64,000 bases of DNA from positions 1 to 64,000 of the forward strand of contig JAUZRR010000017.1 of the NCBI GenBank assembly GCA_030950285.1, in the 5' to 3' direction. The notes beneath the pieces were generated by a model that saw only the letters and a list, made by a program, of their open reading frames with translations, was not told the origin of the DNA and did not search any database. How positions within the stretch are numbered: position 1 is the stretch's first letter; each line of letters opens with the position of its first letter. Positions 1-64,000 of the stretch are shown piece after piece. This stretch comes from Planctomycetota bacterium (GTDB lineage: Bacteria; Planctomycetota; Phycisphaerae; Phycisphaerales; UBA1924). The position numbers and the translations under genes were made by a program.

Positions 1-888
1 ACCGGCCCCCGGCCCCACCCCATAATGCCGCAGCACGTGGACCACGGTACGGGCGAGGATGTCGGTCTCGAGATTCACCCGCGATCCGACCACCAGCCCC
101 CCCAGCGTGGTCAGCTCCAGCGTGGTGGGGATGAGGGCCACCTCGAACCATCCCCCATCCGCCCCCCCCGCTGCGGGACACCGGCTGGAAGCCGGTGCCA
201 CGGGTGGGTTTGCTGCGGTACACCGGCTGGAAGCCGGTGCCACGGGGCTGGAAGCCGGTGCCACGGGTGGGTTTGCTGTGGGACACCGGCTGGAAGCCGG
301 TGCCACGGGGCTGGAAGCCGGTGCCACGGGGGTGGAAGCCGGTGCCACGGGGCTCACCGCCGCGATCGTCAGCGAGACCCCGTCCACCGCCACCGAGCCC
401 TTGGGCACCAGGCAGGGCATCAGCCCGGCCGGCGGGGCGATCCTGATCCGGTACTCCCCCCCCACGCCCACGCCCACCCCCACGACCACCCCCACCCCCT
501 CGACGTGCCCCTGCACCACGTGCCCGTCGAGCAGCGTCGAGGCCGTGACCGAGGGCTCGAGGTGGACCACGTCGCCCGGCTCGAGCCCGCCGAGGGTCGT
601 CCTGGCGAGAGTCTCGGGGACGACGTCAAAGGCCAGCACCCCGTCGGCACACCGGCTGGAAGCCGGTGCCACGTACACCGGCTGGGAGCCGGTGCCACGG
701 TCCGCCACGGTCAGGCAGCAGCCCGAGACGCAGATCGAGTCGCCAGGCCGAGGTGTGCCACCGGGGCTCCCGGGTGTGCCACCGGGGCTCCCGGGTGTGC
801 CTTCGGGCTCCACCCGCAGCCGGACCCCCGCCGCCACCCGCTCGACCCCGACAACACGCCCCGTGGCACGAATAATCCCGGTAAACAT
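1..888 (-). CDS. ribE: Riboflavin synthase (alpha subunit), partial, with in-frame repeat insertions
   Basis: Catalyses dismutation of two 6,7-dimethyl-8-ribityllumazines to riboflavin. It starts with the family hallmark MFTGII. Both lumazine-binding barrels are readable: barrel 1 has GDSICVSGCCLTV at residues 49-61 and DVVPETLARTTL at 88-99, and barrel 2 has GSVAVDGVSLTI at 164-175, ALIPTTLELTTL at 251-262 and NLETDILAR at 272-280. The frame is open for all 296 codons to the window edge, against a usual length of about 200-215 residues. The excess is four inserts: a GTPGSPG tandem (30-46), one palindrome pair (65-81), a Val-Gly run (132-143) and a palindrome array (179-243). AAGG lies about 8 bases before the ATG. 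The last few residues and the stop lie outside the window. Identity is clear; whether the enlarged enzyme folds and works is unknown. Confidence 0.93.
   Translation of the reverse strand, partial: MFTGIIRATGRVVGVERVAAGVRLRVEPEGTPGSPGGTPGSPGGTPRPGDSICVSGCCLTVADRGTGSQPVYVAPASSRCADGVLAFDVVPETLARTTLGGLEPGDVVHLEPSVTASTLLDGHVVQGHVEGVGVVVGVGVGVGGEYRIRIAPPAGLMPCLVPKGSVAVDGVSLTIAAVSPVAPASTPVAPASSPVAPASSRCPTANPPVAPASSPVAPASSRCTAANPPVAPASSRCPAAGGADGGWFEVALIPTTLELTTLGGLVVGSRVNLETDILARTVVHVLRHYGVGPGAG
178..350 (+). repeat. Array of six CACCGGC palindromes inside ribE
   Basis: Six copies of a hairpin unit (core CACCGGCTGGAAGCCGGTG followed by CCACG) begin near 178, 219, 246, 283, 309 and 331. Three are full and three lack the left arm. 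A GTGGGTTTGCTG linker occurs twice, so the array seems to have grown by local duplication. On the minus strand it is read as repeated PVAPASS and SSRCP segments without a stop. Confidence 0.93.
648..699 (+). repeat. Pair of CACCGGC palindromes inside ribE
   Basis: Two adjacent units of the same palindrome as at 178-350; the second has one loop change (GGGAG for GGAAG). On the minus strand they encode residues 65-81 of riboflavin synthase, in the loop after the CCLTV strand of the first barrel. Confidence 0.92.
748..802 (+). repeat. 21-base tandem repeat inside ribE
   Basis: Two perfect copies of a 21-base unit (GTGTGCCACCGGGGCTCCCG) and a partial third. On the minus strand it encodes GTPGSPG repeated in an N-terminal loop of riboflavin synthase (residues 30-46). 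It has no clear relation to the palindromes. Confidence 0.85.
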
Positions 889-1083
889 GGTCCATCCTTG
901 GCCGCTCCCGGGCCAAGAGCGCAAACCGATCCGAGGCCCGGGCTTGACCGCACCGGCCCGAGCCTCGATACTCCCATCCCCACGCCGCACCGCGGCCCCG
1001 CCGACCGACCCACCCCCGGGACAGGCCCGGCCGGGCACCCGCGACGCCCAACCGCCCACCCCCCCGACAGGAGCGCCGACCCG

Positions 1084-2403
1084 ATGACCAAGGCCGCCAA
1101 CCCTCACCAGGCGTCGAACCACTTCCCCCGGGCCGGTGGCCCTAACCCCCGGGCCGGTGGCCCCAGCCCCCGGCGCACCGGCCCCGCCGCCGCGTCGCTG
1201 GCCGCCCTGCTCGCCCTGGCCATGGCCCTGCCCGGCTGCGGCGGCTCGAGGCCGACCGGCTCGACCGGCCCCTCGTACACCACCGCCCCCGCGACCACCG
1301 CCCCCGCGACCACCGCCGCCGGACGCCAACGCCTCAGCACCGCCGACCTCATCGAACAACGCCGCGCCGCGTTCACGATCGACCACGACGTCTACACCAA
1401 ACTCGGCTACCGGCTCGACTGGCGAGGCTTCCCCGTCGTTCGGCAGGGCGAACGCATCGACTTCCTCGATGTCTACGACGACGTGGTCGTCGCCCACGAA
1501 TCCGGCGCCACCGTCAGCGTCCTCGAAGCCGACACCGGCGCGCTCCGCAACTCCAGCCAGGTCGCCAACCCCATCACCAGGTTCGTCGGCAACGTCCGCG
1601 TGGGCAACCACATGGTCGTCTCCAGCGACAACGAACTCTTCGCCTTCGACCTTGACACCGGCGCGCTCACCGCCCGCCACAGCCTCAACCACGTCGTCAC
1701 CACCCACCCGGTCCACGCCGCCGGACAGATGATCTACGGCTCCGCCGTCGGACACGTCTACGCCCGCCGGCTCAACCCCCCCGTCGACGCGTGGGCCTTT
1801 GACCTGGGCGGCCCGATCGACACCGACCCCGTGCTCGCCGGGCCCATCGTCGCGGCGGTCTCACGCAACGGCGATATCGCCATGCTCGATGCCGCCACCG
1901 GCACACTCGTCGGCCGCGCGAAAATCTACGGCGGCTGCGACGCCGCACCCGTCGCCGGCGACGGCGCGGTCTTCTTTGCCAGCCTCGATCAATCCATCTA
2001 CGCCTTCAACCTCGACGGGGCGCTCCGCTGGCGCGTCCGCACCGAACACCCCCTCCGCATCACCCCCACCCTCCACGCCGGCGTGCTCTACGTCCCCACC
2101 GCCGACAAAGGGCTCAGAGCCATCGACGCCAACACCGGGATCGAGCTCTGGCACCAGCCCGACGCCCGAGGCCGGGTCGTCGGCGTCCGCAACGGCCGGC
2201 TCCTCACCTGGGACGGGAACCAGGCCGCCGCCGCCACGGGCCCAACGGGCGTCGCCACCACCCTCGACCCCGACACCGGGGACGTCATCTTCTCGGCCGA
2301 GCTGCCCGGCGTGGCGATGCTCAAGCCCGACCGCTTCGTCGATGGCAACCTCTACGCGGTGAGCCGCGGCGGGATCGTCGCCAAGTTCCAGGCCCGCGAT
2401 TAG
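1084..2403 (+). CDS. PQQ-type beta-propeller lipoprotein
   Basis: A 439-residue exported protein. A lipobox (ALPGC, Cys52) follows a hydrophobic stretch at 36-50, so it is probably a lipoprotein. The rest is repeated blades typical of PQQ/BamB-like propellers: DTGALRNSS, DLDTGALTARH, DAATGTLVGR, DANTGIELWHQ and DPDTGDVIFSAEL. The ATG at 1084 was chosen because AGGAG stands about 9 bases upstream. The reading frame is open further upstream, but that part lies opposite ribE. The 35-residue region before the hydrophobic core is long for a signal peptide and contains a duplicated PRAGGP. The function is probably assembly or binding; no enzyme residues are recognised. Confidence 0.8.
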   Translation: MTKAANPHQASNHFPRAGGPNPRAGGPSPRRTGPAAASLAALLALAMALPGCGGSRPTGSTGPSYTTAPATTAPATTAAGRQRLSTADLIEQRRAAFTIDHDVYTKLGYRLDWRGFPVVRQGERIDFLDVYDDVVVAHESGATVSVLEADTGALRNSSQVANPITRFVGNVRVGNHMVVSSDNELFAFDLDTGALTARHSLNHVVTTHPVHAAGQMIYGSAVGHVYARRLNPPVDAWAFDLGGPIDTDPVLAGPIVAAVSRNGDIAMLDAATGTLVGRAKIYGGCDAAPVAGDGAVFFASLDQSIYAFNLDGALRWRVRTEHPLRITPTLHAGVLYVPTADKGLRAIDANTGIELWHQPDARGRVVGVRNGRLLTWDGNQAAAATGPTGVATTLDPDTGDVIFSAELPGVAMLKPDRFVDGNLYAVSRGGIVAKFQARD

Positions 2404-2463
2404 CACAGACACGCCGGCCCCCCCCCGCGACGGCTCGGCCTGCCCGCCCCTGTATGATCCGGC

Positions 2464-3489
2464 ATGTTCGCTGCGGTCAGCCCATACCACCTCACCACCC
2501 GCGAGCCGCCAGCGATGGCGGCGCTGCTTTTCGCCCAGCGCGCGGTCACCTTCATGCCCTCCCCCCGGGGCACCCGCGAAGAGATCGAGCAGGCCGCCGC
2601 CGCCTCCCCGCAGTACGTCCGCTTCATGGAAACCTGGGCGTGGTCCATGCCGCTGTGGACCAAAGGCGTGCTCGGGTCGGCCCTCGACGACGGGGACGAC
2701 GCCCTCGGCGACCTCCACACCGCCTGGACCCAGCTGGCAAACGACGAGCGGTACGCCACCCTCCGCCCCCTCGCCCGCGCCACCCTTTTCGAGTGCCAGA
2801 CCGAGTTTCTCGACGTGATCAGCCGGGACCTGCTCCGCGGCGGCCCGGACCCGGGCATCAGCCTGCCGCTCGCCGCCGGGATCGACCGCTTCGCCGCACG
2901 CCGCGGGCTCGTCGTCATGCGATCGGCCCCGTTGAGCGTCGCCCAGAAAGCCGAGCAGAAGCTCGGGCGACGGGTGTTCGCCTTCGCGGCCCCGATGCTC
3001 GTCCAGGCCTCGGCCGAGCGGGTGCTCGCGGCCCGCGAGATCCTCGGCGACGAACTCGACGAGCTCACCCTGGCGATGGGCGAGGTCGCCGAACTCATCG
3101 CCCAAGGCAGCGAAACGCCGGACGAACACCCCCACGAACGCGACGCGGTCGAGCGGATCGAGCCGGCCGCGCGGGCGTACGCCGACGCCTTTGCCCGCGC
3201 CGGCGAGTTCATCGCCGCCGGCGGCCGCGACGAACTGCACGTCATCAGCCGGATGGCAACCTTCACCGCGGTCTCGCTGCCGGTGGACGCGGTGCTGCGC
3301 TCGGGCGTCAGCGCGATGCGGTCACTCACCAACACCCCCAACACCCCCATCACCCTCAACACCCGCCGCGCGTCACCCCGCTCGACAGCGAACACCTCGG
3401 TCGAGACCATGCCCGTGCTCGCTGACGCTCTCGGGTCCAAACGTGTGCTCAGCCTCGTGATCAAGCCGCTGGGCGAGCGGGTGCGGTAG
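2464..3489 (+). CDS. Conserved hypothetical protein
   Basis: 341 residues, not recognised. It is largely helical by composition, with many Ala, Glu and Leu, no signal peptide and no clear membrane helix. A low-complexity stretch, NTPNTPITLNT, near residue 300 comes from a short imperfect DNA repeat (CAACACCCC). It lies 60 bases after the propeller lipoprotein on the same strand. Codon use matches the neighbours and the opposite-strand frame has no family motif, so I take this as the real gene. Confidence 0.65.
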   Translation: MFAAVSPYHLTTREPPAMAALLFAQRAVTFMPSPRGTREEIEQAAAASPQYVRFMETWAWSMPLWTKGVLGSALDDGDDALGDLHTAWTQLANDERYATLRPLARATLFECQTEFLDVISRDLLRGGPDPGISLPLAAGIDRFAARRGLVVMRSAPLSVAQKAEQKLGRRVFAFAAPMLVQASAERVLAAREILGDELDELTLAMGEVAELIAQGSETPDEHPHERDAVERIEPAARAYADAFARAGEFIAAGGRDELHVISRMATFTAVSLPVDAVLRSGVSAMRSLTNTPNTPITLNTRRASPRSTANTSVETMPVLADALGSKRVLSLVIKPLGERVR

Positions 3490-3544
3490 AAGTCAGAGCA
3501 CGTCGTGGCGTGCGTCATCTGTCATGCACAACACGGCCAGATTG

Positions 3545-3633
3545 TCCCCCCGCTTGCGCGAGGGGCTCTGTGCAGTGCACGCACATCCGCGGCGATATCG
3601 TACAATCTTGCAGAGCCCCTCGCGCAAGCAAGG
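3545..3633 (+). repeat. Head-to-head pair of CCCCTCGC palindromes
   Basis: First locus of the main dispersed family (core CCCCTCGCTTGCGCGAGGGG, an 8-base stem with a 4-base loop, plus a GCTCTA tail). The forward unit is 3545-3569; the inverted unit at 3612-3633 is slightly decayed (AGCAAGG). It lies between convergent genes. Confidence 0.9.
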
Positions 3634-3683
3634 AAACAAACCGACATCATCTGAACGCACCGAGAACGACAAAGACGCATTGC

Positions 3684-3786
3684 GAGAAAGTCTTGTGCCG
3701 CACTACGAGCCCAGAGCCCAAACTCGGCTTTGCGAATGGTTGACGTTCCCAGACAAGACCAATCCTGTGCTCGCGCACAGGGCTCG
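3684..3786 (+). repeat. Copy A of a ~102-base dispersed element
   Basis: Aligns along its whole length with 28517-28618. Shared blocks include TCTTGTGC, CGAGCCC, ACCAATCC and the palindromic end TGTGCTCGCGCACAGGGCTCG. Together with the pair at 3545-3633 it fills the 329-base gap 3490-3818. No gene is seen there. Confidence 0.7.
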
Positions 3787-3818
3787 CAAGATCGCAAACA
3801 ACCTCTTCATGACCGGTC

Positions 3819-4553
3819 TCAGAACCCCGCCGGCTCATCCAGCCCCCGCCGCCGGGGCAGCAACGGCTCGTCGGTCCCGATCGCGGCCCGGCAGGCATCG
3901 GCAAGCGCCTGGTGCAGCTTCTCGTGCTCGGGGTGGGCGTCGAGAAAGTCGAGCAGGTCATCAACCCGGTAGTGCGGGTGGTCGCCGGCATCCAGAGCCG
4001 CGATCGCCGCGTCGCCCAGCGCCTCGCTTGCACGCACAAACCACTCGGTCGGAGGCACCCGGTCGTCGTCGTCCTTGCTCATCGAGGTCTCGACCCGCTC
4101 GATCGGCCAGGGAGGATCGACCTGCACCCGGATCACCATCGGCCCCACACCCACGATCGGCCACTTGCCGGTGCGGGTCAGGGGCTCGCGGGTGAGCACA
4201 CTCGCGGGGGTCCGGCGGCGGTCGAGGGTGTCGCGCAGGCTGCGGCCGTCACGCCCGATCATCGGCGGCTGGAGCAGATACAACCCGGAAACCAGCGGCT
4301 TGGGCAGATCACGCTGCGCCCGCACCAGCGCAACCGGGCCGGTGTCGATCGCGCTGTCTCGCTTCTGCCGACGGGCTTCCTGAAGCGGGAGGCAGATCCT
4401 CGCCATCCGCTCGAAGTCGTTGCGCTCCCGGGCGGCGCGGAGCGCCCGAGCTGCGGCACGCTCGGCGTCGAAGTACTCGCACTCGACAAGATGACGGCTT
4501 GCGCGTTCCATCATCTCGTCGATGTGTGCTGGTGACTGGTGCAAACGACTCAC
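3819..4553 (-). CDS. Conserved hypothetical protein
   Basis: 244 residues if the GTG at 4553 is the start; AAAGG stands about 8 bases before it and it lies 16 bases after the upstream gene's stop. The next Met codons, about 13 residues in, are an alternative. The N-terminal third is a charged helix resembling one TPR-like pair (ECEYFDAERAAARALRAARE). The middle is basic with a GPVALVRAQRDLPK segment, and the C-terminal part is acidic and helical (RVDDLLDFLDAHPEHEKL). No known family is recognised. It is probably in an operon with the 4570-5199 gene. Confidence 0.6.
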   Translation of the reverse strand: MSRLHQSPAHIDEMMERASRHLVECEYFDAERAAARALRAARERNDFERMARICLPLQEARRQKRDSAIDTGPVALVRAQRDLPKPLVSGLYLLQPPMIGRDGRSLRDTLDRRRTPASVLTREPLTRTGKWPIVGVGPMVIRVQVDPPWPIERVETSMSKDDDDRVPPTEWFVRASEALGDAAIAALDAGDHPHYRVDDLLDFLDAHPEHEKLHQALADACRAAIGTDEPLLPRRRGLDEPAGF

Positions 4554-4569
4554 GACCGGCCTTTCACTC

Positions 4570-5199
4570 TCAGGGCGTATCCGACGGCTTGGTGTCGGCC
4601 GCGATACAGGCCGCGACCTCACGCAGCAACGACTGCCACCGCACCACGAGCTCGTCCAGATCATAAAGCAACACATCAGAGAGCCCCGCCCAGTCCTGCC
4701 CCTGCACACACCGACGGACCTCGGCGAGCCCGGTGGTCAGCTGCTCGATCGCCTCAGAGAGCGTCTCAGGCCGAGCCAGCGGCATGGTGCTCAGATCGAG
4801 CCCGAGCAGCTGCGCGCCCTGGTCGAGCGACTGCCGCGCGGCTTGCCAGGTGCCGACCACCTGTTCGAGCGACTTGTACCCGTCCTCGACGTGCCCCGCT
4901 TCGAGGTGCTCGGCGGCCTTCTTCTGTTGTTCCCGGGCGTACTCCAGCGCATCGGCCGCGTCGCACATCGTCACCCGCACAAACGTACGAGGCTCAGCAG
5001 TCGTCAGGCGGACCTCCTCGAAACTGCTCCCCATGAACTCGTCGTCGTCGAGCTGCGCAGGCGCGAGCGGCGTGCCGTCGGCGATGACGTCCACAATCAC
5101 GCGCTCAAGCGACGATGCCCGATCCCTGGCAGCAGCGATCGCGCCGGCGAGCGTGTCGGCGGTCTCGGTCAACGGGGCATCGTCAAGGTAGATGTTCAT
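4570..5199 (-). CDS. Conserved hypothetical protein, acidic and helical
   Basis: 209 residues beginning MNIYLDDAPL. It is soluble, acidic and rich in helix-forming residues. A segment VIVDVIADGTPL near residue 35 is followed by regular amphipathic helices, including EYAREQQKKAAEHLEAGHV. No catalytic motif is recognised. It probably forms a two-gene unit with the gene ending at 3819. The longer upstream frame was rejected because the ATG at 5199 starts a compact, well-formed N-terminus. Confidence 0.6.
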   Translation of the reverse strand: MNIYLDDAPLTETADTLAGAIAAARDRASSLERVIVDVIADGTPLAPAQLDDDEFMGSSFEEVRLTTAEPRTFVRVTMCDAADALEYAREQQKKAAEHLEAGHVEDGYKSLEQVVGTWQAARQSLDQGAQLLGLDLSTMPLARPETLSEAIEQLTTGLAEVRRCVQGQDWAGLSDVLLYDLDELVVRWQSLLREVAACIAADTKPSDTP

Positions 5200-5251
5200 A
5201 TCGGCAGAGTCTCCCACACGGAGGGGTTTGGTGCAAGCGCGACGGCAAAGA

Positions 5252-5905
5252 TCAGCCGGCGTGCCCGCGGCTTTCGGGCTCAGAGGCGTGCGTCTCAAGA
5301 CGAGCCAGACGGCGTTTCTGCTTGTGGATCAGGCGGATATTGCGGGCGTAGATCACCACACCGGTGCTCTGCCCCAGGACGCCGATGAAATCGACACGCC
5401 ACACGAAATAGCTGAAGAGGAAAATGCCACCGACCAGGCTCATCCACCAGAACGCCGCGGGGACGACGCTCTCGCGCTTCTTCTCGCTCACGATCCACTG
5501 GACCATCATGCGCCCAAAGAACGCGCACTGCCCGAGCAGGCCCACCGCGATCCAGCCGAAGTTCAACCAACTCGAGATATTGAAGAACCCCAGCAGCGTG
5601 CGCTCGATCTGGGGTCGGCTCTCCCAGGCTTCGAGTTCCTGGGCGACCACCGCCTCGAACCGCGCCGAACCGATCCACCCAAGCCCGTCGGCCGCCGGGA
5701 GCCCGTTGGTGTGGTACTCAAACGAGATGTCCGGATTGTCATCGCGGCTGCGCTGTTCGACCGCGAACTGCCGCGAGCCCAGGGTCATCTCGAACCGCTG
5801 GGCTGTCGGATCGATACGCTCGTTCCGCTCAAACGTCGGCTGCAAGACCAGCCACATGCCGACAAAGATCAACCCCACCATTGCAACGACCGGGCCGGGC
5901 TTCAT
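5252..5905 (-). CDS. Membrane protein with lipid-A-disaccharide-synthase N-terminal (LAB_N) domain
   Basis: 217 residues. One membrane segment lies at about 5-22, followed by an extracytoplasmic region, then a LAB_N domain from about 108 to 195. This has the family pattern GLLGQCAFFGRMMVQW, SVVPAAFWWMSLVGG and a last helix ending in a basic tail (HKQKRRLARL). LAB_N occurs at the start of some LpxB proteins and as a free membrane protein next to GT2 enzymes, as here. The ATG overlaps the stop of the GT2 gene as ATGA, so translation is probably coupled. It probably acts with that enzyme on a lipid carrier or lipid A sugar. Confidence 0.85.
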   Translation of the reverse strand: MKPGPVVAMVGLIFVGMWLVLQPTFERNERIDPTAQRFEMTLGSRQFAVEQRSRDDNPDISFEYHTNGLPAADGLGWIGSARFEAVVAQELEAWESRPQIERTLLGFFNISSWLNFGWIAVGLLGQCAFFGRMMVQWIVSEKKRESVVPAAFWWMSLVGGIFLFSYFVWRVDFIGVLGQSTGVVIYARNIRLIHKQKRRLARLETHASEPESRGHAG

Positions 5906-6789
5906 GCACGTTCCCCAACGGGCACCGCGGGCGTCTCGGCGTTCGCGGCCGATTCGTTGCGGTCGATCTCGATCTCGGTCCCCACCACCGGCCGCCGCCG
6001 TGCGCGCATCCAGCGCACCGCGAAGCAGTCAATCAGCCCGGGCAGCGCACGCTTGGTGATCCCCATGCCGTACTTGGTCTCCCCTGCAACCCGCGGCCGA
6101 TGGTGTACCGGCATCTCCACGACCTTGTACCCCAGCATCCCGGCTGTCGCGGGGATAAACCTGTGCATGCCCTTGAACTCAAGAGGCAACGCCAACGCAA
6201 CCTCCCGCTTCATCACCCGCAGCGAACACCCGGTGTCGCGGATGCGGTCGCCCAAAAGCCACAGCCTGAACTTGCGGCCGACCCAACTCCCCCACTTGCG
6301 GACGGGCGAGTCCTGCCTCGCGCGGGAACGGTCACCCTGCACCATGTCGGCGTCGCGCGTTGCGAGCAGGTCGAGCATCGCGGGATAGTCGGCCGGGTCG
6401 TTCTGGAGGTCGGCGTCGAGGACCGCAATGAGCCGGCCTCGGGTGGCGCGGAACCCGGCGTGGAACGCCGCCGACTGGCCGTTGCCCGAGCCCGGGGGGG
6501 TGTCCGCCATCGAGAGGCAGCGGAGCCAGGGCCGATCGTGCATCAGCGAGCGGACGACCTCGCGGGTCGCGTCGGTCGAGCCGTCGTCAACGATGACAAA
6601 CTCGAACCCGATGCCCAGGGGCAACAGGGCCTCTCCGACCTGCTCGACCAGCGCGGGGATATTTTCTTCCTCGTTGTGGGCGGGGGCAACGACCGAGACC
6701 TCGATCGGCCCGACGATCGACCCGACCGCCCCCTCGGGAGAGCCCTCGTGAGCCGGGCTGGGAGCGTCGTTGGGTGGCGCGGTGTCCAT
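5902..6789 (-). CDS. Glycosyltransferase family 2 (polyprenyl-phosphate sugar transferase type)
   Basis: 295 residues. A disordered acidic N-terminus of about 30 residues precedes a GT-A fold: VSVVAPAHNEEENIPAL, FVIVDDGSTDATREV, the donor-metal motif LDADLQNDPADYP and the acceptor-side GCSLRVMKREV. The C-terminus (LIDCFAVRWMRARRRP) resembles ArnC/DPM1-like enzymes, but no C-terminal membrane helices follow. The partner LAB_N protein overlaps by four bases downstream. The ATG at 6789 was preferred over the longer open frame, which runs back over the divergent ferredoxin gene. Donor and acceptor are unknown. Confidence 0.88.
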   Translation of the reverse strand: MDTAPPNDAPSPAHEGSPEGAVGSIVGPIEVSVVAPAHNEEENIPALVEQVGEALLPLGIGFEFVIVDDGSTDATREVVRSLMHDRPWLRCLSMADTPPGSGNGQSAAFHAGFRATRGRLIAVLDADLQNDPADYPAMLDLLATRDADMVQGDRSRARQDSPVRKWGSWVGRKFRLWLLGDRIRDTGCSLRVMKREVALALPLEFKGMHRFIPATAGMLGYKVVEMPVHHRPRVAGETKYGMGITKRALPGLIDCFAVRWMRARRRPVVGTEIEIDRNESAANAETPAVPVGERA

Positions 6790-6915
6790 AGGCAGAACGA
6801 TAGGGCGAGCGGGTCGACCGCCCCCGCTGCGGCCGCCTATGCTCTGCTGAGACTTAGAATCAATCAAGGCGCCGAGCCTCTCTCGGGCCGATTCTCTTTG
6901 CCAGAGGACCTGTCC

Positions 6916-7317
6916 ATGCACCTGCGACACTCCGACGACCACGACCACGGCCCGGCCACAGTGGCGGTCAAGTTTCTCCTCGAAGACCCCGAGGGGCTCA
7001 CCAGCTCTGACAAGACCGAGTGGACCCTGATGGCTGCCAAAGGCGAGCACCTGCTCGAGGTCGCCGTCGAGCACGGCATCAACATCGAGCACGCCTGCGG
7101 GGCGGTCTGTGCCTGCTCGACCTGCCACATCTACATCGAAGAGGGCATGGACGACCTCAGCGAATCGACCGAAGCCGAGGAGGACCGCGTCGAGGAGGCG
7201 ATGGGCCTGCAACGCAACAGCCGCCTGAGCTGCCAGTGCTTTATCGAAGGCGACGGCCCGATCGTCGTCCGCGTCCCGGCGTGGAACCGCAACGCGGTCA
7301 AGGAAGTGCCGCACTAG
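6916..7317 (+). CDS. 2Fe-2S ferredoxin, ISC/adrenodoxin type
   Basis: 133 residues. Cluster ligands are visible as C61, C67 and C70 (motif ACGAVCACSTC) and C106 (SRLSCQC), the C-X5-C-X2-C-Xn-C spacing of ISC-type ferredoxins. C65 and C108 are extra. A His/Asp-rich N-terminal leader (HSDDHDHG) precedes the fold. AGAGGA lies 8 bases before the ATG. It is a small soluble electron carrier, probably for Fe-S assembly or a hydroxylase. It is transcribed divergently from the glycosyltransferase; no isc genes are nearby. Confidence 0.9.
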   Translation: MHLRHSDDHDHGPATVAVKFLLEDPEGLTSSDKTEWTLMAAKGEHLLEVAVEHGINIEHACGAVCACSTCHIYIEEGMDDLSESTEAEEDRVEEAMGLQRNSRLSCQCFIEGDGPIVVRVPAWNRNAVKEVPH

Positions 7318-7361
7318 ACCATCTTGCAGCAATGTATTTCGTGGTGATGGGGAGGGGGCAT

Positions 7362-7388
7362 TGTCCCCTCGCTTGCGCGAGGGGCTCT
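7362..7388 (+). repeat. Single CCCCTCGC palindrome
   Basis: One forward unit between the convergent ferredoxin and prepilin-like genes. Its hairpin may serve both 3' ends, but no T-tract follows, so it is not a standard intrinsic terminator. Confidence 0.88.
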
Positions 7389-7424
7389 ACAACGCCGTCA
7401 TGTATCTCTACACAGCAGCACCCG

Positions 7425-8354
7425 TCAACGCTTGAAATACTCCGGCAGGCTCTTGCCCTTGTAGGTGAAGCTCCGCTTGCCAAAGCCGGCCGCCCGCAGC
7501 AGGTCGAGGTACGCCGAGTCATCGCCGCTGAAACCGTCGGCACCTTCCAGGTAGGCCTCGACGACGCCGTCGGCCCCGACCCACCTGGCGCTCCCGTCGC
7601 ACATCGAGGCGTTGACGCCGTCCTTGCCGTGGTTGTTCCAGCGGTCGGGGTAGTTGTTCACGCCGTCGGTCCGTCCGAACCCCAGGCTGTCGCCCGGCGG
7701 CTGCACGTCGTCGTTGTCGTTGTCGATGATGATGATCGTCCGGTCGGGAAACCGCACGCTGCGCTGGGTTTTGAGCACGCCGTCGGGATAGTCGTTGAGG
7801 ATGTCGATCCCGCCGCCGGGGTCGTAGTTCCATCCGAGCTGCCCGCCGATGGTCCCGCGATCGCGGCCGTAGATCACGGTGCCGTCGGGGTACTTCCCGT
7901 CGGCAAACCACGCGAAGGTCTCGTAGCTGTGCCCGCCTTCGTCGTCGTCGCGGTCTTTGGCTGCGATGAACGTATCAATGAGAAAGTCTCGCCCATAGAG
8001 CAACGGCACATCACCCAGCACCGGGTGGTTGCTCAGCATCTCGTTGGAACGGATGATGTTGCGGGTCGCCTGGCAGATCGCCACGTCGTAGCTGCTGATG
8101 TAGTCGGGGAACAGCCACCCGACGTTGTCCTCGAACGAAAAGATTGCGGGCAGAAAGACCTCGCGCGTGGTCTCGTTGCTGTAGAGCTGGCAGGCCTGCC
8201 CGAGCTGCCGCGTGTTCGAAAGGCACGCGCTGCGACGGGCCGCGGCCCTGGCCTTGCCAAGCGCCGGCAGCAGGATGCCGATGAGCAACGCGATAATCGC
8301 GATGACCACCAACAGCTCGATCAACGTGAACGCTCTGAAACACTTTCCAGACAT
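7425..8354 (-). CDS. Prepilin-type N-terminal cleavage protein (pseudopilin-like)
   Basis: 309 residues. A type IV prepilin leader and helix are clear: [18 protein letters not shown] at 9-26, with Glu at position +5 of the predicted mature protein. The residue before the cleavage site is Ala8, not the usual Gly. The remainder is a large soluble domain ending in an H-x10-DG motif ([13 protein letters not shown]), similar to the H-x9-DG end of the very abundant planctomycete DUF1559-type pseudopilins. It is probably exported through a type II secretion or pilus system not present in the window. Confidence 0.85.
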
Positions 8355-8434
8355 GCCCCAAGCCTACCACAACCCGCCCCCCACGACCAACCACCCACAC
8401 CCGACCACCCACACCCGACCCCCACGCCAGCGCG

Positions 8435-8492
8435 TTTTTCCTGCTCCCTCCCCCGCGCCCCGCGGGGGAGAGCTGGGGAGGGGGTGCCTTTC
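8435..8492 (+). repeat. GC-rich CTCCC palindromic repeat, copy 1
   Basis: A C-rich arm, the centre CCCGCGCCCCGCGGGG and a G-rich arm ending GGGGTGCCTTTC. The same element occurs at 24506-24566 and 62829-62886 (inverted) and at 56725-56781 (forward). It lies in the 403-base gap 8355-8757, which otherwise holds only the repeat at 8612-8642. Confidence 0.85.
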
Positions 8493-8611
8493 CGGCTTTC
8501 TTCGGGTCTCGGATATTGGGGACGAACGCTCAGGCTTGCGCCTTGAGCCTCTTTCTCAGGGGCGTTCCATCCCACGGTCTTTCTTCGAGCCCTTCGCGGC
8601 CTTCGCGCTCA

Positions 8612-8642
8612 AGAGGGCTCCTCGCTGGCGCTTCGGGCTCTG
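8612..8642 (+). repeat. CTCGCTGGCGC palindromic repeat, copy 1
   Basis: An imperfect inverted repeat, GGGCTCCTCGCTGGCGCTTC then GGGCTC. Related copies are at 19879-19902 and 62789-62814. Its outer arms resemble those of the main CCCCTCGC family, so the two may share an origin. Confidence 0.75.
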
Positions 8643-8757
8643 TTTTTCTTGGCTTTGGGTTTTGCAGCACAACCCGGTACGATGCCTTCTCGGGCTCAGA
8701 GCCGGACCAGTTTCCCGCCGGCCCGTACGGCCCACGCCCGCCGCAGGAGAACACCCC

Positions 8758-10482
8758 ATGCCGTCCACACCCCACGCTGTCCGCATTTCTCGATACATCA
8801 TCGCCGCAGCAGGGCTCGCGGTTGCCACCACCACCCACGCGCTCGCCCAGCCCGACAACGACGTCCTCTTCTCCCTCGACGGCATGCGCCTCAAGTGCGT
8901 CCTCTTCGGCGAGTGCTTCCCCGACCAGTCCCGCAACAGTGCTGACAACCCACTCCCCCCCGGCACGCCGCAGACGATCCTGCCGGCTGCGGGCTACCGC
9001 TACACGCTCGACGGCACCGTCCGCTCGTCGGGACTCATCGGGGAGATCATCCCCGACGGCTCCACCCTCGGCGAGATGATGAACATCCTGCAAGCCGGGC
9101 AGTCGCGCATGCTCACCGGCTTCATGCGCAACCCCTCCGGCGGGCTGCCCGATCCAAAGAACACCGTCTGGCTCCAGACCTTCGCCGACGACATCCTCGG
9201 CATCCAGCTCGCCATCACCCTCCAAACCTCCATCTCCGACCAAGGCGTCGGACAGTTCGAGTTCCGCGATATCGACATCGGCCTGGGCATCCTCTTCGGC
9301 GAGATCAGGCTCGAAGACAGCTCCTGCCTCATCGAGACATGGACGCCCTCGCCCCGCCAGCAGACCGAGTGGCACTTCGACACGACCTTCGAAAGTGTCA
9401 GCAACTCCGGGCCTGCAAAGCTCGACTATCTCGACAACCCCGCGTTCGGCACCATCCTCGGCGGCATCGGCAACGAAGACACACCCAACCCAAACGCACC
9501 CACCGGCGTCACCCAAGCCCAGTCCTCCTTCACCACCACCGACTCGCTCGGCATCCCCGGCCCCGGCGGCGAAAGCGCCACCGTCTACGTTACCAGCCCC
9601 GCCCGCAACCTCGCAGACCCCGACCCGGACCTCTACCGGGGCATCGGCCTTGCCCTCTTTCCCGCTGCAAAACCAGCCTTTCCAGGCGGGTTCCTTGGGC
9701 AGTGGACACTCATCTACGACCTCTACATCCCCGCTGAGAGCTGGAACACCGAGTGGCCCCTCGCCCTCGTCCACGGCTCGCACAACAACAACGGCCGGGC
9801 CGACTGCCTCATCCGCAACCCCGGCAACGGCAACGGCGCGATCGGGTACATCGCCGAACCGGGGGACTATCTCGAAACCAACGCCATCGGACCCGACCGC
9901 TGGATGCGCATCGCGCTGGTCAGCAACTTCATGCAGACCAACGAAACCGCCATCTACATCGACGGCCAGCCCATCGGCACCACCAACTCCGACTGGCACT
10001 ACAACTCGGTCGACCCGACCTCGCCCGAGTTCGGCGACGGCGAACCGGTCGACAACGCCGACTGGCTCGCGTGGGGTGAGTTCCCCTCCCCCTGGGCGCT
10101 CAGCACCGGCACCTTCCCGGACTCCCAAGGCCCCTCGCCGCTGGCGTCCACGCTCGGCCTCTTCTGCGATCTGGGCGACGCCGACCTCGGGCCCGGCGGG
10201 CGTTCCGAAACGGCGTACCTCGCCAACCTCTACTTTGCCGACGACATGCTCACCCCGACTGAGATCGCGGCCCTGGGCGGCGTGGACGCGGCGGGGATCG
10301 TGTTCACCGATACCCCCTGCCCGCCCGACTTCAACAACGACGGCACCGTCAACACCCAGGACTTCATCCTCTTCCTCAACGCCTGGGTCGCGGGCGAACC
10401 CGAAGCCGACTGGAACCAGGACGGGAGCATCAACTCCCAGGACTTCATCGCGTTTCTGAATGAGTGGGTCGCCGGCTGCTGA
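8758..10482 (+). CDS. Secreted protein with C-terminal GC-type dockerin repeat
   Basis: 574 residues with a signal peptide (hydrophobic 12-22, ending HALAQP). The large central region holds a jelly-roll or LamG-like segment (WTLIYDLYIPAESWNTEW, AIYIDGQPIGTTNSDW). The last 55 residues are two calcium-loop repeats, DFNNDGTVNTQDF and DWNQDGSINSQDF, ending WVAGC. That arrangement matches the GC-type dockerin-like module of planctomycetes (family knowledge, not searched). It probably anchors the protein at the surface or to a scaffold. CAGGAG stands 8 bases before the ATG. The bound ligand is unknown. Confidence 0.82.
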   Translation: MPSTPHAVRISRYIIAAAGLAVATTTHALAQPDNDVLFSLDGMRLKCVLFGECFPDQSRNSADNPLPPGTPQTILPAAGYRYTLDGTVRSSGLIGEIIPDGSTLGEMMNILQAGQSRMLTGFMRNPSGGLPDPKNTVWLQTFADDILGIQLAITLQTSISDQGVGQFEFRDIDIGLGILFGEIRLEDSSCLIETWTPSPRQQTEWHFDTTFESVSNSGPAKLDYLDNPAFGTILGGIGNEDTPNPNAPTGVTQAQSSFTTTDSLGIPGPGGESATVYVTSPARNLADPDPDLYRGIGLALFPAAKPAFPGGFLGQWTLIYDLYIPAESWNTEWPLALVHGSHNNNGRADCLIRNPGNGNGAIGYIAEPGDYLETNAIGPDRWMRIALVSNFMQTNETAIYIDGQPIGTTNSDWHYNSVDPTSPEFGDGEPVDNADWLAWGEFPSPWALSTGTFPDSQGPSPLASTLGLFCDLGDADLGPGGRSETAYLANLYFADDMLTPTEIAALGGVDAAGIVFTDTPCPPDFNNDGTVNTQDFILFLNAWVAGEPEADWNQDGSINSQDFIAFLNEWVAGC

Positions 10483-10533
10483 ACGCAGAACCTCTTGCGT
10501 CGATGCCCGTTCGTGTCGCGGTTGGCGCTCCGG

Positions 10534-10610
10534 TGTCCCCTCGCTCGCGCGAGGGGCTCTACCGCGTTTCCGTTGTCTTGCATAGAGCCCCTCGCGCAAG
10601 CGAGGGGACA
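10534..10610 (+). repeat. Head-to-head pair of CCCCTCGC palindromes
   Basis: The forward unit is 10534-10560 and the inverted unit 10583-10610, both well conserved. A third, decayed inverted unit lies at 10639-10660 (CTTCCGCGCGAGCGAAGG). They lie between two plus-strand genes. Confidence 0.9.
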
Positions 10611-10708
10611 AGCGAGAGAGCAAGGTCTTTCGTCGATACCCTTCCGCGCGAGCGAAGGACAAACAGACCCGACCACCTCACCCCGCGCTCGATCTCCTAC
10701 CCTCTGCT

Positions 10709-11992
10709 GTGTCTCACTCTCCTGACTGCCTCATCCTCGGCGGCGGCATCGCCGGCCTCTGGACCCTCCGCACCCTCGTGGACGCCGGCTACAACGCGCT
10801 GCTCGTCGAGACCGCCGCACTGGGGCACGGGCAGACCATCGCCAGCCAGGGCATCCTCCACGCCGGGACCAAGTACGCCCTCACCGGCGACGCCTCCCGC
10901 GCCAGTAAAGCCGCTGCGACCGCCGCTGCCGTGTGGCGAGAGTGCCTCGCAGGCACCGGCCCGATCGACCTCCGCGGCGCGGCCGTGCTCTCGCAGCACA
11001 CCTGCATGTTCACCACCCCCGGCGTCGGTTCCAGGCTTGCTGGGCTGGCGGCATCAAAGGCCCTCACCAGCGGCCCACAAAAACTCAGCCGAGCGCAGTA
11101 CCCCGCCGCGTTCGCCGATGCCCCGCCCGGCATCGCGGTCTACCAGCTCGACGAGCCGGTGCTGGACCTGCCCGCGCTGCTCGAAACGCTCGCCACCCCG
11201 GTGCGCGATCGAATGCTGCGCGCCCAAGCGGTGCAACTCCGCTGGCAAAGCGCACAGAGCCCTCAACGTGCGGCTCTACAGAGCCCTCAGCGTCAGCGTC
11301 GGGCCGAAGTCCACCTGACCATCGCCCCCCCCACATCCGACGCCACCGCCGAAAGCAAAAACGCCGACCTCCACCTCACCCCCCGCGCGCTCGTCTGCAC
11401 CGCAGGCACCGGCAACGAGGCGCTGCTCGCGGCGCTCGATCTTGACGCCGAGATCCGCACGCAGCGCCGCCCGCTGCACATGGTGCTGGCCCGTCGGAGT
11501 GCGCACGGCAACGACCTTCCCGCGATCCACGCCCACTGCGTCGGCCTCTCCGACAAACCCCGCGCCACGATCACCAGCGCAACCGACGCCACGGGGCGCA
11601 CCGTCTGGTACATCGGGGGCACCCTCGCCGAATCCGGGGTTGATCGTTCGCCGGCTGCCCAGATCGCCCAAGCCCGGCAGGAGCTCGCCGCGGTCCTGCC
11701 CTGGATCGACCTCACGGGCGTCGAGTTCGCCACGCTCCGGGTCGATCGGGCCGAGGGGTTTGACGCCAACGGGCAACGGCCCGACACCCCCGTCGTGCGC
11801 GCCCATGCCAACGTCATCGCCTGCTGGCCGACCAAGCTCGTGCTTGCGCCGCTGGCTGCGTGCGCAGTGCTCGAACACCTCAAAGACCTGTGCGAACCCG
11901 CGCCCAAACCGTCGAATACCGTCCCGCTCGACAGCCCCTGCCCCGCGCCTGCCTTGCCCGTCTGGGATAACGACAATCTGCTCTGGACATGA
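10709..11992 (+). CDS. FAD-dependent oxidoreductase, DAO family
   Basis: 427 residues beginning with GTG. The Rossmann dinucleotide motif is LILGGGIAGLWTLR at about 7-20, followed by GHGQTIASQGILHAGTKY, the flavin-contacting segment of D-amino-acid/glycerol-3-phosphate oxidase-like proteins. The C-terminal FAD contact region is IACWPTKLVLAP. Residues about 182-199 (SAQSPQRAALQSPQRQRR) come from a 24-base tandem duplication and look like an insert. The substrate is unknown. It is followed after one base by an aldo/keto reductase, probably in one transcript. Confidence 0.8.
   Translation: MSHSPDCLILGGGIAGLWTLRTLVDAGYNALLVETAALGHGQTIASQGILHAGTKYALTGDASRASKAAATAAAVWRECLAGTGPIDLRGAAVLSQHTCMFTTPGVGSRLAGLAASKALTSGPQKLSRAQYPAAFADAPPGIAVYQLDEPVLDLPALLETLATPVRDRMLRAQAVQLRWQSAQSPQRAALQSPQRQRRAEVHLTIAPPTSDATAESKNADLHLTPRALVCTAGTGNEALLAALDLDAEIRTQRRPLHMVLARRSAHGNDLPAIHAHCVGLSDKPRATITSATDATGRTVWYIGGTLAESGVDRSPAAQIAQARQELAAVLPWIDLTGVEFATLRVDRAEGFDANGQRPDTPVVRAHANVIACWPTKLVLAPLAACAVLEHLKDLCEPAPKPSNTVPLDSPCPAPALPVWDNDNLLWT
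11254..11301 (+). repeat. 24-base tandem duplication inside the FAD oxidoreductase gene
   Basis: Two 24-base copies starting ACAGAGCCCTCA, at 11254-11277 and 11278-11301, with several differences. Together with the following GGGC they resemble part of the palindromic repeat at 8612-8642. They are translated in frame. Confidence 0.6.
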
Positions 11993-11993
11993 C

Positions 11994-12818
11994 ATGCACC
12001 ACCGACCACTCGGCACAACCGGCCTCCTCGTCTCGACGCTCGGCCTGGGGACCGTCAAGCTCGGCCGCACCGAAGGGGTCAAGTACCCGACGCCCTACGA
12101 CCTGCCCACCGACGACGAGGCCCGCGCGCTGCTGGCGTTGGCCGCCGATCTGGGCATCAACCTCATCGACACCGCCCCGGCATACGGCACCAGCGAGACC
12201 CGGCTCGGCACGCTGCTGCCCGAGTTTGCGGGCCGATTCCTCCTCTCAACCAAGGTCGGCGAAGCGTTCGAGAACGGCGTCTCCCGGTTCGACTTTTCGC
12301 CCGAGCACACCCGCGCCAGCATCGAGCGCAGCCTGCAACGCCTCGGCCGCGATGCGCTCGACATCGCGCTGGTCCACGCCGACGGCAACGACCTGGACAT
12401 CATCCAAAGCCAGGGCACACTCGACGCGCTGGCCGACCTTCGGCAGTCGGGGAAAGTCCGCGCGATCGGGTTCTCTCCAAAGACGGTCGCCGGCGCGCGC
12501 GCGGCGTTGCCGGTGTGCGATGTGCTGATGCTCGCGCTCAACCCGCGTGAGACCGAGATGCTGCCCGTCGTGCGCGAAGCCCACGCGGCGGGCGTCGGGG
12601 TGCTGGTCAAGAAGGGGTTGCTCTCGGGGCACCTCGATGTGCTGGGCAAACCAAAACACGACACCGATCCCCCGGCCGCCCCCCCGGTCGATCCGGTCGA
12701 GGCCTGCCTGGGGTATCTGCTCGCCGAGCCCGGGGTCTCGTCGGTGATTGCCGGGACGATCAACCCCGAGCACCTGAGGCAGAACGCCGGAGCCGTCGCC
12801 CGGATGCTTGCCCGTTGA
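11994..12818 (+). CDS. Aldo/keto reductase
   Basis: 274 residues in a TIM barrel. The catalytic tetrad is readable: Asp and Tyr in DTAPAYG, Lys in LLSTKVG and His in ALVHADG. The NADP-binding end includes SVIAGTINPEHLRQN. It resembles the single-domain D-threo-aldose 1-dehydrogenase/galactose dehydrogenase-like group rather than the long-loop human enzymes. The ATG starts one base after the FAD oxidoreductase stop, so co-expression is likely. The substrate cannot be told. Confidence 0.88.
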   Translation: MHHRPLGTTGLLVSTLGLGTVKLGRTEGVKYPTPYDLPTDDEARALLALAADLGINLIDTAPAYGTSETRLGTLLPEFAGRFLLSTKVGEAFENGVSRFDFSPEHTRASIERSLQRLGRDALDIALVHADGNDLDIIQSQGTLDALADLRQSGKVRAIGFSPKTVAGARAALPVCDVLMLALNPRETEMLPVVREAHAAGVGVLVKKGLLSGHLDVLGKPKHDTDPPAAPPVDPVEACLGYLLAEPGVSSVIAGTINPEHLRQNAGAVARMLAR

Positions 12819-12862
12819 ATGTGCAAGAGCATCTTGCGCCAAAGTGTCGCTTTGCCATGGAT

Positions 12863-13012
12863 GCGGATGTCCCCTCGCTCGCGCGAGGGGCTCTACAACG
12901 CAATATGGATACGGATGTCCCCTCGCTTGCGCGAGGGGCTCTACAACGCAATATGGATGTTCGTGATCCCTGTGCCATTTCTTCATAGAGCCCCTCGCGC
13001 GAGCGAGGGGAC
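12863..13012 (+). repeat. Tandemly duplicated CCCCTCGC palindrome plus inverted partner
   Basis: A 48-base segment (12863-12910) carrying a forward unit and its flank is duplicated at 12911-12958 with two or three changes. One change alters the hairpin loop (TCGC against TTGC). The inverted partner is 12986-13012. The locus lies between the aldo/keto reductase and nfo. Confidence 0.92.
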
Positions 13013-13058
13013 ACACCGGGCGGCTCCGTGCTGGTCCTGCCGGCTCTACACTCCCGGC

Positions 13059-13988
13059 ATGTTCGGATCACACCTTTCCATCTCCGACGGCATGGCGGCC
13101 GCAGCACTGCGGGCGGCCGAGCTCGGCTTTGAGAGCGTCCAGGTTTTCACCAAAAACCAGCGCCAGTGGAAGACCAAACCCCTCGACGAGCGGGCGGCGG
13201 ACGACTGGACCGCCGCGATCAAGGAACTGGGCTGGGCCGGGCGAACGGTCAGCCACGCCTCCTATCTCATCAATCTTGCGAGCCCCGATGACGAGCTCTG
13301 GCACAAGTCGATCGACCTGATGACCGAAGAGATCAACAGGTGCGAACGGCTCGAGATCCCGTTTCTGGTCCACCACCCCGGGGCGTACACCACCAGCACC
13401 GCCGCGGAGGGGCTCGAACGGATCGCCGAGGCGTACCGCAGCCTGCTGCTCCGCACCGCGGGGTTTGCGACGGTGCTTTGTCTGGAGGACACGGTGGGTT
13501 CGGGCTCGAACATGGGCCGCACGTTTGAGGAGTTGGCCGCGTTGCGGAGCTTGATCGTCGAGAAAACCGGAGCCGGGCACCGGGTGGGGTTCTGCTTTGA
13601 CACCTGCCACGCCCACGCGGGGGGGTACGACATGTCCACCCGCGCGTCGGCCGAGGGGGTTCTGGCCGAGTTTGATCGGCTGTGCGGGCTCGAGCACATC
13701 CGGGTGGTCCACCTCAACGACTCGATCGGGGACCTGGGCAGCCGCCGCGACCGCCACGCCCACATCGGGGCGGGCACCATCGGCGGCGGGACAACCTCGC
13801 GGTCGCTGCTCCAGAGCGGATTTGCCGCGGTGGTGAACCACAAAGCACTGAAAACCGTACCGATGATCCTCGAAACGCCGAAAGAACCGACCGAGGCAGG
13901 CACGCCGATGGACGTGATCAATCTGCGCCGCCTGCGCCGTCTGCTCGATTCTTCACCCAAACGCACCGCCGCCGGAGCCGCCCGATGA
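13059..13988 (+). CDS. nfo: Deoxyribonuclease IV (endonuclease IV)
   Basis: 309 residues in a TIM-barrel AP endonuclease fold of base excision repair. The three-zinc site ligands are recognisable in order: HASYLIN, VHHPGAY, LEDTVG, FDTCHAHAGGYD, HLNDS, RDRHAHIGAG and LETP. It cleaves 5' of abasic sites. The C-terminus is extended by about 20 basic residues. The stop overlaps the ATG of the next gene as ATGA, so the TPR lipoprotein is translationally coupled to it. Confidence 0.95.
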   Translation: MFGSHLSISDGMAAAALRAAELGFESVQVFTKNQRQWKTKPLDERAADDWTAAIKELGWAGRTVSHASYLINLASPDDELWHKSIDLMTEEINRCERLEIPFLVHHPGAYTTSTAAEGLERIAEAYRSLLLRTAGFATVLCLEDTVGSGSNMGRTFEELAALRSLIVEKTGAGHRVGFCFDTCHAHAGGYDMSTRASAEGVLAEFDRLCGLEHIRVVHLNDSIGDLGSRRDRHAHIGAGTIGGGTTSRSLLQSGFAAVVNHKALKTVPMILETPKEPTEAGTPMDVINLRRLRRLLDSSPKRTAAGAAR

Positions 13989-14998
13989 CGACCCACAAGC
14001 TCCTTGTTGTTCTCTCTCTCGCCACGCTCACCGGCGGGGGGCTGGTCGCCGGCATGGGCGGGTGCCGGGGCGCAGGCCGCAGCGGCGAGTCGGGCACCCG
14101 CACCGCCCGCCACTCGGACACCCGGGCGACCGAAGCGGCCGAGCTGGCGGGTCGGCTCAAAAACGAAGGGCTCGTGGACCAGGCGCTCCGCGAGTTTGAG
14201 CGAGCGATCGAGATCAACCCGACGATGACGACCGCCTATATGGGCGCGGGCGATATCTACCGCGAGCGGGGAGACTTTGAAGGCGCAGAGCAGCACTACG
14301 GGCAGGCCGCCCGCACCGCGCCCAACCAATTCGAGCCCAACTACTGGCACGGGCACGCGCTGCAGATGCTCAACCGCATCACCGAAGCGGTGCGGGCCTA
14401 CCTCCGCGCGCTGGCGATCCGCCCGGACGATTTCAACGCCAACCTCAACCTCGCGACCGCCTATCTGCAACTCGGCGAGGACGCCCAGGCGGTGATCTAC
14501 GCCGAGCGAGCGGTGCGGATCGACGCGAGCAACGGCCCGGCGCGGGTCAACCTCGGGGCTGCCTACGCCAATGCCGGACGCCACAACGAAGCGATCGAGC
14601 AGTACGAGGCGGCGGCCGAGCTCATGCCCCTCACGCCCGAGCTGTTGCTCAACCTTGCTGAGAGTCTGGGCAAAGTCGGTCGGCATCAGGAGATGGCCGG
14701 GACGATCCGCGAGGTGATCCGCCAGCACCCCTCGGCGATGGCGCAGGAACGGCTCGGGTCGGCGCTCTTCCGCCTCCGCGAGTACGACCTCTCGCTCGAA
14801 GCCTTCCGCACCGCCACCCAGATGGACGAACGCCACTACCCCGCCTGGAACGGCATCGGGGTCTGCCTGCTCAACCGGTACCTGTGGTCGAACAAGTCCG
14901 ACCTCAACGCGCTGGACTCGGCCCGCAACGCCCTCCGCCGAAGCCTGCAGATCGAACGCAATCAGCCGAGGATCGCCGAGCTTTTGACCCGGTACTAG
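13985..14998 (+). CDS. Tetratricopeptide repeat lipoprotein
   Basis: 337 residues. It has a signal peptide with a lipobox-like GMGGC near residue 27, then at least six TPR units from about 50 onward (ALREFERAIEINP, EAVRAYLRALAIRPDD, QAVIYAERAVRID, EAIEQYEAAAELMP, SLEAFRTATQMDERHYP). It is probably a periplasmic scaffold anchored in a membrane. Its first codon overlaps the nfo stop. No partner is identifiable from the neighbours. Confidence 0.87.
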   Translation: MTTHKLLVVLSLATLTGGGLVAGMGGCRGAGRSGESGTRTARHSDTRATEAAELAGRLKNEGLVDQALREFERAIEINPTMTTAYMGAGDIYRERGDFEGAEQHYGQAARTAPNQFEPNYWHGHALQMLNRITEAVRAYLRALAIRPDDFNANLNLATAYLQLGEDAQAVIYAERAVRIDASNGPARVNLGAAYANAGRHNEAIEQYEAAAELMPLTPELLLNLAESLGKVGRHQEMAGTIREVIRQHPSAMAQERLGSALFRLREYDLSLEAFRTATQMDERHYPAWNGIGVCLLNRYLWSNKSDLNALDSARNALRRSLQIERNQPRIAELLTRY

Positions 14999-15041
14999 CG
15001 CGGTTTGCCTCGTGGTGTTTCATCTCTGTGCGGTTGCCCCT

Positions 15042-15067
15042 GTCCCCTCGCTTGCGCGAGGGGCTCT
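15042..15067 (+). repeat. Single CCCCTCGC palindrome
   Basis: A forward unit between the TPR lipoprotein and queF, 48 bases before the queF ATG. Its hairpin would lie in the 5' untranslated region if transcription starts upstream. Confidence 0.88.
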
Positions 15068-15114
15068 GTGTTCTGGGCGCTTGACCCCGGGTTCGGCCCG
15101 CGTTTACTTCTGAC

Positions 15115-15498
15115 ATGCCCGACGTCTCTCTCTTGGAAACCTTCCCTTCGCCCGGCGATGCGCCCTACGTCATCGAACACGTGAACGAAGAGTTCACCTC
15201 GGTCTGTCCGATGACCGGGCACCCCGACTTCGGCGAGATCACACTCCGCTATCAGCCCGCCCCGGCAAAGACTGGCGGGACGTGCGTCGAGCTCAAGAGC
15301 CTCAAGCTCTACGCCCAGAGCTTCCGCAACGAAGGCATCTTCTACGAAGCGGTCACCAACCAGATCCGCGACGATCTGGTCGCACTGATGAGCCCCGAGT
15401 GGTTGCAGATCGTGACCAACTGGCGCGGCCGGGGGGGGATCCGCTCGGTCATCCGCGCCGACTTTGGGGATGTGCCCGCCCACTATCGCGGGCGCTGA
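15115..15498 (+). CDS. queF: NADPH-dependent 7-cyano-7-deazaguanine reductase
   Basis: 127 residues, the short unimodular type. It reduces preQ0 to preQ1 in queuosine synthesis. The thioimide-forming Cys is in TSVCPMTGHPD, and the QueF signature follows as ELKSLKLYAQSFRNEGIF. The C-terminal IRADFGDVPAH is also family-typical. Other queuosine genes, queC and queE, lie 48 kb away at the right edge of the window. No preQ1 riboswitch was recognised upstream. Confidence 0.95.
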   Translation: MPDVSLLETFPSPGDAPYVIEHVNEEFTSVCPMTGHPDFGEITLRYQPAPAKTGGTCVELKSLKLYAQSFRNEGIFYEAVTNQIRDDLVALMSPEWLQIVTNWRGRGGIRSVIRADFGDVPAHYRGR

Positions 15499-15520
15499 GG
15501 TCCGGACCTGAACGCCAAAA

Positions 15521-15596
15521 CCCCGAGCCTCGGACTTCCGTCCGGGGTGGTCTGGGGGGACGCAGCCAACCTCCGGACTGAAGTCCGGGGCTCGGA
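15521..15596 (+). repeat. Inverted pair of CCGGACT palindromes
   Basis: Two units, 15521-15547 and 15571-15596, face each other. The second reads CCGGACTGAAGTCCGGGGCT; the first is its imperfect reverse complement. This is a repeat type distinct from the CCCCTCGC family. It lies between queF and the HD-domain gene. Confidence 0.8.
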
Positions 15597-15666
15597 ATCC
15601 CACACCCACCCCCCAACCCACTCCCTCCCCTACCATCCCTTTCACCCTTGCCCCGAAAGGCTGCGC

Positions 15667-16671
15667 ATGTCCACGATGTTCAAGTCCGACCGCCGCTACA
15701 TCCGTGACTTTGGCCCAAACGAAAGGCTCGAAGGCACCTTCACCATCAAGAACGCCCAGCTCGGCAAGACCCGGCAGGACAAGACCTACCTCCGCTGCCT
15801 CATCGCTGACAAAACCGGCGAGGTGCCCGGGCGCATGTGGTCGATCGACGAAACGTCATTCCACAAGCTGCCCACCGAGGGGTTCGTCTGGCTCGAAGGC
15901 GAGACCCAGCCCTACCAGGGCGAGCTGCAACTCATCATCCATTCGATCGAGCGCACCGAGCCCTCGCCCGAGCAGATGCGCGAGCTGCTGCCTTCGACCG
16001 AGCACGACGTTACCGCGATGTTCGCCGAGGTCACCACCCTGCTCGGCACGCTCAAACACCCGGCGATGCAAGCCCTCGCCGAGACGTATCTCGAGGACGA
16101 GCCGTTGATGACCGCGTTCTGTGCTGCCCCGGCTGCCAAGAGCATGCACCACGCCTATCTCGGCGGCCTGCTCGAGCACACGCTCAACCTGCTCAAGCTC
16201 GCCGACGTGATCTGCCCGCTCTATCCCAAGATCAGCCGCGACATCGTGCTGCTCGGGCTCTTTCTGCACGACCTGGGCAAGACCCGCGAGCTGTTCTACG
16301 ACCGGGCGTTCGGGTACACCGAGCGGGGCGAACTGATCGGGCACATCGTCGAGGGCACGATCATGCTCCACGACAAAGCCCAGCAGACCATGGCGACCAA
16401 GGGCGTCCGCCTGCCCGCCGGTGCGCTCACCGTGCTCCAGCACATCATCCTCTCCCACCACGGTATTCCCGAGTACGGGGCCGCCAAGATTCCGATGACG
16501 CCCGAAGCGATTCTCGTCTCGATGCTCGACAACGTGGACGCCAAGCTGGCGATCGCGCTGAACGCCGCCCGCCCCGATCAGCGGCGTGCCTACGACCTGG
16601 GGGGGAACTTCACCGAACGCCTCTGGGCGCTCGACACCAAGCTCTACCGTCCCGACCCGCTGAACGAATAG
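15667..16671 (+). CDS. OB-fold and HD-domain 3'-5' exoribonuclease (YhaM/CbfA type)
   Basis: 334 residues. An N-terminal nucleic-acid-binding OB fold at about 15-90 (LEGTFTIKNAQLGKTRQDK) is followed by an HD phosphohydrolase domain at about 155-290, with metal ligands in HHAYLGGLLEHT, FLHDLGK, HIVEG and LSHHG. This order is that of YhaM/CbfA, a 3'-5' exonuclease acting on RNA and DNA. It is probably cytoplasmic. The LON-domain gene follows after 62 bases on the same strand. Confidence 0.87.
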   Translation: MSTMFKSDRRYIRDFGPNERLEGTFTIKNAQLGKTRQDKTYLRCLIADKTGEVPGRMWSIDETSFHKLPTEGFVWLEGETQPYQGELQLIIHSIERTEPSPEQMRELLPSTEHDVTAMFAEVTTLLGTLKHPAMQALAETYLEDEPLMTAFCAAPAAKSMHHAYLGGLLEHTLNLLKLADVICPLYPKISRDIVLLGLFLHDLGKTRELFYDRAFGYTERGELIGHIVEGTIMLHDKAQQTMATKGVRLPAGALTVLQHIILSHHGIPEYGAAKIPMTPEAILVSMLDNVDAKLAIALNAARPDQRRAYDLGGNFTERLWALDTKLYRPDPLNE

Positions 16672-16733
16672 AAATCTTTCGATCCCGCTCGCCCGGTCAT
16701 CCACTACACTGATCGCAGCACTCGGAGCCCTCG

Positions 16734-17441
16734 ATGTCCGACGAAGTCTCGATCCATGTCAACTTCACCCGGGCGATGCCTTTGTTCCCGCTCGACACCG
16801 CCGAGCTGTTGCCCCAGCAGATGCTCCCGCTGCACATCTTCGAGAAACGTTATCTGCAGATGGTGAGCCGCGCGCTCGACGGGGCGGGGCAGATCGCGAT
16901 GGGGGTCTTCCGGGGCGACCGCTGGAAGCAGGAATACCACGCCCAGCCGCCGGTCCGCCCGGCGGTCTGCATCGGGCAGATCGTCCAGCACGAACAGGTC
17001 GGTGAGGATCGGTACAACATCCTGCTCCAGGGCATCTGCCGCGCACGGGTGATCGAAGAGGTCGAGCCCGAGGACGACCAGCTCTTCCGGCAGGTCATGC
17101 TCCGGCCCATCGGTGTCGGCGAGGTGGACGAGGACGAACTCGAGAGCCTGCGCGACTGGCTCGACGGCGCGCTGAGTGACAGCCCACTGACGCAGATGAC
17201 CAAAGCCGAGAAGATCCTCGACTACGTCCGCAACGAGAGCATCCCCACCTCGGCGTTGCTCGAGCTTGTCTCATTCACCATGACCCCCAGCGGCGAGCTG
17301 CGGTACCGCCTGCTGGCCGAGGGCGACGCGACCCGCCGCGCTCATCTGGTCCGTGGCGAGCTCGAACACATCCAGAGGCTCCTCCGCCGCGCCAAAGCCC
17401 AACACCCCGAGGAGTGGCCGAAGGGGTGCAGCTGGAACTGA
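16734..17441 (+). CDS. LON-substrate-binding-domain protein
   Basis: 235 residues. It is the free-standing N-terminal LON (PUA-like) domain without AAA or protease modules: MPLFPLDTAELLPQQMLPLHIFEKRY at 15-40 (typically F-P-L...P-L-.-I-F-E-.-R-Y) and NILLQGICRARVIE near 100. Such stand-alone proteins are widespread; their role, perhaps peptide or adaptor binding, is not settled. It has a basic C-terminal tail. Confidence 0.85.
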   Translation: MSDEVSIHVNFTRAMPLFPLDTAELLPQQMLPLHIFEKRYLQMVSRALDGAGQIAMGVFRGDRWKQEYHAQPPVRPAVCIGQIVQHEQVGEDRYNILLQGICRARVIEEVEPEDDQLFRQVMLRPIGVGEVDEDELESLRDWLDGALSDSPLTQMTKAEKILDYVRNESIPTSALLELVSFTMTPSGELRYRLLAEGDATRRAHLVRGELEHIQRLLRRAKAQHPEEWPKGCSWN

Positions 17442-17482
17442 GGGTTGTATGCCGGTGTGGTTCTGGTGTGTGCGTGCGCCGA

Positions 17483-17603
17483 TGTCCCCTCGCTTGCGCG
17501 AGGGGCTCTACCACACCCAACATCAGACCCGACATCAGACCCGACATCAGACCCGACACCACACTCGACGTCTCACCGTAGAGCCCCTCGCGCAAGCGAG
17601 GGG
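17483..17603 (+). repeat. CCCCTCGC pair enclosing a 12-base tandem repeat
   Basis: The forward unit is 17483-17510 and the inverted unit 17579-17603. The spacer contains three perfect copies of CATCAGACCCGA at 17521-17556 and a decayed fourth. The locus lies between convergent genes, the LON-domain gene and murA. Confidence 0.9.
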
Positions 17604-17636
17604 CCATGCATTCTCGGCTCTGCAAAGCACCGCGCC

Positions 17637-18983
17637 TCACGCACTCTCCCCCTCGCGCACGATGCTCGCGCCCAACGGCCGCAGCCGCTCCTCGAGCTTG
17701 GCATACCCCCGGTCGAGGTGGTAGACCCGGTTCACGATCGTCGTGCCCTCCGCAGCAAGCCCCGCGAGCACCAGGCAGGCGCTGGCCCGCAGGTCGCTGG
17801 CCATCACCTGCGCCCCGGTCAGCTTGCTCACGCCACTCACCACCACCGTCGGCCCGGCGCGGAACAGGCTCGCCCCCATCCGCCCCAGCTCCGCGACGTG
17901 CAGGAACCGCTCGGGAAAGATCCGTTCGGTGATGACACTGTTGCCGTCGGCGAGTGCGAGCATCGCCATGAACTGTGCTTGCAGGTCGGTCGGGAATCCC
18001 GGGTGCGGCTGGGTCGTCACCTCGATCGGCCGCAGGGTGTCAGGCGCCGAGACCCGGCAGGTTGCGTGCAGCGGATCGTCGCCGAGGGTCTCGACCGACA
18101 CGCCCGCGTGCTCGAGCCGATCCACCGCCGCCAGCAGCGTGTCGATCGGGCAGTTCTCGATCGTGACCTCCCCTCGGGTCATCGCCGCGGCGCACAGGAA
18201 CGTCCCGGCCTCGATGCGGTCGGGGATCACCGCGTGGTCGGCCCCGTGCAAACGGTCCACCCCCCGCACCACGATCCGAGGCGAGCCCGCGCCGGAAATC
18301 TCCGCGCCCATCTTGCCGAGCAGCGCGGCAAGATCGACCACCTCGGGCTCGCAGGCGGCCGATTCGATGATCGTCGTCCCCTCGGCGAGTGTCGCCGCAC
18401 TCATGACGTTGGCGGTGCCCAGGACTGTCGACCCGAAGGGGCCGCCGAGAAAGACCGTCGCCCCGCGGAGGCGTCCGCCGGCCGGAGCGCTGGCCACGAT
18501 ATCGCCCCCTTCGAGGGCGATTGTTGCGCCCAGCGCCCGCAGGCCTCGGAGGTGCAGGTCCACCGGTCGGTCGCCGATCGCGCAGCCGCCCGGCATGGAG
18601 ACCCTCGCCTTTCCCCTGCGTGCGATCATCGGCCCGAGGGTGCAGATGCTCGCCCGCATGGTCCGCACGATGTCGTACCGCGCGTGGCACCGGCTCTCGT
18701 CGGCTGCGTGGAGGGTGACCGGGTCGCCGAGCGGAGCGTCGGGAGCATCGGGGTTGTCGGGGTTGTCGGGGTGGGGGTCGGCGCCGTTCGTTCTGCCGCA
18801 CCCAAGCTCGGCGAGCAGGCGCAGCATATTGCGGATATCCGCGAGGTCCGGGACGTCACGCAGAGTGACCGGCTCGTCGGTGAGGAGGGCCGCCGCGAGC
18901 AGGGGGAGCGCCGCGTTCTTGGAGCCGTTGACGCGGATGGTGCCAGAGAGTGGCCGCCCGCCTTCGAGAATGAACCTGTCCAT
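17637..18983 (-). CDS. murA: UDP-N-acetylglucosamine 1-carboxyvinyltransferase
   Basis: 448 residues. First committed step of peptidoglycan synthesis: transfer of enolpyruvate from PEP to UDP-GlcNAc. The start MDRFILEGG, Lys22 in NGSKNAALPLL and the active-site Cys loop MPGGCAIGDRPVDLH are all visible; the Cys predicts fosfomycin sensitivity. A Pro/Asp-rich insert (residues about 65-82, DNPDNPDAPDAP) from a coding microsatellite sits in a loop of the first domain. The open frame extends far upstream, but that part overlaps intergenic palindromes, so the ATG at 18983 is used. Confidence 0.96.
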   Translation of the reverse strand: MDRFILEGGRPLSGTIRVNGSKNAALPLLAAALLTDEPVTLRDVPDLADIRNMLRLLAELGCGRTNGADPHPDNPDNPDAPDAPLGDPVTLHAADESRCHARYDIVRTMRASICTLGPMIARRGKARVSMPGGCAIGDRPVDLHLRGLRALGATIALEGGDIVASAPAGGRLRGATVFLGGPFGSTVLGTANVMSAATLAEGTTIIESAACEPEVVDLAALLGKMGAEISGAGSPRIVVRGVDRLHGADHAVIPDRIEAGTFLCAAAMTRGEVTIENCPIDTLLAAVDRLEHAGVSVETLGDDPLHATCRVSAPDTLRPIEVTTQPHPGFPTDLQAQFMAMLALADGNSVITERIFPERFLHVAELGRMGASLFRAGPTVVVSGVSKLTGAQVMASDLRASACLVLAGLAAEGTTIVNRVYHLDRGYAKLEERLRPLGASIVREGESA

Positions 18984-19501
18984 GCCGCCTCCGCTGTTGC
19001 TCGCGTCTTGGGTTTGCCTGCTCGTCGCGCCGCCGCGCCGAAGCACCGCCGCGCTGAGGCTCGGACCGTACCGGTGCCGATCTCTGCGCGTGGTCGCGTT
19101 GTTGGTCTTTCGGCCCGCGGGGCGTGTTGGCACCAATGGGTACGCCGTCCATTCGATTCTGTAGCCGGGGCGTCCGGCAGGATCGTGTTTCTTGTGCCGC
19201 GTGGTTGACGTTGTCCCCTCGCTTGCGCAAGGGGCTCTATGGGCAGAGCAAAAGAGCCCCTCGCGCAAGCGAGGGGGCAACACCGCCCGTCCATGGCAAC
19301 GAATCGCCGTGCCACAATGCACCATGATGATCTGGTTTTGATCGGTATATTTTCGCCATAAGTGAGTAACCACTAGTTTTTTTGCTTCACTGCGGTCAAA
19401 TCGGGAACCAAACCGAGAACCCGGGCGTTCTATTGAGTGGAACCAACAGGCCCGCCAACCTCCGGAGCGATTCGAAGGCTGGCAAAGCAGGAGGATCAAC
19501 C
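18984..19501. other. 518-base intergenic region between murA and a lipoprotein gene
   Basis: The region separates divergent genes. It contains the palindrome pair at 19212-19279 and, at about 19325-19395, an unusually AT-rich stretch with TTGATC, TATATT and a run of seven T. This is the most likely promoter zone for the plus-strand gene, but no well-spaced -35/-10 pair is evident. No credible gene is seen. Confidence 0.6.
19212..19279 (+). repeat. Head-to-head pair of CCCCTCGC palindromes
   Basis: The forward unit 19212-19239 has one stem change (GCAAGGGG); the inverted unit is 19252-19279. The spacer is only 12 bases, the shortest in the window, so the pair could form one long hairpin. Confidence 0.9.
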
Positions 19502-19795
19502 ATGCAGCATCGCACCACCTCGAACTGGAACACCCGCAGGATCGGCCTCGGCCTGGTCGCGGGCGGGTCGCTCGTCTTGGCATCGGTTGCCGGCGGGTGC
19601 AACAACGCCGGCGAGGGGGCGCTCTCGGGCGCCACACTCGGCGCGCTGGCGGGCATGGGCCTGGGCAGCCTGTCCGGGGACATGGGCAAGGGCGCAGCGG
19701 CCGGGGCGATCATCGGCGGCGTCGGCGGCGCGGTCCTCGGCGATCAGAACAACCGCAAGGACCGCCGGGGCTCCTACCGCAGCAACGAGTGGTAA
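19502..19795 (+). CDS. Glycine-zipper lipoprotein
   Basis: 97 residues. The signal peptide has hydrophobic segment LGLVAGGSLVLASVAGGC with a probable lipid-modified Cys33. A glycine zipper follows at about 40-80 (GATLGALAGMGLGSLSG, GAIIGGVGGAVLGDQNN), typical of small outer-membrane or OmpA-linked lipoproteins. A strong GGAGG stands 8 bases before the ATG. It appears monocistronic and probably well expressed. Confidence 0.83.
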   Translation: MQHRTTSNWNTRRIGLGLVAGGSLVLASVAGGCNNAGEGALSGATLGALAGMGLGSLSGDMGKGAAAGAIIGGVGGAVLGDQNNRKDRRGSYRSNEW

Positions 19796-19878
19796 GTGTT
19801 CCGGCTCTGTGGCGCGGGCGTGGCGCGGGCGCCTTGCCCGTGCTCGGTCGTGCATGATCCGCCGAAGCATCGAGATTG

Positions 19879-19902
19879 GTCCTCGCTGGCGCGTCGGGCT
19901 CT
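19879..19902 (+). repeat. CTCGCTGGCGC palindromic repeat, copy 2
   Basis: Reads GTCCTCGCTGGCGCGTCGGG then CTC; a shorter copy of the repeat at 8612-8642. It lies in the 154-base gap before the DNA methyltransferase gene. Confidence 0.6.
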
Positions 19903-19949
19903 GAAGTGCGATCGGCAGGCGGGGCCGGTCCGCGCTATTCTGTTCGCCC

Positions 19950-20933
19950 ATGGGCAACGTCCGCACCCTCGCCAACCAGAACACGACCACCCCCACTGCG
20001 CGCGCGACAGCAACGCCCACCAAGCCGAAGGTTCGCCGGCGAAAGCGCACCGCCGGCGGCAAGGGGAGTATCTCGATGTACCTGGGCGACTGCCGCCAGG
20101 TGCTGCCGACGATCCCCGAGGTGCAGAAAAAATCAGTCCGGCTGGTTTTCGCCGACCCGCCCTTCAACTGGAAGCGCGACTACGACCGCCACGAGACCGG
20201 GCACTCGTGGGACGACGCGATGTCGCGCAAGGAATATCTGGCGTTCACCGCCGAGTGGCTCGATGCCTGCATCGACGCGCTCACCGACGACGGCTCGCTC
20301 TGGGTCAACATCCCCGACGACTCGGCCGCCGAGATCGTGGTCCATCTCAAGAGCCGCGGGCTGCACATGGTCAACTGGTGCATCTGGCACTACCGCTTCG
20401 GGCAGAACACGACCAAACGATTCATCAACAGCAAGGTCCACGCGCTCTACTTCTGCCGCGACCCTGACAACCGGGTCTGGAACAACGAGGACATCGTCGA
20501 GGTCTCCGACCGCCGGGCGATCTATGGCGACCCGCGCACCGAGAGCAAACGCGACGGCATGCCCGCGGGGATGCGCGTGCCGATGGACGTGTGGTACGGG
20601 CAGTACTGGGGGCGCATCCAGGGCAACAACAAGGAACGCCGCGCCAAACACGACAACCAACTGCCCGAGGTCTATCTCGAGCGGGTGATCCTCGCCTGCT
20701 CGAACCCCGGCGATATCGTGCTCGACCCCTTCATCGGCAGCGGGACCACCGCGGTCGTCGCCCGCGAACACGGGCGCGACTTTGTCGGCACCGAATACAG
20801 CCGTGAGAATCTTGACGGGGCGTATGAACGCACCGCAAAGAGCATGCTCCGCAAGGACATGTCGCGGGGGGTGAGTTCGGCGCTGTATCCGAATCGCAGG
20901 AAGCTGCCGCCCAAGAACGATGCTGCCAAATGA
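19950..20933 (+). CDS. Solitary DNA methyltransferase, beta class (N4-cytosine or N6-adenine)
   Basis: 327 residues. A basic, Thr/Ala-rich tail of about 40 residues comes first. Catalytic motif IV (FADPPFNW, DPPF at 69-72) precedes the SAM-binding region with motif I (VLDPFIGSGTTAVVA) near 270. That motif order defines the beta group. No restriction endonuclease or other RM gene adjoins, so it may be an orphan regulatory or maintenance methyltransferase. DPPF does not decide the target base. Codon use is like the neighbours, so recent transfer is not indicated. The YggU-like gene overlaps the stop by four bases. Confidence 0.88.
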   Translation: MGNVRTLANQNTTTPTARATATPTKPKVRRRKRTAGGKGSISMYLGDCRQVLPTIPEVQKKSVRLVFADPPFNWKRDYDRHETGHSWDDAMSRKEYLAFTAEWLDACIDALTDDGSLWVNIPDDSAAEIVVHLKSRGLHMVNWCIWHYRFGQNTTKRFINSKVHALYFCRDPDNRVWNNEDIVEVSDRRAIYGDPRTESKRDGMPAGMRVPMDVWYGQYWGRIQGNNKERRAKHDNQLPEVYLERVILACSNPGDIVLDPFIGSGTTAVVAREHGRDFVGTEYSRENLDGAYERTAKSMLRKDMSRGVSSALYPNRRKLPPKNDAAK

Positions 20934-21223
20934 ACCGCCGGGCGATCATCTCGGCGGCCGAGGGGGGTGTTGCGGTCCGGCTCAAGGCGGTCCCCGGCGC
21001 CAAGCGCAACGAGATCGCCGGCGTGCTGGGCGATCGGCTCAAGGTCCGCGTGAGCGCGCCGCCCGAGGGGGGGAAGGCAAACAAAGCGATCTGCGTGCTG
21101 CTGGCAAAGACGCTCGGCCTCAAGCTGCGCGATGTCGAGATCGTCAGCGGCCAGACCAACCCGGAGAAGGTCGCCCGGCTCACCGGCCTCGACGAAGCGA
21201 CCGCGAGACAGAAACTGCTCTGA
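20930..21223 (+). CDS. YggU/DUF167 family protein
   Basis: 97 residues. Family signature: VRLKAVPGAKRNEI, LKVRVSAPPEGGKANKAICVLLAK and VEIVSGQTNPEK. It is a small alpha/beta cytoplasmic protein of unsettled role. Its ATG overlaps the TGA of the methyltransferase (ATGA), so the two are translationally coupled. Confidence 0.9.
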   Translation: MNRRAIISAAEGGVAVRLKAVPGAKRNEIAGVLGDRLKVRVSAPPEGGKANKAICVLLAKTLGLKLRDVEIVSGQTNPEKVARLTGLDEATARQKLL

Positions 21224-21262
21224 GGTTCATTGCGTGAGTGATCTCGCGCGGCACATGCGGCG

Positions 21263-21290
21263 TGCCCCCTCGCTTGCGCGAGGGGCTCTG
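21263..21290 (+). repeat. Single CCCCTCGC palindrome
   Basis: A forward unit, 25 bases beyond the 3' end of the minus-strand aminotransferase gene and 40 beyond the yggU-like gene, in a convergent gap. Confidence 0.88.
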
Positions 21291-21314
21291 CGAAAATCGC
21301 GTGTTCGATGCGGG

Positions 21315-22523
21315 CTATTCGCGCGAGAGTTCCTGTTTGAGCGCGCGGGCGAGGTACTCGTACTGTTCGGCGGTGTTGTACGCCTGGGCGCTGATGCGGA
21401 GGAGGCGTCGGCCCTGGCTTGGCAGACTCCACACCGGGACTTGGATTTTATGGTCTTCGACGAGCCGTTCCTGGAGCGGGTCTTCGTAGCCGCCGGGCGA
21501 CGTGCCGCCCGACGCGAGCCCGACGCCGGGCACGACGATGGTTGCCATCGAGCCGACGAGGTCGTCGGGCGTCGCGGGCTCACAGCCGAGCGCGTCGCAG
21601 ATGATGGTGCGGCCTTGCAGCGCGAGCGCGTGATTGCGCGCGCGGAGCGCGTCCCACGAGCCTTCGAGCGAACCCATGAACTCGAGCGCGTCGGGGACGG
21701 CGAGGAATCGGGTGTAATCGTCTGTGCCGATGTAGTCGAAGAGGCAGCGGAAGCGGTCGCGGTCGGGCCGATCGAGGTGAGCACGGGCCGAGAGGGCGAG
21801 CGGCTCGAAGCCCTCGCGGCGTTCGGGGTGGACCCACAGAAACGCCGACCCCTTGGGGCAGCACGGCCACTTGTGCAGGTTGGCGGCGTAGTAGTGGGCG
21901 TTGGTTGCGCGCACGTCCAGGTCGATTTGTCCCGGCGCGTGGGCGCCGTCGAGCAGCACCTCGATCCCCTTGGCCCGCAGCGCGACGACGAGGCGGTCCA
22001 CCGGAAAGACCAGCGCGGTCGGGCTGGTGATGTGACTCAGCAGCACGATGCGGGTGCGGTCGGTCACGGCGTTCATCACGGCGTTGTAGATGTCGTCTGA
22101 CGATTTCGTCGGGAAGGGGATGGTTGCACGAACGACGTTGGCCCCGGCCCGCTTTGCTGCGCGGCCGAAGGTGCTGATGCAGGCCGAGTATTCGTGGTCG
22201 TTGACGAGAATCTCGTCGCCGGGGTTGAGTTCGAGGTTGTCGATGACTGTCGCAACAGCCTGGGTGACGTTGGGGAGGAACGCGATCCCCTCGGCATCGC
22301 AGCCGACGAACGCCGCGAGGGCGTCGCGTGCGGTGTCGAGCATGCCTTCGACGTCGAGCATGAAGAAGCGGACGAGTTCGCGTTCCATCCGGTCGCGGTA
22401 GCGTCGCTGGGCTTCGAGCACCGGGAGGGGGCACGCGCCGTAGCTGCCGTGGTTGAGGAAGACGATGTCCGGGTCGATCCGCCAGTGGTGCGCGTGGGTC
22501 GAGGGGTTGGGGAGTGTTGGCAT
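21315..22523 (-). CDS. Class V aminotransferase (isopenicillin-N-epimerase-like PLP enzyme)
   Basis: 402 residues of fold-type I. The N-terminus FLNHGSYGACP, VTQAVATVIDNL, the cofactor Asp-His region LLDGAHAPGQIDLD and the Schiff-base Lys in ANLHKWPCCPKG are all typical of the epimerase/cysteine-desulfurase-like branch. The C-terminus LRISAQAYNTAEQYEYLARAL matches as well. Substrate unknown. It is a lone gene with palindromes at both ends. Confidence 0.88.
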   Translation of the reverse strand: MPTLPNPSTHAHHWRIDPDIVFLNHGSYGACPLPVLEAQRRYRDRMERELVRFFMLDVEGMLDTARDALAAFVGCDAEGIAFLPNVTQAVATVIDNLELNPGDEILVNDHEYSACISTFGRAAKRAGANVVRATIPFPTKSSDDIYNAVMNAVTDRTRIVLLSHITSPTALVFPVDRLVVALRAKGIEVLLDGAHAPGQIDLDVRATNAHYYAANLHKWPCCPKGSAFLWVHPERREGFEPLALSARAHLDRPDRDRFRCLFDYIGTDDYTRFLAVPDALEFMGSLEGSWDALRARNHALALQGRTIICDALGCEPATPDDLVGSMATIVVPGVGLASGGTSPGGYEDPLQERLVEDHKIQVPVWSLPSQGRRLLRISAQAYNTAEQYEYLARALKQELSRE

Positions 22524-22581
22524 GACCGCAGGATAGAGCGCATTGTGTCACCATGTTTTGTGCATGGCGTCGGCGATGCCT

Positions 22582-22671
22582 TCCCCTCGCTTGCGCGAGG
22601 GGCTCTACCTGCGAAAGGCTTTACCCCCAGCGACGCGCGCACCATAGAGCCCCTTGCGCAAGCAAGGGGAC
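22582..22671 (+). repeat. Head-to-head pair of CCCCTCGC palindromes
   Basis: The forward unit is 22582-22608. The inverted unit is 22644-22671, with matched changes in both arms (CCCCTTGC and GCAAGGGG), so the hairpin stem is kept. Confidence 0.9.
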
Positions 22672-22751
22672 ACCCGCACCCTCGCAACGCGCAAAGAAAG
22701 ACAGAGGAGCGCAGACTGCTCGAGCCGCGCCGTTGGCGGGTCTTGAAAGGA

Positions 22752-23150
22752 TCAGGCCTCGAAGTCGATGAGTCGACCGGCATCGACACCGGTTGCCGCG
22801 ACGTTGCGCGAGGCGGGGTTGGTGTAGATCGGCATCGAGCCTGCCACCTGGGTCCGGGCCTGGGGTGCGGGCGGGGGCGTCGTGGCCGCAGTTGCGGCGC
22901 TTCCCTCGAAGCTGACCTGCCCGGGGACCTTGGCCGCAGCGAGCGGGTGGGAGGGTGTTGACCTTGCGCGGGCCGCGGCTGAGAAGTCGAAGGTGTCGTG
23001 TTGCGCGGGCTTGGCGACCTGCACGGCTTGCGGGCTGGCTTGTGCGCCCTGCGCCTGTGTCCGACCTTGAGGCACGGCGCGCACCATCAGCGGGCGGGTG
23101 GTGCCGTAGGCCTGGGCGGCGGTCGAGAATGGGAGGACGCGGTCGCTCAT
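22752..23150 (-). CDS. Hypothetical protein, Ala/Pro/Gln-rich
   Basis: 132 residues starting MSDRVLPFSTAAQAYG. It is low in complexity in the middle (PQGRTQAQGAQASPQAVQ) and ends GVDAGRLIDFEA. No signal peptide and no family recognised; it may be intrinsically disordered. Its start is chosen at an ATG giving a compact protein, although the frame is open further upstream. Confidence that it is a gene rests on length and base composition only. Confidence 0.5.
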   Translation of the reverse strand: MSDRVLPFSTAAQAYGTTRPLMVRAVPQGRTQAQGAQASPQAVQVAKPAQHDTFDFSAAARARSTPSHPLAAAKVPGQVSFEGSAATAATTPPPAPQARTQVAGSMPIYTNPASRNVAATGVDAGRLIDFEA

Positions 23151-23252
23151 GGGTGAAGACTCTACACGATGGATCGGCCGGGTTGTAGGTCCTGCGTGAG
23201 TTATAGTTGCCAACGCGCAGGCAATGCCCGGATAACACGGGCTGCCGGGCGG

Positions 23253-24407
23253 TTACCGCCAGTCGAGCCCCTCGGGCAGGGTGTTGAGGTTTCGGCAGCC
23301 ATCGGCGGTGACGATCACCATGTCCTCGATGCGGACGCCTCCCAGCGCGGGGGAATAGAGCCCAGGCTCGATGGTGAGCGCGTCGCCGACGATGAGTTCC
23401 GGGCCGTCCTTGTCGAGCAGCGGCGGCTCGTGGACCTCGAGCCCGATGCCGTGCCCGGTGCCGTGGGGCATGGAGGTGTGGGTGTCGGGCGCGTCCTCGG
23501 TGGGCTGCCCCATGTGGTAGCCGTGGGCGGTGAGGACGCGCGCGGTCTCGGCGTGGACCGCGTCACCTGTGGTTTCGGCGCGGGTCGCGGCGATTGCTGC
23601 GGCTTTGGCTTCGACGACGGCTTTGTGCATGCGGGCGATCTCGTCGGGCACGTCGCCGTGGACGACGACGCGGGTGCAGTCGCCGTTGTAGAGGGTGGCT
23701 TTGTTCTGCGGAAAGACGTCGAGGATGACGGGTTTGCCGGTGGAGATCGGGCCGGTGCCTCGGTTGTGGCAGTCGCCGCCCTCGGTGCCGCAGGCGACGA
23801 TGGCGTCGGGGCTGGAGTAGCCGAGCTCGAGCAGCCAGATGTCCATCATCGCGCGCACGCGGCTGCCGGTGAGGGGTTCGCCGTCGTGCTGGAGGATGCC
23901 GGCGCGGTCGGCCGGGGCGCGGGCGATCATGCGGAGGGTGCGTTCCATGACCTGTTCGGTGATCGCTTGAGCTTCGGCGAGCCGGGCGATCTCCTGCTCG
24001 TCCTTGGCGCGGCGGTCGAGGACGCCTTTGTCGGGGTCGTACTCGAGCGCGATCCCGGCCTGCTGGATGTGGTGGGCGAAGATGAAAGGCAGCGAGCGGT
24101 CGGTGACGACGCGGGTGATGTTGTTGCGTCGGAGAAACTCGACGACGGCCTGGGCGGCGCCGGTCTCGCGGTCGCCGCTGAGGCCGCCCTCGGGCGTGAA
24201 ATCGGCATAGCCGAAGACCGCGTCGGCGCGGGCGTGCTTGCGGGCGCGGTCCATCTCGATCTCACGAAGGATGAGACTGCGCGCGGGTGTCGCGCCCTCG
24301 ATCTCGATCAGGGCGGCGGGGTCACCCACGTTGAATCGGATGGCGTGGTAGAGGATGGCGTTCTTGCTGGGGACGCCGGCGGTGAGGGTGGCGGTGAGGG
24401 TAGTCAT
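23253..24407 (-). CDS. M24 family metallopeptidase (Xaa-Pro aminopeptidase-like)
   Basis: 384 residues. The N-terminal creatinase-like domain spans about 1-150 and the pita-bread catalytic domain follows. Metal ligands are visible as Asp in ILDVFP, Asp in GDCTR, His in HGTGHGIG, Glu in TIEPGLY and Glu in VRIEDMV. It cleaves X-Pro bonds in related enzymes. The catalytic domain also contains EGGDCHNRG, with the conserved active-site His. It is isolated on the minus strand with about 100 bases before the next gene. Confidence 0.92.
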   Translation of the reverse strand: MTTLTATLTAGVPSKNAILYHAIRFNVGDPAALIEIEGATPARSLILREIEMDRARKHARADAVFGYADFTPEGGLSGDRETGAAQAVVEFLRRNNITRVVTDRSLPFIFAHHIQQAGIALEYDPDKGVLDRRAKDEQEIARLAEAQAITEQVMERTLRMIARAPADRAGILQHDGEPLTGSRVRAMMDIWLLELGYSSPDAIVACGTEGGDCHNRGTGPISTGKPVILDVFPQNKATLYNGDCTRVVVHGDVPDEIARMHKAVVEAKAAAIAATRAETTGDAVHAETARVLTAHGYHMGQPTEDAPDTHTSMPHGTGHGIGLEVHEPPLLDKDGPELIVGDALTIEPGLYSPALGGVRIEDMVIVTADGCRNLNTLPEGLDWR

Positions 24408-24505
24408 GGGGGATTATTGCACGGGTGTTGTGCCGAGCCGGGAGTTGCTCATACGGCTCTTGTTGCGTTCTCGCACGTCACCGTCTCGGCAGGGATTGCA
24501 CACAG

Positions 24506-24566
24506 AGAAAGGCACCCTCCCCCCAGCCCCCTCCCACGGGGCGCGGGAGGGGGAGCAGGAAAAACC
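24506..24566 (-). repeat. GC-rich CTCCC palindromic repeat, copy 2
   Basis: Reverse orientation: AAAGGCACCCTCCCCCCAGC leads into the central palindrome, and GGGAGGGGGAGCAGGAAAAA ends it. It lies in the gap 24408-24632, with a short CCAGAGCCAAGGC duplication just after it. Confidence 0.85.
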
Positions 24567-24632
24567 AGAGCCAAGGCACAAAACCAGAGCCAAGGCAAAA
24601 ACCCAAAGCACAAGGTATTTGCAGGCTGCGTG

Positions 24633-25634
24633 TCAGAGCTTGCTTGCGGTCAAGCTTGAGCCGACCTCGTCGCGGTCCCAGTTGTGGCTGGCGCCTCGTT
24701 TGGTTTCGTAGTAGTCCCAGATCTCGAACCAGTAGCTCTTGAACTTGAACTCGCCGAAGGGTTCGTAGTGGGCGGCGAGGCGTTTCATGATCGAGGCGTC
24801 GGTGCCGGTCATGCCGAGAACTGCTTTGCCGTGGCGCAGGCTTTCGGAATCGAGAGCAAGGCGTGAGTAGCGGCCGAGCAGTTGCATGATGTTTCCCGCG
24901 GCGTAGGGCCCGATGCCGGGCAGCGAGGTGAGGAAGGTGAACGCGGTGTCGTCGTCGGTCGAGGGGTCGGTGAGCCAGGCTTCGTCGACCTCGGCGGGTT
25001 TGTTGCCTCGGGGGACGAACATCTTTGCGAGCTCGACCATGCGCTGGTCGCGGTAGCCCACGCGGCAGCGGGCGCGGAGGGTGCCGGGGCGGGCGCGGGC
25101 CATGCGGCGGGCCGACGGGAATGAGCCGGATTCACCGAGCACGTCGCAGAGCCTGCGGTTCATGTGGATCGTGCTCGGCCAGGTGACGTTGCAGCTGGTG
25201 ACGGTTTTGAGCACGTCCTCAAAGAGCGTGGGCGATCGGTAGAGCCTGCTGCGGCCGGACTGTTTCCAGCGCGGGTCGAGCGCGTGGAAGGCGCGGGCGT
25301 GGGTCTCGTCCTCATCGAGGCGGAGCATGCGGGTGAGCTGGGCGCGGGCCTGGATTTGCTCGGCCCGGGTGAGTGCGCGGTCAAAGCCGACGCGGAGCGG
25401 GGCACCGGGGACGTGCGGGAAGCTGATTCGACCGGGTCGGCTGGTGCGATGGGTGTTGCGTTGTTCCTGCGTGATCGTCGCCCGGGCCCCCCCCTCGGCA
25501 AGAAGAAACATGCGGGCGAGGGTCTGCTGGCGAACGTCCCAGTGGTTGGGCGCGAGGAGGAAATAGCCGTAGGAACAGGCGTCGCGACTGAGCACGAAAT
25601 CTGCGGGGACGCGGATGTTCAGGCGCGTGCCCAC
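24633..25634 (-). CDS. HhH-GPD DNA glycosylase (AlkA/OGG-like)
   Basis: 333 residues. The C-terminal half carries a helix-hairpin-helix, LTSLPGIGPYAAGNIMQLL, followed by the catalytic Asp in LALDSES. The hairpin lacks the Lys of bifunctional OGG1/EndoIII enzymes (GIGPYAAG), so a monofunctional glycosylase such as AlkA is predicted. The N-terminal domain is OGG/AlkA-like, with DVLKTVTSCNVTWPST before the HhH. It removes damaged bases, and could feed the nfo product encoded in this window. Confidence 0.8.
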   Translation of the reverse strand: MGTRLNIRVPADFVLSRDACSYGYFLLAPNHWDVRQQTLARMFLLAEGGARATITQEQRNTHRTSRPGRISFPHVPGAPLRVGFDRALTRAEQIQARAQLTRMLRLDEDETHARAFHALDPRWKQSGRSRLYRSPTLFEDVLKTVTSCNVTWPSTIHMNRRLCDVLGESGSFPSARRMARARPGTLRARCRVGYRDQRMVELAKMFVPRGNKPAEVDEAWLTDPSTDDDTAFTFLTSLPGIGPYAAGNIMQLLGRYSRLALDSESLRHGKAVLGMTGTDASIMKRLAAHYEPFGEFKFKSYWFEIWDYYETKRGASHNWDRDEVGSSLTASKL

Positions 25635-25643
25635 GGCGTTTGG

Positions 25644-26399
25644 TCAGCGCTTGCTGGTGGGTGTGATCGCGTCGGCGGTCTCGGCCGAGAGGTAGAGGAT
25701 GCACTGGCAGTTGGGGCAGTTGGTGAACTGCCCGGTGAGCAGAGCGACGCCAGACTGCATGGGGATCGCCATCATGCACGCGCCGCAGTGGTACTCGTGC
25801 CGCTTGACGTCGGTGATCTCCATCGGCGCCATGGCGTCCTCTTCGCGGTGCTCGTAGAGGCGCTCGTAGTCGGCGAGCATGTTCGTGGGGACATCCTCCG
25901 CGGCTTCGATGCGTTCTTTTTTGAGCTGCTCGACGCGGCCGGAGATCTCGGCTTTGCGTTCGTTGCACTGGGCCTCGGCGACGTCGCGCATCTTCGCCCG
26001 CTTGGCTCGCTGGGTGTCGAGCTCGGCGAGTTCGGCTTTGAGCTCGTCGGCGCGGCCCATCTGCCCGATCGCGTCCTCCTCGACCTTGCCCTTGTCGGCT
26101 TTGAGCGTGTTGACCTCGGTGAGGTAGGTCTTGTAGTCCTTGTTGGTCCGCGAGGCGTTCATCTGCTCGCGGATCTGCTCGAGCCGTTGGTCGGTGGACC
26201 GGGTGTCGTTTTCGAGGTTGGCGACCGCGGCGTTGATCTGTTTGATCTGGCGGTCGAGCGCGTCGTGTTTGGCGTCGAGGATCGCAAGCTGCTTGGACTG
26301 CTCTGCAAAGAACCGCTCTGCGGCGCGGAGGCGGGATTGAAGCCCGGCCAGTTGTCGATCAATTTGATACACACGCAGCAGACGGTTCGTAACGTCCAT
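25644..26399 (-). CDS. Coiled-coil protein with C4 zinc ribbon (COG1579 type)
   Basis: 251 residues. A long coiled coil covers about 5-185 with heptads rich in Glu, Lys and Arg. The C-terminal zinc ribbon has two Cys pairs, YHCGACMM and NCPNCQCILY. The family is widely conserved; its role may be nucleic-acid binding. It lies 9 bases upstream of the DNA glycosylase on the same strand, so the two are probably co-transcribed. Confidence 0.85.
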   Translation of the reverse strand: MDVTNRLLRVYQIDRQLAGLQSRLRAAERFFAEQSKQLAILDAKHDALDRQIKQINAAVANLENDTRSTDQRLEQIREQMNASRTNKDYKTYLTEVNTLKADKGKVEEDAIGQMGRADELKAELAELDTQRAKRAKMRDVAEAQCNERKAEISGRVEQLKKERIEAAEDVPTNMLADYERLYEHREEDAMAPMEITDVKRHEYHCGACMMAIPMQSGVALLTGQFTNCPNCQCILYLSAETADAITPTSKR

Positions 26400-26478
26400 G
26401 AGCACTCCAAGGCAGTCAACGGCTTCCCTCAAGTGAGTGTATCCCGGAACGGGCGACAAATCACACCGATGTCAATTT

Positions 26479-27375
26479 TCAGGTGGTAAGCACAAGCAAC
26501 CAGTACGCCGCCGGGAAGACCAGGAGCGGCGAATCGAGCACGTCGATGAGCCCGCCCATGCCCGGGAGAGCCGTGCCGGTGTCCTTGACCCCGGTGTCCC
26601 GTTTGAGGACGCTCGCCATGAGATCACCGGCATGGCCAACCAACGAAAAGAGCACACCGGCCAAGGCCCCGACCAGCGGGCTGGGGCTTGCGGGCACGCC
26701 CGTTCGGCCGAGCAGCCACGCTCCGAGCGCCCCGATGAGGCTGGCAAACACGATGCCGCCGAAGAGCCCTTCCCACGTTTTGCCCGGGCTGAGCCAGGGG
26801 ATCAGCTTGTGCTTTCCGATCGCACGACCGGTGAAATAGGCCCCGATGTCGCAGGACTTGGTGACCAGGAGCACCCACAGGATGATCCAGACCTCGTGCT
26901 GACGGCGTATCGCCATGAGAAACCCGAACAGGAGCCCAAGATAGACAAACGCAAACAGTGTCGAACCCGTCGCAGCAATCACACCCTCGACGGTGCAGTG
27001 CCTGGCGTGGAAGACGATCGAAGCAACCAGCACCGCAACTGCCGCGGTCGCGACCAGCGCGGCAGCATTGACCGCGGGCATTGCTTCGGGGACGAACGTC
27101 GAGACCACCAGGCCGATCAGGGCAGCGGTGGTCGAAGCCCGGGCCGAGGCGGCGATGCCCTTGCGGCGGAGCATGGCGGCGAACTCTCGGGCGGCAATGA
27201 GGCTGAGACCCGCCACGACGGGGAACAAGAGCGTGCCCGGGGGGAATGTTTCTCTCTGAAGAATGTCCGCGAGCAGGGCGGGCAGCCTGAGACGGTCAAG
27301 CACACCATCAAGCCACAGCACCAGCACGAGGCTGACGATGAGCGAGGAGCCGACAATCACACGCTTGCGGAGCAC
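26479..27375 (-). CDS. cdsA: Phosphatidate cytidylyltransferase
   Basis: 298 residues with about eight membrane helices. It makes CDP-diacylglycerol for phospholipid synthesis in the inner membrane. The family signature near the C-terminus is complete: LVGHAGDLMASVLKRDTG then KDTGTALPGMGGLIDVLDS. Another family block is LSPGKTWEGLFGG. It lies 9 bases after uppS, the common uppS-cdsA order. Confidence 0.95.
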   Translation of the reverse strand: MLRKRVIVGSSLIVSLVLVLWLDGVLDRLRLPALLADILQRETFPPGTLLFPVVAGLSLIAAREFAAMLRRKGIAASARASTTAALIGLVVSTFVPEAMPAVNAAALVATAAVAVLVASIVFHARHCTVEGVIAATGSTLFAFVYLGLLFGFLMAIRRQHEVWIILWVLLVTKSCDIGAYFTGRAIGKHKLIPWLSPGKTWEGLFGGIVFASLIGALGAWLLGRTGVPASPSPLVGALAGVLFSLVGHAGDLMASVLKRDTGVKDTGTALPGMGGLIDVLDSPLLVFPAAYWLLVLTT

Positions 27376-27384
27376 GGGGAGACT

Positions 27385-28299
27385 CTAGCGGCTCGTCGAT
27401 GGGAGCGTTTCCGGGGTGCTCGGCGTGTTCGGGGGTGGCGGTCTTCCCCCAAAGCGGCGGTCACGGGCGGCGAAGGCGCGGATCGCGGCGTGGAGGTGCT
27501 CGGTCGAGAACTCGGGCCAGAAGATGTCGGTGACGTAGAGCTCGGCGTAGCTGATCTGCCAGAGCAGAAAGTTGGAGAGTCGCATCTCGCCGGCGGTGCG
27601 GATGAGGAGGTCGGGGTCGGGCAGGCCGGCGGTGCCGAGGGTGTCGGAGATGCGGGTTTCGTCGATCTCGTCGGGCGTGAGCGTGCCCTGCTCGACGTGG
27701 GTCGCGAGGGTGCGGACCGCGTCGGTGATTTCCTGGCGCGAGCCGTAGTTGATCGCAAGGCACAGCGTCGGGCCGGTGATCTCGGCGGTGGCGCTGACGA
27801 GACGGTCGAGCGCTTCGCGGACCCCTTCGGGGAGTTCGTGAACCCGGCCGATGACGCGGACGCGGACACCTTCGCGGGCGAGGGCGTCGCGTTCGCTGTC
27901 GCAATAGGCGATGCAGAGCTGCATGAGGGCCTCGACCTCGTCGGCGGACCGCTTCCAGTTTTCGGTGGAGAACGAGTAGAGGGTGATGGCTTCGACCCCG
28001 ACCCGGCCGCACGCTTCGACGACGCGGCGGACGGTCTCGGCCCCGCGCCGATGCCCCTCGGCGTGGGGGAGGCCTTGGCGGGTCGCCCAGCGGCCGTTGC
28101 CGTCCATGATGATCGCGATATGACGCGGGATGCGCGACGGAGGCACGTCGGGCAGGTGCTCGAGCGGCGCCGCCCGAGGCGTGAGGCGGGCCATGCGGGC
28201 GAGGGCCTCGCGGTCGGCGTCGGTGAGCACGACGGGGGTGGGCGACGAGTGGTCGTGCGGGGGGTCGTGCGGGGGGGGGATGGTGCGATCAGGTGTCAT
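27385..28299 (-). CDS. uppS: Isoprenyl transferase (undecaprenyl diphosphate synthase)
   Basis: 304 residues. It makes the lipid carrier for peptidoglycan and surface glycans. Motifs: IAIIMDGNGRWA with the catalytic Asp, PHAEGHRRGAETV, LYSFSTENWKR and DLLIRTAGEMRLSNF. The last carries AGEM where GGEQ is usual. An extra N-terminal tail of about 58 residues, rich in Pro and His, is longer than in typical enzymes of 240-260 residues; a downstream start is possible. It is in an operon with cdsA. Confidence 0.94.
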   Translation of the reverse strand: MTPDRTIPPPHDPPHDHSSPTPVVLTDADREALARMARLTPRAAPLEHLPDVPPSRIPRHIAIIMDGNGRWATRQGLPHAEGHRRGAETVRRVVEACGRVGVEAITLYSFSTENWKRSADEVEALMQLCIAYCDSERDALAREGVRVRVIGRVHELPEGVREALDRLVSATAEITGPTLCLAINYGSRQEITDAVRTLATHVEQGTLTPDEIDETRISDTLGTAGLPDPDLLIRTAGEMRLSNFLLWQISYAELYVTDIFWPEFSTEHLHAAIRAFAARDRRFGGRPPPPNTPSTPETLPSTSR

Positions 28300-28356
28300 G
28301 TAAACTCCGTGAGTGTGCAGACTGTACCCCGGTGCGTAGAAGGTGTTTCGAGATCG

Positions 28357-28411
28357 GTGTGCCACGGCCGTGGGCGGTAAGTCCCGCACGGCTCACAAAG
28401 CCGTGGCACAC
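28357..28411 (+). repeat. GTGTGCCACGGC inverted repeat
   Basis: Arms 28357-28368 and 28400-28411 are perfect 12-base complements. The loop contains GTCCCGCACGGCTCAC, itself partly complementary to the arms. This is a separate palindrome type seen once here, in the 351-base gap 28300-28650. The gap also holds the element at 28517-28618 and no recognised gene. Confidence 0.75.
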
Positions 28412-28516
28412 GAAACAACCGCTTGCTGGAGCCGTCAAACAGAACCTGGGACGCCCGACCGAGCCATGCTTCTTGTGTTGGAAGGACAACTGCAACCAAC
28501 CGCTTCTACGAATCAC

Positions 28517-28618
28517 GAGAATATCTTGTGCGTCATTGCGAGCCCCGAGCACAAGCTCGGGACCACAAATGGTCGTTTTCACAGAGCAAACCAATCCAGT
28601 GCTCGCGCACAGGGCTCG
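28517..28618 (+). repeat. Copy B of a ~102-base dispersed element
   Basis: Homologous to 3684-3786 over its whole length, roughly three quarters identical by eye. It is better preserved in the inner palindrome (CCGAGCACAAGCTCGG). Like copy A, it sits just beyond the 3' end of a minus-strand gene, here trxB. Confidence 0.7.
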
Positions 28619-28650
28619 TACAGACGCATGGCAACCTCCCGGGACTCGTA

Positions 28651-29655
28651 TCAGACCAGCCCTTTCCCCCCCAGCCACCGCTCGGCGTCCAGCGCCGCCT
28701 GGCAGCCCATCCCGGCCGCGGTGATCGCCTGGCGGTATTCGCCGTCGGCGATGTCGCCGGCTGCGAACACGCCGTCGATGTTGGTCGCGCTGTGGCGGGA
28801 GCGGAGGGCGAGATAGCCCGCGTCGTCAAACTCGAGCCCCGAGTCCTTGAGGAACTTGGTCGCCGGCGTGTGCCCGATCGCGACAAAGAGCCCCTTGACG
28901 ACAAGCTCGGACCGCTCGCCGGTCTGTGTGTCTTCGAGCACGACCGCACGGATTTTCTCGTTCATCCCCTCTTTGCCGTCACTCAGGCAATCGACGACCT
29001 GCTTGTTCCAGTGGACCTTGGCGTTGGGCTTGGAGAGGAACCGCTCCTGCATGACCTTGCTGGCGCGGAGTTTGTCGCGACGGTGGATGAGGTGCACGGT
29101 CGAGGCAAACTTGGTGAGATAGGTCGCCTCTTCCATCGCGGTGTCCCCGCCGCCGACGACCGCGAGTTCCTGATCGCGGAAGACCGGCAGCGCCCCGTCG
29201 CAGACCGCGCACGCCGAGACCCCGCCGCCGGCGGTCGCCAGGCGCATCTCGCTCTCGAGCCCGAGCCAGTTGGCGGTGGCGCCGGTCGCGATGATGACCG
29301 CATGGGCGTGGACCTCAGCGCCGCTCGAAGTGTGCAGCACGTGCGGCGCAGAGCCGTCCTTGGAGAAGTCGCAGCGGGTGATGTCCTCGCCGACGACTTT
29401 GGTCCCAAACCGCTCGGCTTGGGCCTGGAACTTGCCCATCATCTCCGGGCCGGCGATGCCTTCGGGAAAGCCGGGGTAGTTCTCGACCTCGGTGGTCAGC
29501 ATGAGCTGCCCGCCGGGGAGGATCGGCCCGGGGTCTTGTTTGGGGACCCCGACGTAGACGACCGGGTCGATGCTGGCGCGGGCGGCGTAGATCGCGGCGG
29601 TCCACCCGGCGGGGCCGGAACCGACGATCACGAGGTTGCGAACGGTGTCTGCCAT
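28651..29655 (-). CDS. trxB: Thioredoxin reductase
   Basis: 334 residues. A flavoprotein that passes electrons from NADPH to thioredoxin. FAD motif GSGPAGWTAAIYAARA at 12-27, redox disulphide CAVCDG, NADPH motif VVGGGDTAMEEA and the C-terminal FAD motif GVFAAGDIAD are all present. Length is normal. There is no thioredoxin gene beside it; a separate exported protein lies upstream on the same strand. Confidence 0.96.
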   Translation of the reverse strand: MADTVRNLVIVGSGPAGWTAAIYAARASIDPVVYVGVPKQDPGPILPGGQLMLTTEVENYPGFPEGIAGPEMMGKFQAQAERFGTKVVGEDITRCDFSKDGSAPHVLHTSSGAEVHAHAVIIATGATANWLGLESEMRLATAGGGVSACAVCDGALPVFRDQELAVVGGGDTAMEEATYLTKFASTVHLIHRRDKLRASKVMQERFLSKPNAKVHWNKQVVDCLSDGKEGMNEKIRAVVLEDTQTGERSELVVKGLFVAIGHTPATKFLKDSGLEFDDAGYLALRSRHSATNIDGVFAAGDIADGEYRQAITAAGMGCQAALDAERWLGGKGLV

Positions 29656-29738
29656 AGAAAGAAACTCACAGTTGAGGGACCGGGAGTATTCCCCACGCGG
29701 TCGCCGGAGTGTTGAACAAGGACTGCATCGGCTGCCCG

Positions 29739-31379
29739 TTAGTTGAACACGCCATCGTTGAGCAGCGTGTCCCGCACCACCGACAGCACCGGCGGCCAGA
29801 GCAGGTAGTCACGACCCGGGGGCGCGTCGGGGCTGTTCTGCACCTCGTCGGCCCACTGCGCCGACCCGTCGGCACCGACCGAGTACAGCACGAACTGGTC
29901 CTCACGAAGCAGAATCGAAACGTTCGGCGCGTCATCAACCAGAATGCTGATCTCGTGCGGCGGCGTGTTCGGCTGGCCCGAGAACCGGTCCGCGGTATCC
30001 CGCACGGGCACAAAGAACTTCAGCGTCGGCACGCGCCCGTCGGCGACCGCCGGGTTGAACGGGTCGATCCCGACGTCCTTGATGTACTTGGGGCGGATCC
30101 CCGAGAGGTCCAGCGGGAAGCGGCCGTTCTGCACGTGGAACGCTGCGAGCCCCAGAGCGTTCTGTGTCCCGAGCAGTTCGGTTCGCAGGAGCTGCCTCAG
30201 GACGAACAGGTCACGCATGTCCGGCACGCTGCGGGACACCGCCGCGACCCGGTCGGCCACCACCTGACTCGAGAACAGACCCTCGATCGCAAAGGCGCGG
30301 GCCATCTGCGGGTCGAACGGGCTGAGGCTCCAACGGAAGTCGAAGTCGTTGCGGAGGCTATCGAGCGTCTTGTTGGCTCGTTCCCAACCCACGTGCATCT
30401 GCGCCGCGTCGCGCCACCGGGCCGCCTCGCCGAAAAGTCGCAGCGGGCGTTCGGTGGATTCGAGCCTCGACATGGTCGACGCGAAAACCTCCGGGCGGAT
30501 CCTCCCGCGTGGTTCCATCACGGTCGCGATGAGTTGCTCGCCAGCGATGAAATCACCCTTGGGCAGCCGGATGCGCTCGATCGAGATCGGGCCTCGCACA
30601 TCGAGCAGCCGGTCGATCGCGGTCTTGAACTCCTCGGCGGTCAAGGAGGCCGCGCCCCGACCATCGTTGTACGCCACGTCGCGCATCCGCTCGGCCGCGA
30701 GGATCATCGCCTCAAACGCCCACACCTTCTCGGCGTGGAACTCGCGGTCCAGGATCTGCCGACCGAACTGGATCAGGTCGGCGAGCACGTCGAGCGCCCC
30801 CGCGCCGTCGCCTGCTTCGAGCCGACGGGTTGCTTCGACGTGGACGAGCTTTGCCAGGTCGTCAAACTTCCGCAGGTACAGGTGCTGCGCCGCAGCCAAG
30901 AGCGGCGGGTCCCCGAGATCGGTGTACAGCCCGGCCTGGATGAACGCGATCTGCTCGGGGTCGGCCCCGACCTGCTCGAGGCCGTAGGGCTGGGCAAACA
31001 CCATCGCCCGGCGGTAGTCCTGTTCTTTGGTGATACTGTCGAGCGCGTCGAGCGCCGTCGCCTGGGAGGAGGCCGCCGCCCACTCGGCGAGCTGACTCCA
31101 CGCCGACCCCGACGCCGGGTAGAGCGCCGCCTGACGCTGATCGGTGAGCATCGCCGGCGCGTGCTCCATCTCGGCGAGGGCCGCGAGGATGATCGGATCG
31201 CTGCGACGTTCGTCGCGGATGTCCGCGTACGCCGCGTTGACACGGTCCACAAACTCGTCAGCCCGCGCGGGTGAGACGACCAACATCACCCCCACCATTG
31301 CCACGAAGAGAGCCGCACGCACCAACGGCGTGTGGCGGAGAGAAAACGACAGGGTCGGTACAGGATTCGGCTCGCTCAT
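29739..31379 (-). CDS. Large exported hypothetical protein
   Basis: 546 residues. The signal peptide hydrophobic core, AALFVAMVGVMLVVS, ends ARADE. The mature part is helical and acidic with two recurring ALDxL segments. It contains DLSGIRPKYIKDVGIDPFN and ends in a region resembling the C-terminal part of planctomycete secreted peptide-handling proteins (GQPNTPPHEISILVDD, EDQFVLYSVGADG). No catalytic motif is found. The role is unknown. Confidence 0.65.
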   Translation of the reverse strand: MSEPNPVPTLSFSLRHTPLVRAALFVAMVGVMLVVSPARADEFVDRVNAAYADIRDERRSDPIILAALAEMEHAPAMLTDQRQAALYPASGSAWSQLAEWAAASSQATALDALDSITKEQDYRRAMVFAQPYGLEQVGADPEQIAFIQAGLYTDLGDPPLLAAAQHLYLRKFDDLAKLVHVEATRRLEAGDGAGALDVLADLIQFGRQILDREFHAEKVWAFEAMILAAERMRDVAYNDGRGAASLTAEEFKTAIDRLLDVRGPISIERIRLPKGDFIAGEQLIATVMEPRGRIRPEVFASTMSRLESTERPLRLFGEAARWRDAAQMHVGWERANKTLDSLRNDFDFRWSLSPFDPQMARAFAIEGLFSSQVVADRVAAVSRSVPDMRDLFVLRQLLRTELLGTQNALGLAAFHVQNGRFPLDLSGIRPKYIKDVGIDPFNPAVADGRVPTLKFFVPVRDTADRFSGQPNTPPHEISILVDDAPNVSILLREDQFVLYSVGADGSAQWADEVQNSPDAPPGRDYLLWPPVLSVVRDTLLNDGVFN

Positions 31380-31450
31380 AATCGCATGGTAGCACGACCC
31401 GCCCGCGCGGTGGGACCCGGCATCCCGCCGCTGCCCTCTACCGCTCTCTG

Positions 31451-31484
31451 TAAAAAAGAAACCGCCCCGACAATGCCGGGGCGG
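31451..31484 (-). terminator. Intrinsic terminator of the sigma factor gene
   Basis: The hairpin CCGCCCCG/CGGGGCGG at 31462-31484 is followed on the minus strand by TTTCTTTTTT (31451-31460). It lies about 40 bases beyond the sigma gene stop. The next minus-strand gene starts 72 bases further on and so has its own promoter. Confidence 0.85.
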
Positions 31485-31523
31485 AGGACATATCTGGAGC
31501 GTGCTCGCAGGGATCGAACCCGT

Positions 31524-32549
31524 TCAGGAGACCGCGTTGCGGGCCCGGCTGCGGACCCGGCGGGCCTGCTCGTAGGACTCGATTTCCTGGGCCGGGTTCG
31601 CCGCACCGGGGCGGCGGTTCTCACGGTAGAACCGCGAGGGCTTGGAATCGGTGATCTGCGCGTTCAGGCGGGTCAACGCCTCATCGACGATCTGCCGGAC
31701 CCGCTCGCGGCTGATCCCGACCGCGTCGGCGATCTGCTTGAGGGTCAGCGGCTGCTCGCCGTCGAGCCCGAACCGCATCCGCAGGATCGTCGCCTCACGC
31801 TCGTCGATCGCTTCCATCAGCTTGCGGAGGATCGCCAGCTCGTCTTCGTGGAACACCGCGGCTTCGGGAGCGGCGGCCTTGGTATCGGCGATCAACTCGC
31901 TCAGCCCCACCATGTCGCCGTCGGCATTGGTCGGCTGCTGGTTGACGGACTGCATCGCCTTCATGGCGCGGCGGATGATCTTGACCTTCTTGGGCGACAG
32001 GTCCATGTGCGTTGCCAGCTCGTCAACCGTCGGCTGGCGACCCAGCTCGTTGGCGAGCGTTCGCGCAGCAACCTTCCACTTGGCGATCAGCTCGACCATG
32101 TACGCCGGGATGTGGATCGGCTGCGTCGCGTTGATGAGCGAACGCTTGATGCCCTGCTTGATCCACCAGCTCGCGTAGGTGCTGAACCGTGCGCCCTGCG
32201 ACGGGTCAAAGCCCTCGACCGCACGCATGAGCCCGATGTTGCCCTCATCGATGAGGTCGGTCAGGGGCAAGCCCCGCCCGGCGTAGTTCTTGGCAATCGC
32301 AACCACCAGCCTCAGGTTCGCACGGATCATCCGTTCGCGTGCTGCGGGGCAGTTGTCGTTGATGATCGCCCAACCCAACTCACGCTCCTCTTCTGCGGTC
32401 AGAAGAGCGGTCTTGTTGATCTCGCGCAGATAGAGCTGAATATCCGACTGCACGCCAGCCCCGGAAGGGGCAGATTTGTACTGCTTCCCACTCACTTCTC
32501 CACCCAACCTTTCACGGCCTGAACCGCCGTCCCACTCACACTCACTCAC
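31524..32549 (-). CDS. RNA polymerase sigma-70 factor, RpoD/SigA-like
   Basis: 341 residues. Region 1.2 (DIQLYLREINKTALLTAEEE), region 2 (ANLRLVVAIAKNYAGRG, DLIDEGNIGLMRAVEGFD, FSTYASWWIKQGIKRSL), region 3 and region 4.2 (LTLKQIADAVGISRERVRQI) are complete. Region 1.1 and the large non-conserved region are absent, so it is a short primary or group 2 sigma. About 45 residues follow region 4.2 (ending ARRVRSRARNAVS), an unusual basic tail. The start is uncertain: GTG at 32549 or GTG at 32495. Upstream lies a GTGA-rich short repeat. Confidence 0.92.
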   Translation of the reverse strand: MSECEWDGGSGRERLGGEVSGKQYKSAPSGAGVQSDIQLYLREINKTALLTAEEERELGWAIINDNCPAARERMIRANLRLVVAIAKNYAGRGLPLTDLIDEGNIGLMRAVEGFDPSQGARFSTYASWWIKQGIKRSLINATQPIHIPAYMVELIAKWKVAARTLANELGRQPTVDELATHMDLSPKKVKIIRRAMKAMQSVNQQPTNADGDMVGLSELIADTKAAAPEAAVFHEDELAILRKLMEAIDEREATILRMRFGLDGEQPLTLKQIADAVGISRERVRQIVDEALTRLNAQITDSKPSRFYRENRRPGAANPAQEIESYEQARRVRSRARNAVS

Positions 32550-32825
32550 TACTCACTCACTTCACTCTAGCATGCTTGGAGTACCATGCACAGCGCATTC
32601 CGATTCGTCCGACGTCCCTCAGCGGTTGCATCGGGGCGCAACGATTGCCACTTCACACCCACGGGATGACGCCCCCGGCACCTATCCTGCCCAGACCCCC
32701 TGCGACGGTTGGGAAACTGGGAGGAACTGCAACGATCTGGACGGCTTTTTCCGATATTGCTGGCACACGCGCAGAACCGATGTATCATCAAGGTTTTTGG
32801 ACACGCTGATCTATGCTTTACCGCC

Positions 32826-33725
32826 ATGAATGTTGATATCACAGAACTTTTGCAGGGTTGGCCGTTTGAGCCCGGAAAAATCAACGTTCGCCTCATCGAG
32901 AGCGAGGACGGCGAGCAAAAGATCCAGGTCCGGCTCGACCTGGGCGTCCTCCAGATGGAGCTCGACGGCCGCCCCGACGGCCAGCGACCCCTCGACCACG
33001 ACAGCCTCCTCGAATACTTCGAGGCCAGGCTCGACCGCGCCATGCGCGGCGAAACCCCACCCGAAGATGCGGACCATGCTGAAATCTCGGACCCCGCTGA
33101 CGCGGAAAATTCTGACCCAAAACCCGACGACAACCCCGGAGCAGACACGGCCGGGTTTGGCCCGGAGGAGCCAGACGGCGTCTTTGCCCAAGACGACAGT
33201 GCGGAGGAAACCACGTTCACACTCTCGGCCGAGGACTGCCGCGCTCTCCGCGAAGAGGCTGTGCAGTACTACCACCGCTACGTGGCGCTCCTGGTGCTCG
33301 AGGACTTCGACCGCGTCATCCGCGACACGACGCGGAACCTCCGCGTGCTCGACATCTGCCACGAGCACGCCGCCCACGAGGACGACCGCACCATCCTCGA
33401 ACAGTTCCGCCCCTACATCACCATGATGCGGGCGCGGGCGCTGGCGAGCCAGGCGCTCGCCGACAACGAGACCAAAGCCGCGCTCCACGCGATCGACGAA
33501 GCGATCGAAACCCTCCGCGGCTATTTCTCCAGCCACGACTCGGGGCACCTCTTCGACGACTCCGGCGAGGTGCAGATGCTCCGCGAGATGCGGGACTCGC
33601 TCATCCCCAAGCTGCCGGTGAGTCAGAAGTCCGAACTCCGCCAACGCCTCCAACGCGCGATCGAGGACGAGAACTACGAACTCGCGTCGATCCTGCGGGA
33701 CGAGCTCAAGATGCTCCCGGACTGA
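32826..33725 (+). CDS. UVR-motif protein
   Basis: 299 residues. The C-terminal UVR (UvrB-UvrC interaction) helix is ELRQRLQRAIEDENYELAS then ILRDELK. The N-terminal part is acidic, with LQGWPFEPGKINVRLIE and QVRLDLGVLQMELDGRPDG, and the centre is helical with possible TPR-like pairs. It is probably a conserved planctomycete protein, since the domain combination is compact and ordered. Its 3' end overlaps the convergent antiporter gene by 20 bases. Confidence 0.75.
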   Translation: MNVDITELLQGWPFEPGKINVRLIESEDGEQKIQVRLDLGVLQMELDGRPDGQRPLDHDSLLEYFEARLDRAMRGETPPEDADHAEISDPADAENSDPKPDDNPGADTAGFGPEEPDGVFAQDDSAEETTFTLSAEDCRALREEAVQYYHRYVALLVLEDFDRVIRDTTRNLRVLDICHEHAAHEDDRTILEQFRPYITMMRARALASQALADNETKAALHAIDEAIETLRGYFSSHDSGHLFDDSGEVQMLREMRDSLIPKLPVSQKSELRQRLQRAIEDENYELASILRDELKMLPD

Positions 33726-35496
33726 CACCCGCGGGTGCCGTTCCGTCGCTGCCACCCTGACCATTCCCGGCCCGTTCGCCGAGCTTCGAGCACACCTCGT
33801 CGGCCATCACGCTCGCCGCGGCGATCTCGTCGACCGCCACGTAGTCGGCCCCGAGCGCGGTCGCCTGCATGCCTCGGCTCAGAAACCCCGACCGCACCGC
33901 GATATAGGCGTCGGGCGCTGCCGAGCGCACGAGCTGGCAGGCCCCGAGCATCGCGTTGTGGTCCGGCATAGTCAGCAGCACGGCGTCGGCGGCTCGAACT
34001 CCCGCCTCTTCAAGCACGTCGGGGTTGGCCGCGTCGCCGTAGATCACCCGTCGACCCAGCCCCCGTTGCCGATGCACCGTATCGGGATTGAGCTCGATGA
34101 TCGTGCAGTCAAACCCCGCCTGTTCGAGCCGCGTATAGAGCTCTCGGCCCACCGGTCCAAACCCGGCGATGATCGCCCGGAGCTTCGTGCTCTCGGCCGA
34201 CGCACCCTCGGCGCCCACGCCCCCGAGCTGGTGCCGTTTCCACGCCGGGAGCGGCACCCCCACAAACAACGACGCGACCCTGGGCGCCAACGCAATAATC
34301 GTCGGCGTGAAGATCAACGAGAGCGCGACCACCGTCGTCACCACCGCCATCGCCTCGGGACCGATCAGCCCCTTCGCCGACCCGACCGAAACTGTCAAAA
34401 GGGTGAACTCGCCGGTCTGGGCCAGGACCAATCCCGCCATCACCGCGACCGGGCCGCTGAATCCGAAGCTCCAGGCGGTCGCCGCGATGACCAGCGTCTT
34501 GACCGCAAAGACCAGGACGAGCACCAACAGCACGATCCACCACATCGAGAGCGCCGCGTTGAGGTCCACCCCGAGCCCGACCGCCACAAAGAAGACGGGG
34601 ATAAAGAGGTCGCGCACCGGAGCGAGCTGCCCCATAAGCTGGTGCCGCGCGGGTGTCGACGCCAGCAGGAACCCGGCAAGAAACGCCCCGAGCTCGGCGC
34701 TGAGCCCCAGCGCCGAGGTCAGCGCCGCCGAACCCAGCGCAGCCGCCGCGCCGATGATGAGCACAAGCTCTCCATGAGAGCCCCGCGCCGCCGAGAGCAG
34801 CACCCTCGGCAGGAGCCGACGACCCAGCACGACGATCGCCGCGATCCCTCCCACCGCCAACAGCATCCGCGGCAGGAGCACGCTCAGCGCTCCGGACTGC
34901 TCCACGCCGTCGGCCGCCGCGGGAATGTCTCCACGCGCCATCGCCCACGCCACCAGCAGAGGCACCGCCGCCAGCGCGACGATCGCGTAGAGGTCCTGCA
35001 CGATCAGCGCCCCGAACGCGACGCGCCCGTGCACGTCGCGCAGCTGCCGGTGTTGCTGGAGAATCCGCATCACCGCCGCGGTCGACGACATGCTGATGCC
35101 CGCCCCGATCAGGATCGCCGCCGGCGCAGGCTGCCCGAACGCCATCGCCCCGGCTGTCACCACCCCGGTCACGATCACGCAAGACACCACCCCCACGCCC
35201 ATGATCGACGCGAACCCGCTGCGGAGAATCCCCGCGTCCATGTGCAGCCCGATCCCGAACATCAGCAGCACGATCGCCAGCTGCGAGATGCTCGCAACGT
35301 GCTCGTCGGTCGAGATAATCCCCAGCAACCCCGGCCCGATCAACGCACCCGCGACGAGGTACGCGGGAATCGCCGACAGATTCAACTTCTGAAAGATCAG
35401 GCTGACCAGCCCCGCCATGATGAGGATGACCACCAACTCACCGAGCAGTGGGCTGACCGCACCGCCAACAGCAAGCGTCACAATCGCAGAGTGCAT
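33706..35496 (-). CDS. CPA2-type monovalent cation:proton antiporter with RCK domain (KefB-like)
   Basis: 596 residues. Twelve or so membrane helices of the Na+/H+ exchanger fold span about 15-400 (NLSAIPAYLVAGALIGPG, LGLSAELGAFLAGFLLA, ALSMWWIVLLVLVLVFAV). A TrkA-N/RCK Rossmann domain follows from about 440 (LRAIIAGFGPVGRELYTRL, VIYGDAANPDVLEEAGV). It probably exports K+ or Na+ in exchange for protons, gated by nucleotide or ligand. The start is the ATG at 35496 before MHSAIVTLAVGG; an upstream in-frame ATG at 35550 is possible. Confidence 0.9.
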   Translation of the reverse strand: MHSAIVTLAVGGAVSPLLGELVVILIMAGLVSLIFQKLNLSAIPAYLVAGALIGPGLLGIISTDEHVASISQLAIVLLMFGIGLHMDAGILRSGFASIMGVGVVSCVIVTGVVTAGAMAFGQPAPAAILIGAGISMSSTAAVMRILQQHRQLRDVHGRVAFGALIVQDLYAIVALAAVPLLVAWAMARGDIPAAADGVEQSGALSVLLPRMLLAVGGIAAIVVLGRRLLPRVLLSAARGSHGELVLIIGAAAALGSAALTSALGLSAELGAFLAGFLLASTPARHQLMGQLAPVRDLFIPVFFVAVGLGVDLNAALSMWWIVLLVLVLVFAVKTLVIAATAWSFGFSGPVAVMAGLVLAQTGEFTLLTVSVGSAKGLIGPEAMAVVTTVVALSLIFTPTIIALAPRVASLFVGVPLPAWKRHQLGGVGAEGASAESTKLRAIIAGFGPVGRELYTRLEQAGFDCTIIELNPDTVHRQRGLGRRVIYGDAANPDVLEEAGVRAADAVLLTMPDHNAMLGACQLVRSAAPDAYIAVRSGFLSRGMQATALGADYVAVDEIAAASVMADEVCSKLGERAGNGQGGSDGTAPAGVSPGAS

Positions 35497-35606
35497 CCAC
35501 GATCGTAGGGGACGCTCGCCGGACCATCCCGCCAGAGCGCCGTGTGTCAACGTGTTTCTTTGCTTTGACGATCGTGGTACCCCCGCGCTCGGACGAGAGG
35601 CTCAAA

Positions 35607-35640
35607 CACAAAGCGGGCCCCGGCGTGATGCCGAGGCCCG
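35607..35640 (-). terminator. Probable intrinsic terminator of the PEP-CTERM-like gene ending at 35704
   Basis: The minus-strand hairpin CGGGCCTCGGCATCACGCCG with its partner GGGGCCCG spans 35613-35640. It is followed by a T-rich but broken tail (CTTTGTGTTTG). It is the third hairpin in the window with this form. Confidence 0.65.
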
Positions 35641-35703
35641 AGGTGATATCTGCATCAATCAGGACGGGTTCGCACCCGCCGCTGCGGGTTCGCACCCGCT
35701 CGA

Positions 35704-36510
35704 TCATCGCCGACGACGGGACGCGAAAATCCCGCCCGCAGCAAACACCGCCAGCACACCCGGCGCGGGCACGACCACAAATCCGACCGACCCGTCCAGC
35801 GAGCCATCAAAGAGCACTGTGTCGCCGGTGAACATCCCGGTCCCCGTGTCAAGGGTGCCGACCACAAACTGGTTGTTCGTCGTGTCCTCGAACGCGGCGT
35901 ACAGCGTGCCCGCGTAGAGATCGAGCCCCATGTTGAAGACGTCGATCCCGAGGTTGCCGACGAGTGTCGCGTCGGGGCTGCCCCCGCCGGCCGCGTAGTC
36001 CACGGTAAACAGCGAATCGTCGCCACGGGTGACCGCGTAGAACGTGTCGGTCGCCGCGTCGTAGGCCGCGCCCCCGATGGGCCCCTGCATCGGCGCGCTC
36101 GGCCCGACCTCGGTCTCGACCTCGGCGTCGATGTCGTAGGTGACAAGCATGCGCGACCCGTTGCGGTAGCCGTAGAGCGTGTCCCCGACAAACGTCGCAG
36201 CCGGGTACGAGTTGGGCAGGTCGTCGGAGATGATCTCGAGCGAGGGAGCGTTCGAGAGCGCATCGACGAGGCGGTAGATCTCGAACGTGCCCGAGCCGGT
36301 CTCGCTGCCGCTGATCGCGAGGATGTCGCCGTTGGGCGCGAGCACGAGGTTGTTGATCTCATCGCTCAGGGCAAAGGTCATCGCTGCGCCGCCCTGCTCG
36401 GCCCGGTACAGCGTGCTGCCGCTGGTGGCGAGGTAGATCGGCTGGGCGAGCGCCCCGCCGGCGGCAATCGCGACAAGAGCGGCAGCGAACGTGATCGGTT
36501 TGGTGTGCAT
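35704..36510 (-). CDS. Exported protein with PEP-CTERM-like sorting signal (paralogue 1)
   Basis: 268 residues. The signal peptide ends GGALAQP; the body is a beta-rich propeller-like domain with repeated structural echoes of paralogue 2. The C-terminus is VVPAPGVLAVFAAGG, a short helix, then FASRRRR: the Pro-Ala-Pro, helix and Arg cluster of exosortase-sorted proteins. GGAGAG stands 8 bases before the chosen ATG; a second ATG 12 bases upstream is in frame. No exosortase is encoded in the window. It is probably surface-linked. Confidence 0.8.
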   Translation of the reverse strand: MHTKPITFAAALVAIAAGGALAQPIYLATSGSTLYRAEQGGAAMTFALSDEINNLVLAPNGDILAISGSETGSGTFEIYRLVDALSNAPSLEIISDDLPNSYPAATFVGDTLYGYRNGSRMLVTYDIDAEVETEVGPSAPMQGPIGGAAYDAATDTFYAVTRGDDSLFTVDYAAGGGSPDATLVGNLGIDVFNMGLDLYAGTLYAAFEDTTNNQFVVGTLDTGTGMFTGDTVLFDGSLDGSVGFVVVPAPGVLAVFAAGGIFASRRRR

Positions 36511-36600
36511 GTTTCTCTCCATGTGTGGTCTGTCAATGAATGATGTGCTGATCCTTCGGCTCTCGTGGCCCATCGGATGACGACGCCGGGTGCCGAGAGA

Positions 36601-36634
36601 AAAGAAAGGGCCGCCGATCCAGGATCGGCGGCCC
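36601..36634 (-). terminator. Intrinsic terminator of the PEP-CTERM-like gene ending at 36675
   Basis: The minus-strand hairpin GGGGCCGCCGATC/GATCGGCGGCCC spans about 36608-36634 and is followed by TTTCTTTTCTC. It separates the two paralogous genes, so paralogue 1 has an independent promoter. Confidence 0.85.
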
Positions 36635-36674
36635 CATGCGTGTTTCACAAACGAGGCCGACCCCTCGATAGGGT

Positions 36675-37478
36675 TTAGCGGCGGCGACGGATCGCGACCA
36701 ATCCACCCATCGCGAGCAACCCGAGCGATGTCGGGGCGGGCACCAGCGCGAGGCTCATGAACGTCGTCCCGTTGGCGTCGTAGGTGTCGATATCGCGGAT
36801 CGCGGTGAACGCGCCGGTGTTGGTGTCGACGCTGCCGAAGACGAGCATCTGGCTGTCCAGGTCCTGGACGAAGGCGTACAGCGTGCCGTTGTAGAACTCG
36901 GCCCCGCCGTTGAAGAAGTCGATCCCGAGGCTGCCGACGACGGTGGCGTTTCCGGTGGCGCGGTTGATGGTGACGAGCACGTCCTGGTCACGGTTGATGC
37001 CGTAGAGCACGTCGTTGGTCGCGTCGTAGCCGCTGCCGTTGACGCCGTCCTGGATGTTCAGGTTGCCGATGAGCCCGTTGTCGATCAGCGTGCCGTCGTC
37101 GACGGTGATGAGCTCGGCGCCACTGCCGCCTTCACGGGCCGAGTACGCGCTGCCGTCGGCAAAGCTGAGCGTGGGGCGCGGGCCGGGCACCTGGTCGCTG
37201 AGCATGCTGAGCATGGGCGAGTTGGTGTTGGCACCGAGAATCTCGTAAGACTCCCACATCTGGCCGGAGTTGCGCTCGGCGCTGTGGCCGACGATGGCGC
37301 CGTCGGGCCGGGTGGTGAGGCTCATCATCTTGTCGCCCATGGTGAATGTCTCGATCGGGCCGGCCGCGCCGAAACGGTACATGGTGTTGTTGCCAAACGC
37401 GATAAACGTCGGGCCCGCAACCGAAGCCGCGGCAACGCCGCCAAGAACAGTCAAAAACGCAGCTGTACGAATCATCAT
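36675..37478 (-). CDS. Exported protein with PEP-CTERM-like sorting signal (paralogue 2)
   Basis: 267 residues, the paralogue of the next gene on the strand; shared blocks are GIDFFNGG/GIDVFNMG, YNGTLYAFVQD/YAGTLYAAFED and the closing LVPAPTSLGLLAMGG with an IRRRR tail. The signal peptide ends SVAGPTF. GGAGGG lies 9 bases before the double ATG. The domain probably reports or binds something as a propeller; ligand unknown. Confidence 0.8.
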   Translation of the reverse strand: MMIRTAAFLTVLGGVAAASVAGPTFIAFGNNTMYRFGAAGPIETFTMGDKMMSLTTRPDGAIVGHSAERNSGQMWESYEILGANTNSPMLSMLSDQVPGPRPTLSFADGSAYSAREGGSGAELITVDDGTLIDNGLIGNLNIQDGVNGSGYDATNDVLYGINRDQDVLVTINRATGNATVVGSLGIDFFNGGAEFYNGTLYAFVQDLDSQMLVFGSVDTNTGAFTAIRDIDTYDANGTTFMSLALVPAPTSLGLLAMGGLVAIRRRR

Positions 37479-37730
37479 CTCGTTTCCCTCCAAAATCGGG
37501 GTGTCTCGTTCACTCCTGCCGAGCAACGACCCGCAGCGGGCCTCCTCGGGCTGGCACCAGTCTAGCGGAAGCGAGCGGTTCTGAGAAGCCCCAGTTTCAC
37601 AAAGTTGCAGGAACTCTTGCCATGGGTATCCATGGATCGGTCCGAGGCCCACGGAAACACCACACCTGGGGCCTATGATCGCCACCCATAGACCGGGGAC
37701 ACGACCCTATACCTAACGGAGACCTGATTT

Positions 37731-38681
37731 ATGCAGCGGTCCAAGATCTCGATCATCGGTGCCGGCAACGTGGGCGCGACCTGTGCCCACTGGGCAGCCG
37801 CGAAAGAACTCGGCGATATCGTCCTCCTCGAAATCCCTGACAAGGAGGGCGTCGCCAAGGGAAAGGCTCTGGACCTCACCTGTTGCGGCCCGCTCGAACG
37901 CTTCGACTCCAAAGTCATCGGCACGAGCGACTACAAGGACATCGCCGATTCCGAGGTCGTCGTCATCACCGCAGGCCTCCCCCGCAAGCCGGGCATGAGC
38001 CGCGACGACCTGATCCAGACCAACGTCAAGATCGTCCGCTCGGTCTCTGAAAAAGTTGCTGAGTTTGCTCCTGATGCCAAGGTCATCGTTGTCAGCAACC
38101 CCCTCGACGCGATGGTCTACACCGCCTGGAAAGCGACCGGCTTCCCCACCAACCGGGTCATGGGACAGGCCGGGGCGCTCGACGTCGCCCGCTACCGCGC
38201 CTTCCTCGCGATGGAAATCGGCTGCTCCATCGAAGACATCAGCGCCCTCCTCCTCGGCGGCCACGGCGACGACATGGTCCCCCTGCCCCGCCTCACCAGC
38301 GTCCACGGCATCCCCATCACCGACATGCTCCCAGAAGCCACAATCACCGCCTGCGTCGATCGCGCCAAAGTCGGCGGCGGCGAGATCGTCAAGCTCATGG
38401 GCACCAGCGCCTACTACGCCCCCGCCAGCGGCACCATCCAGATGGTCGAAGCAATCGTCCGCGACAAGAAACGCATCATCCCCTCGGCTGTCTACTGCGA
38501 CAAAGAGTTCGGCGTCGGCGGCGGATTCGTCGGCGTCCCGGCACTTTTGGGCACCAACGGCGTCGAACAAGTCATCGAGTTCAAACTCACCCCAGACGAA
38601 CAAAAACTCTTCGACGAATCGGCCCAGCACGTCCGCGATCTTGTCGCGGTGGTCACCAAAATGTTCCCCGACCTCGCCTGA
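37731..38681 (+). CDS. mdh: Malate dehydrogenase
   Basis: 316 residues of the LDH-like MDH type. NAD motif GAGNVGATCAHWAA at 10-23, an acidic nucleotide-specificity region (LLEIPDKEG), substrate Arg pair in PRKPGMSR, NPLDAMVY and the catalytic His in LLGGHGDDMVP. It interconverts malate and oxaloacetate in the TCA cycle. CGGAG precedes the ATG by about 10 bases. The CpcT/FKBP gene follows after 44 bases. Confidence 0.95.
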   Translation: MQRSKISIIGAGNVGATCAHWAAAKELGDIVLLEIPDKEGVAKGKALDLTCCGPLERFDSKVIGTSDYKDIADSEVVVITAGLPRKPGMSRDDLIQTNVKIVRSVSEKVAEFAPDAKVIVVSNPLDAMVYTAWKATGFPTNRVMGQAGALDVARYRAFLAMEIGCSIEDISALLLGGHGDDMVPLPRLTSVHGIPITDMLPEATITACVDRAKVGGGEIVKLMGTSAYYAPASGTIQMVEAIVRDKKRIIPSAVYCDKEFGVGGGFVGVPALLGTNGVEQVIEFKLTPDEQKLFDESAQHVRDLVAVVTKMFPDLA

Positions 38682-38725
38682 CTTCAGGCGGTTTTACCCC
38701 ACGCACACACACCGAGGACCATCCC

Positions 38726-39829
38726 ATGTCCCACTTGATTCGCAGAACCTATGCCCTCGCGTTCGCAAGCCTCGCGATCGCCGCCGCCCCGCTTGCAGCA
38801 CAGGACGGTCACGAAGGCCACGATCACGGCGCCCAACCCGCCATCCCAGCCCGCACCCAAACCGCCCCAGAAACGCTCCAGATGAGCTGGTCGGACCCGA
38901 CGTTCGCCGAGATCGCCGAGTTGCTCACCGGCAGCTGGAAGACAACCCAGCCCGTCGCCATGCTCAACGGCGAGGCCGGCGCAACCTCCGACGTCATCAT
39001 GTCGGTCGCCCCGGCCAGACTCAGCACGCTGCCCGATGCGTTCTACGTCGAGACCGCCCGCGCCGATTCGCCCGATCAGCCCTACCGCGCCGCGTTCCTC
39101 CAGCTCTACCGACGCCAGGGCGAGATCCGTATGCGGACCCTCGAAGTCCGCGACCCCAACAACCCGATGAACAACCTGCTCATCGGCATGTGGGCGGTGC
39201 CTCAGTACATGCCCGACATCCCCCGCGACGCCATGATCGCCACCCTCGATCTCGAGTTCACCCAAACCCCCGACGGCTGGGTGGGCGAATCGCCCTACCC
39301 CTACCCCACCGCTCTGGGTGGTGCGTTCGAGATGACCAGCCGCATGAAGCTCACCAACGGCCGGATCGAGACCGCCGACCGAGGCTACAACGCCGACGGC
39401 AACGTGGTCTGGGGCGCAAGCGAAGGTGACACCTACGTCTTCGAGCCGATCGCTTCACCCTTCGCGGTCGAGACCGACGACATGGGCGTGGTCACCATCA
39501 TGCTCCGTGACGAGGACACCCCCGAACTCGCAGACGGCGACACCGTCGCGTTCCAATACACCGGCTGGCTGACCAACGGCTTGATGTTCGACACCTCCAG
39601 GCGCCAGAGCGGCCGGATGTTCCAGTACACACTCCCCGCCGCAGCGATCGAAGGGTGGAACATCGCGACCTACGGCATGACCGAGGGCGACTGGAAAAAG
39701 TTCATCGTCCCCTCCGACCTCGGCTACGGCCCCAGCAGCGCCGCGGGCGGCCGCATCCCCCCCAACTCGACCCTCATCTTCGAGGCCGAGCTGGTGGGTG
39801 TCACCAAAGCCACCCCCCAAGGCGAGTGA
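38726..39829 (+). CDS. Exported CpcT/CpeT-like domain fused to FKBP-type peptidyl-prolyl isomerase
   Basis: 367 residues. A signal peptide ending PLAAQDG is followed by a His-rich linker. Residues about 55-235 resemble CpcT/CpeT chromophore lyases (LLTGSWKTTQP, FYVETARA, PYRAAFLQLYRRQGEIRM, RGYNADGNVVWG). The last 95 residues are an FKBP domain with its ligand pocket (FQYTGWLTNGLMFDTS, IEGWNIATYGMTEGD, PSDLGYGP, RIPPNSTLIFE). It is probably a periplasmic foldase. The CpcT-like call is by pattern only and less sure than the FKBP call. Phycobilins are not expected here. Confidence 0.78.
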   Translation: MSHLIRRTYALAFASLAIAAAPLAAQDGHEGHDHGAQPAIPARTQTAPETLQMSWSDPTFAEIAELLTGSWKTTQPVAMLNGEAGATSDVIMSVAPARLSTLPDAFYVETARADSPDQPYRAAFLQLYRRQGEIRMRTLEVRDPNNPMNNLLIGMWAVPQYMPDIPRDAMIATLDLEFTQTPDGWVGESPYPYPTALGGAFEMTSRMKLTNGRIETADRGYNADGNVVWGASEGDTYVFEPIASPFAVETDDMGVVTIMLRDEDTPELADGDTVAFQYTGWLTNGLMFDTSRRQSGRMFQYTLPAAAIEGWNIATYGMTEGDWKKFIVPSDLGYGPSSAAGGRIPPNSTLIFEAELVGVTKATPQGE

Positions 39830-39946
39830 TCTTCTCCTGACCGGTCGAGCCACGCCGCAGCGCGTGCCCTCCAAGAATCCAGCACACCCCGCCGCCCGCC
39901 ATCTCCCCGGCGGGCGGCTTTGCGCCACGAACGAGACCCACCTGCC

Positions 39947-40951
39947 ATGGCACAACGCGACTACTACAAAGTCCTTGGAGTTCCCAGATCGGCCAGCGCC
40001 GACGAGATCAAAGCCGCCCACCGAAAGCTCGCCCGCAAGCACCACCCCGACGTCAACAAGTCTCCTGATGCCGAGAAGAACTTCGCGGAAATCCAGGAGG
40101 CCTACGACACCCTTTCCGACCCCAAGAAACGCAAGCTCTACGACCAGTTCGGACACACCGGCCAACCCGCCGGCGCGCCCGGCGCCGCCTGGTCAGGCGG
40201 CGCACCCGGGGCCGGCGGCGCGGGCGGGTTCAACGTCGAGGTCGAGGACCTCGGCTCGATGTTCGATGCCTTCTTTGGAGGCAAGGGCGGCCGCGGCCCC
40301 GCGGGCGGGCCCGGCGGGTTCCGAAACGCTGGCGGAACTCGTCCCGGCACCCCCCACGGCCCTCGCGCACGGCCCCGCCCCACGCCGCCCCTCGAAGTCT
40401 CACTCCCGATCTCCTTCATGACCGCCGCCCGGGGTGGACGCGAGCGGGTCCGCCTCACCATCAACGGCAAAGACACCTCGCTGGAAGTCAAAATCCCCCC
40501 GGCTGTCGAGCACGGCGCCAAACTCCGCGTCCGGGGCGTCGATGGGCGGAGTGTCCTGCTCCGCGTCGAGATCGGCGGCCACCCCCTCTTCCGCCGCGGC
40601 GAGGGGGCAAGCGCGGGCAAAGGGCTCGACCTTTCTCTCGACCTCCCACTCACCATCGCCGAAGCGACCCTCGGCACCACCGTGACTGTCCCCACGCTGG
40701 ACAACGCGGTCGAGCTGACCATCCCCCCCGGCACACCCAGCGGGAGAAAGCTCCGGCTTCGGGGCAAGGGGCTCACCGACCAGACCGGCCGAGCCGGGGA
40801 CCTCTACGCCGTCATCAAGATCGTCCCCCCCGATCCTGCTACACTCAGTGATACCGAGCGAAAAACGCTCGAAGAAATCGCGGGCCGATCCCCGAACCCC
40901 CGTTCGGACGACGGCTGGCCCGCGGCCGCGAAAGCCGCAGACGAGGGGTAA
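39947..40951 (+). CDS. DnaJ-type co-chaperone (CbpA-like, without zinc finger)
   Basis: 334 residues. J domain at about 4-68 with the HPD motif (KHHPDVN), a Gly/Ala/Phe-rich linker at 75-140, then the two C-terminal beta domains ([41 protein letters not shown]). The CxxCxGxG zinc repeats of true DnaJ are absent. It stimulates DnaK ATPase in the family. The gene follows the foldase-like fusion gene on the same strand. Confidence 0.93.
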
Positions 40952-41112
40952 CACCCGGTCCGGAGCGCGGTGGAAACCAAAATGCGTACAAGAGTCGGAC
41001 CGCACCGGGAGTGCGGTCAACGGCCTCGGGTGTTGACAGACGCCCCGCCGCGCCGCACACTGTACCAAGGCCAAGGATTCGGCCGGCCACCCGCTGGAAT
41101 GGAGACCCGGGG

Positions 41113-42579
41113 ATGCTCAAGCAACAGCACCAACTGTTCACTTCAATCCTGGTGATTCTCGACGCGATGGTCGTCGTCGTCGCCTGCTACGCCGCGTGGC
41201 TCTTCCGCCTCTCCGCCCTCGGCCAGACGCTCCCCGACCTCCCGGGCGACTGGGAAACCACCGTCCGCGACTCGTTCTTCCTCTTCGCGGTCCCGATCGT
41301 CATCGCGGCGTTCTGGTTTCTCGGCCTCTATCGGCCCCGCCGCGACAAATCCCTCTGGGGCGAGTACGGCACCATCATCAAAGCCTCCGTCATTGCGATA
41401 GTCCTGCTGGTGGTCGGGCTCTGGCTTCTCCGCGACAGAATCATCGCGGCAACGCCGACCTCGGTGGTCGACGACGGCCTCGTTGCCTCCACTCCCGACC
41501 CCGGCCGGGTGCAGTTGCTCGCGCTGGCGGTCATCCTTCCCACGCTCTTGAGCCTGCACCGGACCGGGTTCCGATGGACGCTGCGAGAGCTCCGCAAACG
41601 CGGGTTCAACCTCCGCCACGTCGCGGTCGTCGGCATCGGACGCCTCGGGCAGGTCGCCTGCCGAACCATCGAACGCAACAGCTGGACCGGCCTTAAGGTC
41701 GCCTACTTCATCTCCGCTGCCGAACGGAGTGAACGCCAGTCGTGTCTGAGCCACCCGGTCAGAGACGGCCTCGCCGAGCTCGAGCGGACGCTGGAACAAA
41801 ACCCCGTCGACGCGGTCTATCTCGCGGTCCCCAGCTCGCGGGCCCAACGCCTCCCCGAGCTGCTCAAACGCCTTGAACGCTTCGCCGTTGAGGTCCGGGT
41901 CATCCCTGACGTCATGCCACGTTACCTGCCTCAGAGCATGGCGGTCGGTGAGCTCGACGGCATGCCCGTCCTCAGCTACCGCGAGTGCCCCACACGCGGG
42001 CTCGGCGGGCTCTCCAAACGCGGGCTCGACATCCTCGGCTCGCTCGCCGGCGGGCTGCTCTTTGCCCCGGTCATCCTCGCCTGCGCGCTCGCGGTCAAAC
42101 TCACCAGCCCCGGCCCCGTCATCTTCAAGCAACGCCGCGTCTCCATCGCTGGCGAAACCTTCAAGATCTACAAGTTCCGCACCATGTACCACGTCGCCGA
42201 CGAAGAAACCATCCGCTGGACGTCCCGCGACGACGCCCGCGTCACCCCCGTCGGCAAGTTCCTCCGCCGCACCAGCCTTGACGAGTTTCCCCAGCTTCTC
42301 AACGTGCTCAAAGGGCAGATGTCACTGGTCGGCCCGCGCCCAGAACGCCCCGAACTCATCGAACGGTTCCGCGAGGACTGGCGCGGCTACATGCTCCGTC
42401 AGCACGTCAAGGCCGGCATGACAGGGTGGGCCCAGGTCAACGGCCTCCGTGGCGACACCTCACTCCGCCGACGCCTCCGCTACGACCTCCACTACATCCG
42501 CTACTGGTCTCTGGCGTTCGACCTCAAAATCCTCTGGCTTACCATCTTCCGCGGCTTCTCACACCGCAACGCCCACTGA
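41113..42579 (+). CDS. Undecaprenyl-phosphate sugar phosphotransferase (WcaJ-like)
   Basis: 488 residues. Five hydrophobic segments: four in the first 140 residues and one before the catalytic domain. A CoA-binding-like Rossmann segment at about 175-290 (HVAVVGIGRLGQVACRTIE) precedes the bacterial sugar transferase domain at about 300-488, with KRGLDILGSLAGG, SPGPVIFKQRRV, YKFRTMY, DEFPQLLNVLKGQMSLVGPR and GMTGWAQVNGLRG. It starts exopolysaccharide or O-antigen repeat synthesis at the inner membrane. No polysaccharide cluster adjoins. Confidence 0.93.
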   Translation: MLKQQHQLFTSILVILDAMVVVVACYAAWLFRLSALGQTLPDLPGDWETTVRDSFFLFAVPIVIAAFWFLGLYRPRRDKSLWGEYGTIIKASVIAIVLLVVGLWLLRDRIIAATPTSVVDDGLVASTPDPGRVQLLALAVILPTLLSLHRTGFRWTLRELRKRGFNLRHVAVVGIGRLGQVACRTIERNSWTGLKVAYFISAAERSERQSCLSHPVRDGLAELERTLEQNPVDAVYLAVPSSRAQRLPELLKRLERFAVEVRVIPDVMPRYLPQSMAVGELDGMPVLSYRECPTRGLGGLSKRGLDILGSLAGGLLFAPVILACALAVKLTSPGPVIFKQRRVSIAGETFKIYKFRTMYHVADEETIRWTSRDDARVTPVGKFLRRTSLDEFPQLLNVLKGQMSLVGPRPERPELIERFREDWRGYMLRQHVKAGMTGWAQVNGLRGDTSLRRRLRYDLHYIRYWSLAFDLKILWLTIFRGFSHRNAH

Positions 42580-42751
42580 CCATCCCCATAAAAACGTCCG
42601 GGAACCGCCGCAAGGCAGGTCGCGTATGGTCATGTCCCCATTCGGGGAAGAGCTCTCGTGGCCAAGACGGTATTTCTGTGGCAGACTACAGTGTGCAACC
42701 CTCCCGCGGCCCGGGGCCGTATGGGGTGTGGTGGAAGAGGAGAAGACCCCG

Positions 42752-43039
42752 ATGAGGCTGGATGCCGAACAGCAAGGATGGCTCGCCCGCGGGCTGGCTG
42801 CGCTCCAGACCGGGGACGAGAAGCGCTTCGAGGATTCCCTCTGGCTCGGCTTCGGCGACAGCTGGAAGCCGCTCAAGGGTGCCCTCGTCCGTAACGGGTA
42901 CCTCCTCAACGGCGACGGCAACGCGCTGGCACTCGCCGAGCGCGGCGAACAACTCCTCGTCAAACTCGCCCGCGAGGACGCCAACAACAACTCCGGCTCC
43001 ATCGCCGGCCTCAGCGACTCGACACTCGGCACGCGCTGA
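42752..43039 (+). CDS. Small conserved hypothetical protein
   Basis: 95 residues beginning MRLDAEQQGWLARGL. Soluble, Leu/Ala/Gly-rich. It resembles a winged-helix-like fold only loosely (FGDSWKPLKGALVRNGYLL, with a LxxxGxxLL end). GAGGAG lies 9 bases before the ATG, supporting translation. The family is not recognised. Confidence 0.6.
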   Translation: MRLDAEQQGWLARGLAALQTGDEKRFEDSLWLGFGDSWKPLKGALVRNGYLLNGDGNALALAERGEQLLVKLAREDANNNSGSIAGLSDSTLGTR

Positions 43040-43061
43040 ACACACGGCGATGCTCGCGCAT

Positions 43062-43162
43062 GTCCCCTCGCTCGCGCGAGGGGCTCTACTTACACATCGC
43101 GCGAGGGGCTCTGCTTACACATATTATCTCGTCAATAGAGCCCCTCGCGCAAGCGAGGGGAC
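43062..43162 (+). repeat. CCCCTCGC pair with an extra half unit
   Basis: The forward unit is 43062-43088. Its right half, TCGCGCGAGGGGCTCTGCTT, is repeated at about 43097-43116 without the left arm, and the inverted unit is 43135-43162. It lies between the small hypothetical gene and mnmG. Confidence 0.9.
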
Positions 43163-43203
43163 AACGCAAGCCCGCAATCCCCACCCGCGCATACCATCCC
43201 CGC

Positions 43204-45162
43204 GTGCGACAGAACTACCGCGTCATTGTGATCGGAGGCGGACACGCCGGCGCAGAAGCCGCGTGGGCAGCTGCCAACCTCCTGCCGCCCCAGACCCGCC
43301 GGGGAAGCGCCGAGCCCCGCGCCACCGTCGCCCTGGTCACCCTCGACCCCGCAAAGATCGGCGTCATGCCCTGCAACCCCGCGATCGGGGGGCTCGCCAA
43401 GGGACAACTCGTCCGCGAGATCGACGCCCTCGGCGGGCTGATGGGCCTCGCTGCCGACGCCTCGGGAATCCAGTTCAAGGTGCTCAACGCTTCCAGAGGT
43501 GCCGCCGTGCGCGGCCCCCGCTGCCAGAACGACAAACACGCCTACGCCGAAGCGGTCCAATCGCTCATCCGCTCGCGACCCGAGATCGACATCATCGCTG
43601 CGAGTGTCGAGGACATCATCGTCGAGCGAGGCTGCGCAACCGGCGTGGTCATCAAAGCCGCAGCCAGCGACGACGCGACACCCCTGCACGCCCCCGCGGT
43701 CGTCCTCACCACCGGCACCTTCATGCGCGGCCTGATGCACACCGGCCGGACCAAAACCCCCGGCGGCCGTCACGGCGAGGGCGCAGCAACCGGCATGAGC
43801 GCATGCCTGCAACGCCTCGGGTTCGAGCTGGGGCGGCTCAAGACCGGCACCCCGCCGCGACTCGACCGCACCACGATCGACTGGGACAGCCTGCCGGTTG
43901 CGCTGGGCGATGAGACACCGACGCCGTTGAGTGAACTCTCGGCGGTCGAAGAGGGCCCGGCGCTGACGCTTGAGGCTCTTTTGGAATCAACCGGCGGCGT
44001 CGTGGGCGAGCGCTTCCCAAAGATGCAGCAGATCGAGTGCCGCCAGACCAACACCACACCCGAGATGCACGAGGTCATCCGCGCCAACCTCCACCGCGCC
44101 CCGATCTACACCGGCGACATCAAATCCGCCGGGCCGCGCTACTGCCCGAGCATCGAGGACAAGGTCGTACGCTTCGCCGATCGCCCGACCCACGGCGTGT
44201 TTCTCGAACCAGAGAGCCTCCGCAGCAACTGGGTCTACTGCAACGGCATCGCCACCAGCCTCCCCGCCGACGTGCAGGAACTGCTCGTCCGCGCCATGCC
44301 CGGCTGCGAACGCGCCGAGATCCACCGATACGGGTATGCCGTCGAGTACGACATGGTCCGCCCCCATCAGATCAACGCGACATGTATGACCAAACCCGTG
44401 GGCGGGCTGTTCCTGGCCGGGCAGATCAACGGCACCAGCGGCTACGAAGAGGCCGCCGCGCAGGGCGTCGTCGCGGGGATCAACGCTGCGCGACTTGCCC
44501 GCAGCGAGCGCGAATGGACGCTCGGCCGCGACCAGGCGTACATCGGTGTGCTCATGGACGACCTGGTGACCAAGACCCCCGTCGAGCCCTACCGCATGTT
44601 CACCAGCCGCGCCGAGCACCGCCTGCTGCTCCGTGCCGACAACGCCGCCGATCGACTCACACCGCTGGCCCGCGAACTGGGCGCGCTCGATTCGACCGAC
44701 CTCGGCCGCTGGCGTACCCAGCTCTTTGGCGACCGCGAGCGCGCGCTCACCGCCGCCCGCACCACCATTGCGCGCGCCCAGCACGACGGCGTCTCGCTCG
44801 CCCACGCGGTCCGGCAGGACCGGCTTTCGATCGACCAGCTCCGGCAGGCGCTCGACGACGCGGGCACGCCCTGCCCCCTGCCCGTTGCCGCGACGCTCCA
44901 CGCCGAAGCGCGATACGAAGGCTACATCCGCCGCCAGTGTGCTGATATCAAACGCCGCGCGAGCGAAGAACGCCGCACCCTCCCTGCGTGGATCGACTAC
45001 CGCACGCTCGGCTCGCTCCGCACCGAAGCCCGCGAAGCCCTCGCCCGCTTCCGCCCGACAACCTTCGGCCAGGCGTCACGCCTCGAAGGGCTGACCCCCG
45101 CGGATGTCACACTCCTGACAGTGCTCGTGGACCGCGCACGGAAGAACCACGCCTCGGCATAG
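43204..45162 (+). CDS. mnmG: tRNA uridine-5-carboxymethylaminomethyl modification enzyme MnmG (GidA)
   Basis: 652 residues from a GTG start. It makes the cmnm5 modification at the wobble uridine of tRNAs with MnmE. FAD motif VIVIGGGHAGAEAAWAA at the N-terminus, family signature CNPAIGGLAKGQLVREIDALGGLMG (first part only), the catalytic-loop segment GRLKTGTPPR, KVVRFADRPTHG and the C-terminal helical tRNA-binding domain are visible. The stop TAG is the first three bases of an intergenic palindrome, so the end of the protein was set by the repeat. mnmE is not in the window. Confidence 0.95.
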   Translation: MRQNYRVIVIGGGHAGAEAAWAAANLLPPQTRRGSAEPRATVALVTLDPAKIGVMPCNPAIGGLAKGQLVREIDALGGLMGLAADASGIQFKVLNASRGAAVRGPRCQNDKHAYAEAVQSLIRSRPEIDIIAASVEDIIVERGCATGVVIKAAASDDATPLHAPAVVLTTGTFMRGLMHTGRTKTPGGRHGEGAATGMSACLQRLGFELGRLKTGTPPRLDRTTIDWDSLPVALGDETPTPLSELSAVEEGPALTLEALLESTGGVVGERFPKMQQIECRQTNTTPEMHEVIRANLHRAPIYTGDIKSAGPRYCPSIEDKVVRFADRPTHGVFLEPESLRSNWVYCNGIATSLPADVQELLVRAMPGCERAEIHRYGYAVEYDMVRPHQINATCMTKPVGGLFLAGQINGTSGYEEAAAQGVVAGINAARLARSEREWTLGRDQAYIGVLMDDLVTKTPVEPYRMFTSRAEHRLLLRADNAADRLTPLARELGALDSTDLGRWRTQLFGDRERALTAARTTIARAQHDGVSLAHAVRQDRLSIDQLRQALDDAGTPCPLPVAATLHAEARYEGYIRRQCADIKRRASEERRTLPAWIDYRTLGSLRTEAREALARFRPTTFGQASRLEGLTPADVTLLTVLVDRARKNHASA

Positions 45163-45186
45163 AGCCCCTCGCGCAAGCGAGGGGAC
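45160..45186 (+). repeat. CCCCTCGC palindrome overlapping the mnmG stop
   Basis: An inverted-orientation single unit. Its leading TAG is the mnmG stop codon. It lies between convergent genes, mnmG and the ABC ATPase. Confidence 0.92.
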
Positions 45187-45219
45187 AACGGCACGCCCGC
45201 CGTGTACCGGCCCTTGCAC

Positions 45220-45963
45220 CTACGACGGACTCCCCGCCGCGGTCCCTGCCAACTTTTTGCGACTCCGCAGCACCTCGTCGCGTTCGACCAACCCGTCGCG
45301 CAGCCGAACGATCCGCTCGCAACGTTCCGAGACCTCGTCGTCGTGCGTAATCATCAGAATGGTCATCCCCTCGGTGTGCAGACCCTCAAACAGCGTCAGG
45401 ATCGCCTCCCCGGTCTTGGAATCGAGGTTGCCCGTCGGTTCGTCAGCCATCAGGATGACCGGGTGGGTCACCAGCGCCCTGGCGATTGCCGCCCGTTGTT
45501 GCTGCCCGCCGGAGAGCTCGCGCGGGCGGTGGGTGGCGCGGTCGGCCATCCCGACCTGTTCGAGCGAGTGCATCGCCCGCTCGCGTCGCTCGGCCGGGGG
45601 CACCCGCTGATAAAACAACGGCACCTCGGCGTTCTCGACCACCGTCAGCTGCGGGATCAGATTGAACGCCTGAAAGATGAACCCGACAGTCCGGCCGCGG
45701 AAGACCGAGAGGTCCTCGTCGGACATCTCGCCCACCGGCAGCCCGTCGAGGCGGTACACGCCGTCGGTCGGCTGATCGAGACAGCCGAGGATGTTCATGA
45801 GCGTCGATTTGCCCGAGCCCGACGCGCCCATGATCGCGACGTACTCACCTCGGCGGATGTCCATGTCGATGCCGCGGAGGGCCTCGACCATGACCGACCC
45901 GTCCGGCTTGTAATAGATCTTTCGCACCTTGGTCAACTGGGCAACGAGGTCAACAGCTTCCAT
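45220..45963 (-). CDS. ABC transporter ATP-binding protein, LolD/MacB type
   Basis: 247 residues. Walker A MGASGSGKSTLMN, Q-loop FIFQAFNLIP, ABC signature LSGGQQQRAAIARAL, Walker B ILMADEPTGNLD and switch His in LMITHDDEV. It is of the small type that pairs with MacB- or LolC/E-like permeases in lipoprotein release or export. No permease gene adjoins; the partner must be elsewhere. The start is ATG 45963. Confidence 0.92.
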   Translation of the reverse strand: MEAVDLVAQLTKVRKIYYKPDGSVMVEALRGIDMDIRRGEYVAIMGASGSGKSTLMNILGCLDQPTDGVYRLDGLPVGEMSDEDLSVFRGRTVGFIFQAFNLIPQLTVVENAEVPLFYQRVPPAERRERAMHSLEQVGMADRATHRPRELSGGQQQRAAIARALVTHPVILMADEPTGNLDSKTGEAILTLFEGLHTEGMTILMITHDDEVSERCERIVRLRDGLVERDEVLRSRKKLAGTAAGSPS

Positions 45964-46001
45964 CGTGTGTGTGCTCCGTGGGTGCGAGAGTCGGGCAAAG
46001 C

Positions 46002-46703
46002 CTACCCCGCCGGGTCGGCCCCCGCCCCGACAGCCCGCAAGGCTGCCTCCTGACCGTAAACCAGCAAGGTGTCCCCGGGTTGCAGACGATCATCCGGCCC
46101 GGGAGTTCCGACGTACGCCCCCGTGTTCCGAGAAATCCCCAAAACCAGCACGCCCCGATCCCGCAGCCCCGACTCTCGGAGCGATCGGCCGACGAGGTCC
46201 GACTCGGCCGCGACGCGCATCTCGGCCACCGCAAAGCCGTCCATCACCCGGAGCATGAGGTCGTAGTCAATCGGCCGAACGATCCCCGCTCGCTTGAGCG
46301 ACTGCCGGATCGACCAATCCAGCACCGCCCGGATCGGCCTGGCATTGAAGAACACAAAGAGCGCCAGCACACCACCCAGAACGATCCCCAGAATCTCCAA
46401 CGGCTGCGGCTCGTGCTTCCCCCCGTCGCTGAGAATCGCCACAATGAACGTTGCCAGCCCCGACGTGATCCCGAGGTTGCCCAGGATGATCAGGTGCTGA
46501 ACGATCCGGCGTCTGACAGGGTTCGAGACAACAAGCTCGGCTTCCCGGGTCGTAAAGCCCACGCCAAAGAACGCTGAGATCGCTTGGAAGTTTGCGGTCT
46601 CTCGGGGCAAGCCGGTCATCATCAACGCGATCGCGCCGACTCGAACCATCAAGAACGCCACGATCACAATAACAAAGATCGCGATAAGTGGAAACGTGGG
46701 CAA
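46002..46703 (-). CDS. Membrane protein with TrkA-C (RCK C-terminal) domain
   Basis: 233 residues. Three hydrophobic segments in the first 115 residues (PTFPLIAIFVIVIVAFLMV, HLIILGNLGITSGLATFIV, GIVLGGVLALFVFF) precede a TrkA-C domain at about 155-225 (AAESDLVGRSLRESGLRD, LQPGDTLLVYG). The domain binds small ligands such as cyclic di-nucleotides in some channels; which one here is unknown. Confidence 0.85.
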   Translation of the reverse strand: MPTFPLIAIFVIVIVAFLMVRVGAIALMMTGLPRETANFQAISAFFGVGFTTREAELVVSNPVRRRIVQHLIILGNLGITSGLATFIVAILSDGGKHEPQPLEILGIVLGGVLALFVFFNARPIRAVLDWSIRQSLKRAGIVRPIDYDLMLRVMDGFAVAEMRVAAESDLVGRSLRESGLRDRGVLVLGISRNTGAYVGTPGPDDRLQPGDTLLVYGQEAALRAVGAGADPAG

Positions 46704-46735
46704 AGCGAAAAGACCTTCCCGCCGAACCGCACAGG

Positions 46736-47086
46736 TCAGCCGTCGTCGTCGGAATCGTCCATCTGCAACCCGGCCAGCGCGGTGAGCGGATCGGGCGCAA
46801 ACCGGAACACCTTGTCGAGCCCCGTCACCATCATCACCGACCAGACCTCGTCGGACACCGCGCAGAGTCGCAGGTGCCCGCCCCCCTCAGCGAGCGTCCG
46901 CTTGAGTCGCAAGAGCTGCGCGAGGTTCGAGCTGTTGACATACGTCACGTTGGTGAAGTTCACCACCACCGAAGGCATCACACCCTCTGAAGAGATCAAA
47001 CGGTCGATCACGATCGCCAGCTCCTCAGAAAGCTGAGGCTCGTCGGCGAGTTCGGTCACGATGATGTCTTCCGACCAGTCGGGCAT
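46736..47086 (-). CDS. STAS-domain protein (anti-sigma factor antagonist type)
   Basis: 116 residues. A STAS fold: VVVNFTNVTYVNSSNLAQLL holds the conserved Ser-Ser near the phosphorylation site of SpoIIAA-like proteins, then KRTLAEGGGHLRLCAVSDEV and TGLDKVFRF. It probably serves as a partner-switching regulator. No anti-sigma kinase gene is next to it. The start is the ATG at 47086; an upstream open frame lies between genes. Confidence 0.86.
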   Translation of the reverse strand: MPDWSEDIIVTELADEPQLSEELAIVIDRLISSEGVMPSVVVNFTNVTYVNSSNLAQLLRLKRTLAEGGGHLRLCAVSDEVWSVMMVTGLDKVFRFAPDPLTALAGLQMDDSDDDG

Positions 47087-47197
47087 GATGCCCGCAGTGT
47101 AACGCCGCGGGTCGAGCCCCGCCTGCTCCGGCCTCCGGAAGCACCCTTTGTGCCCCCGCAATCCTGTCTCAGAGCCCAGAAACCCCGATCGCCCCGG

Positions 47198-50029
<2,832 letters not shown>

Positions 50030-50082
50030 AGAGACGATATCGTAGCGCGATCAGCCCCGCTCTGCCCGAAAAAAACACCCTC

Positions 50083-52152
50083 TTATGGCCCCTCAGCACC
50101 GCCCGGAGAAGCCCCGCCTGCTCGGGTTCGGGCCGTCTCTTCGAGTGTGTCAAGTGAGTCGAGCAACTCGACCACCGCCAGCAGCGTCAGAGCCGTCGCT
50201 TCCGGCGGCTGCCTGGGGTCCCACACCGCCGCCCGGATGCCTCCACGGACAAGCTCCGGCCGCGGGCTGAACGCGCACACCGCCTCCCCCGCGCGCAGCT
50301 GCTGAAGGAACCGCATCGCGTCGATCAGCCTGCCCACCTCGCCGGGCATCTCCTGCGCCGTCGTCAGCCGGGGGTCCCCCAGCATCGTCGCCAGAAACGC
50401 GACCGGGCGCGCCGTGTTCCACGTCGGCAGACTCAAGCCTCCCGCGGTGAACACGATCCCTCCCCGCAGGTCCCGCTCGGCTGCGCCCGTGTCCCGCAGC
50501 GTGAGCTGGTGCGTCCAGATCACGTCCCGCGCCTCCCGCAGCACAACCGCCGACGGAATCGGCCCCTCGTCCCCCGCCAGCGCCAGCTCGGCCCATCCGA
50601 TCCAAGGCATCAGGCCGACCATCCCCCCCCGCGGCACCTGCCGCACGAGCGAACGCAACTCACGCTCGGCAAACTCGCGATCGCGCCCCGTCTGTGCCGC
50701 CCGCTCGGCGAGCGCCCAGACCAGCACCGCGTCCGACACCGTCCCCTGCCGTTCGACCGGCACCGCAGCCGCGTGGGCCGCGAGCATCGACTCGCACGTC
50801 TCGAGCAGCTCGCGCAGCTCGGGTGCCTCGGTCGTGCCCAGCTCGGTCAGGACCACCCACAGCACCGCCGCCGCGACGCCGTCCTCAGCCGGCGCAAACT
50901 CGCCCGGCTCGACCCGCGCGAGGTCTTTCACGATCGCAAGGGCAAGGCTGCGCGCACGGTCGCGCGTCGCCGCCGGCATCTTCTGCGTCTGGGCAAGCCG
51001 CACCAGCGCGAGCGCGACCAGCGCCTGCTGCATCGGTGCCGCGACCGCCGGGTCGGCGTTGCCGCGCGCGCCGTTGATCGTCCCCATCAGCCCGAGCCCG
51101 GCATCCCCCCCGATCCGCGTCGCCGCGATGTGGCCGACCATCCCCGCCGCAAACCGGACCAGCGACGCGGTGGTCACCTCGTTCTGCTCGACGATCCGGT
51201 TGCCCCGCGTGAGAAACACCGGCGAACCCTCCGCCCCGACCCCCACCCCGACCCCCACCCCGACCCCCACTCCCGCGACATGCACCACCTCGAACCGATA
51301 GAACGACACGCCCCGGTGCTGGGCGAGGTCGGTCAACAGCTCGACGCCCAGCGTCGGTTCGCCGAGCAAAGACGCCGCCATCGCCGCGAGCTTCACCCCG
51401 GGCGCTGTACCCGAAGCCGCCAGCTCCGACGGGAACACGAACGCCCACTGGCCCTGCGCCCGTGCCGCGATGCCGGTGAGCCCAGGCTGAATCTCCGCCG
51501 CCGGGTTGAGCAGTTCGACAACGCTCAGGGGCGTGAACGGGCCGGCGAGCTCGAGACTCAGCGTGAGGTCGGCCGCGAGCTCCGCCATCAGTTCGTCCCC
51601 GATCGCGCCGCCGCGCGGCAGGACCACGCGGCGGGCCCGCGCCATCGCGCCGGCTGCTGCGACCGCCAGCGGACCATCCGGGCCGGCGTGCTCAGCCAGC
51701 TCGCTCGCCTCCCCCACCAGCCGCCCCCGCTCGTAGATCGAGACCCGCACCGCAGCCGCCGGGGTGGCAAACCCATCCGGATCGTCCCACCCGCGCAGCC
51801 AGGATGCAGCCGCGGCGTAGGCGTCCATCGCCTCGGCTGGCGTGGGCAGGTGAGTCCGAGGCTCCCTCGCTGCGAGCACCTCGGCCAGTGGATCAGGCTG
51901 CCGGTCCTTCGCGTGGTTCTCGGACGTGGTGGTGTCCTGGGCAGCCGCGCTGGTCCCCACCGCTCCCACCCCCACTGCTCCCACCACCACCGCGACCACC
52001 AAGCCTGCACGCCGCGCCCGGGCCGGCGCCGCGTGGGGGCACCGTGTTGCCCGGGCACCACACCCGGTGTCGCGGTGCAACCACGATCGGCAGAACCGGT
52101 ACACTTTCTCGGACGCGGATCGGCCCAAACGGGGCTTAGAGGGCATTGGCAT
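50083..52152 (-). CDS. Large exported hypothetical protein
   Basis: About 689 residues from the ATG at 52152; several in-frame alternatives exist. A hydrophobic segment AGLVVAVVVGAVGVGAVG near residue 55 is a probable signal or anchor; the preceding region is basic. The body is helical and Ala-rich with no known motif. A Val-Gly run (HVAGVGVGVGVGVGVGAEG) comes from a 12-base coding microsatellite at 51235-51273. It ends just after the gyrA start region. Function unknown. Confidence 0.62.
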   Translation of the reverse strand: MPMPSKPRLGRSASEKVYRFCRSWLHRDTGCGARATRCPHAAPARARRAGLVVAVVVGAVGVGAVGTSAAAQDTTTSENHAKDRQPDPLAEVLAAREPRTHLPTPAEAMDAYAAAASWLRGWDDPDGFATPAAAVRVSIYERGRLVGEASELAEHAGPDGPLAVAAAGAMARARRVVLPRGGAIGDELMAELAADLTLSLELAGPFTPLSVVELLNPAAEIQPGLTGIAARAQGQWAFVFPSELAASGTAPGVKLAAMAASLLGEPTLGVELLTDLAQHRGVSFYRFEVVHVAGVGVGVGVGVGVGAEGSPVFLTRGNRIVEQNEVTTASLVRFAAGMVGHIAATRIGGDAGLGLMGTINGARGNADPAVAAPMQQALVALALVRLAQTQKMPAATRDRARSLALAIVKDLARVEPGEFAPAEDGVAAAVLWVVLTELGTTEAPELRELLETCESMLAAHAAAVPVERQGTVSDAVLVWALAERAAQTGRDREFAERELRSLVRQVPRGGMVGLMPWIGWAELALAGDEGPIPSAVVLREARDVIWTHQLTLRDTGAAERDLRGGIVFTAGGLSLPTWNTARPVAFLATMLGDPRLTTAQEMPGEVGRLIDAMRFLQQLRAGEAVCAFSPRPELVRGGIRAAVWDPRQPPEATALTLLAVVELLDSLDTLEETARTRAGGASPGGAEGP

Positions 52153-52225
52153 CGTGTCGCGGTTCGTCTGGCACACCGGTTGTTTCTCTCTTTCCCGTCG
52201 GATCAAAAAAACCGGAGATATGAAA

Positions 52226-52306
52226 ATGGCAACCCTCATCAAAGTCACCAGCAACCACCAGCGGATCGCCCTCCTCGCTCTTATGAGCTTCCTGGCGATG
52301 TGCTGA
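52226..52306 (+). CDS. Putative small membrane peptide ORF
   Basis: 26 residues: M-A-T-L-I-K start, a basic HQR centre and a hydrophobic end ALLALMSFLAMC. GGAG stands 9 bases before the ATG (a second ATG six bases upstream gives two more residues). It is followed within 20 bases by a GC-rich inverted repeat (CGGGCCGGGCTCG then CCCGCCCGG). It lies between divergent genes. It could be a real microprotein, a leader peptide or chance. Confidence 0.35.
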   Translation: MATLIKVTSNHQRIALLALMSFLAMC

Positions 52307-52390
52307 TCGGACCCTCGGGCGGCGGGCCGGGCTCGACCCCGCCCGGCCTTGGATGACACAGTGTACGAGCGCAGCCCCTCCCGGCTGCGA

Positions 52391-52426
52391 GAAAAGAAAG
52401 ACAGCCCGGATCATCGATCCGGGCTG
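52391..52426 (-). terminator. Intrinsic terminator of rpsA
   Basis: The hairpin CAGCCCGGATC/GATCCGGGCTG at 52402-52426 is followed on the minus strand by TCTTTCTTTTCT. It lies 66 bases beyond the rpsA stop. Confidence 0.87.
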
Positions 52427-52491
52427 CCGTGGGTTGGTCAGTTGAGGCTCACCGGCCCCGTCTCAGGGTGCCGAGCGATCGCGGGCTCGAA

Positions 52492-54258
52492 TCACAACTC
52501 GATCTTGTCGGTGCCCATCGAGCCGTGGTCGTCCATGCCGCCGCGCTTGGGCATCGACTCGTCGCCGCCGCCGCCGCTGCCGTCGTAGGCCTCGCCGTCG
52601 GACGCCGACGTATCGCCCCACTGGGCCCGCTTGAGCGAGAGGCCGATCTTGCGATCGGTGATATCGACACGCAGGATCTTGACGTCGATCTCGTCGCCGG
52701 CTTTGACCACGTCCTGCGGGTTCTCGACCTTGTGGTCGGCCAGCTCGGAGATGTGCAGCAAGCCTTCCAGATCATCCTCGAGCTCGACGAAGACGCCGAA
52801 GTTGGTGATCTTGGTGACGTGCCCGCGGACGACCATGCCCGGCTTGTAAGCATCGGGGATCGCGTGGACCCACGGGTCCTCGCTGAGCTGCTTCATGCCC
52901 AGGCTGATCCGCTGCTTGTCGCGGTCCACTTCGAGGACGACGCACTTGACCTGGTCGCCCTTCTTGACGAGTTCGTTGGGGTGTGTGATTTTCTTGGTCC
53001 ACGACATATCCGAGACGTGGAGCAGGCCGTCGATGCCCGGCTCGATCTCGACGAACGCGCCGTAGTTGGCAAGGTTGCGAACGTCCCCTTCGATGACGGT
53101 CCCGGACGGGTACTTCTCGCCGACGAGTTCCCACGGGTTGACCTCGGTCTGCTTCATCCCGAGGCTGATCTCCTGCTTGTCCTTGTCGATATCGAGGACA
53201 ACGACATCAACTTCCTGTCCGGGTTCGACCATCTCGGACGGATGGTTGACGCGGCGGGTCCAGGACATCTCGGAGATGTGGACCAGCCCCTCGATGCCGT
53301 CCTCGAGGCGGATGAACGCGCCGTAGGACATGAGGTTGACCACCTCGCCGCGGATGCGCGACCCGACGGGGTACTTCGCCTCGATCTCTTCCCAGGGGCT
53401 CGATTCCTTCTGCTTGAGCCCCAGCGCGATCTTCTCTTTTTCGAGGTCGATGTTGAGGATTTTGACCTCGAGCTTGTCGTCGATCTTGACCAGCTCGGAG
53501 GGGTGGTTGACCCGGCCCCAAGACATGTCGGTGATGTGGAGCAGCCCGTCGATCCCGCCGAGGTCCACGAACACTCCGAAGTCGGCGATGTTCTTGACCG
53601 TGCCGGTGACGGTGTCGCCCTCGGTGAGTGTCTCGAGCAGACGCTTCTTGGCGGTGTCGCGTTCCTCTTCGATCAGCTTGCGACGGCTGATGACGATGTT
53701 GCGGCGTTCGGGGTCGATCTTGAGGATCTGCGCCCGGATCTTGCGGCCGATGAAGTCGCCGATCTCGTGCGGACGGCGGATATCCACCTGACTGGCGGGC
53801 AGAAAGACGGGCACGCCGATATCCACGAGCAGCCCGCCCTTGATCTTGCGCATCACGGTGCCCTCGATCACGTCCTCTTCGTTGGTGGTGTCGACGATCC
53901 GCTGCCAGTTGATCATGCGGTCGGCGCGGCGTTTGGAGAGCTGGACGATCCCACCCTCGCCGTCGAGCGACTCGAGCAGGACGTCGATGGTCTCGCCGGC
54001 TTTGATGTCCTCGTCGCCGAACTCTTCCTTGGGGATGAGCCCCTCGCTCTTGAGCCCGACATCGACGACCACGTCGTCCCCGGCCATCCCGATAATGCGT
54101 CCCTTGATCAGCTTCCCGGGCGAGACGTCGCCCAGTTCTTTGCCGAGCAGTTCGTCCATCGCCTCTTCGGTGGACTTGTCATCGAACATGCCTTTCAGCA
54201 GGTCGTCGGTGTCAGAATCTGTCACTCCGAGCGAGGCAATCAGCGTCTCATCGATCAT
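52492..54258 (-). CDS. rpsA: Ribosomal protein S1 with six S1 domains
   Basis: 588 residues. Six S1 RNA-binding domains lie at about 46-115, 130-195, 212-282, 297-367, 384-454 and 471-541. Each of domains 3-6 carries the classic G-x-V and DGL(L/V)H(I/V)S(E/D)M/L repeats. An acidic N-terminal helix and a Gly/Asp-rich tail flank them. AAGGAA precedes the ATG at 54258. It is needed for translation initiation on structured mRNA; the long upstream open frame has no start signal. Confidence 0.93.
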   Translation of the reverse strand: MIDETLIASLGVTDSDTDDLLKGMFDDKSTEEAMDELLGKELGDVSPGKLIKGRIIGMAGDDVVVDVGLKSEGLIPKEEFGDEDIKAGETIDVLLESLDGEGGIVQLSKRRADRMINWQRIVDTTNEEDVIEGTVMRKIKGGLLVDIGVPVFLPASQVDIRRPHEIGDFIGRKIRAQILKIDPERRNIVISRRKLIEEERDTAKKRLLETLTEGDTVTGTVKNIADFGVFVDLGGIDGLLHITDMSWGRVNHPSELVKIDDKLEVKILNIDLEKEKIALGLKQKESSPWEEIEAKYPVGSRIRGEVVNLMSYGAFIRLEDGIEGLVHISEMSWTRRVNHPSEMVEPGQEVDVVVLDIDKDKQEISLGMKQTEVNPWELVGEKYPSGTVIEGDVRNLANYGAFVEIEPGIDGLLHVSDMSWTKKITHPNELVKKGDQVKCVVLEVDRDKQRISLGMKQLSEDPWVHAIPDAYKPGMVVRGHVTKITNFGVFVELEDDLEGLLHISELADHKVENPQDVVKAGDEIDVKILRVDITDRKIGLSLKRAQWGDTSASDGEAYDGSGGGGDESMPKRGGMDDHGSMGTDKIEL

Positions 54259-54527
54259 GTGCTGGCGTTCCTTCCGGATGCCTGGGGACCTGTGTCGGGT
54301 CGGAAGAAGACACAGGGCAAGACACCCACAGCCTCGGGAGAGACCCAAGGCCGACCCCATACTCGGGGCGGTTGACGTGTTATTAAACCACCGGACCCCG
54401 CACCACGCGGGAGCCTCGGACCGACCCACCGAACCACAAAGCCTAGCACCCGGGGGAGCCTCGGGAAAGCCTGTCGGCCACCTCCGGGAGAGGGTCTGCG
54501 TCTACCATCGGCTCAAGGAGGCCCCCA

Positions 54528-55304
54528 ATGCACGACTGGTTGGAAGGACGTATCGCGATCATCACCGGAGCGTCGGCCGGCATCGGGGAAGCCGTCGCGA
54601 GGGACTTTGCCCACCGCGGGGCCCGCCTGGTCCTCAACGCCCGCCGCGAGAGCCGCCTGAGAGAGATCGCCGAAGACCTCGGCCCCGAACGGGTGGAGAT
54701 CGTTCCTGGAGACGCCGCCGACGACGCCGTTATCGACCGTCTCTTTGCCGCCGCACGGACCCGGTTCGAGGAAGAGGCCGACCTGGTCGTTGTGAATGCC
54801 GGGCGGGGGCTCAACGGGTCGGTCACCACCTCCGACACCGCCGAGTGGGAAGAGATGATCCGCGTCAACCTGCTCGGAGCTGCAAAGCTCATGCGGGCCG
54901 CGTCGCACAATCTCCTCGCCGATATCGAGAACTCGGGCGTCTCCTGGCAACAGGAAGCCCGCGACATTGTCGTCCTCGGCTCCACGGTCGGGAGGCACGT
55001 CTCGCCCTTCAGCTCCATGTACGGCTCGACCAAGTTTGCGGTCAACTCACTCGCCGAAGCCCTCCGCCGCGAGATCGGCCCCAAGGGCGTCCGGGTCTCG
55101 CTCATCGAGCCGGGCTTTGTCCGCAGCGAGTTTCAGGGGGTCGCGGGGTATGCTGAGGACTGGTTCGCCGAGGTGGTCGACCGCATCGGCCCGGTGCTGA
55201 CGCCCGAAGACTGCGCCGAGATCATCTCGTTCATCGTGAGCCGGCCGCCGGCTGTGCACCTGAGCGATGCGCTGATTCGGCCGACGAGGCAGGATTATCC
55301 GTAA
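54528..55304 (+). CDS. Short-chain dehydrogenase/reductase
   Basis: 258 residues. Rossmann motif TGASAGIGEAVA at 14-25, NAG in VVNAGRG, catalytic Ser in VLGSTVG and YxxxK in YGSTKFA, and PGFVRSEF. A classical SDR; the residue after the second strand is Arg (NARRESR), which favours NADP. Substrate unknown. The AGGAGG before the ATG is about 9 bases away. Confidence 0.93.
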   Translation: MHDWLEGRIAIITGASAGIGEAVARDFAHRGARLVLNARRESRLREIAEDLGPERVEIVPGDAADDAVIDRLFAAARTRFEEEADLVVVNAGRGLNGSVTTSDTAEWEEMIRVNLLGAAKLMRAASHNLLADIENSGVSWQQEARDIVVLGSTVGRHVSPFSSMYGSTKFAVNSLAEALRREIGPKGVRVSLIEPGFVRSEFQGVAGYAEDWFAEVVDRIGPVLTPEDCAEIISFIVSRPPAVHLSDALIRPTRQDYP

Positions 55305-55351
55305 GGCGCAACATCGCCTTTGCACGCATGGCCTGAAGACGGCGAGCCCCT

Positions 55352-55434
55352 GTCCCCTCGCTTGCGCGAGGGGCTCTATGACGAGAGACCTGCATATCTG
55401 TCAAAGATAGAGCCCCTCGCGCAAGCGAGGGGAC
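55352..55434 (+). repeat. Head-to-head pair of CCCCTCGC palindromes
   Basis: The forward unit is 55352-55379 and the inverted unit 55408-55434. Both are consensus copies. They lie between the convergent SDR and M16 peptidase genes, ending 8 bases from the M16 stop. Confidence 0.92.
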
Positions 55435-55442
55435 AAAGCGTG

Positions 55443-56672
55443 CTATGCGTCTCCCCCCGGCACCATCCGCCCCGCGATCTTCGGCGTGACCGGGAATGCC
55501 TCGAGCATCCCCCGCACCTCGTCGAGCGTCACCGCGTCGATCCGCGCCAGCTCATCTTCAAGCGGCGTGTACTTGTGCTGGAGCACCCACTGCCGACCCA
55601 GCCGCATCATCCGGCCCATCGGTCGCTCGCCCTGCAGCGTCACCCCCGTCGCCAGCTTGGCGCGGAGCTTGGCAAGGTCGTCGGCTTCGAGCGACGCTGA
55701 AAGCCCCGCGCACTCACGCTCGACCACCGCCCATACCTCGTCGGCCTTGTCGGGGTCGCAACTCGCGTAGACGAAGAACTCCCCCACCCCCTCGTGCCCG
55801 TCGTAGGCCGCCTGGGCTTCGTCCGCAAGCCCGGTCTCAAGCAGCGCCCAGTGCAGGCGGGAGTTGTCGGCCCCACCCAGCACCTGCGAAGCAAGCATCG
55901 CGGCGTAGCGGCGGTCGTCGTTGCCGTCGGGGGCGTCGGAAAGGCTCAGCAAATACGCTCGGTTGACCCGCTCATCACGCAGCGTGAACCGCTCGGCGTT
56001 GGTCGCGGGGCGCGAGGCGTCGCGGGAGGCGTCGGTGCGTGCCCAGCTGCCACAGAGCTCGGCGAGCTGGGCGACGCAGGCGTCGAAGTCGATCCGCCCG
56101 GCCAGCGCGACCGTCGTGTTGTCGGCCGAGTACCGATCGGCGAAGTACCCCGCCATCTGGTCGCGGGAGAGGTCGGTGATGGTCTCGACGGTGCCGAGCA
56201 CGCGGTGCCGGAGCGGGTGCGGCGCGTAGTAGCGATCGACACACTCCTCGTAGAGCACCCAGAAGGGGTTGTCCTTGTACATCGCGATCTCTTCGAGGAT
56301 CACGCCTTTCTCGGTGTCAAAGTCATCCTGCCGGAGTGAAGGCCGCATCATTTTGCCGAGCACGTCGAGCGCGGGCGTCGCGGTCTCGGGCAGGATGTGG
56401 GCGTAAAAACAGGTAATCTCGTTGGAGGTAAAGGCGTTGTTGCTCGCGCCCAGATCGTCGAACGCCTGATTGATCGCTTCGGCTGAGAGATCGTCGGTGC
56501 CTTTGAACATCATGTGTTCGAGGAAGTGGCTGACGCCCATGACCGGACTTTGCTCATCGCGGGCGCCGGTGCGGACAAAGAACCCGGCGGCTGCCGACGC
56601 GGCGGCGTCGTCGATCTCGGCGATGATGGTGAGCCCGTTGGGCAGTTCGTGCTGACGGTAGTTGAGTGCCAT
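55443..56672 (-). CDS. M16 family zinc peptidase
   Basis: 409 residues. The inverted zinc motif is HFLEHMMFKG with the distal Glu in EEIAMYKD. Typical M16 text follows: GASNNAFTSNEITCFYAHI, LRQDDFDTEKGVILEEIA and the second domain after 200. It belongs to the processing-peptidase/pitrilysin group. The C-terminus RMVPGGDA is intact. The length is that of one M16 half. Confidence 0.92.
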   Translation of the reverse strand: MALNYRQHELPNGLTIIAEIDDAAASAAAGFFVRTGARDEQSPVMGVSHFLEHMMFKGTDDLSAEAINQAFDDLGASNNAFTSNEITCFYAHILPETATPALDVLGKMMRPSLRQDDFDTEKGVILEEIAMYKDNPFWVLYEECVDRYYAPHPLRHRVLGTVETITDLSRDQMAGYFADRYSADNTTVALAGRIDFDACVAQLAELCGSWARTDASRDASRPATNAERFTLRDERVNRAYLLSLSDAPDGNDDRRYAAMLASQVLGGADNSRLHWALLETGLADEAQAAYDGHEGVGEFFVYASCDPDKADEVWAVVERECAGLSASLEADDLAKLRAKLATGVTLQGERPMGRMMRLGRQWVLQHKYTPLEDELARIDAVTLDEVRGMLEAFPVTPKIAGRMVPGGDA

Positions 56673-56724
56673 GCCCGAGTGTACGGGCTTTGCGCACACC
56701 GGGGGACTCGCCTGGAGCCTCATC

Positions 56725-56781
56725 CTCCTGCTCCCCCTCCCGCGCCCCGCGGGAGGGGGCTGGGGGGGAGGGTGCCTTTGC
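56725..56781 (+). repeat. GC-rich CTCCC palindromic repeat, copy 3
   Basis: Forward orientation: CTGCTCCCCCTCCCGCGCCC leads in and GGAGGGTGCCTTTG ends it. It lies in the 164-base gap between the M16 and HDOD genes. Confidence 0.85.
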
Positions 56782-56836
56782 TTTGGTCGTCAGACCCGAC
56801 CGAAAGGTCGAGCACGAGAGCATCGCCGAAGGCGAA

Positions 56837-58348
56837 TCAGGCCGCGTTGGCTTTGGGCTGGAAGACCCTCATGCTCCCGCCGCCGGACGCCTGGCTTGCC
56901 TGGATCGCCTTGGCGCACGCGAGCACGAGTCGGCGTGGTTCGGTAAAGATGCCGCGGGTCTCCTCTTCAAGAGCCGCGATCCCGATGCTGGTGGTAAAGA
57001 CCAGCGGCCTTTCCGTCGCCGGGGTGGTCCAGTCGGACATGCTCCGCGACAGGTCCTTGGCAAACGACTCGGCAAGCCCGACCGCCGCGAGACGCCCCAT
57101 GCCCGGCAACACCACCGCAAAGGTCCCGGGTGTCACGTGGCAGACCGCGCCACCCTGGCCGTCAAAGACGTGCCGGAGCAACCCGGCGACCCCCATGACC
57201 GCTTCGGCGTCCGCGCACTCGCCCATCGTTGTTTCGAGCCCGGCGAACTCGTCGATCACCACCTGCACGAGCGTGAGCGCCTCGTCGTTGGCCGCCGCAG
57301 CTCGGAACCCCTCCCGGACCGCGACCTCAAAGCCCGCCGGCCCGATCGAGCCGGTGAGCGGGTCACGGTCGCTGCCGGCAAGGACCGAACCCTCCTGCGC
57401 TCCCGAGCCGCCGTTGGGGTCGTCGTGACTCTCACGGACCAGCGAGACCGCCCGCTTGCTTGCCTCGGCGAGCACGTTCGATGGATCGGTGTATGGCCCC
57501 ACGTCCAGCTTGAAGAGCGACGCCATCTCCCGGCCCGCTTCGCCGACCTGCGTCACGATCTCGTCCATCGTGGTGCCATCGAGCTTGTACCACGCATCGG
57601 CGCGTTCATAGAGCGACCGCAGCGGCTGCGACGCGTCTTCGAGCGTCAACACGTCGTGGATCAGATTCCCAAGCCCGACAAAACGCACATGGTCCACACA
57701 CGACCCCGGCGCAGCCGAGGGACGCTCGTGGTACTTCACCGGCAGCACCAGTTCATCTGGCAACTTCCACCGCGCGACCAGCATCGCGCCGACCGACGTG
57801 TGTTGCAGGTCGAGTTGCTCGAGCTCGTGCTTGATGAGCGTTCGGTGGTCGCCCCCGGCTGCTCTGAGCACCTCGAGATACGAATCCCCGAGCGCCGTGT
57901 ACATCGCGATCATGCCCACGTCCTGGAGCAAGCCACCCAGAAACACCTCGTCCCCGATCTCGTACCCCGCGCGCTCGGCCGCGATCTTGCCGGCGATCCC
58001 CGTGAACAAGCCGCGCCGCCAATACGAAACGTAATCAAACTCGTTGTTCTGCGCAGGATCGTGGAGCGAATCGACGAGCGAGAACCCCAACGCCAGGCTC
58101 TTGACCGGCGAGAGCCCGAGCATGACGAGGGCTTTGTCGATCGTGGTGCACCGCTGCCGAAGCCCGTAGAAACTGGAGTTGACCGTCTTGAGAATCTTCG
58201 CCGACAGCCCCTGGTCGTTCTGGATCGTGCGGGCGAGTTCCTTCAGCGAGACGTTGACGTCCGCGGTGAGCTCGATGACCTGCAACGCCACCGCGGGCAG
58301 TGAGGGCAGGTTCGGGCACGCCAGGATCTTTTCGAGGTCGGGGTTCAT
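56837..58348 (-). CDS. HDOD-domain regulator with degenerate GGDEF domain
   Basis: 503 residues. The HDOD domain spans about 10-215 (LPSLPAVALQVIELT, LSAKILKTVNSSFYGL, FLGGLLQDVGMIAMY). A C-terminal GGDEF-like fold from about 330 keeps DRDPLTGSIG but reads VTPGTFAVVLPG in place of the active-site GGDEF loop, so it is not expected to make cyclic-di-GMP. The protein probably acts in signal output. The start at 58348 is preferred over longer frames. Confidence 0.85.
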   Translation of the reverse strand: MNPDLEKILACPNLPSLPAVALQVIELTADVNVSLKELARTIQNDQGLSAKILKTVNSSFYGLRQRCTTIDKALVMLGLSPVKSLALGFSLVDSLHDPAQNNEFDYVSYWRRGLFTGIAGKIAAERAGYEIGDEVFLGGLLQDVGMIAMYTALGDSYLEVLRAAGGDHRTLIKHELEQLDLQHTSVGAMLVARWKLPDELVLPVKYHERPSAAPGSCVDHVRFVGLGNLIHDVLTLEDASQPLRSLYERADAWYKLDGTTMDEIVTQVGEAGREMASLFKLDVGPYTDPSNVLAEASKRAVSLVRESHDDPNGGSGAQEGSVLAGSDRDPLTGSIGPAGFEVAVREGFRAAAANDEALTLVQVVIDEFAGLETTMGECADAEAVMGVAGLLRHVFDGQGGAVCHVTPGTFAVVLPGMGRLAAVGLAESFAKDLSRSMSDWTTPATERPLVFTTSIGIAALEEETRGIFTEPRRLVLACAKAIQASQASGGGSMRVFQPKANAA

Positions 58349-58561
58349 CGTGATTCCGCAGCCGTGGATTCCCGTCGCGCTCCGGCGCTTGATCCACCAC
58401 ACGAACATCGGCTTCCCACCACCCGGGATAAAGCCATCGGACGCACTTTTCGGCAATGCCGAAGGGCTTTGACATGATTGCGGTGGTGCTACGCAGTCCG
58501 AGAACATTCGGCGTGCACTACATGATGGTGTTTCTCACCCCAGGTCCGGATCCGCTGAAAA

Positions 58562-59302
58562 CTACGAGACCAGCCCTGTCGCGCCGAACACCGGCCCCAT
58601 CGTCGGCAGCTCGGCCCCGAGCACATGCCGCAGGTACGAGCCCAGCAGTCGGCCCGCACGCGCGATCGTCTCGGACTCGAGCGCCTCGGGCAAAGCGCAC
58701 TCCGCCGCCAGGTGGCCGCACGCCGCCACAGTCTCCGGCCGCACCCGCCAGCCGTCCGGACGGGCCGCCGCGGCATCACCGACCAGAAACACCCCCTCAC
58801 GAGGCAAAAAGCAGACCGGAACACCCGGCCCGATCGCCCCTTTCGGCATCGCCGGCGTGTACCCGGTCTCGGCGAGCACCGCCCACTGCCCTCGCAGCAA
58901 CGCCTCTTCCGGGCGCTCGGCGAGCAGGTCGAACAGCCCCGTCATTTGCCCAAACAACCCGGGGTGCGGATCGGCGTCAGTCACCGCGTGGTGGATCAGG
59001 TCGATCAGGTACGACCCGACATAGAACGCCCGCAGCGACCGCCGAACCCCGGGATAACTCTCGCGGAGATCCCACGCGGTGACCGTCGCCAGAGAGCCGT
59101 TGGACCGGACAATCGCGACCACCTCGCCGAGGGTCAGCAACTCGACCCCCCCCGAGAACGGCGACTTCTCGCGCTTTGAGCCCTTGGCGATGCCCCGGAT
59201 AATCCCGTGGTCGCGCGAGAACAGCGACACCGTCTGGCTGGTCTCGGACCAGTCCCAATGCCGAATGCAGATCGCGTCGTCTCGGATGGTGATGGTGCCC
59301 AC
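58562..59302 (-). CDS. recO: DNA repair protein RecO
   Basis: 246 residues from a GTG start. The N-terminal OB fold (ICIRHWDWSETSQTVSLFSRDHG) precedes the helical domain (ALRGQWAVLAETGYTP-like, with LLRGQWAVLAETGYTPAM). The zinc-ribbon Cys residues of many RecO proteins are mostly missing (only one in VCFLPREG). It helps RecA loading with RecF and RecR. Confidence 0.87.
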   Translation of the reverse strand: MGTITIRDDAICIRHWDWSETSQTVSLFSRDHGIIRGIAKGSKREKSPFSGGVELLTLGEVVAIVRSNGSLATVTAWDLRESYPGVRRSLRAFYVGSYLIDLIHHAVTDADPHPGLFGQMTGLFDLLAERPEEALLRGQWAVLAETGYTPAMPKGAIGPGVPVCFLPREGVFLVGDAAAARPDGWRVRPETVAACGHLAAECALPEALESETIARAGRLLGSYLRHVLGAELPTMGPVFGATGLVS

Positions 59303-59594
59303 AGCCAAGAGCCTAGGTTCTGTCTGATGGCTCCTCCGAACCAGTGAAGCCGGCGCCTCGACCGCCCGAGGGGCATCCCAAAACACATCCGTACGAGCGA
59401 GACGCCCCCCCCCACAAAGGCTTTCATCCAGATGCCACGATTGCCGAGCCTCCAGCAGCAAAAATCTTATGGATTCCCTGGATTAACTCTTGCAACCTCG
59501 GGGGGGGGGGCAGATAAAGTAGAGTGTGTTGTGGAATCAAGAATCCGCGGCACCAACAGAGGACACACCTCACCTGAGGTAGGAAGGGGCAGTC
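59303..59594. other. Intergenic region between divergent recO and an exported-protein gene
   Basis: 292 bases. A run of ten or more G lies at 59502-59510, close to CCTCGG. The sequence before the downstream gene holds TAAAGTAGAGTGTGTTGTGG and a GGTAGGAAGGGG Shine-Dalgarno-like region. No gene is seen; promoters for both genes probably lie here. Confidence 0.5.
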
Positions 59595-60386
59595 ATGAAG
59601 AAAACGGCAAGGAACGGCATCGTTGTTTTTTCGATATTGGTGGCCGTATCGAGTGCGCAGGCGTGGACGGGGCTTGTTGCCGCGATGCATGTGCGGGCTG
59701 CGGTGCTGTCGGCAACACAGGAGGAAGACCCGCCGCCCGAGGTGATCCAGCACGGCTTGACCATGCTTGCCGAGGGGGAACGGTTCTCAGAGTATGATCT
59801 CTGGGCGATTGCAGTGACGATCGAATCGCCGGAATACACCGTCATCGCCAACACCGAAGGCTGGCTCTTCCAGGGCGGCGATATGGTCAAAATCGGCAAA
59901 GACCTCGGCCAATACTGCGAAGTCGGCGAGCCGGTCGGCGAAGGTGTCTACTGGAACCAATCCGAGTTTGCGGTGTATCTGGTCAACGCCGAGGACTCCA
60001 ACGCGCTCATCAAAGTGGCTCCCTTCGGCCTGCTCTCCATCGGCCTGACGACGGACATGCGGACCAAAGTCGGGCCGGGGAGTGGAGGTGACGGAGCAAT
60101 CGTGTGCCGGGACGGGTATTCGGCGTGCTGCATCCCAAGTGTTACTCCCGCCATCCGCAAGTGCCTCAGCGACACAAACGGTGACTTCAGTGCATGCGAG
60201 GGTGGTGGCTTGGGAGCAAGCAGTTGCGACGTTGGCGATCGCTATGTGAAGTGCCGCGATGAATACTTTGCATGTTGCGATGAAACCTCGAATTCACCGA
60301 CATACCTCTGCCTGCCGAACAACTCGTCCGGCGCCCATTGCGAGGGTGGCGGGCAGGGTGCAGAGTCCTGCGATCTGCTGCAATAG
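59595..60386 (+). CDS. Exported protein with duplicated cysteine-rich C-terminal motif
   Basis: 263 residues. Signal peptide VFSILVAVSSAQAWT. A central beta-rich domain at about 50-165 has no recognised family. The last 90 residues hold two related repeats with about seven Cys each: DGYSACC...CLS...FSACEGGGLGASSCD and DEYFACC...YLCLP...HCEGGGQGAESCD. They suggest two disulphide-bonded units outside the cytoplasm. GGAAGGGG lies 9 bases before the ATG. The family was not recognised. Confidence 0.75.
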   Translation: MKKTARNGIVVFSILVAVSSAQAWTGLVAAMHVRAAVLSATQEEDPPPEVIQHGLTMLAEGERFSEYDLWAIAVTIESPEYTVIANTEGWLFQGGDMVKIGKDLGQYCEVGEPVGEGVYWNQSEFAVYLVNAEDSNALIKVAPFGLLSIGLTTDMRTKVGPGSGGDGAIVCRDGYSACCIPSVTPAIRKCLSDTNGDFSACEGGGLGASSCDVGDRYVKCRDEYFACCDETSNSPTYLCLPNNSSGAHCEGGGQGAESCDLLQ

Positions 60387-60426
60387 CAACATAACAGTAA
60401 CGCTTTGGGCTGGGTGAGTCCGTTTT

Positions 60427-61824
60427 TCAAGACACTCTCTTCTGTAAGAGACAGCGCCGTCGGTGCGGAAGGACATGCGAGTAATCTCCGAGCGATCGTG
60501 ACACTTTCTCTGCCGAAACATCATCCATCAAGCGGAGCCCGGGTCGAGGCAAGTCCATCACAGGAACGCGCAGCCGCCGGGGTGTTCGCTGCGGGTGCAG
60601 GTACTTTCGGTTCTTGCGGAGATTGTTCCAGAAAGAGTCGATACCCCGTGATGCGGGGATGTCAGGCAGCATCATCGTGACTTCTCCGGTGACGGTGTTG
60701 CGGGTTTCAAAGCTCCAGGGTCCTGCATCGGGGAGGCGTGGCACGAAGCCGTTGTAGAGACGGATGGTGTAGAGCGGCTCGGTTTCACCGGTGCGTCTGA
60801 CGGTCAGGGTGTGCTGTTCGAGGTTCTCCATGCTGATGCTGTCGAAGGCCAGCCACTCCCACAAACTGCCGCCGTTGTCGGCTTGCTTCATCGTGACCGG
60901 CCACCCGGGATAGCACGCCGCATCGGGCGCAGTGGGATCGACCCAGCGCGGCCAGCTCTCGCAGGTGATGGTGCGGTCGGCGCGGCTCAGGCGGACGATG
61001 CCGTAGCCGGGGGCTTTGTCGTAGAGCGCAGACGGCTCTTGCCCGGACTTGATCGGATTGGCCGCGGCCAGCATGGTGAGTTTGTTCCCGAACCCGTCCG
61101 TGAAGTCGCCGGTGTAGCGCGGTGCGCCCGGTTCGCGGCGGGCGGGTTCTTCAGCGGGGGAGGTAAAGCAGGCGCCCGCGTCGCGCAGTCGTCAACGCCG
61201 TAGCGCATGAGTGTCGAGAGGTGCTGGTCTCCTGCCAGGTGGATCGCAAACCCGCTGCGGAGGGCTTGGACTGCGCGGTCTCGCCCCGGGCGAGGCCAGC
61301 CGTTGGTGTCGCCGTCGGCTGCGGGTTGATCGTCAGGCGGGTACTGGCCCGGCACGAGGTTGGTGAGCCCCGGCACGACGCCGTCGCTCTTGGCTGATGC
61401 AGGCAGCGTGTGCGCCCCGGCAAAGGGCGATTGCGAGAGCGCGACTTTCATCCACACACCGCCCGACCAGTCGCCAGCCCAGTCGCGGAGAAACTCCTCT
61501 TGCTCCGCGCCGAGCAACGGGATCGCCGAATCGTCCCGGTGCGTCCGCGCATCAAACCCGTCAGCCTGAGGCCAGCCGTTGCGGTACTTGCCTTCGGGCA
61601 CCGCGACACTCGGCGATTCCTTGAACATCCGATCCGCAAAGACCGCAAACGACACGCCCGCATCGATAAAGCTGGTCGTGTAGGTGGTGTCCCAGTCGGG
61701 GAGGACGAATTGGCCCGGAAGTCGCGCCCGATCCAGACGCGGTCGGGGGTGGTGTCGAAGTCGAAGCCGGTCTGGCCGGTGGCTGTCGGCATCGGCACAA
61801 GACCGAGCAGGCACAGCGCAGCAT
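60427..61824 (-). pseudogene. Decayed PhoD-type alkaline phosphatase gene
   Basis: Three frames together give one protein: an N-terminal piece with a signal-like stretch and DRVWIGRDFRAN (61,710-61,800), a middle piece with FVLPDWDTTYTTSFIDAGVS and the GDQHL metal motif (about 61,170-61,715), and a C-terminal piece CFTSPAEE, YTGDFTDGFGNK and the EPLYTIRLYNG end (to about 60,560). Frames change near 61,713 and again near 61,160. The family usually has 700-900 residues; most of the region between the first two pieces is missing. It is therefore a pseudogene with an internal deletion. No internal stop is needed to reach this view. Confidence 0.75.
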
Positions 61825-61924
61825 GGTGGTCCCTTTCGCGAGGGAGGATGAGGACCGTTTGTACCAGCACGGGGTGGTCGTGACAACCGCAGCCGACAGC
61901 CGGCGACGCGGGATACGCTCGTGG

Positions 61925-61951
61925 TGTCCCCTCGCTTGCGCGAAGGGCTCT
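61925..61951 (+). repeat. Single CCCCTCGC palindrome before trmB
   Basis: A forward unit with one stem change (GCGAAGGG). It ends 24 bases before the trmB ATG. Read in the trmB frame it has no stop codon. Confidence 0.9.
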
Positions 61952-61974
61952 ATCAGTTCCAGGTGGAGTGCGTG

Positions 61975-62748
61975 ATGTCGTTTGGACTCGGACACGGTCG
62001 ACAGCTGGACCCGGCGATGGGCGTGGTCGGGGTGAGCGAGGCCGAGTTGCCTGCTTTGCCCGACGCGATCGCGCACGATCCCGACGCCGGTCGGCTCGAC
62101 CCGAGGCAGTGGTTCCCCGAGCCGGCGTTCCCCTTCGAGGTCGAGATCGGGACCGGCAAAGGGACATTCCTGGTCCAGCAGGCGATGCTGCAACCGGGGG
62201 TGAACTTTCTGGGCATCGAGTGGGCGCGGGAGTTTGCGTGGTACGCCGCCGACCGGGTGCGGCGGAGGCAGGAGCGCGGGCTGCTGAAAAACGTCCGGGT
62301 GCTCCACAGCGACGCGACGACGTTCCTGCGGTGGCGGATGCCGCGCGGGATCGTGCGGGTGGTGCACCTCTACTTCAGCGACCCCTGGCCAAAAGCTCGG
62401 CATCATAAGAAGCGGGTGGTGCAGGACCGGTTTCTGGGCGAGGTGTGGCGTGCGCTCGAGCCGGGCGGCGAGCTGCGGGTGGTGACCGACCACGACGACC
62501 TCTGGGCGTGGGATCAGGAACACTTTGCGCGGTGGACGGGCGCGGCGGGTTGGGACCTGCTGCGCAGCTACGGCGTGGAGGTTCGCGCCGGGACCGCCGC
62601 CGGGCAGCCCGGGCCGTTTGTGCTGAAAGACTTTGACCGCCCCGAGAGCGCGGGCGCGGGTGAGCTGGTCGGGACCAACTTCGAGCGCAAGTTCCGCAAG
62701 GAGGGTCGGGGCTTTCACGCCGGGGTGCTGCAGAAGGTGGGGGAGTAG
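61975..62748 (+). CDS. trmB: tRNA (guanine-N7-)-methyltransferase
   Basis: 257 residues. It makes m7G46 in tRNA. SAM motif EVEIGTGKGTFLVQQA, then YFSDPWPKARHHKKRV and the C-terminal GTNFERKFRKEG, all hallmarks of TrmB. AGGTGGAG stands 8 bases before the ATG. The frame is open upstream through the palindrome, so a GTG at 61972 or earlier is possible but not needed. Confidence 0.94.
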   Translation: MSFGLGHGRQLDPAMGVVGVSEAELPALPDAIAHDPDAGRLDPRQWFPEPAFPFEVEIGTGKGTFLVQQAMLQPGVNFLGIEWAREFAWYAADRVRRRQERGLLKNVRVLHSDATTFLRWRMPRGIVRVVHLYFSDPWPKARHHKKRVVQDRFLGEVWRALEPGGELRVVTDHDDLWAWDQEHFARWTGAAGWDLLRSYGVEVRAGTAAGQPGPFVLKDFDRPESAGAGELVGTNFERKFRKEGRGFHAGVLQKVGE

Positions 62749-62788
62749 CGCGGGGTAAACGGCGAGCAAGGGAGTATCCCAAACTCAC

Positions 62789-62814
62789 AGAGCCCGAAGC
62801 GCAAGCGAGGAGCC
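62789..62814 (-). repeat. CTCGCTGGCGC palindromic repeat, copy 3
   Basis: Reads AGAGCCCGAAGCGCAAGCGAGGAGCC (first 20 bases AGAGCCCGAAGCGCAAGCGA). Inverted relative to copy 1. Its left half resembles that of the main family: GAGCCC...GCGCAAGCGAGG. Confidence 0.75.
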
Positions 62815-62828
62815 GACGCACCAAAGCC

Positions 62829-62886
62829 AGAAAGGCACCCTCCCCCCAACCCCCTCCCGCGAGGCGTGGGAGGGGGAGCAGAAAAG
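62829..62886 (-). repeat. GC-rich CTCCC palindromic repeat, copy 4
   Basis: Reverse orientation like copy 2: AAAGGCACCCTCCCCCCAAC leads in. The centre has a changed arm (GAGGCGTGGG). It follows the CTCGCTGGCGC copy by 14 bases, as both types also lie together at 8435-8642. Confidence 0.82.
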
Positions 62887-62946
62887 AGCCAACCCGTTTC
62901 GAGCGATGCCGGAAACCCGCTGCGGCAAAGCGTTCTACGATGGGCT

Positions 62947-63693
62947 GTGCGCGACACACACGAACAGAACCGGGCGGTGGTGCTGCTTTCGGGCGGGCTT
63001 GACAGCGCCACGGTGCTGGCGATGGCCCGGGACGCCGGGCGTGAGTGTCACTGCCTGAGCGTGGACTACAGCCAGCGTCACCGCTGCGAGCTTGACGCGG
63101 CGGCGCGGGTCGCAACACACCTCGGGGCGGCGTCGCACCGGACGGTCTCGGTCGACCTGCGGGCGATCGGAGGCAACGCGCTGACCGCCGAGATCGACGT
63201 CCCCAAACACAGCCCGGGCAGCGGAATCCCCGTGACCTATGTGCCCGCACGGAACATGCTGTTCCTCTCGATCGCGGTCGGGCTGGCCGAGGTCGTCGAG
63301 GCTGCCGAGGTCTACGTCGGCGTGAACGCGGTGGACTATTCGGGCTATCCCGACTGCCGACCCGAGTTCATCGAGGCGTTCGCCGCGGCCGCCGCGCTGG
63401 GGACCAAGGCGGGCGTCGAGGGCGCAGCCGTGCAGCTCTGCACGCCGCTGGTGGAGTTGAGCAAAGCCGCGATCATCCGCACGGGCGTCGGGCTCGGCGT
63501 GGACTACAGCCTGACCGTTTCGTGCTACGACCCCGACGAGCAGGGGCGTGCCTGCGGGGCGTGCGATTCGTGCGTTCTCCGCCGGCGTGGTTTCGAGGCT
63601 GCGGGCGTTGGCGACCCGACGCGGTACCAACCCGAAGCTGCGCGCGCAGCATCGAGTAACCCGGGCGATCCGGAAAAGCGGGGCACGCGGTGA
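62947..63693 (+). CDS. queC: 7-cyano-7-deazaguanine synthase
   Basis: 248 residues from GTG 62947. It makes preQ0 from 7-carboxy-7-deazaguanine with ATP and ammonia. PP-loop [15 protein letters not shown], then [24 protein letters not shown] and a C-terminal zinc site C-x8-C-x2-C-x2-C ([17 protein letters not shown]). The upstream ATG-containing frame includes repeat sequence and was rejected. It overlaps queE by four bases (GTGA). Confidence 0.93.
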
Positions 63694-64000
63694 CCGACGT
63701 GAAGCTCCCCATCTCCGAGACCTTCGTCTCGCTGCAAGGCGAAGGCAAGCTCACGGGCGTGCCCAGCTGGTTCGTCCGGCTGAGCGGGTGCAACCTCCGC
63801 TGCGGCTGGTGCGACACGCCGTATGCGAGCTGGAACGCCGAGGGAGAGAGCCGGGCGATCGCCGAGCTTGTCGAAGAGGCACGCGCCAGCAACGTCGGGC
63901 ACGCGGTGGTCACCGGGGGCGAGCCGATGATTTTCAACGAGGTCGGCACGCTGACCCGGGCGCTCGGCAACGCCGGGCTTCACATCACGATCGAGACCGC
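63690..64000 (+). CDS. queE: 7-carboxy-7-deazaguanine synthase, partial
   Basis: The first 103 residues are in the window. A radical SAM enzyme that converts CPH4 to CDG in queuosine synthesis. Start GTG overlaps the queC stop. Family features: [19 protein letters not shown], the cluster motif [11 protein letters not shown] (C-x3-C-x2-C) and [11 protein letters not shown]. It continues beyond the right edge. Confidence 0.95.

What the first reader, a model, noticed from the sequence alone, without database searches (positions are those of the whole stretch)
59595..60386. Exported protein with a duplicated CC...CEGGG cysteine motif
The last 90 residues are two copies of a Cys-rich unit (ACC...C...CEGGGxGAxSCD). 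I do not recognise the motif. The even number of Cys and the export signal suggest disulphide-linked modules, perhaps for binding or toxin-like functions.
Basis: partly seen in the sequence, partly recalled or inferred. Interest (0 to 1): 0.5.

Follow-up and report, generated by a model that had tools for sequence, protein, structure and literature searches.

The report
Exported six-cysteine repeat protein, perhaps phase-variable
This uncultured planctomycete exports a protein ending in two copies of an uncatalogued six-cysteine mini-domain, and a run of eleven Gs sitting where its promoter spacer should be suggests that the gene may flip on and off.

Summary
Window 59595-60386 (+) encodes a 263-aa exported protein ending in two C-x6-CC-x10-C-x9/10-C-x2-GGxG-x3-C units. 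The unit is a real, uncatalogued mini-domain: 11 genes in 9 of 163 held genomes of this Phycisphaerales family, six invariant cysteines, AlphaFold pLDDT 93, no fold match. Profile libraries and PDB sequences gave nothing credible for the window protein. Only this genome's two paralogues have two units. A profile made only from Bacteroidota sequences with the blocks in swapped order recognises all 11 genes, the window one weakly piece by piece.

An 11-G run lies between TTGCAA and GATAAA, 17 bp apart, ahead of the gene. The paralogue has the same, one relative has an 11-G run and another (GT)12. The paralogues share 57 codons without a synonymous change inside otherwise diverged genes, which points to recombination. 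I propose a secreted binding protein with phase-variable transcription and recombining paralogues. Switching and function are untested; a toxin role has no support.

The parts
59490..59495 (+). -35-like hexamer TTGCAA (4 of 6 to TTGACA)
   Evidence: Part of a 13-of-13 identical block CTCTTGCAACCTC before the tract in the paralogue. The formal promoter scan does not list it.
59500..59510 (+). Run of 11 G inside the putative 17-bp promoter spacer (59496-59512); candidate phase-variable tract
   Evidence: One of only two G/C runs of 11 or more in 361,294 sampled bases of this genome (a sample that includes both loci); the other is in the same place before the paralogue.
59513..59518 (+). -10-like hexamer GATAAA (4 of 6 to TATAAT)
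   Evidence: inference, no transcript data.
59595..60386 (+). Gene of the finding: 263-aa exported protein
   Evidence: paralogue and nine further relatives.
59595..59663 (+). Signal peptide, residues 1-23 (AQA-W)
   Evidence: Read from the sequence; the paralogue has the same AQAW site. No predictor was run.
59730..60044 (+). Middle domain, residues about 46-150: two helices, then a small beta domain, shared by the family
   Evidence: Alignments A2 and A9; AlphaFold; weak likeness of residues 86-152 to PDB 5ix9, Z 4.8.
59826..60020 (+). Stretch (codons 78-142) without any synonymous difference from the paralogue: signature of gene conversion or recombination
   Evidence: 57 consecutive same-residue codons (Met and Trp left out) unchanged; 0 of 100,000 permutations reach this.
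60096..60236 (+). Cys unit 1, residues 168-214 (C171 to C211)
   Evidence: AlphaFold of this unit alone pLDDT 93.0.
60243..60383 (+). Cys unit 2, residues 217-263 (C220 to C259)

Best explanation
An exported recognition or binding protein of a Phycisphaerales bacterium. It has a Sec signal, a family-specific helix-plus-beta domain, and a C-terminal pair of six-cysteine beta mini-domains that most likely fold through three disulphides each after export. Shown: the architecture, the family, invariance of the six cysteines, the lineage-specific duplication, relatives in Bacteroidota with the two sub-blocks in the opposite order, G11 or GT tracts before 4 of 11 genes, and a homogenised block between the paralogues. 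Inferred: slippage in the tract changes the spacing between the -35 and -10 elements and so switches transcription; recombination through the middle domain lets the two paralogues exchange their Cys modules; and the protein works outside the cytoplasm by binding a partner through those modules.
For: Domain: 11 genes, 9 of 163 genomes; pLDDT 93.0; Cys-fixed shuffle controls. Bacteroidota link. Tract; expected 0.02 tracts in the upstream windows (2.09 kb), seen 4 (Poisson P 7.9e-9; 1.5e-6 if the two paralogues count once). The block from 13 bases before the tract to 7 after it agrees with the paralogue at 29 of 31 bases, its flanks at 103 of 179. In relative G480, TTGACG and TACAAT flank (GT)12, and a second copy of the same promoter with (GT)63 precedes a 27-codon remnant. 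Recombination. Precedent for tracts between -10 and -35 that change transcription: fetA and porA of Neisseria (PMC5320596, passages read).
Against: The formal promoter scan (which accepts only spacings of 16-18 and 9 of 12 matches) lists no promoter at the window tract or the G480 tract, and not the tract promoter of the paralogue; G407 was not scanned with it. The hexamers are weak in the window (8 of 12), G407 has no convincing -35, the paralogue's better -10 sits at spacing 19, and the G480 spacing of 25 would be off. Seven of 11 genes have no such tract (one of these, G483, has an interrupted C-rich spacer), and G532 has a good promoter without one. The tract thresholds were chosen after looking. 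No tract-length variation, transcript, secretion or binding data exist. Disulphide pairing could not be measured because model coordinates were not given.
Confidence: 0.5

Rival explanations
1. An ordinary exported protein with an uncatalogued disulphide mini-domain and no phase variation. The G11 run is a fixed promoter spacer or an inert tract inherited by both paralogues.
For: Seven of 11 genes lack a tract, and G532 has a near-consensus promoter (TTGACA, 18, GATAAT) without one. The two G11 tracts may be one inherited tract. The promoter scan does not call it.
Against: A G11 run and a (GT)n tract also stand before relatives in other genera, and such tracts are rare in the sampled DNA (8 elsewhere in 798,783 bases). 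The tract and hexamer block is kept at 29 of 31 bases while its flanks agree at 103 of 179.
Confidence: 0.35
2. A secreted toxin, bacteriocin or knottin-like peptide system in which the Cys units are the active part.
For: Small, exported, Cys-rich and duplicated. Some Bacteroidota relatives are stand-alone secreted peptides of about 85-118 aa.
Against: No family of the libraries scanned matches (Pfam 4, NCBIfam 18, PHROGs 73, PADLOC 119). The neighbours scanned are RecO, reverse-strand ORFs without a match, Methyltransf_4 and QueC; I saw no immunity, processing or dedicated export gene among them. The units sit behind a conserved domain of about 100 residues, not behind a leader.
Confidence: 0.08
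3. A structural or cell-wall protein of the planctomycete envelope, cross-linked through its cysteines.
For: Cys-rich exported proteins build envelopes in other groups (recalled); 13 cysteines, one (C108) outside the units.
Against: Present in only 9 of 163 genomes of the family, too patchy for a main structural protein.
Confidence: 0.07

Closest known systems
Bacteroidota secreted GG-CC peptides beside DUF5128 six-bladed propellers (G643, G825, G880; also the ends of larger proteins in G551 and G682); unnamed
   Same: Same two blocks, CxxGGxG[AS]xxC and CxxGYYACC; a profile built only from seven of them recognises all 11 planctomycete genes.
   Different: Order of the blocks is GG then CC; five of the seven are stand-alone peptides. 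DUF5128 lies beside them in 3 of 5 genomes; in the G551 and G682 loci I saw none by eye but did not run Pfam on the neighbours. None among the six ORFs scanned beside the window gene.
fetA and porA of Neisseria: transcriptional phase variation by a homopolymer between -35 and -10 (PMC5320596, passages read)
   Same: Homopolymer located between -35-like and -10-like hexamers of a gene for an exported protein.
   Different: Different phylum and gene family; variation and switching not shown here; weak hexamers.
NVEALA family, PF14055 (considered from memory)
   Same: Short exported Bacteroidota peptides; its link to propeller genes is recalled only.
   Different: No profile match to the proteins scanned here.
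PDB 5ix9, 'Cell surface anchoring domain' (identification as an RTX adhesin retention domain is recalled)
   Same: Weak structural likeness of model residues 86-152, Z 4.8, rmsd 3.2, 65 of 76 residues.
   Different: 5% sequence identity; Z is in the range of common arrangements; Foldseek ranks it 33rd at E 2.8.

Membership tests
Six-Cys unit family (defined here) | Six invariant cysteines with C-x6-CC and C-x2-GGxG-x3-C | tested here: met
   Both window units; 13 of 13 units in alignment A3 keep the six cysteines and the GGxG glycines.
Six-Cys unit family (defined here) | Shared region before the unit | tested here: met
   Alignments A2 and A9. BLASTP of the whole window ORF reaches 5 of the 10 other genes at E 1e-6 or better, 3.7e-7 to 1.2e-130, over 120 to 267 residues; the other 5 link through intermediates.
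Bacteroidota GG-CC peptides | Same GG and CC blocks recognised by a profile without planctomycete sequences | tested here: met
   full-sequence E 1.5e-4 for the window ORF among 10,381 ORFs, summed over three weak pieces (best piece i-E 0.25, bias 30.4); 0 of 300 Cys-fixed shuffles for each of 11 genes.
Bacteroidota GG-CC peptides | GG block before CC block in one unit | tested here: not met
   Single-unit planctomycete proteins are CC then GG. The window's tandem holds GG1-CC2 inside it, but each unit is CC-GG.
NVEALA (PF14055) | Match to the Pfam profile | tested here: not met
   No match for the window protein at E up to 10, nor for the Bacteroidota proteins at E up to 1.
Transcriptional phase-variable loci (fetA/porA type) | Simple repeat tract between -35 and -10 elements | tested here: inconclusive
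   Position fits: TTGCAA-17-GATAAA around G11. Promoter scan does not confirm the hexamers.
Transcriptional phase-variable loci (fetA/porA type) | Tract length varies between cells or strains | not testable with these tools
   One assembly per species; no reads.
Transcriptional phase-variable loci (fetA/porA type) | Expression switches with tract length | not testable with these tools
   Needs an experiment.
Known small disulphide folds (knottin, defensin and others) | Structural match to a solved fold | tested here: inconclusive
   Foldseek best E 7.5; VIA-align saw only 14 chains, none with Z of 2 or more. Such tools are weak on 48 residues.
LapA/MpAFP-type retention domain (5ix9) | Fold match of the middle domain | tested here: inconclusive
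   Z 4.8 over 65 residues; Foldseek rank 33, E 2.8, probability 0.18.

The most novel reading that the evidence does not exclude
A contingency locus in Planctomycetota. A small family of secreted, disulphide-built recognition proteins is switched by promoter-spacer repeats (G11 or (GT)n) and reshuffled by recombination between paralogues through the middle domain. Its duplicated units are the kind of intermediate expected when a mini-domain is circularly permuted by duplication, linking the CC-GG form of Planctomycetota with the GG-CC form of Bacteroidota.
Probability: 0.4. Interest if true: 0.72.

Novelty: new variant of a known kind. Interest (0 to 1): 0.52.

Why it matters
If the tract does switch the gene, this would be a promoter-spacer contingency locus in a phylum for which my two literature searches listed no title on one, in uncultured environmental bacteria rather than pathogens. 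It would also give a handle on which surface or secreted proteins of Planctomycetota face selection by phages, predators or neighbours. The six-Cys unit is a confidently modelled domain that the libraries searched do not hold, with an apparent circular permutation between two phyla, and the duplicated form offers a candidate intermediate.

Tried and rejected
Family libraries gave nothing: Pfam at E up to 10 (all 11 members at E up to 1, one stray LSDAT_euk hit at 0.28), NCBIfam (18: window protein, its tail and the G044 relative; 61: Bacteroidota proteins), PHROGs and PADLOC for the window protein. PDB by sequence: nothing credible for the whole protein or the unit (20, 31). The middle-domain profile 'hit' 29 entries, TAL-effector repeat proteins by name or (TOD4, TOD6) taken for such, at E down to 5e-17, but no stretch passed on its own. 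It is one short helical segment summed over many repeats, and I reject it as an artefact.

Fold searches of the whole model and of the unit (83, 84, 85) gave no confident match. Viral contigs: no relatives. Plasmids: none. Rfam: none over 59300-60700. NVEALA was suspected from memory and not supported; in 118 Bacteroidota genomes 1 had a match and none passed the cut-off. Weak matches that were partial, had stops or lay in another frame were not counted. Some I inspected (for example L075, which overlaps gyrB-like sequence, and L042, L046, L079); others I did not. L148 (G890), a 32-aa ORF with a GG-like block, scored E 0.0016 and was left uncounted.

A pattern search with a variable gap could not be run. 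An alignment of the tandem with single units came out badly and was dropped in favour of single units. Literature, listings only: NVEALA 0 papers; cysteine-rich, Planctomycetes, secreted and disulfide 6 papers, none on this by title; DUF5128 or 6-bladed beta-propeller 68 papers, 15 listed, none of those holding DUF5128. GYYACC gave 7 papers whose titles concern archaeal ammonia oxidisers and a pig coronavirus; I take these for nucleotide primer strings, unread. Phase variation with Planctomycetes 14 papers, 12 listed, none on planctomycete phase variation by title. Planctomycetota with phase-variable 1 paper, unrelated by title.

Full report
What is there. Window 59595-60386 (+) is a 263-aa ORF. 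Residues 1-23 look like a Sec signal peptide ending AQA-W (by eye). Residues about 46-150 form a domain of two helices and a small beta domain in the AlphaFold model (whole-protein pLDDT 77.7, pTM 0.73, 11 sequences). Residues 168-214 and 217-263 are the two Cys units. They align with a score of 98; no shuffle reached that, 0 of 5000 free and 0 of 5000 with the cysteines fixed. At the DNA level the units agree at 82 of 150 aligned columns, so the duplication is old.

The family. The window lies in a 3.10-Mb, 62-contig genome. It has a second copy, 69% identical, also with two units, on another contig. With unit profiles I searched 150 and then all 163 held genomes of the same family. In one search, 13 of 163 matched at E 0.01 or better. 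Nine of these carry 11 genes that I accept: two in this genome, two in G480, and one each in G044, G407, G483, G507, G511, G525 and G532. The other four (G002, G499, G544, G549) matched at E 2e-4 to 0.01. G544 overlaps gyrB-like sequence in another frame (by eye); the other three I did not inspect, and none is counted. Named records for three of the genomes (G407, G480, G532, recognised by identical proteins) are titled Phycisphaerales or Phycisphaeraceae bacterium. In 392 genomes drawn across the phylum 31 matched at E 0.1 or better, and only G000, G044 and G407 had a clear, nearly full-length match. All nine genes outside this genome have one unit. All 13 units keep six cysteines, an Ala before the CC pair and the three Gly of the GGxG block. 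Units 1 of the two paralogues agree at 64%, units 2 at 49%, and units within a protein at 43% and 39%, which suggests that the duplication came before the paralogues separated.

The unit as a domain. One unit modelled alone from 13 sequences gives pLDDT 93.0 with four short strands. Foldseek found nothing in PDB (best E 7.5) or among viral models (best E 4.8), and VIA-align had only 14 candidates, none with Z of 2 or more. Tools of this kind are weak for 48 residues, so a known fold is not excluded. The profile libraries gave no match.

Relatives in another phylum. The genome-collection scan found, besides four planctomycete loci, a Flavobacteriales MAG protein that matched over the CC part only. 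It turned out to have a CNSGGPGATSC block just before the CC block. A search of 296 genomes of that phylum with its tail gave 30 genomes at E 0.1 or better, of which I accept, besides the query's own genome G551, only G643 and G682 after reading the ORFs. Reading around the G643 hit showed a second gene there. A profile that included two window-genome rows then found G825 (two genes) and G880 among 92 genomes of the family of G643; others (247 genomes; 140 genomes) added no further gene that I accept. These are short secreted peptides (G643, G825, G880) or tails of larger proteins (G551, G682), all with the order GG then CC. A profile from these seven sequences alone, with no planctomycete row, scored all 11 planctomycete genes with full-sequence E 2e-7 to 3e-3 among 10,381 ORFs. 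The window ORF's E of 1.5e-4 is summed over three weak pieces (best piece i-E 0.25, large composition bias), and the ORF set comes from loci fetched by these searches, so this alone is not conclusive. The stronger control is that for each of the 11 genes 0 of 300 shuffles with fixed cysteines reached the real score. The hits are counted as two pieces in the single-unit proteins and three in the two-unit ones; in the two alignments I viewed, one single-unit gene (L074) shows the pieces in the opposite order, and the window protein shows CC1, then a joined GG1-CC2 piece in Bacteroidota order, then GG2. The window protein thus contains both orders, which is what the permutation-by-duplication model predicts for an intermediate (PMC3320104, passages read). 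I do not claim that it is the historical intermediate. In G643, G825 and G880 the peptides stand beside DUF5128 six-bladed propeller genes; in the G551 and G682 loci I saw none by eye.

The promoter tract. Scanning 250 bp upstream of the 11 genes showed G11 at -95 here (and C9 at -190), G11 at -93 before the paralogue, G11 at -71 in G407, and (GT)12 at -102 in G480 copy C2. Here the tract lies between TTGCAA and GATAAA with a 17-bp spacer. The paralogue has CTCTTGCAACCTC-G11-C-x-GATA. From 13 bases before the tract to 7 after it the two agree at 29 of 31 bases, in the flanks at 103 of 179. In G480, TTGACG and TACAAT flank the repeat at 25 bp, and 3' of that gene a second copy of the same promoter with (GT)63 (spacing 127) precedes a 27-codon signal-peptide-like remnant. 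G483 has an interrupted C-rich spacer between TTGTCC and TACATT, which I did not count. In G511 only 91 bp upstream are held. In 361,294 bases of G000, which include both loci, the only G/C runs of 11 or more are these two. Over 798,783 bases of nine genomes, which include the family loci, tracts of at least 10 G/C or at least six dinucleotides number 8 besides the four upstream tracts and the (GT)63 copy. That rate predicts 0.02 in the 2.09 kb of upstream windows (200 bp each) against 4 seen; P is 7.9e-9, or 1.5e-6 with the paralogues counted once. The thresholds were set after seeing the tracts, and the sampled stretches are not a random draw (many start at contig ends). Against: seven genes lack such a tract, G532 has a good promoter without one, and the consensus scanner lists no tract promoter at any of the three loci scanned. 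Tracts of this kind between -10 and -35 alter transcription of fetA and porA in Neisseria (PMC5320596, passages read).

Recombination between the paralogues. Codons 1-40 differ at 41 of 120 bases and codons 161-213 at 64 of 159, and NG86 dS is saturated in the units. Codons 81-140 differ at only 6 of 180 bases, none in a codon that keeps its residue. The longest run of same-residue codons without a synonymous change is 57, codons 78-142; in 100,000 permutations the longest was 35. Protein selection alone does not keep synonymous sites identical, so a recent gene conversion or exchange is the simplest reading. It left the Cys units different, so exchange through the middle domain could swap modules; that last step is inference.

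Context. Neighbours of the window gene are RecO (reverse strand), reverse-strand ORFs without a Pfam match, then Methyltransf_4 (TrmB type) and QueC. The paralogue and the G480 C2 gene both lie just downstream of a SurE gene on the same strand, which suggests that the surE side is an older site for the family. A comparison of ORFs of 90 or more codons around the 11 genes (three loci are short contigs, one is cut near a contig end) showed shared neighbours between G480-C3, G507 and G525, between G044 and G407, and between the paralogue and G480-C2, but none shared with the window locus.

Judgement. The toxin idea has no support. The most interesting addition is the likely phase-variable promoter, with recombining paralogues. 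Position and rarity speak for it, but neither length variation nor expression has been shown.

Noticed in passing
L170 (G480:C2:359000-375000), about 7840-8134, reverse strand: A second copy of the (GT)n promoter, here with (GT)63, before a 27-codon signal-peptide-like ORF that stops early: apparently a decayed tandem duplicate of the family gene.
   Followed up: partly
window 60427-61886, reverse strand: Two overlapping ORFs (60427-61074 and 60987-61886) read like parts of one PhoD-like phosphatase, possibly frameshifted; by eye and recall only, Pfam gave no match to either.
   Followed up: partly
L127 6996-8968 (G643) and L146 957-2974 (G825): Pairs of short secreted Cys peptides flank or precede a DUF5128 six-bladed propeller lipoprotein gene; a recurring, unnamed arrangement in Bacteroidota.
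   Followed up: partly
L199 position 9635 (G480:C3): A run of 12 G after a GT-rich stretch, the longest G/C run in the sampled G480 DNA, not near the family genes; may mark another tract-controlled gene.
   Followed up: no
window 59405-59413: A run of nine C inside the 5' part of the long reverse-strand recO ORF, before the RecO_N match begins (residue 59), so possibly in recO's leader; 86 bases from the G11 tract. Role unknown.
   Followed up: no
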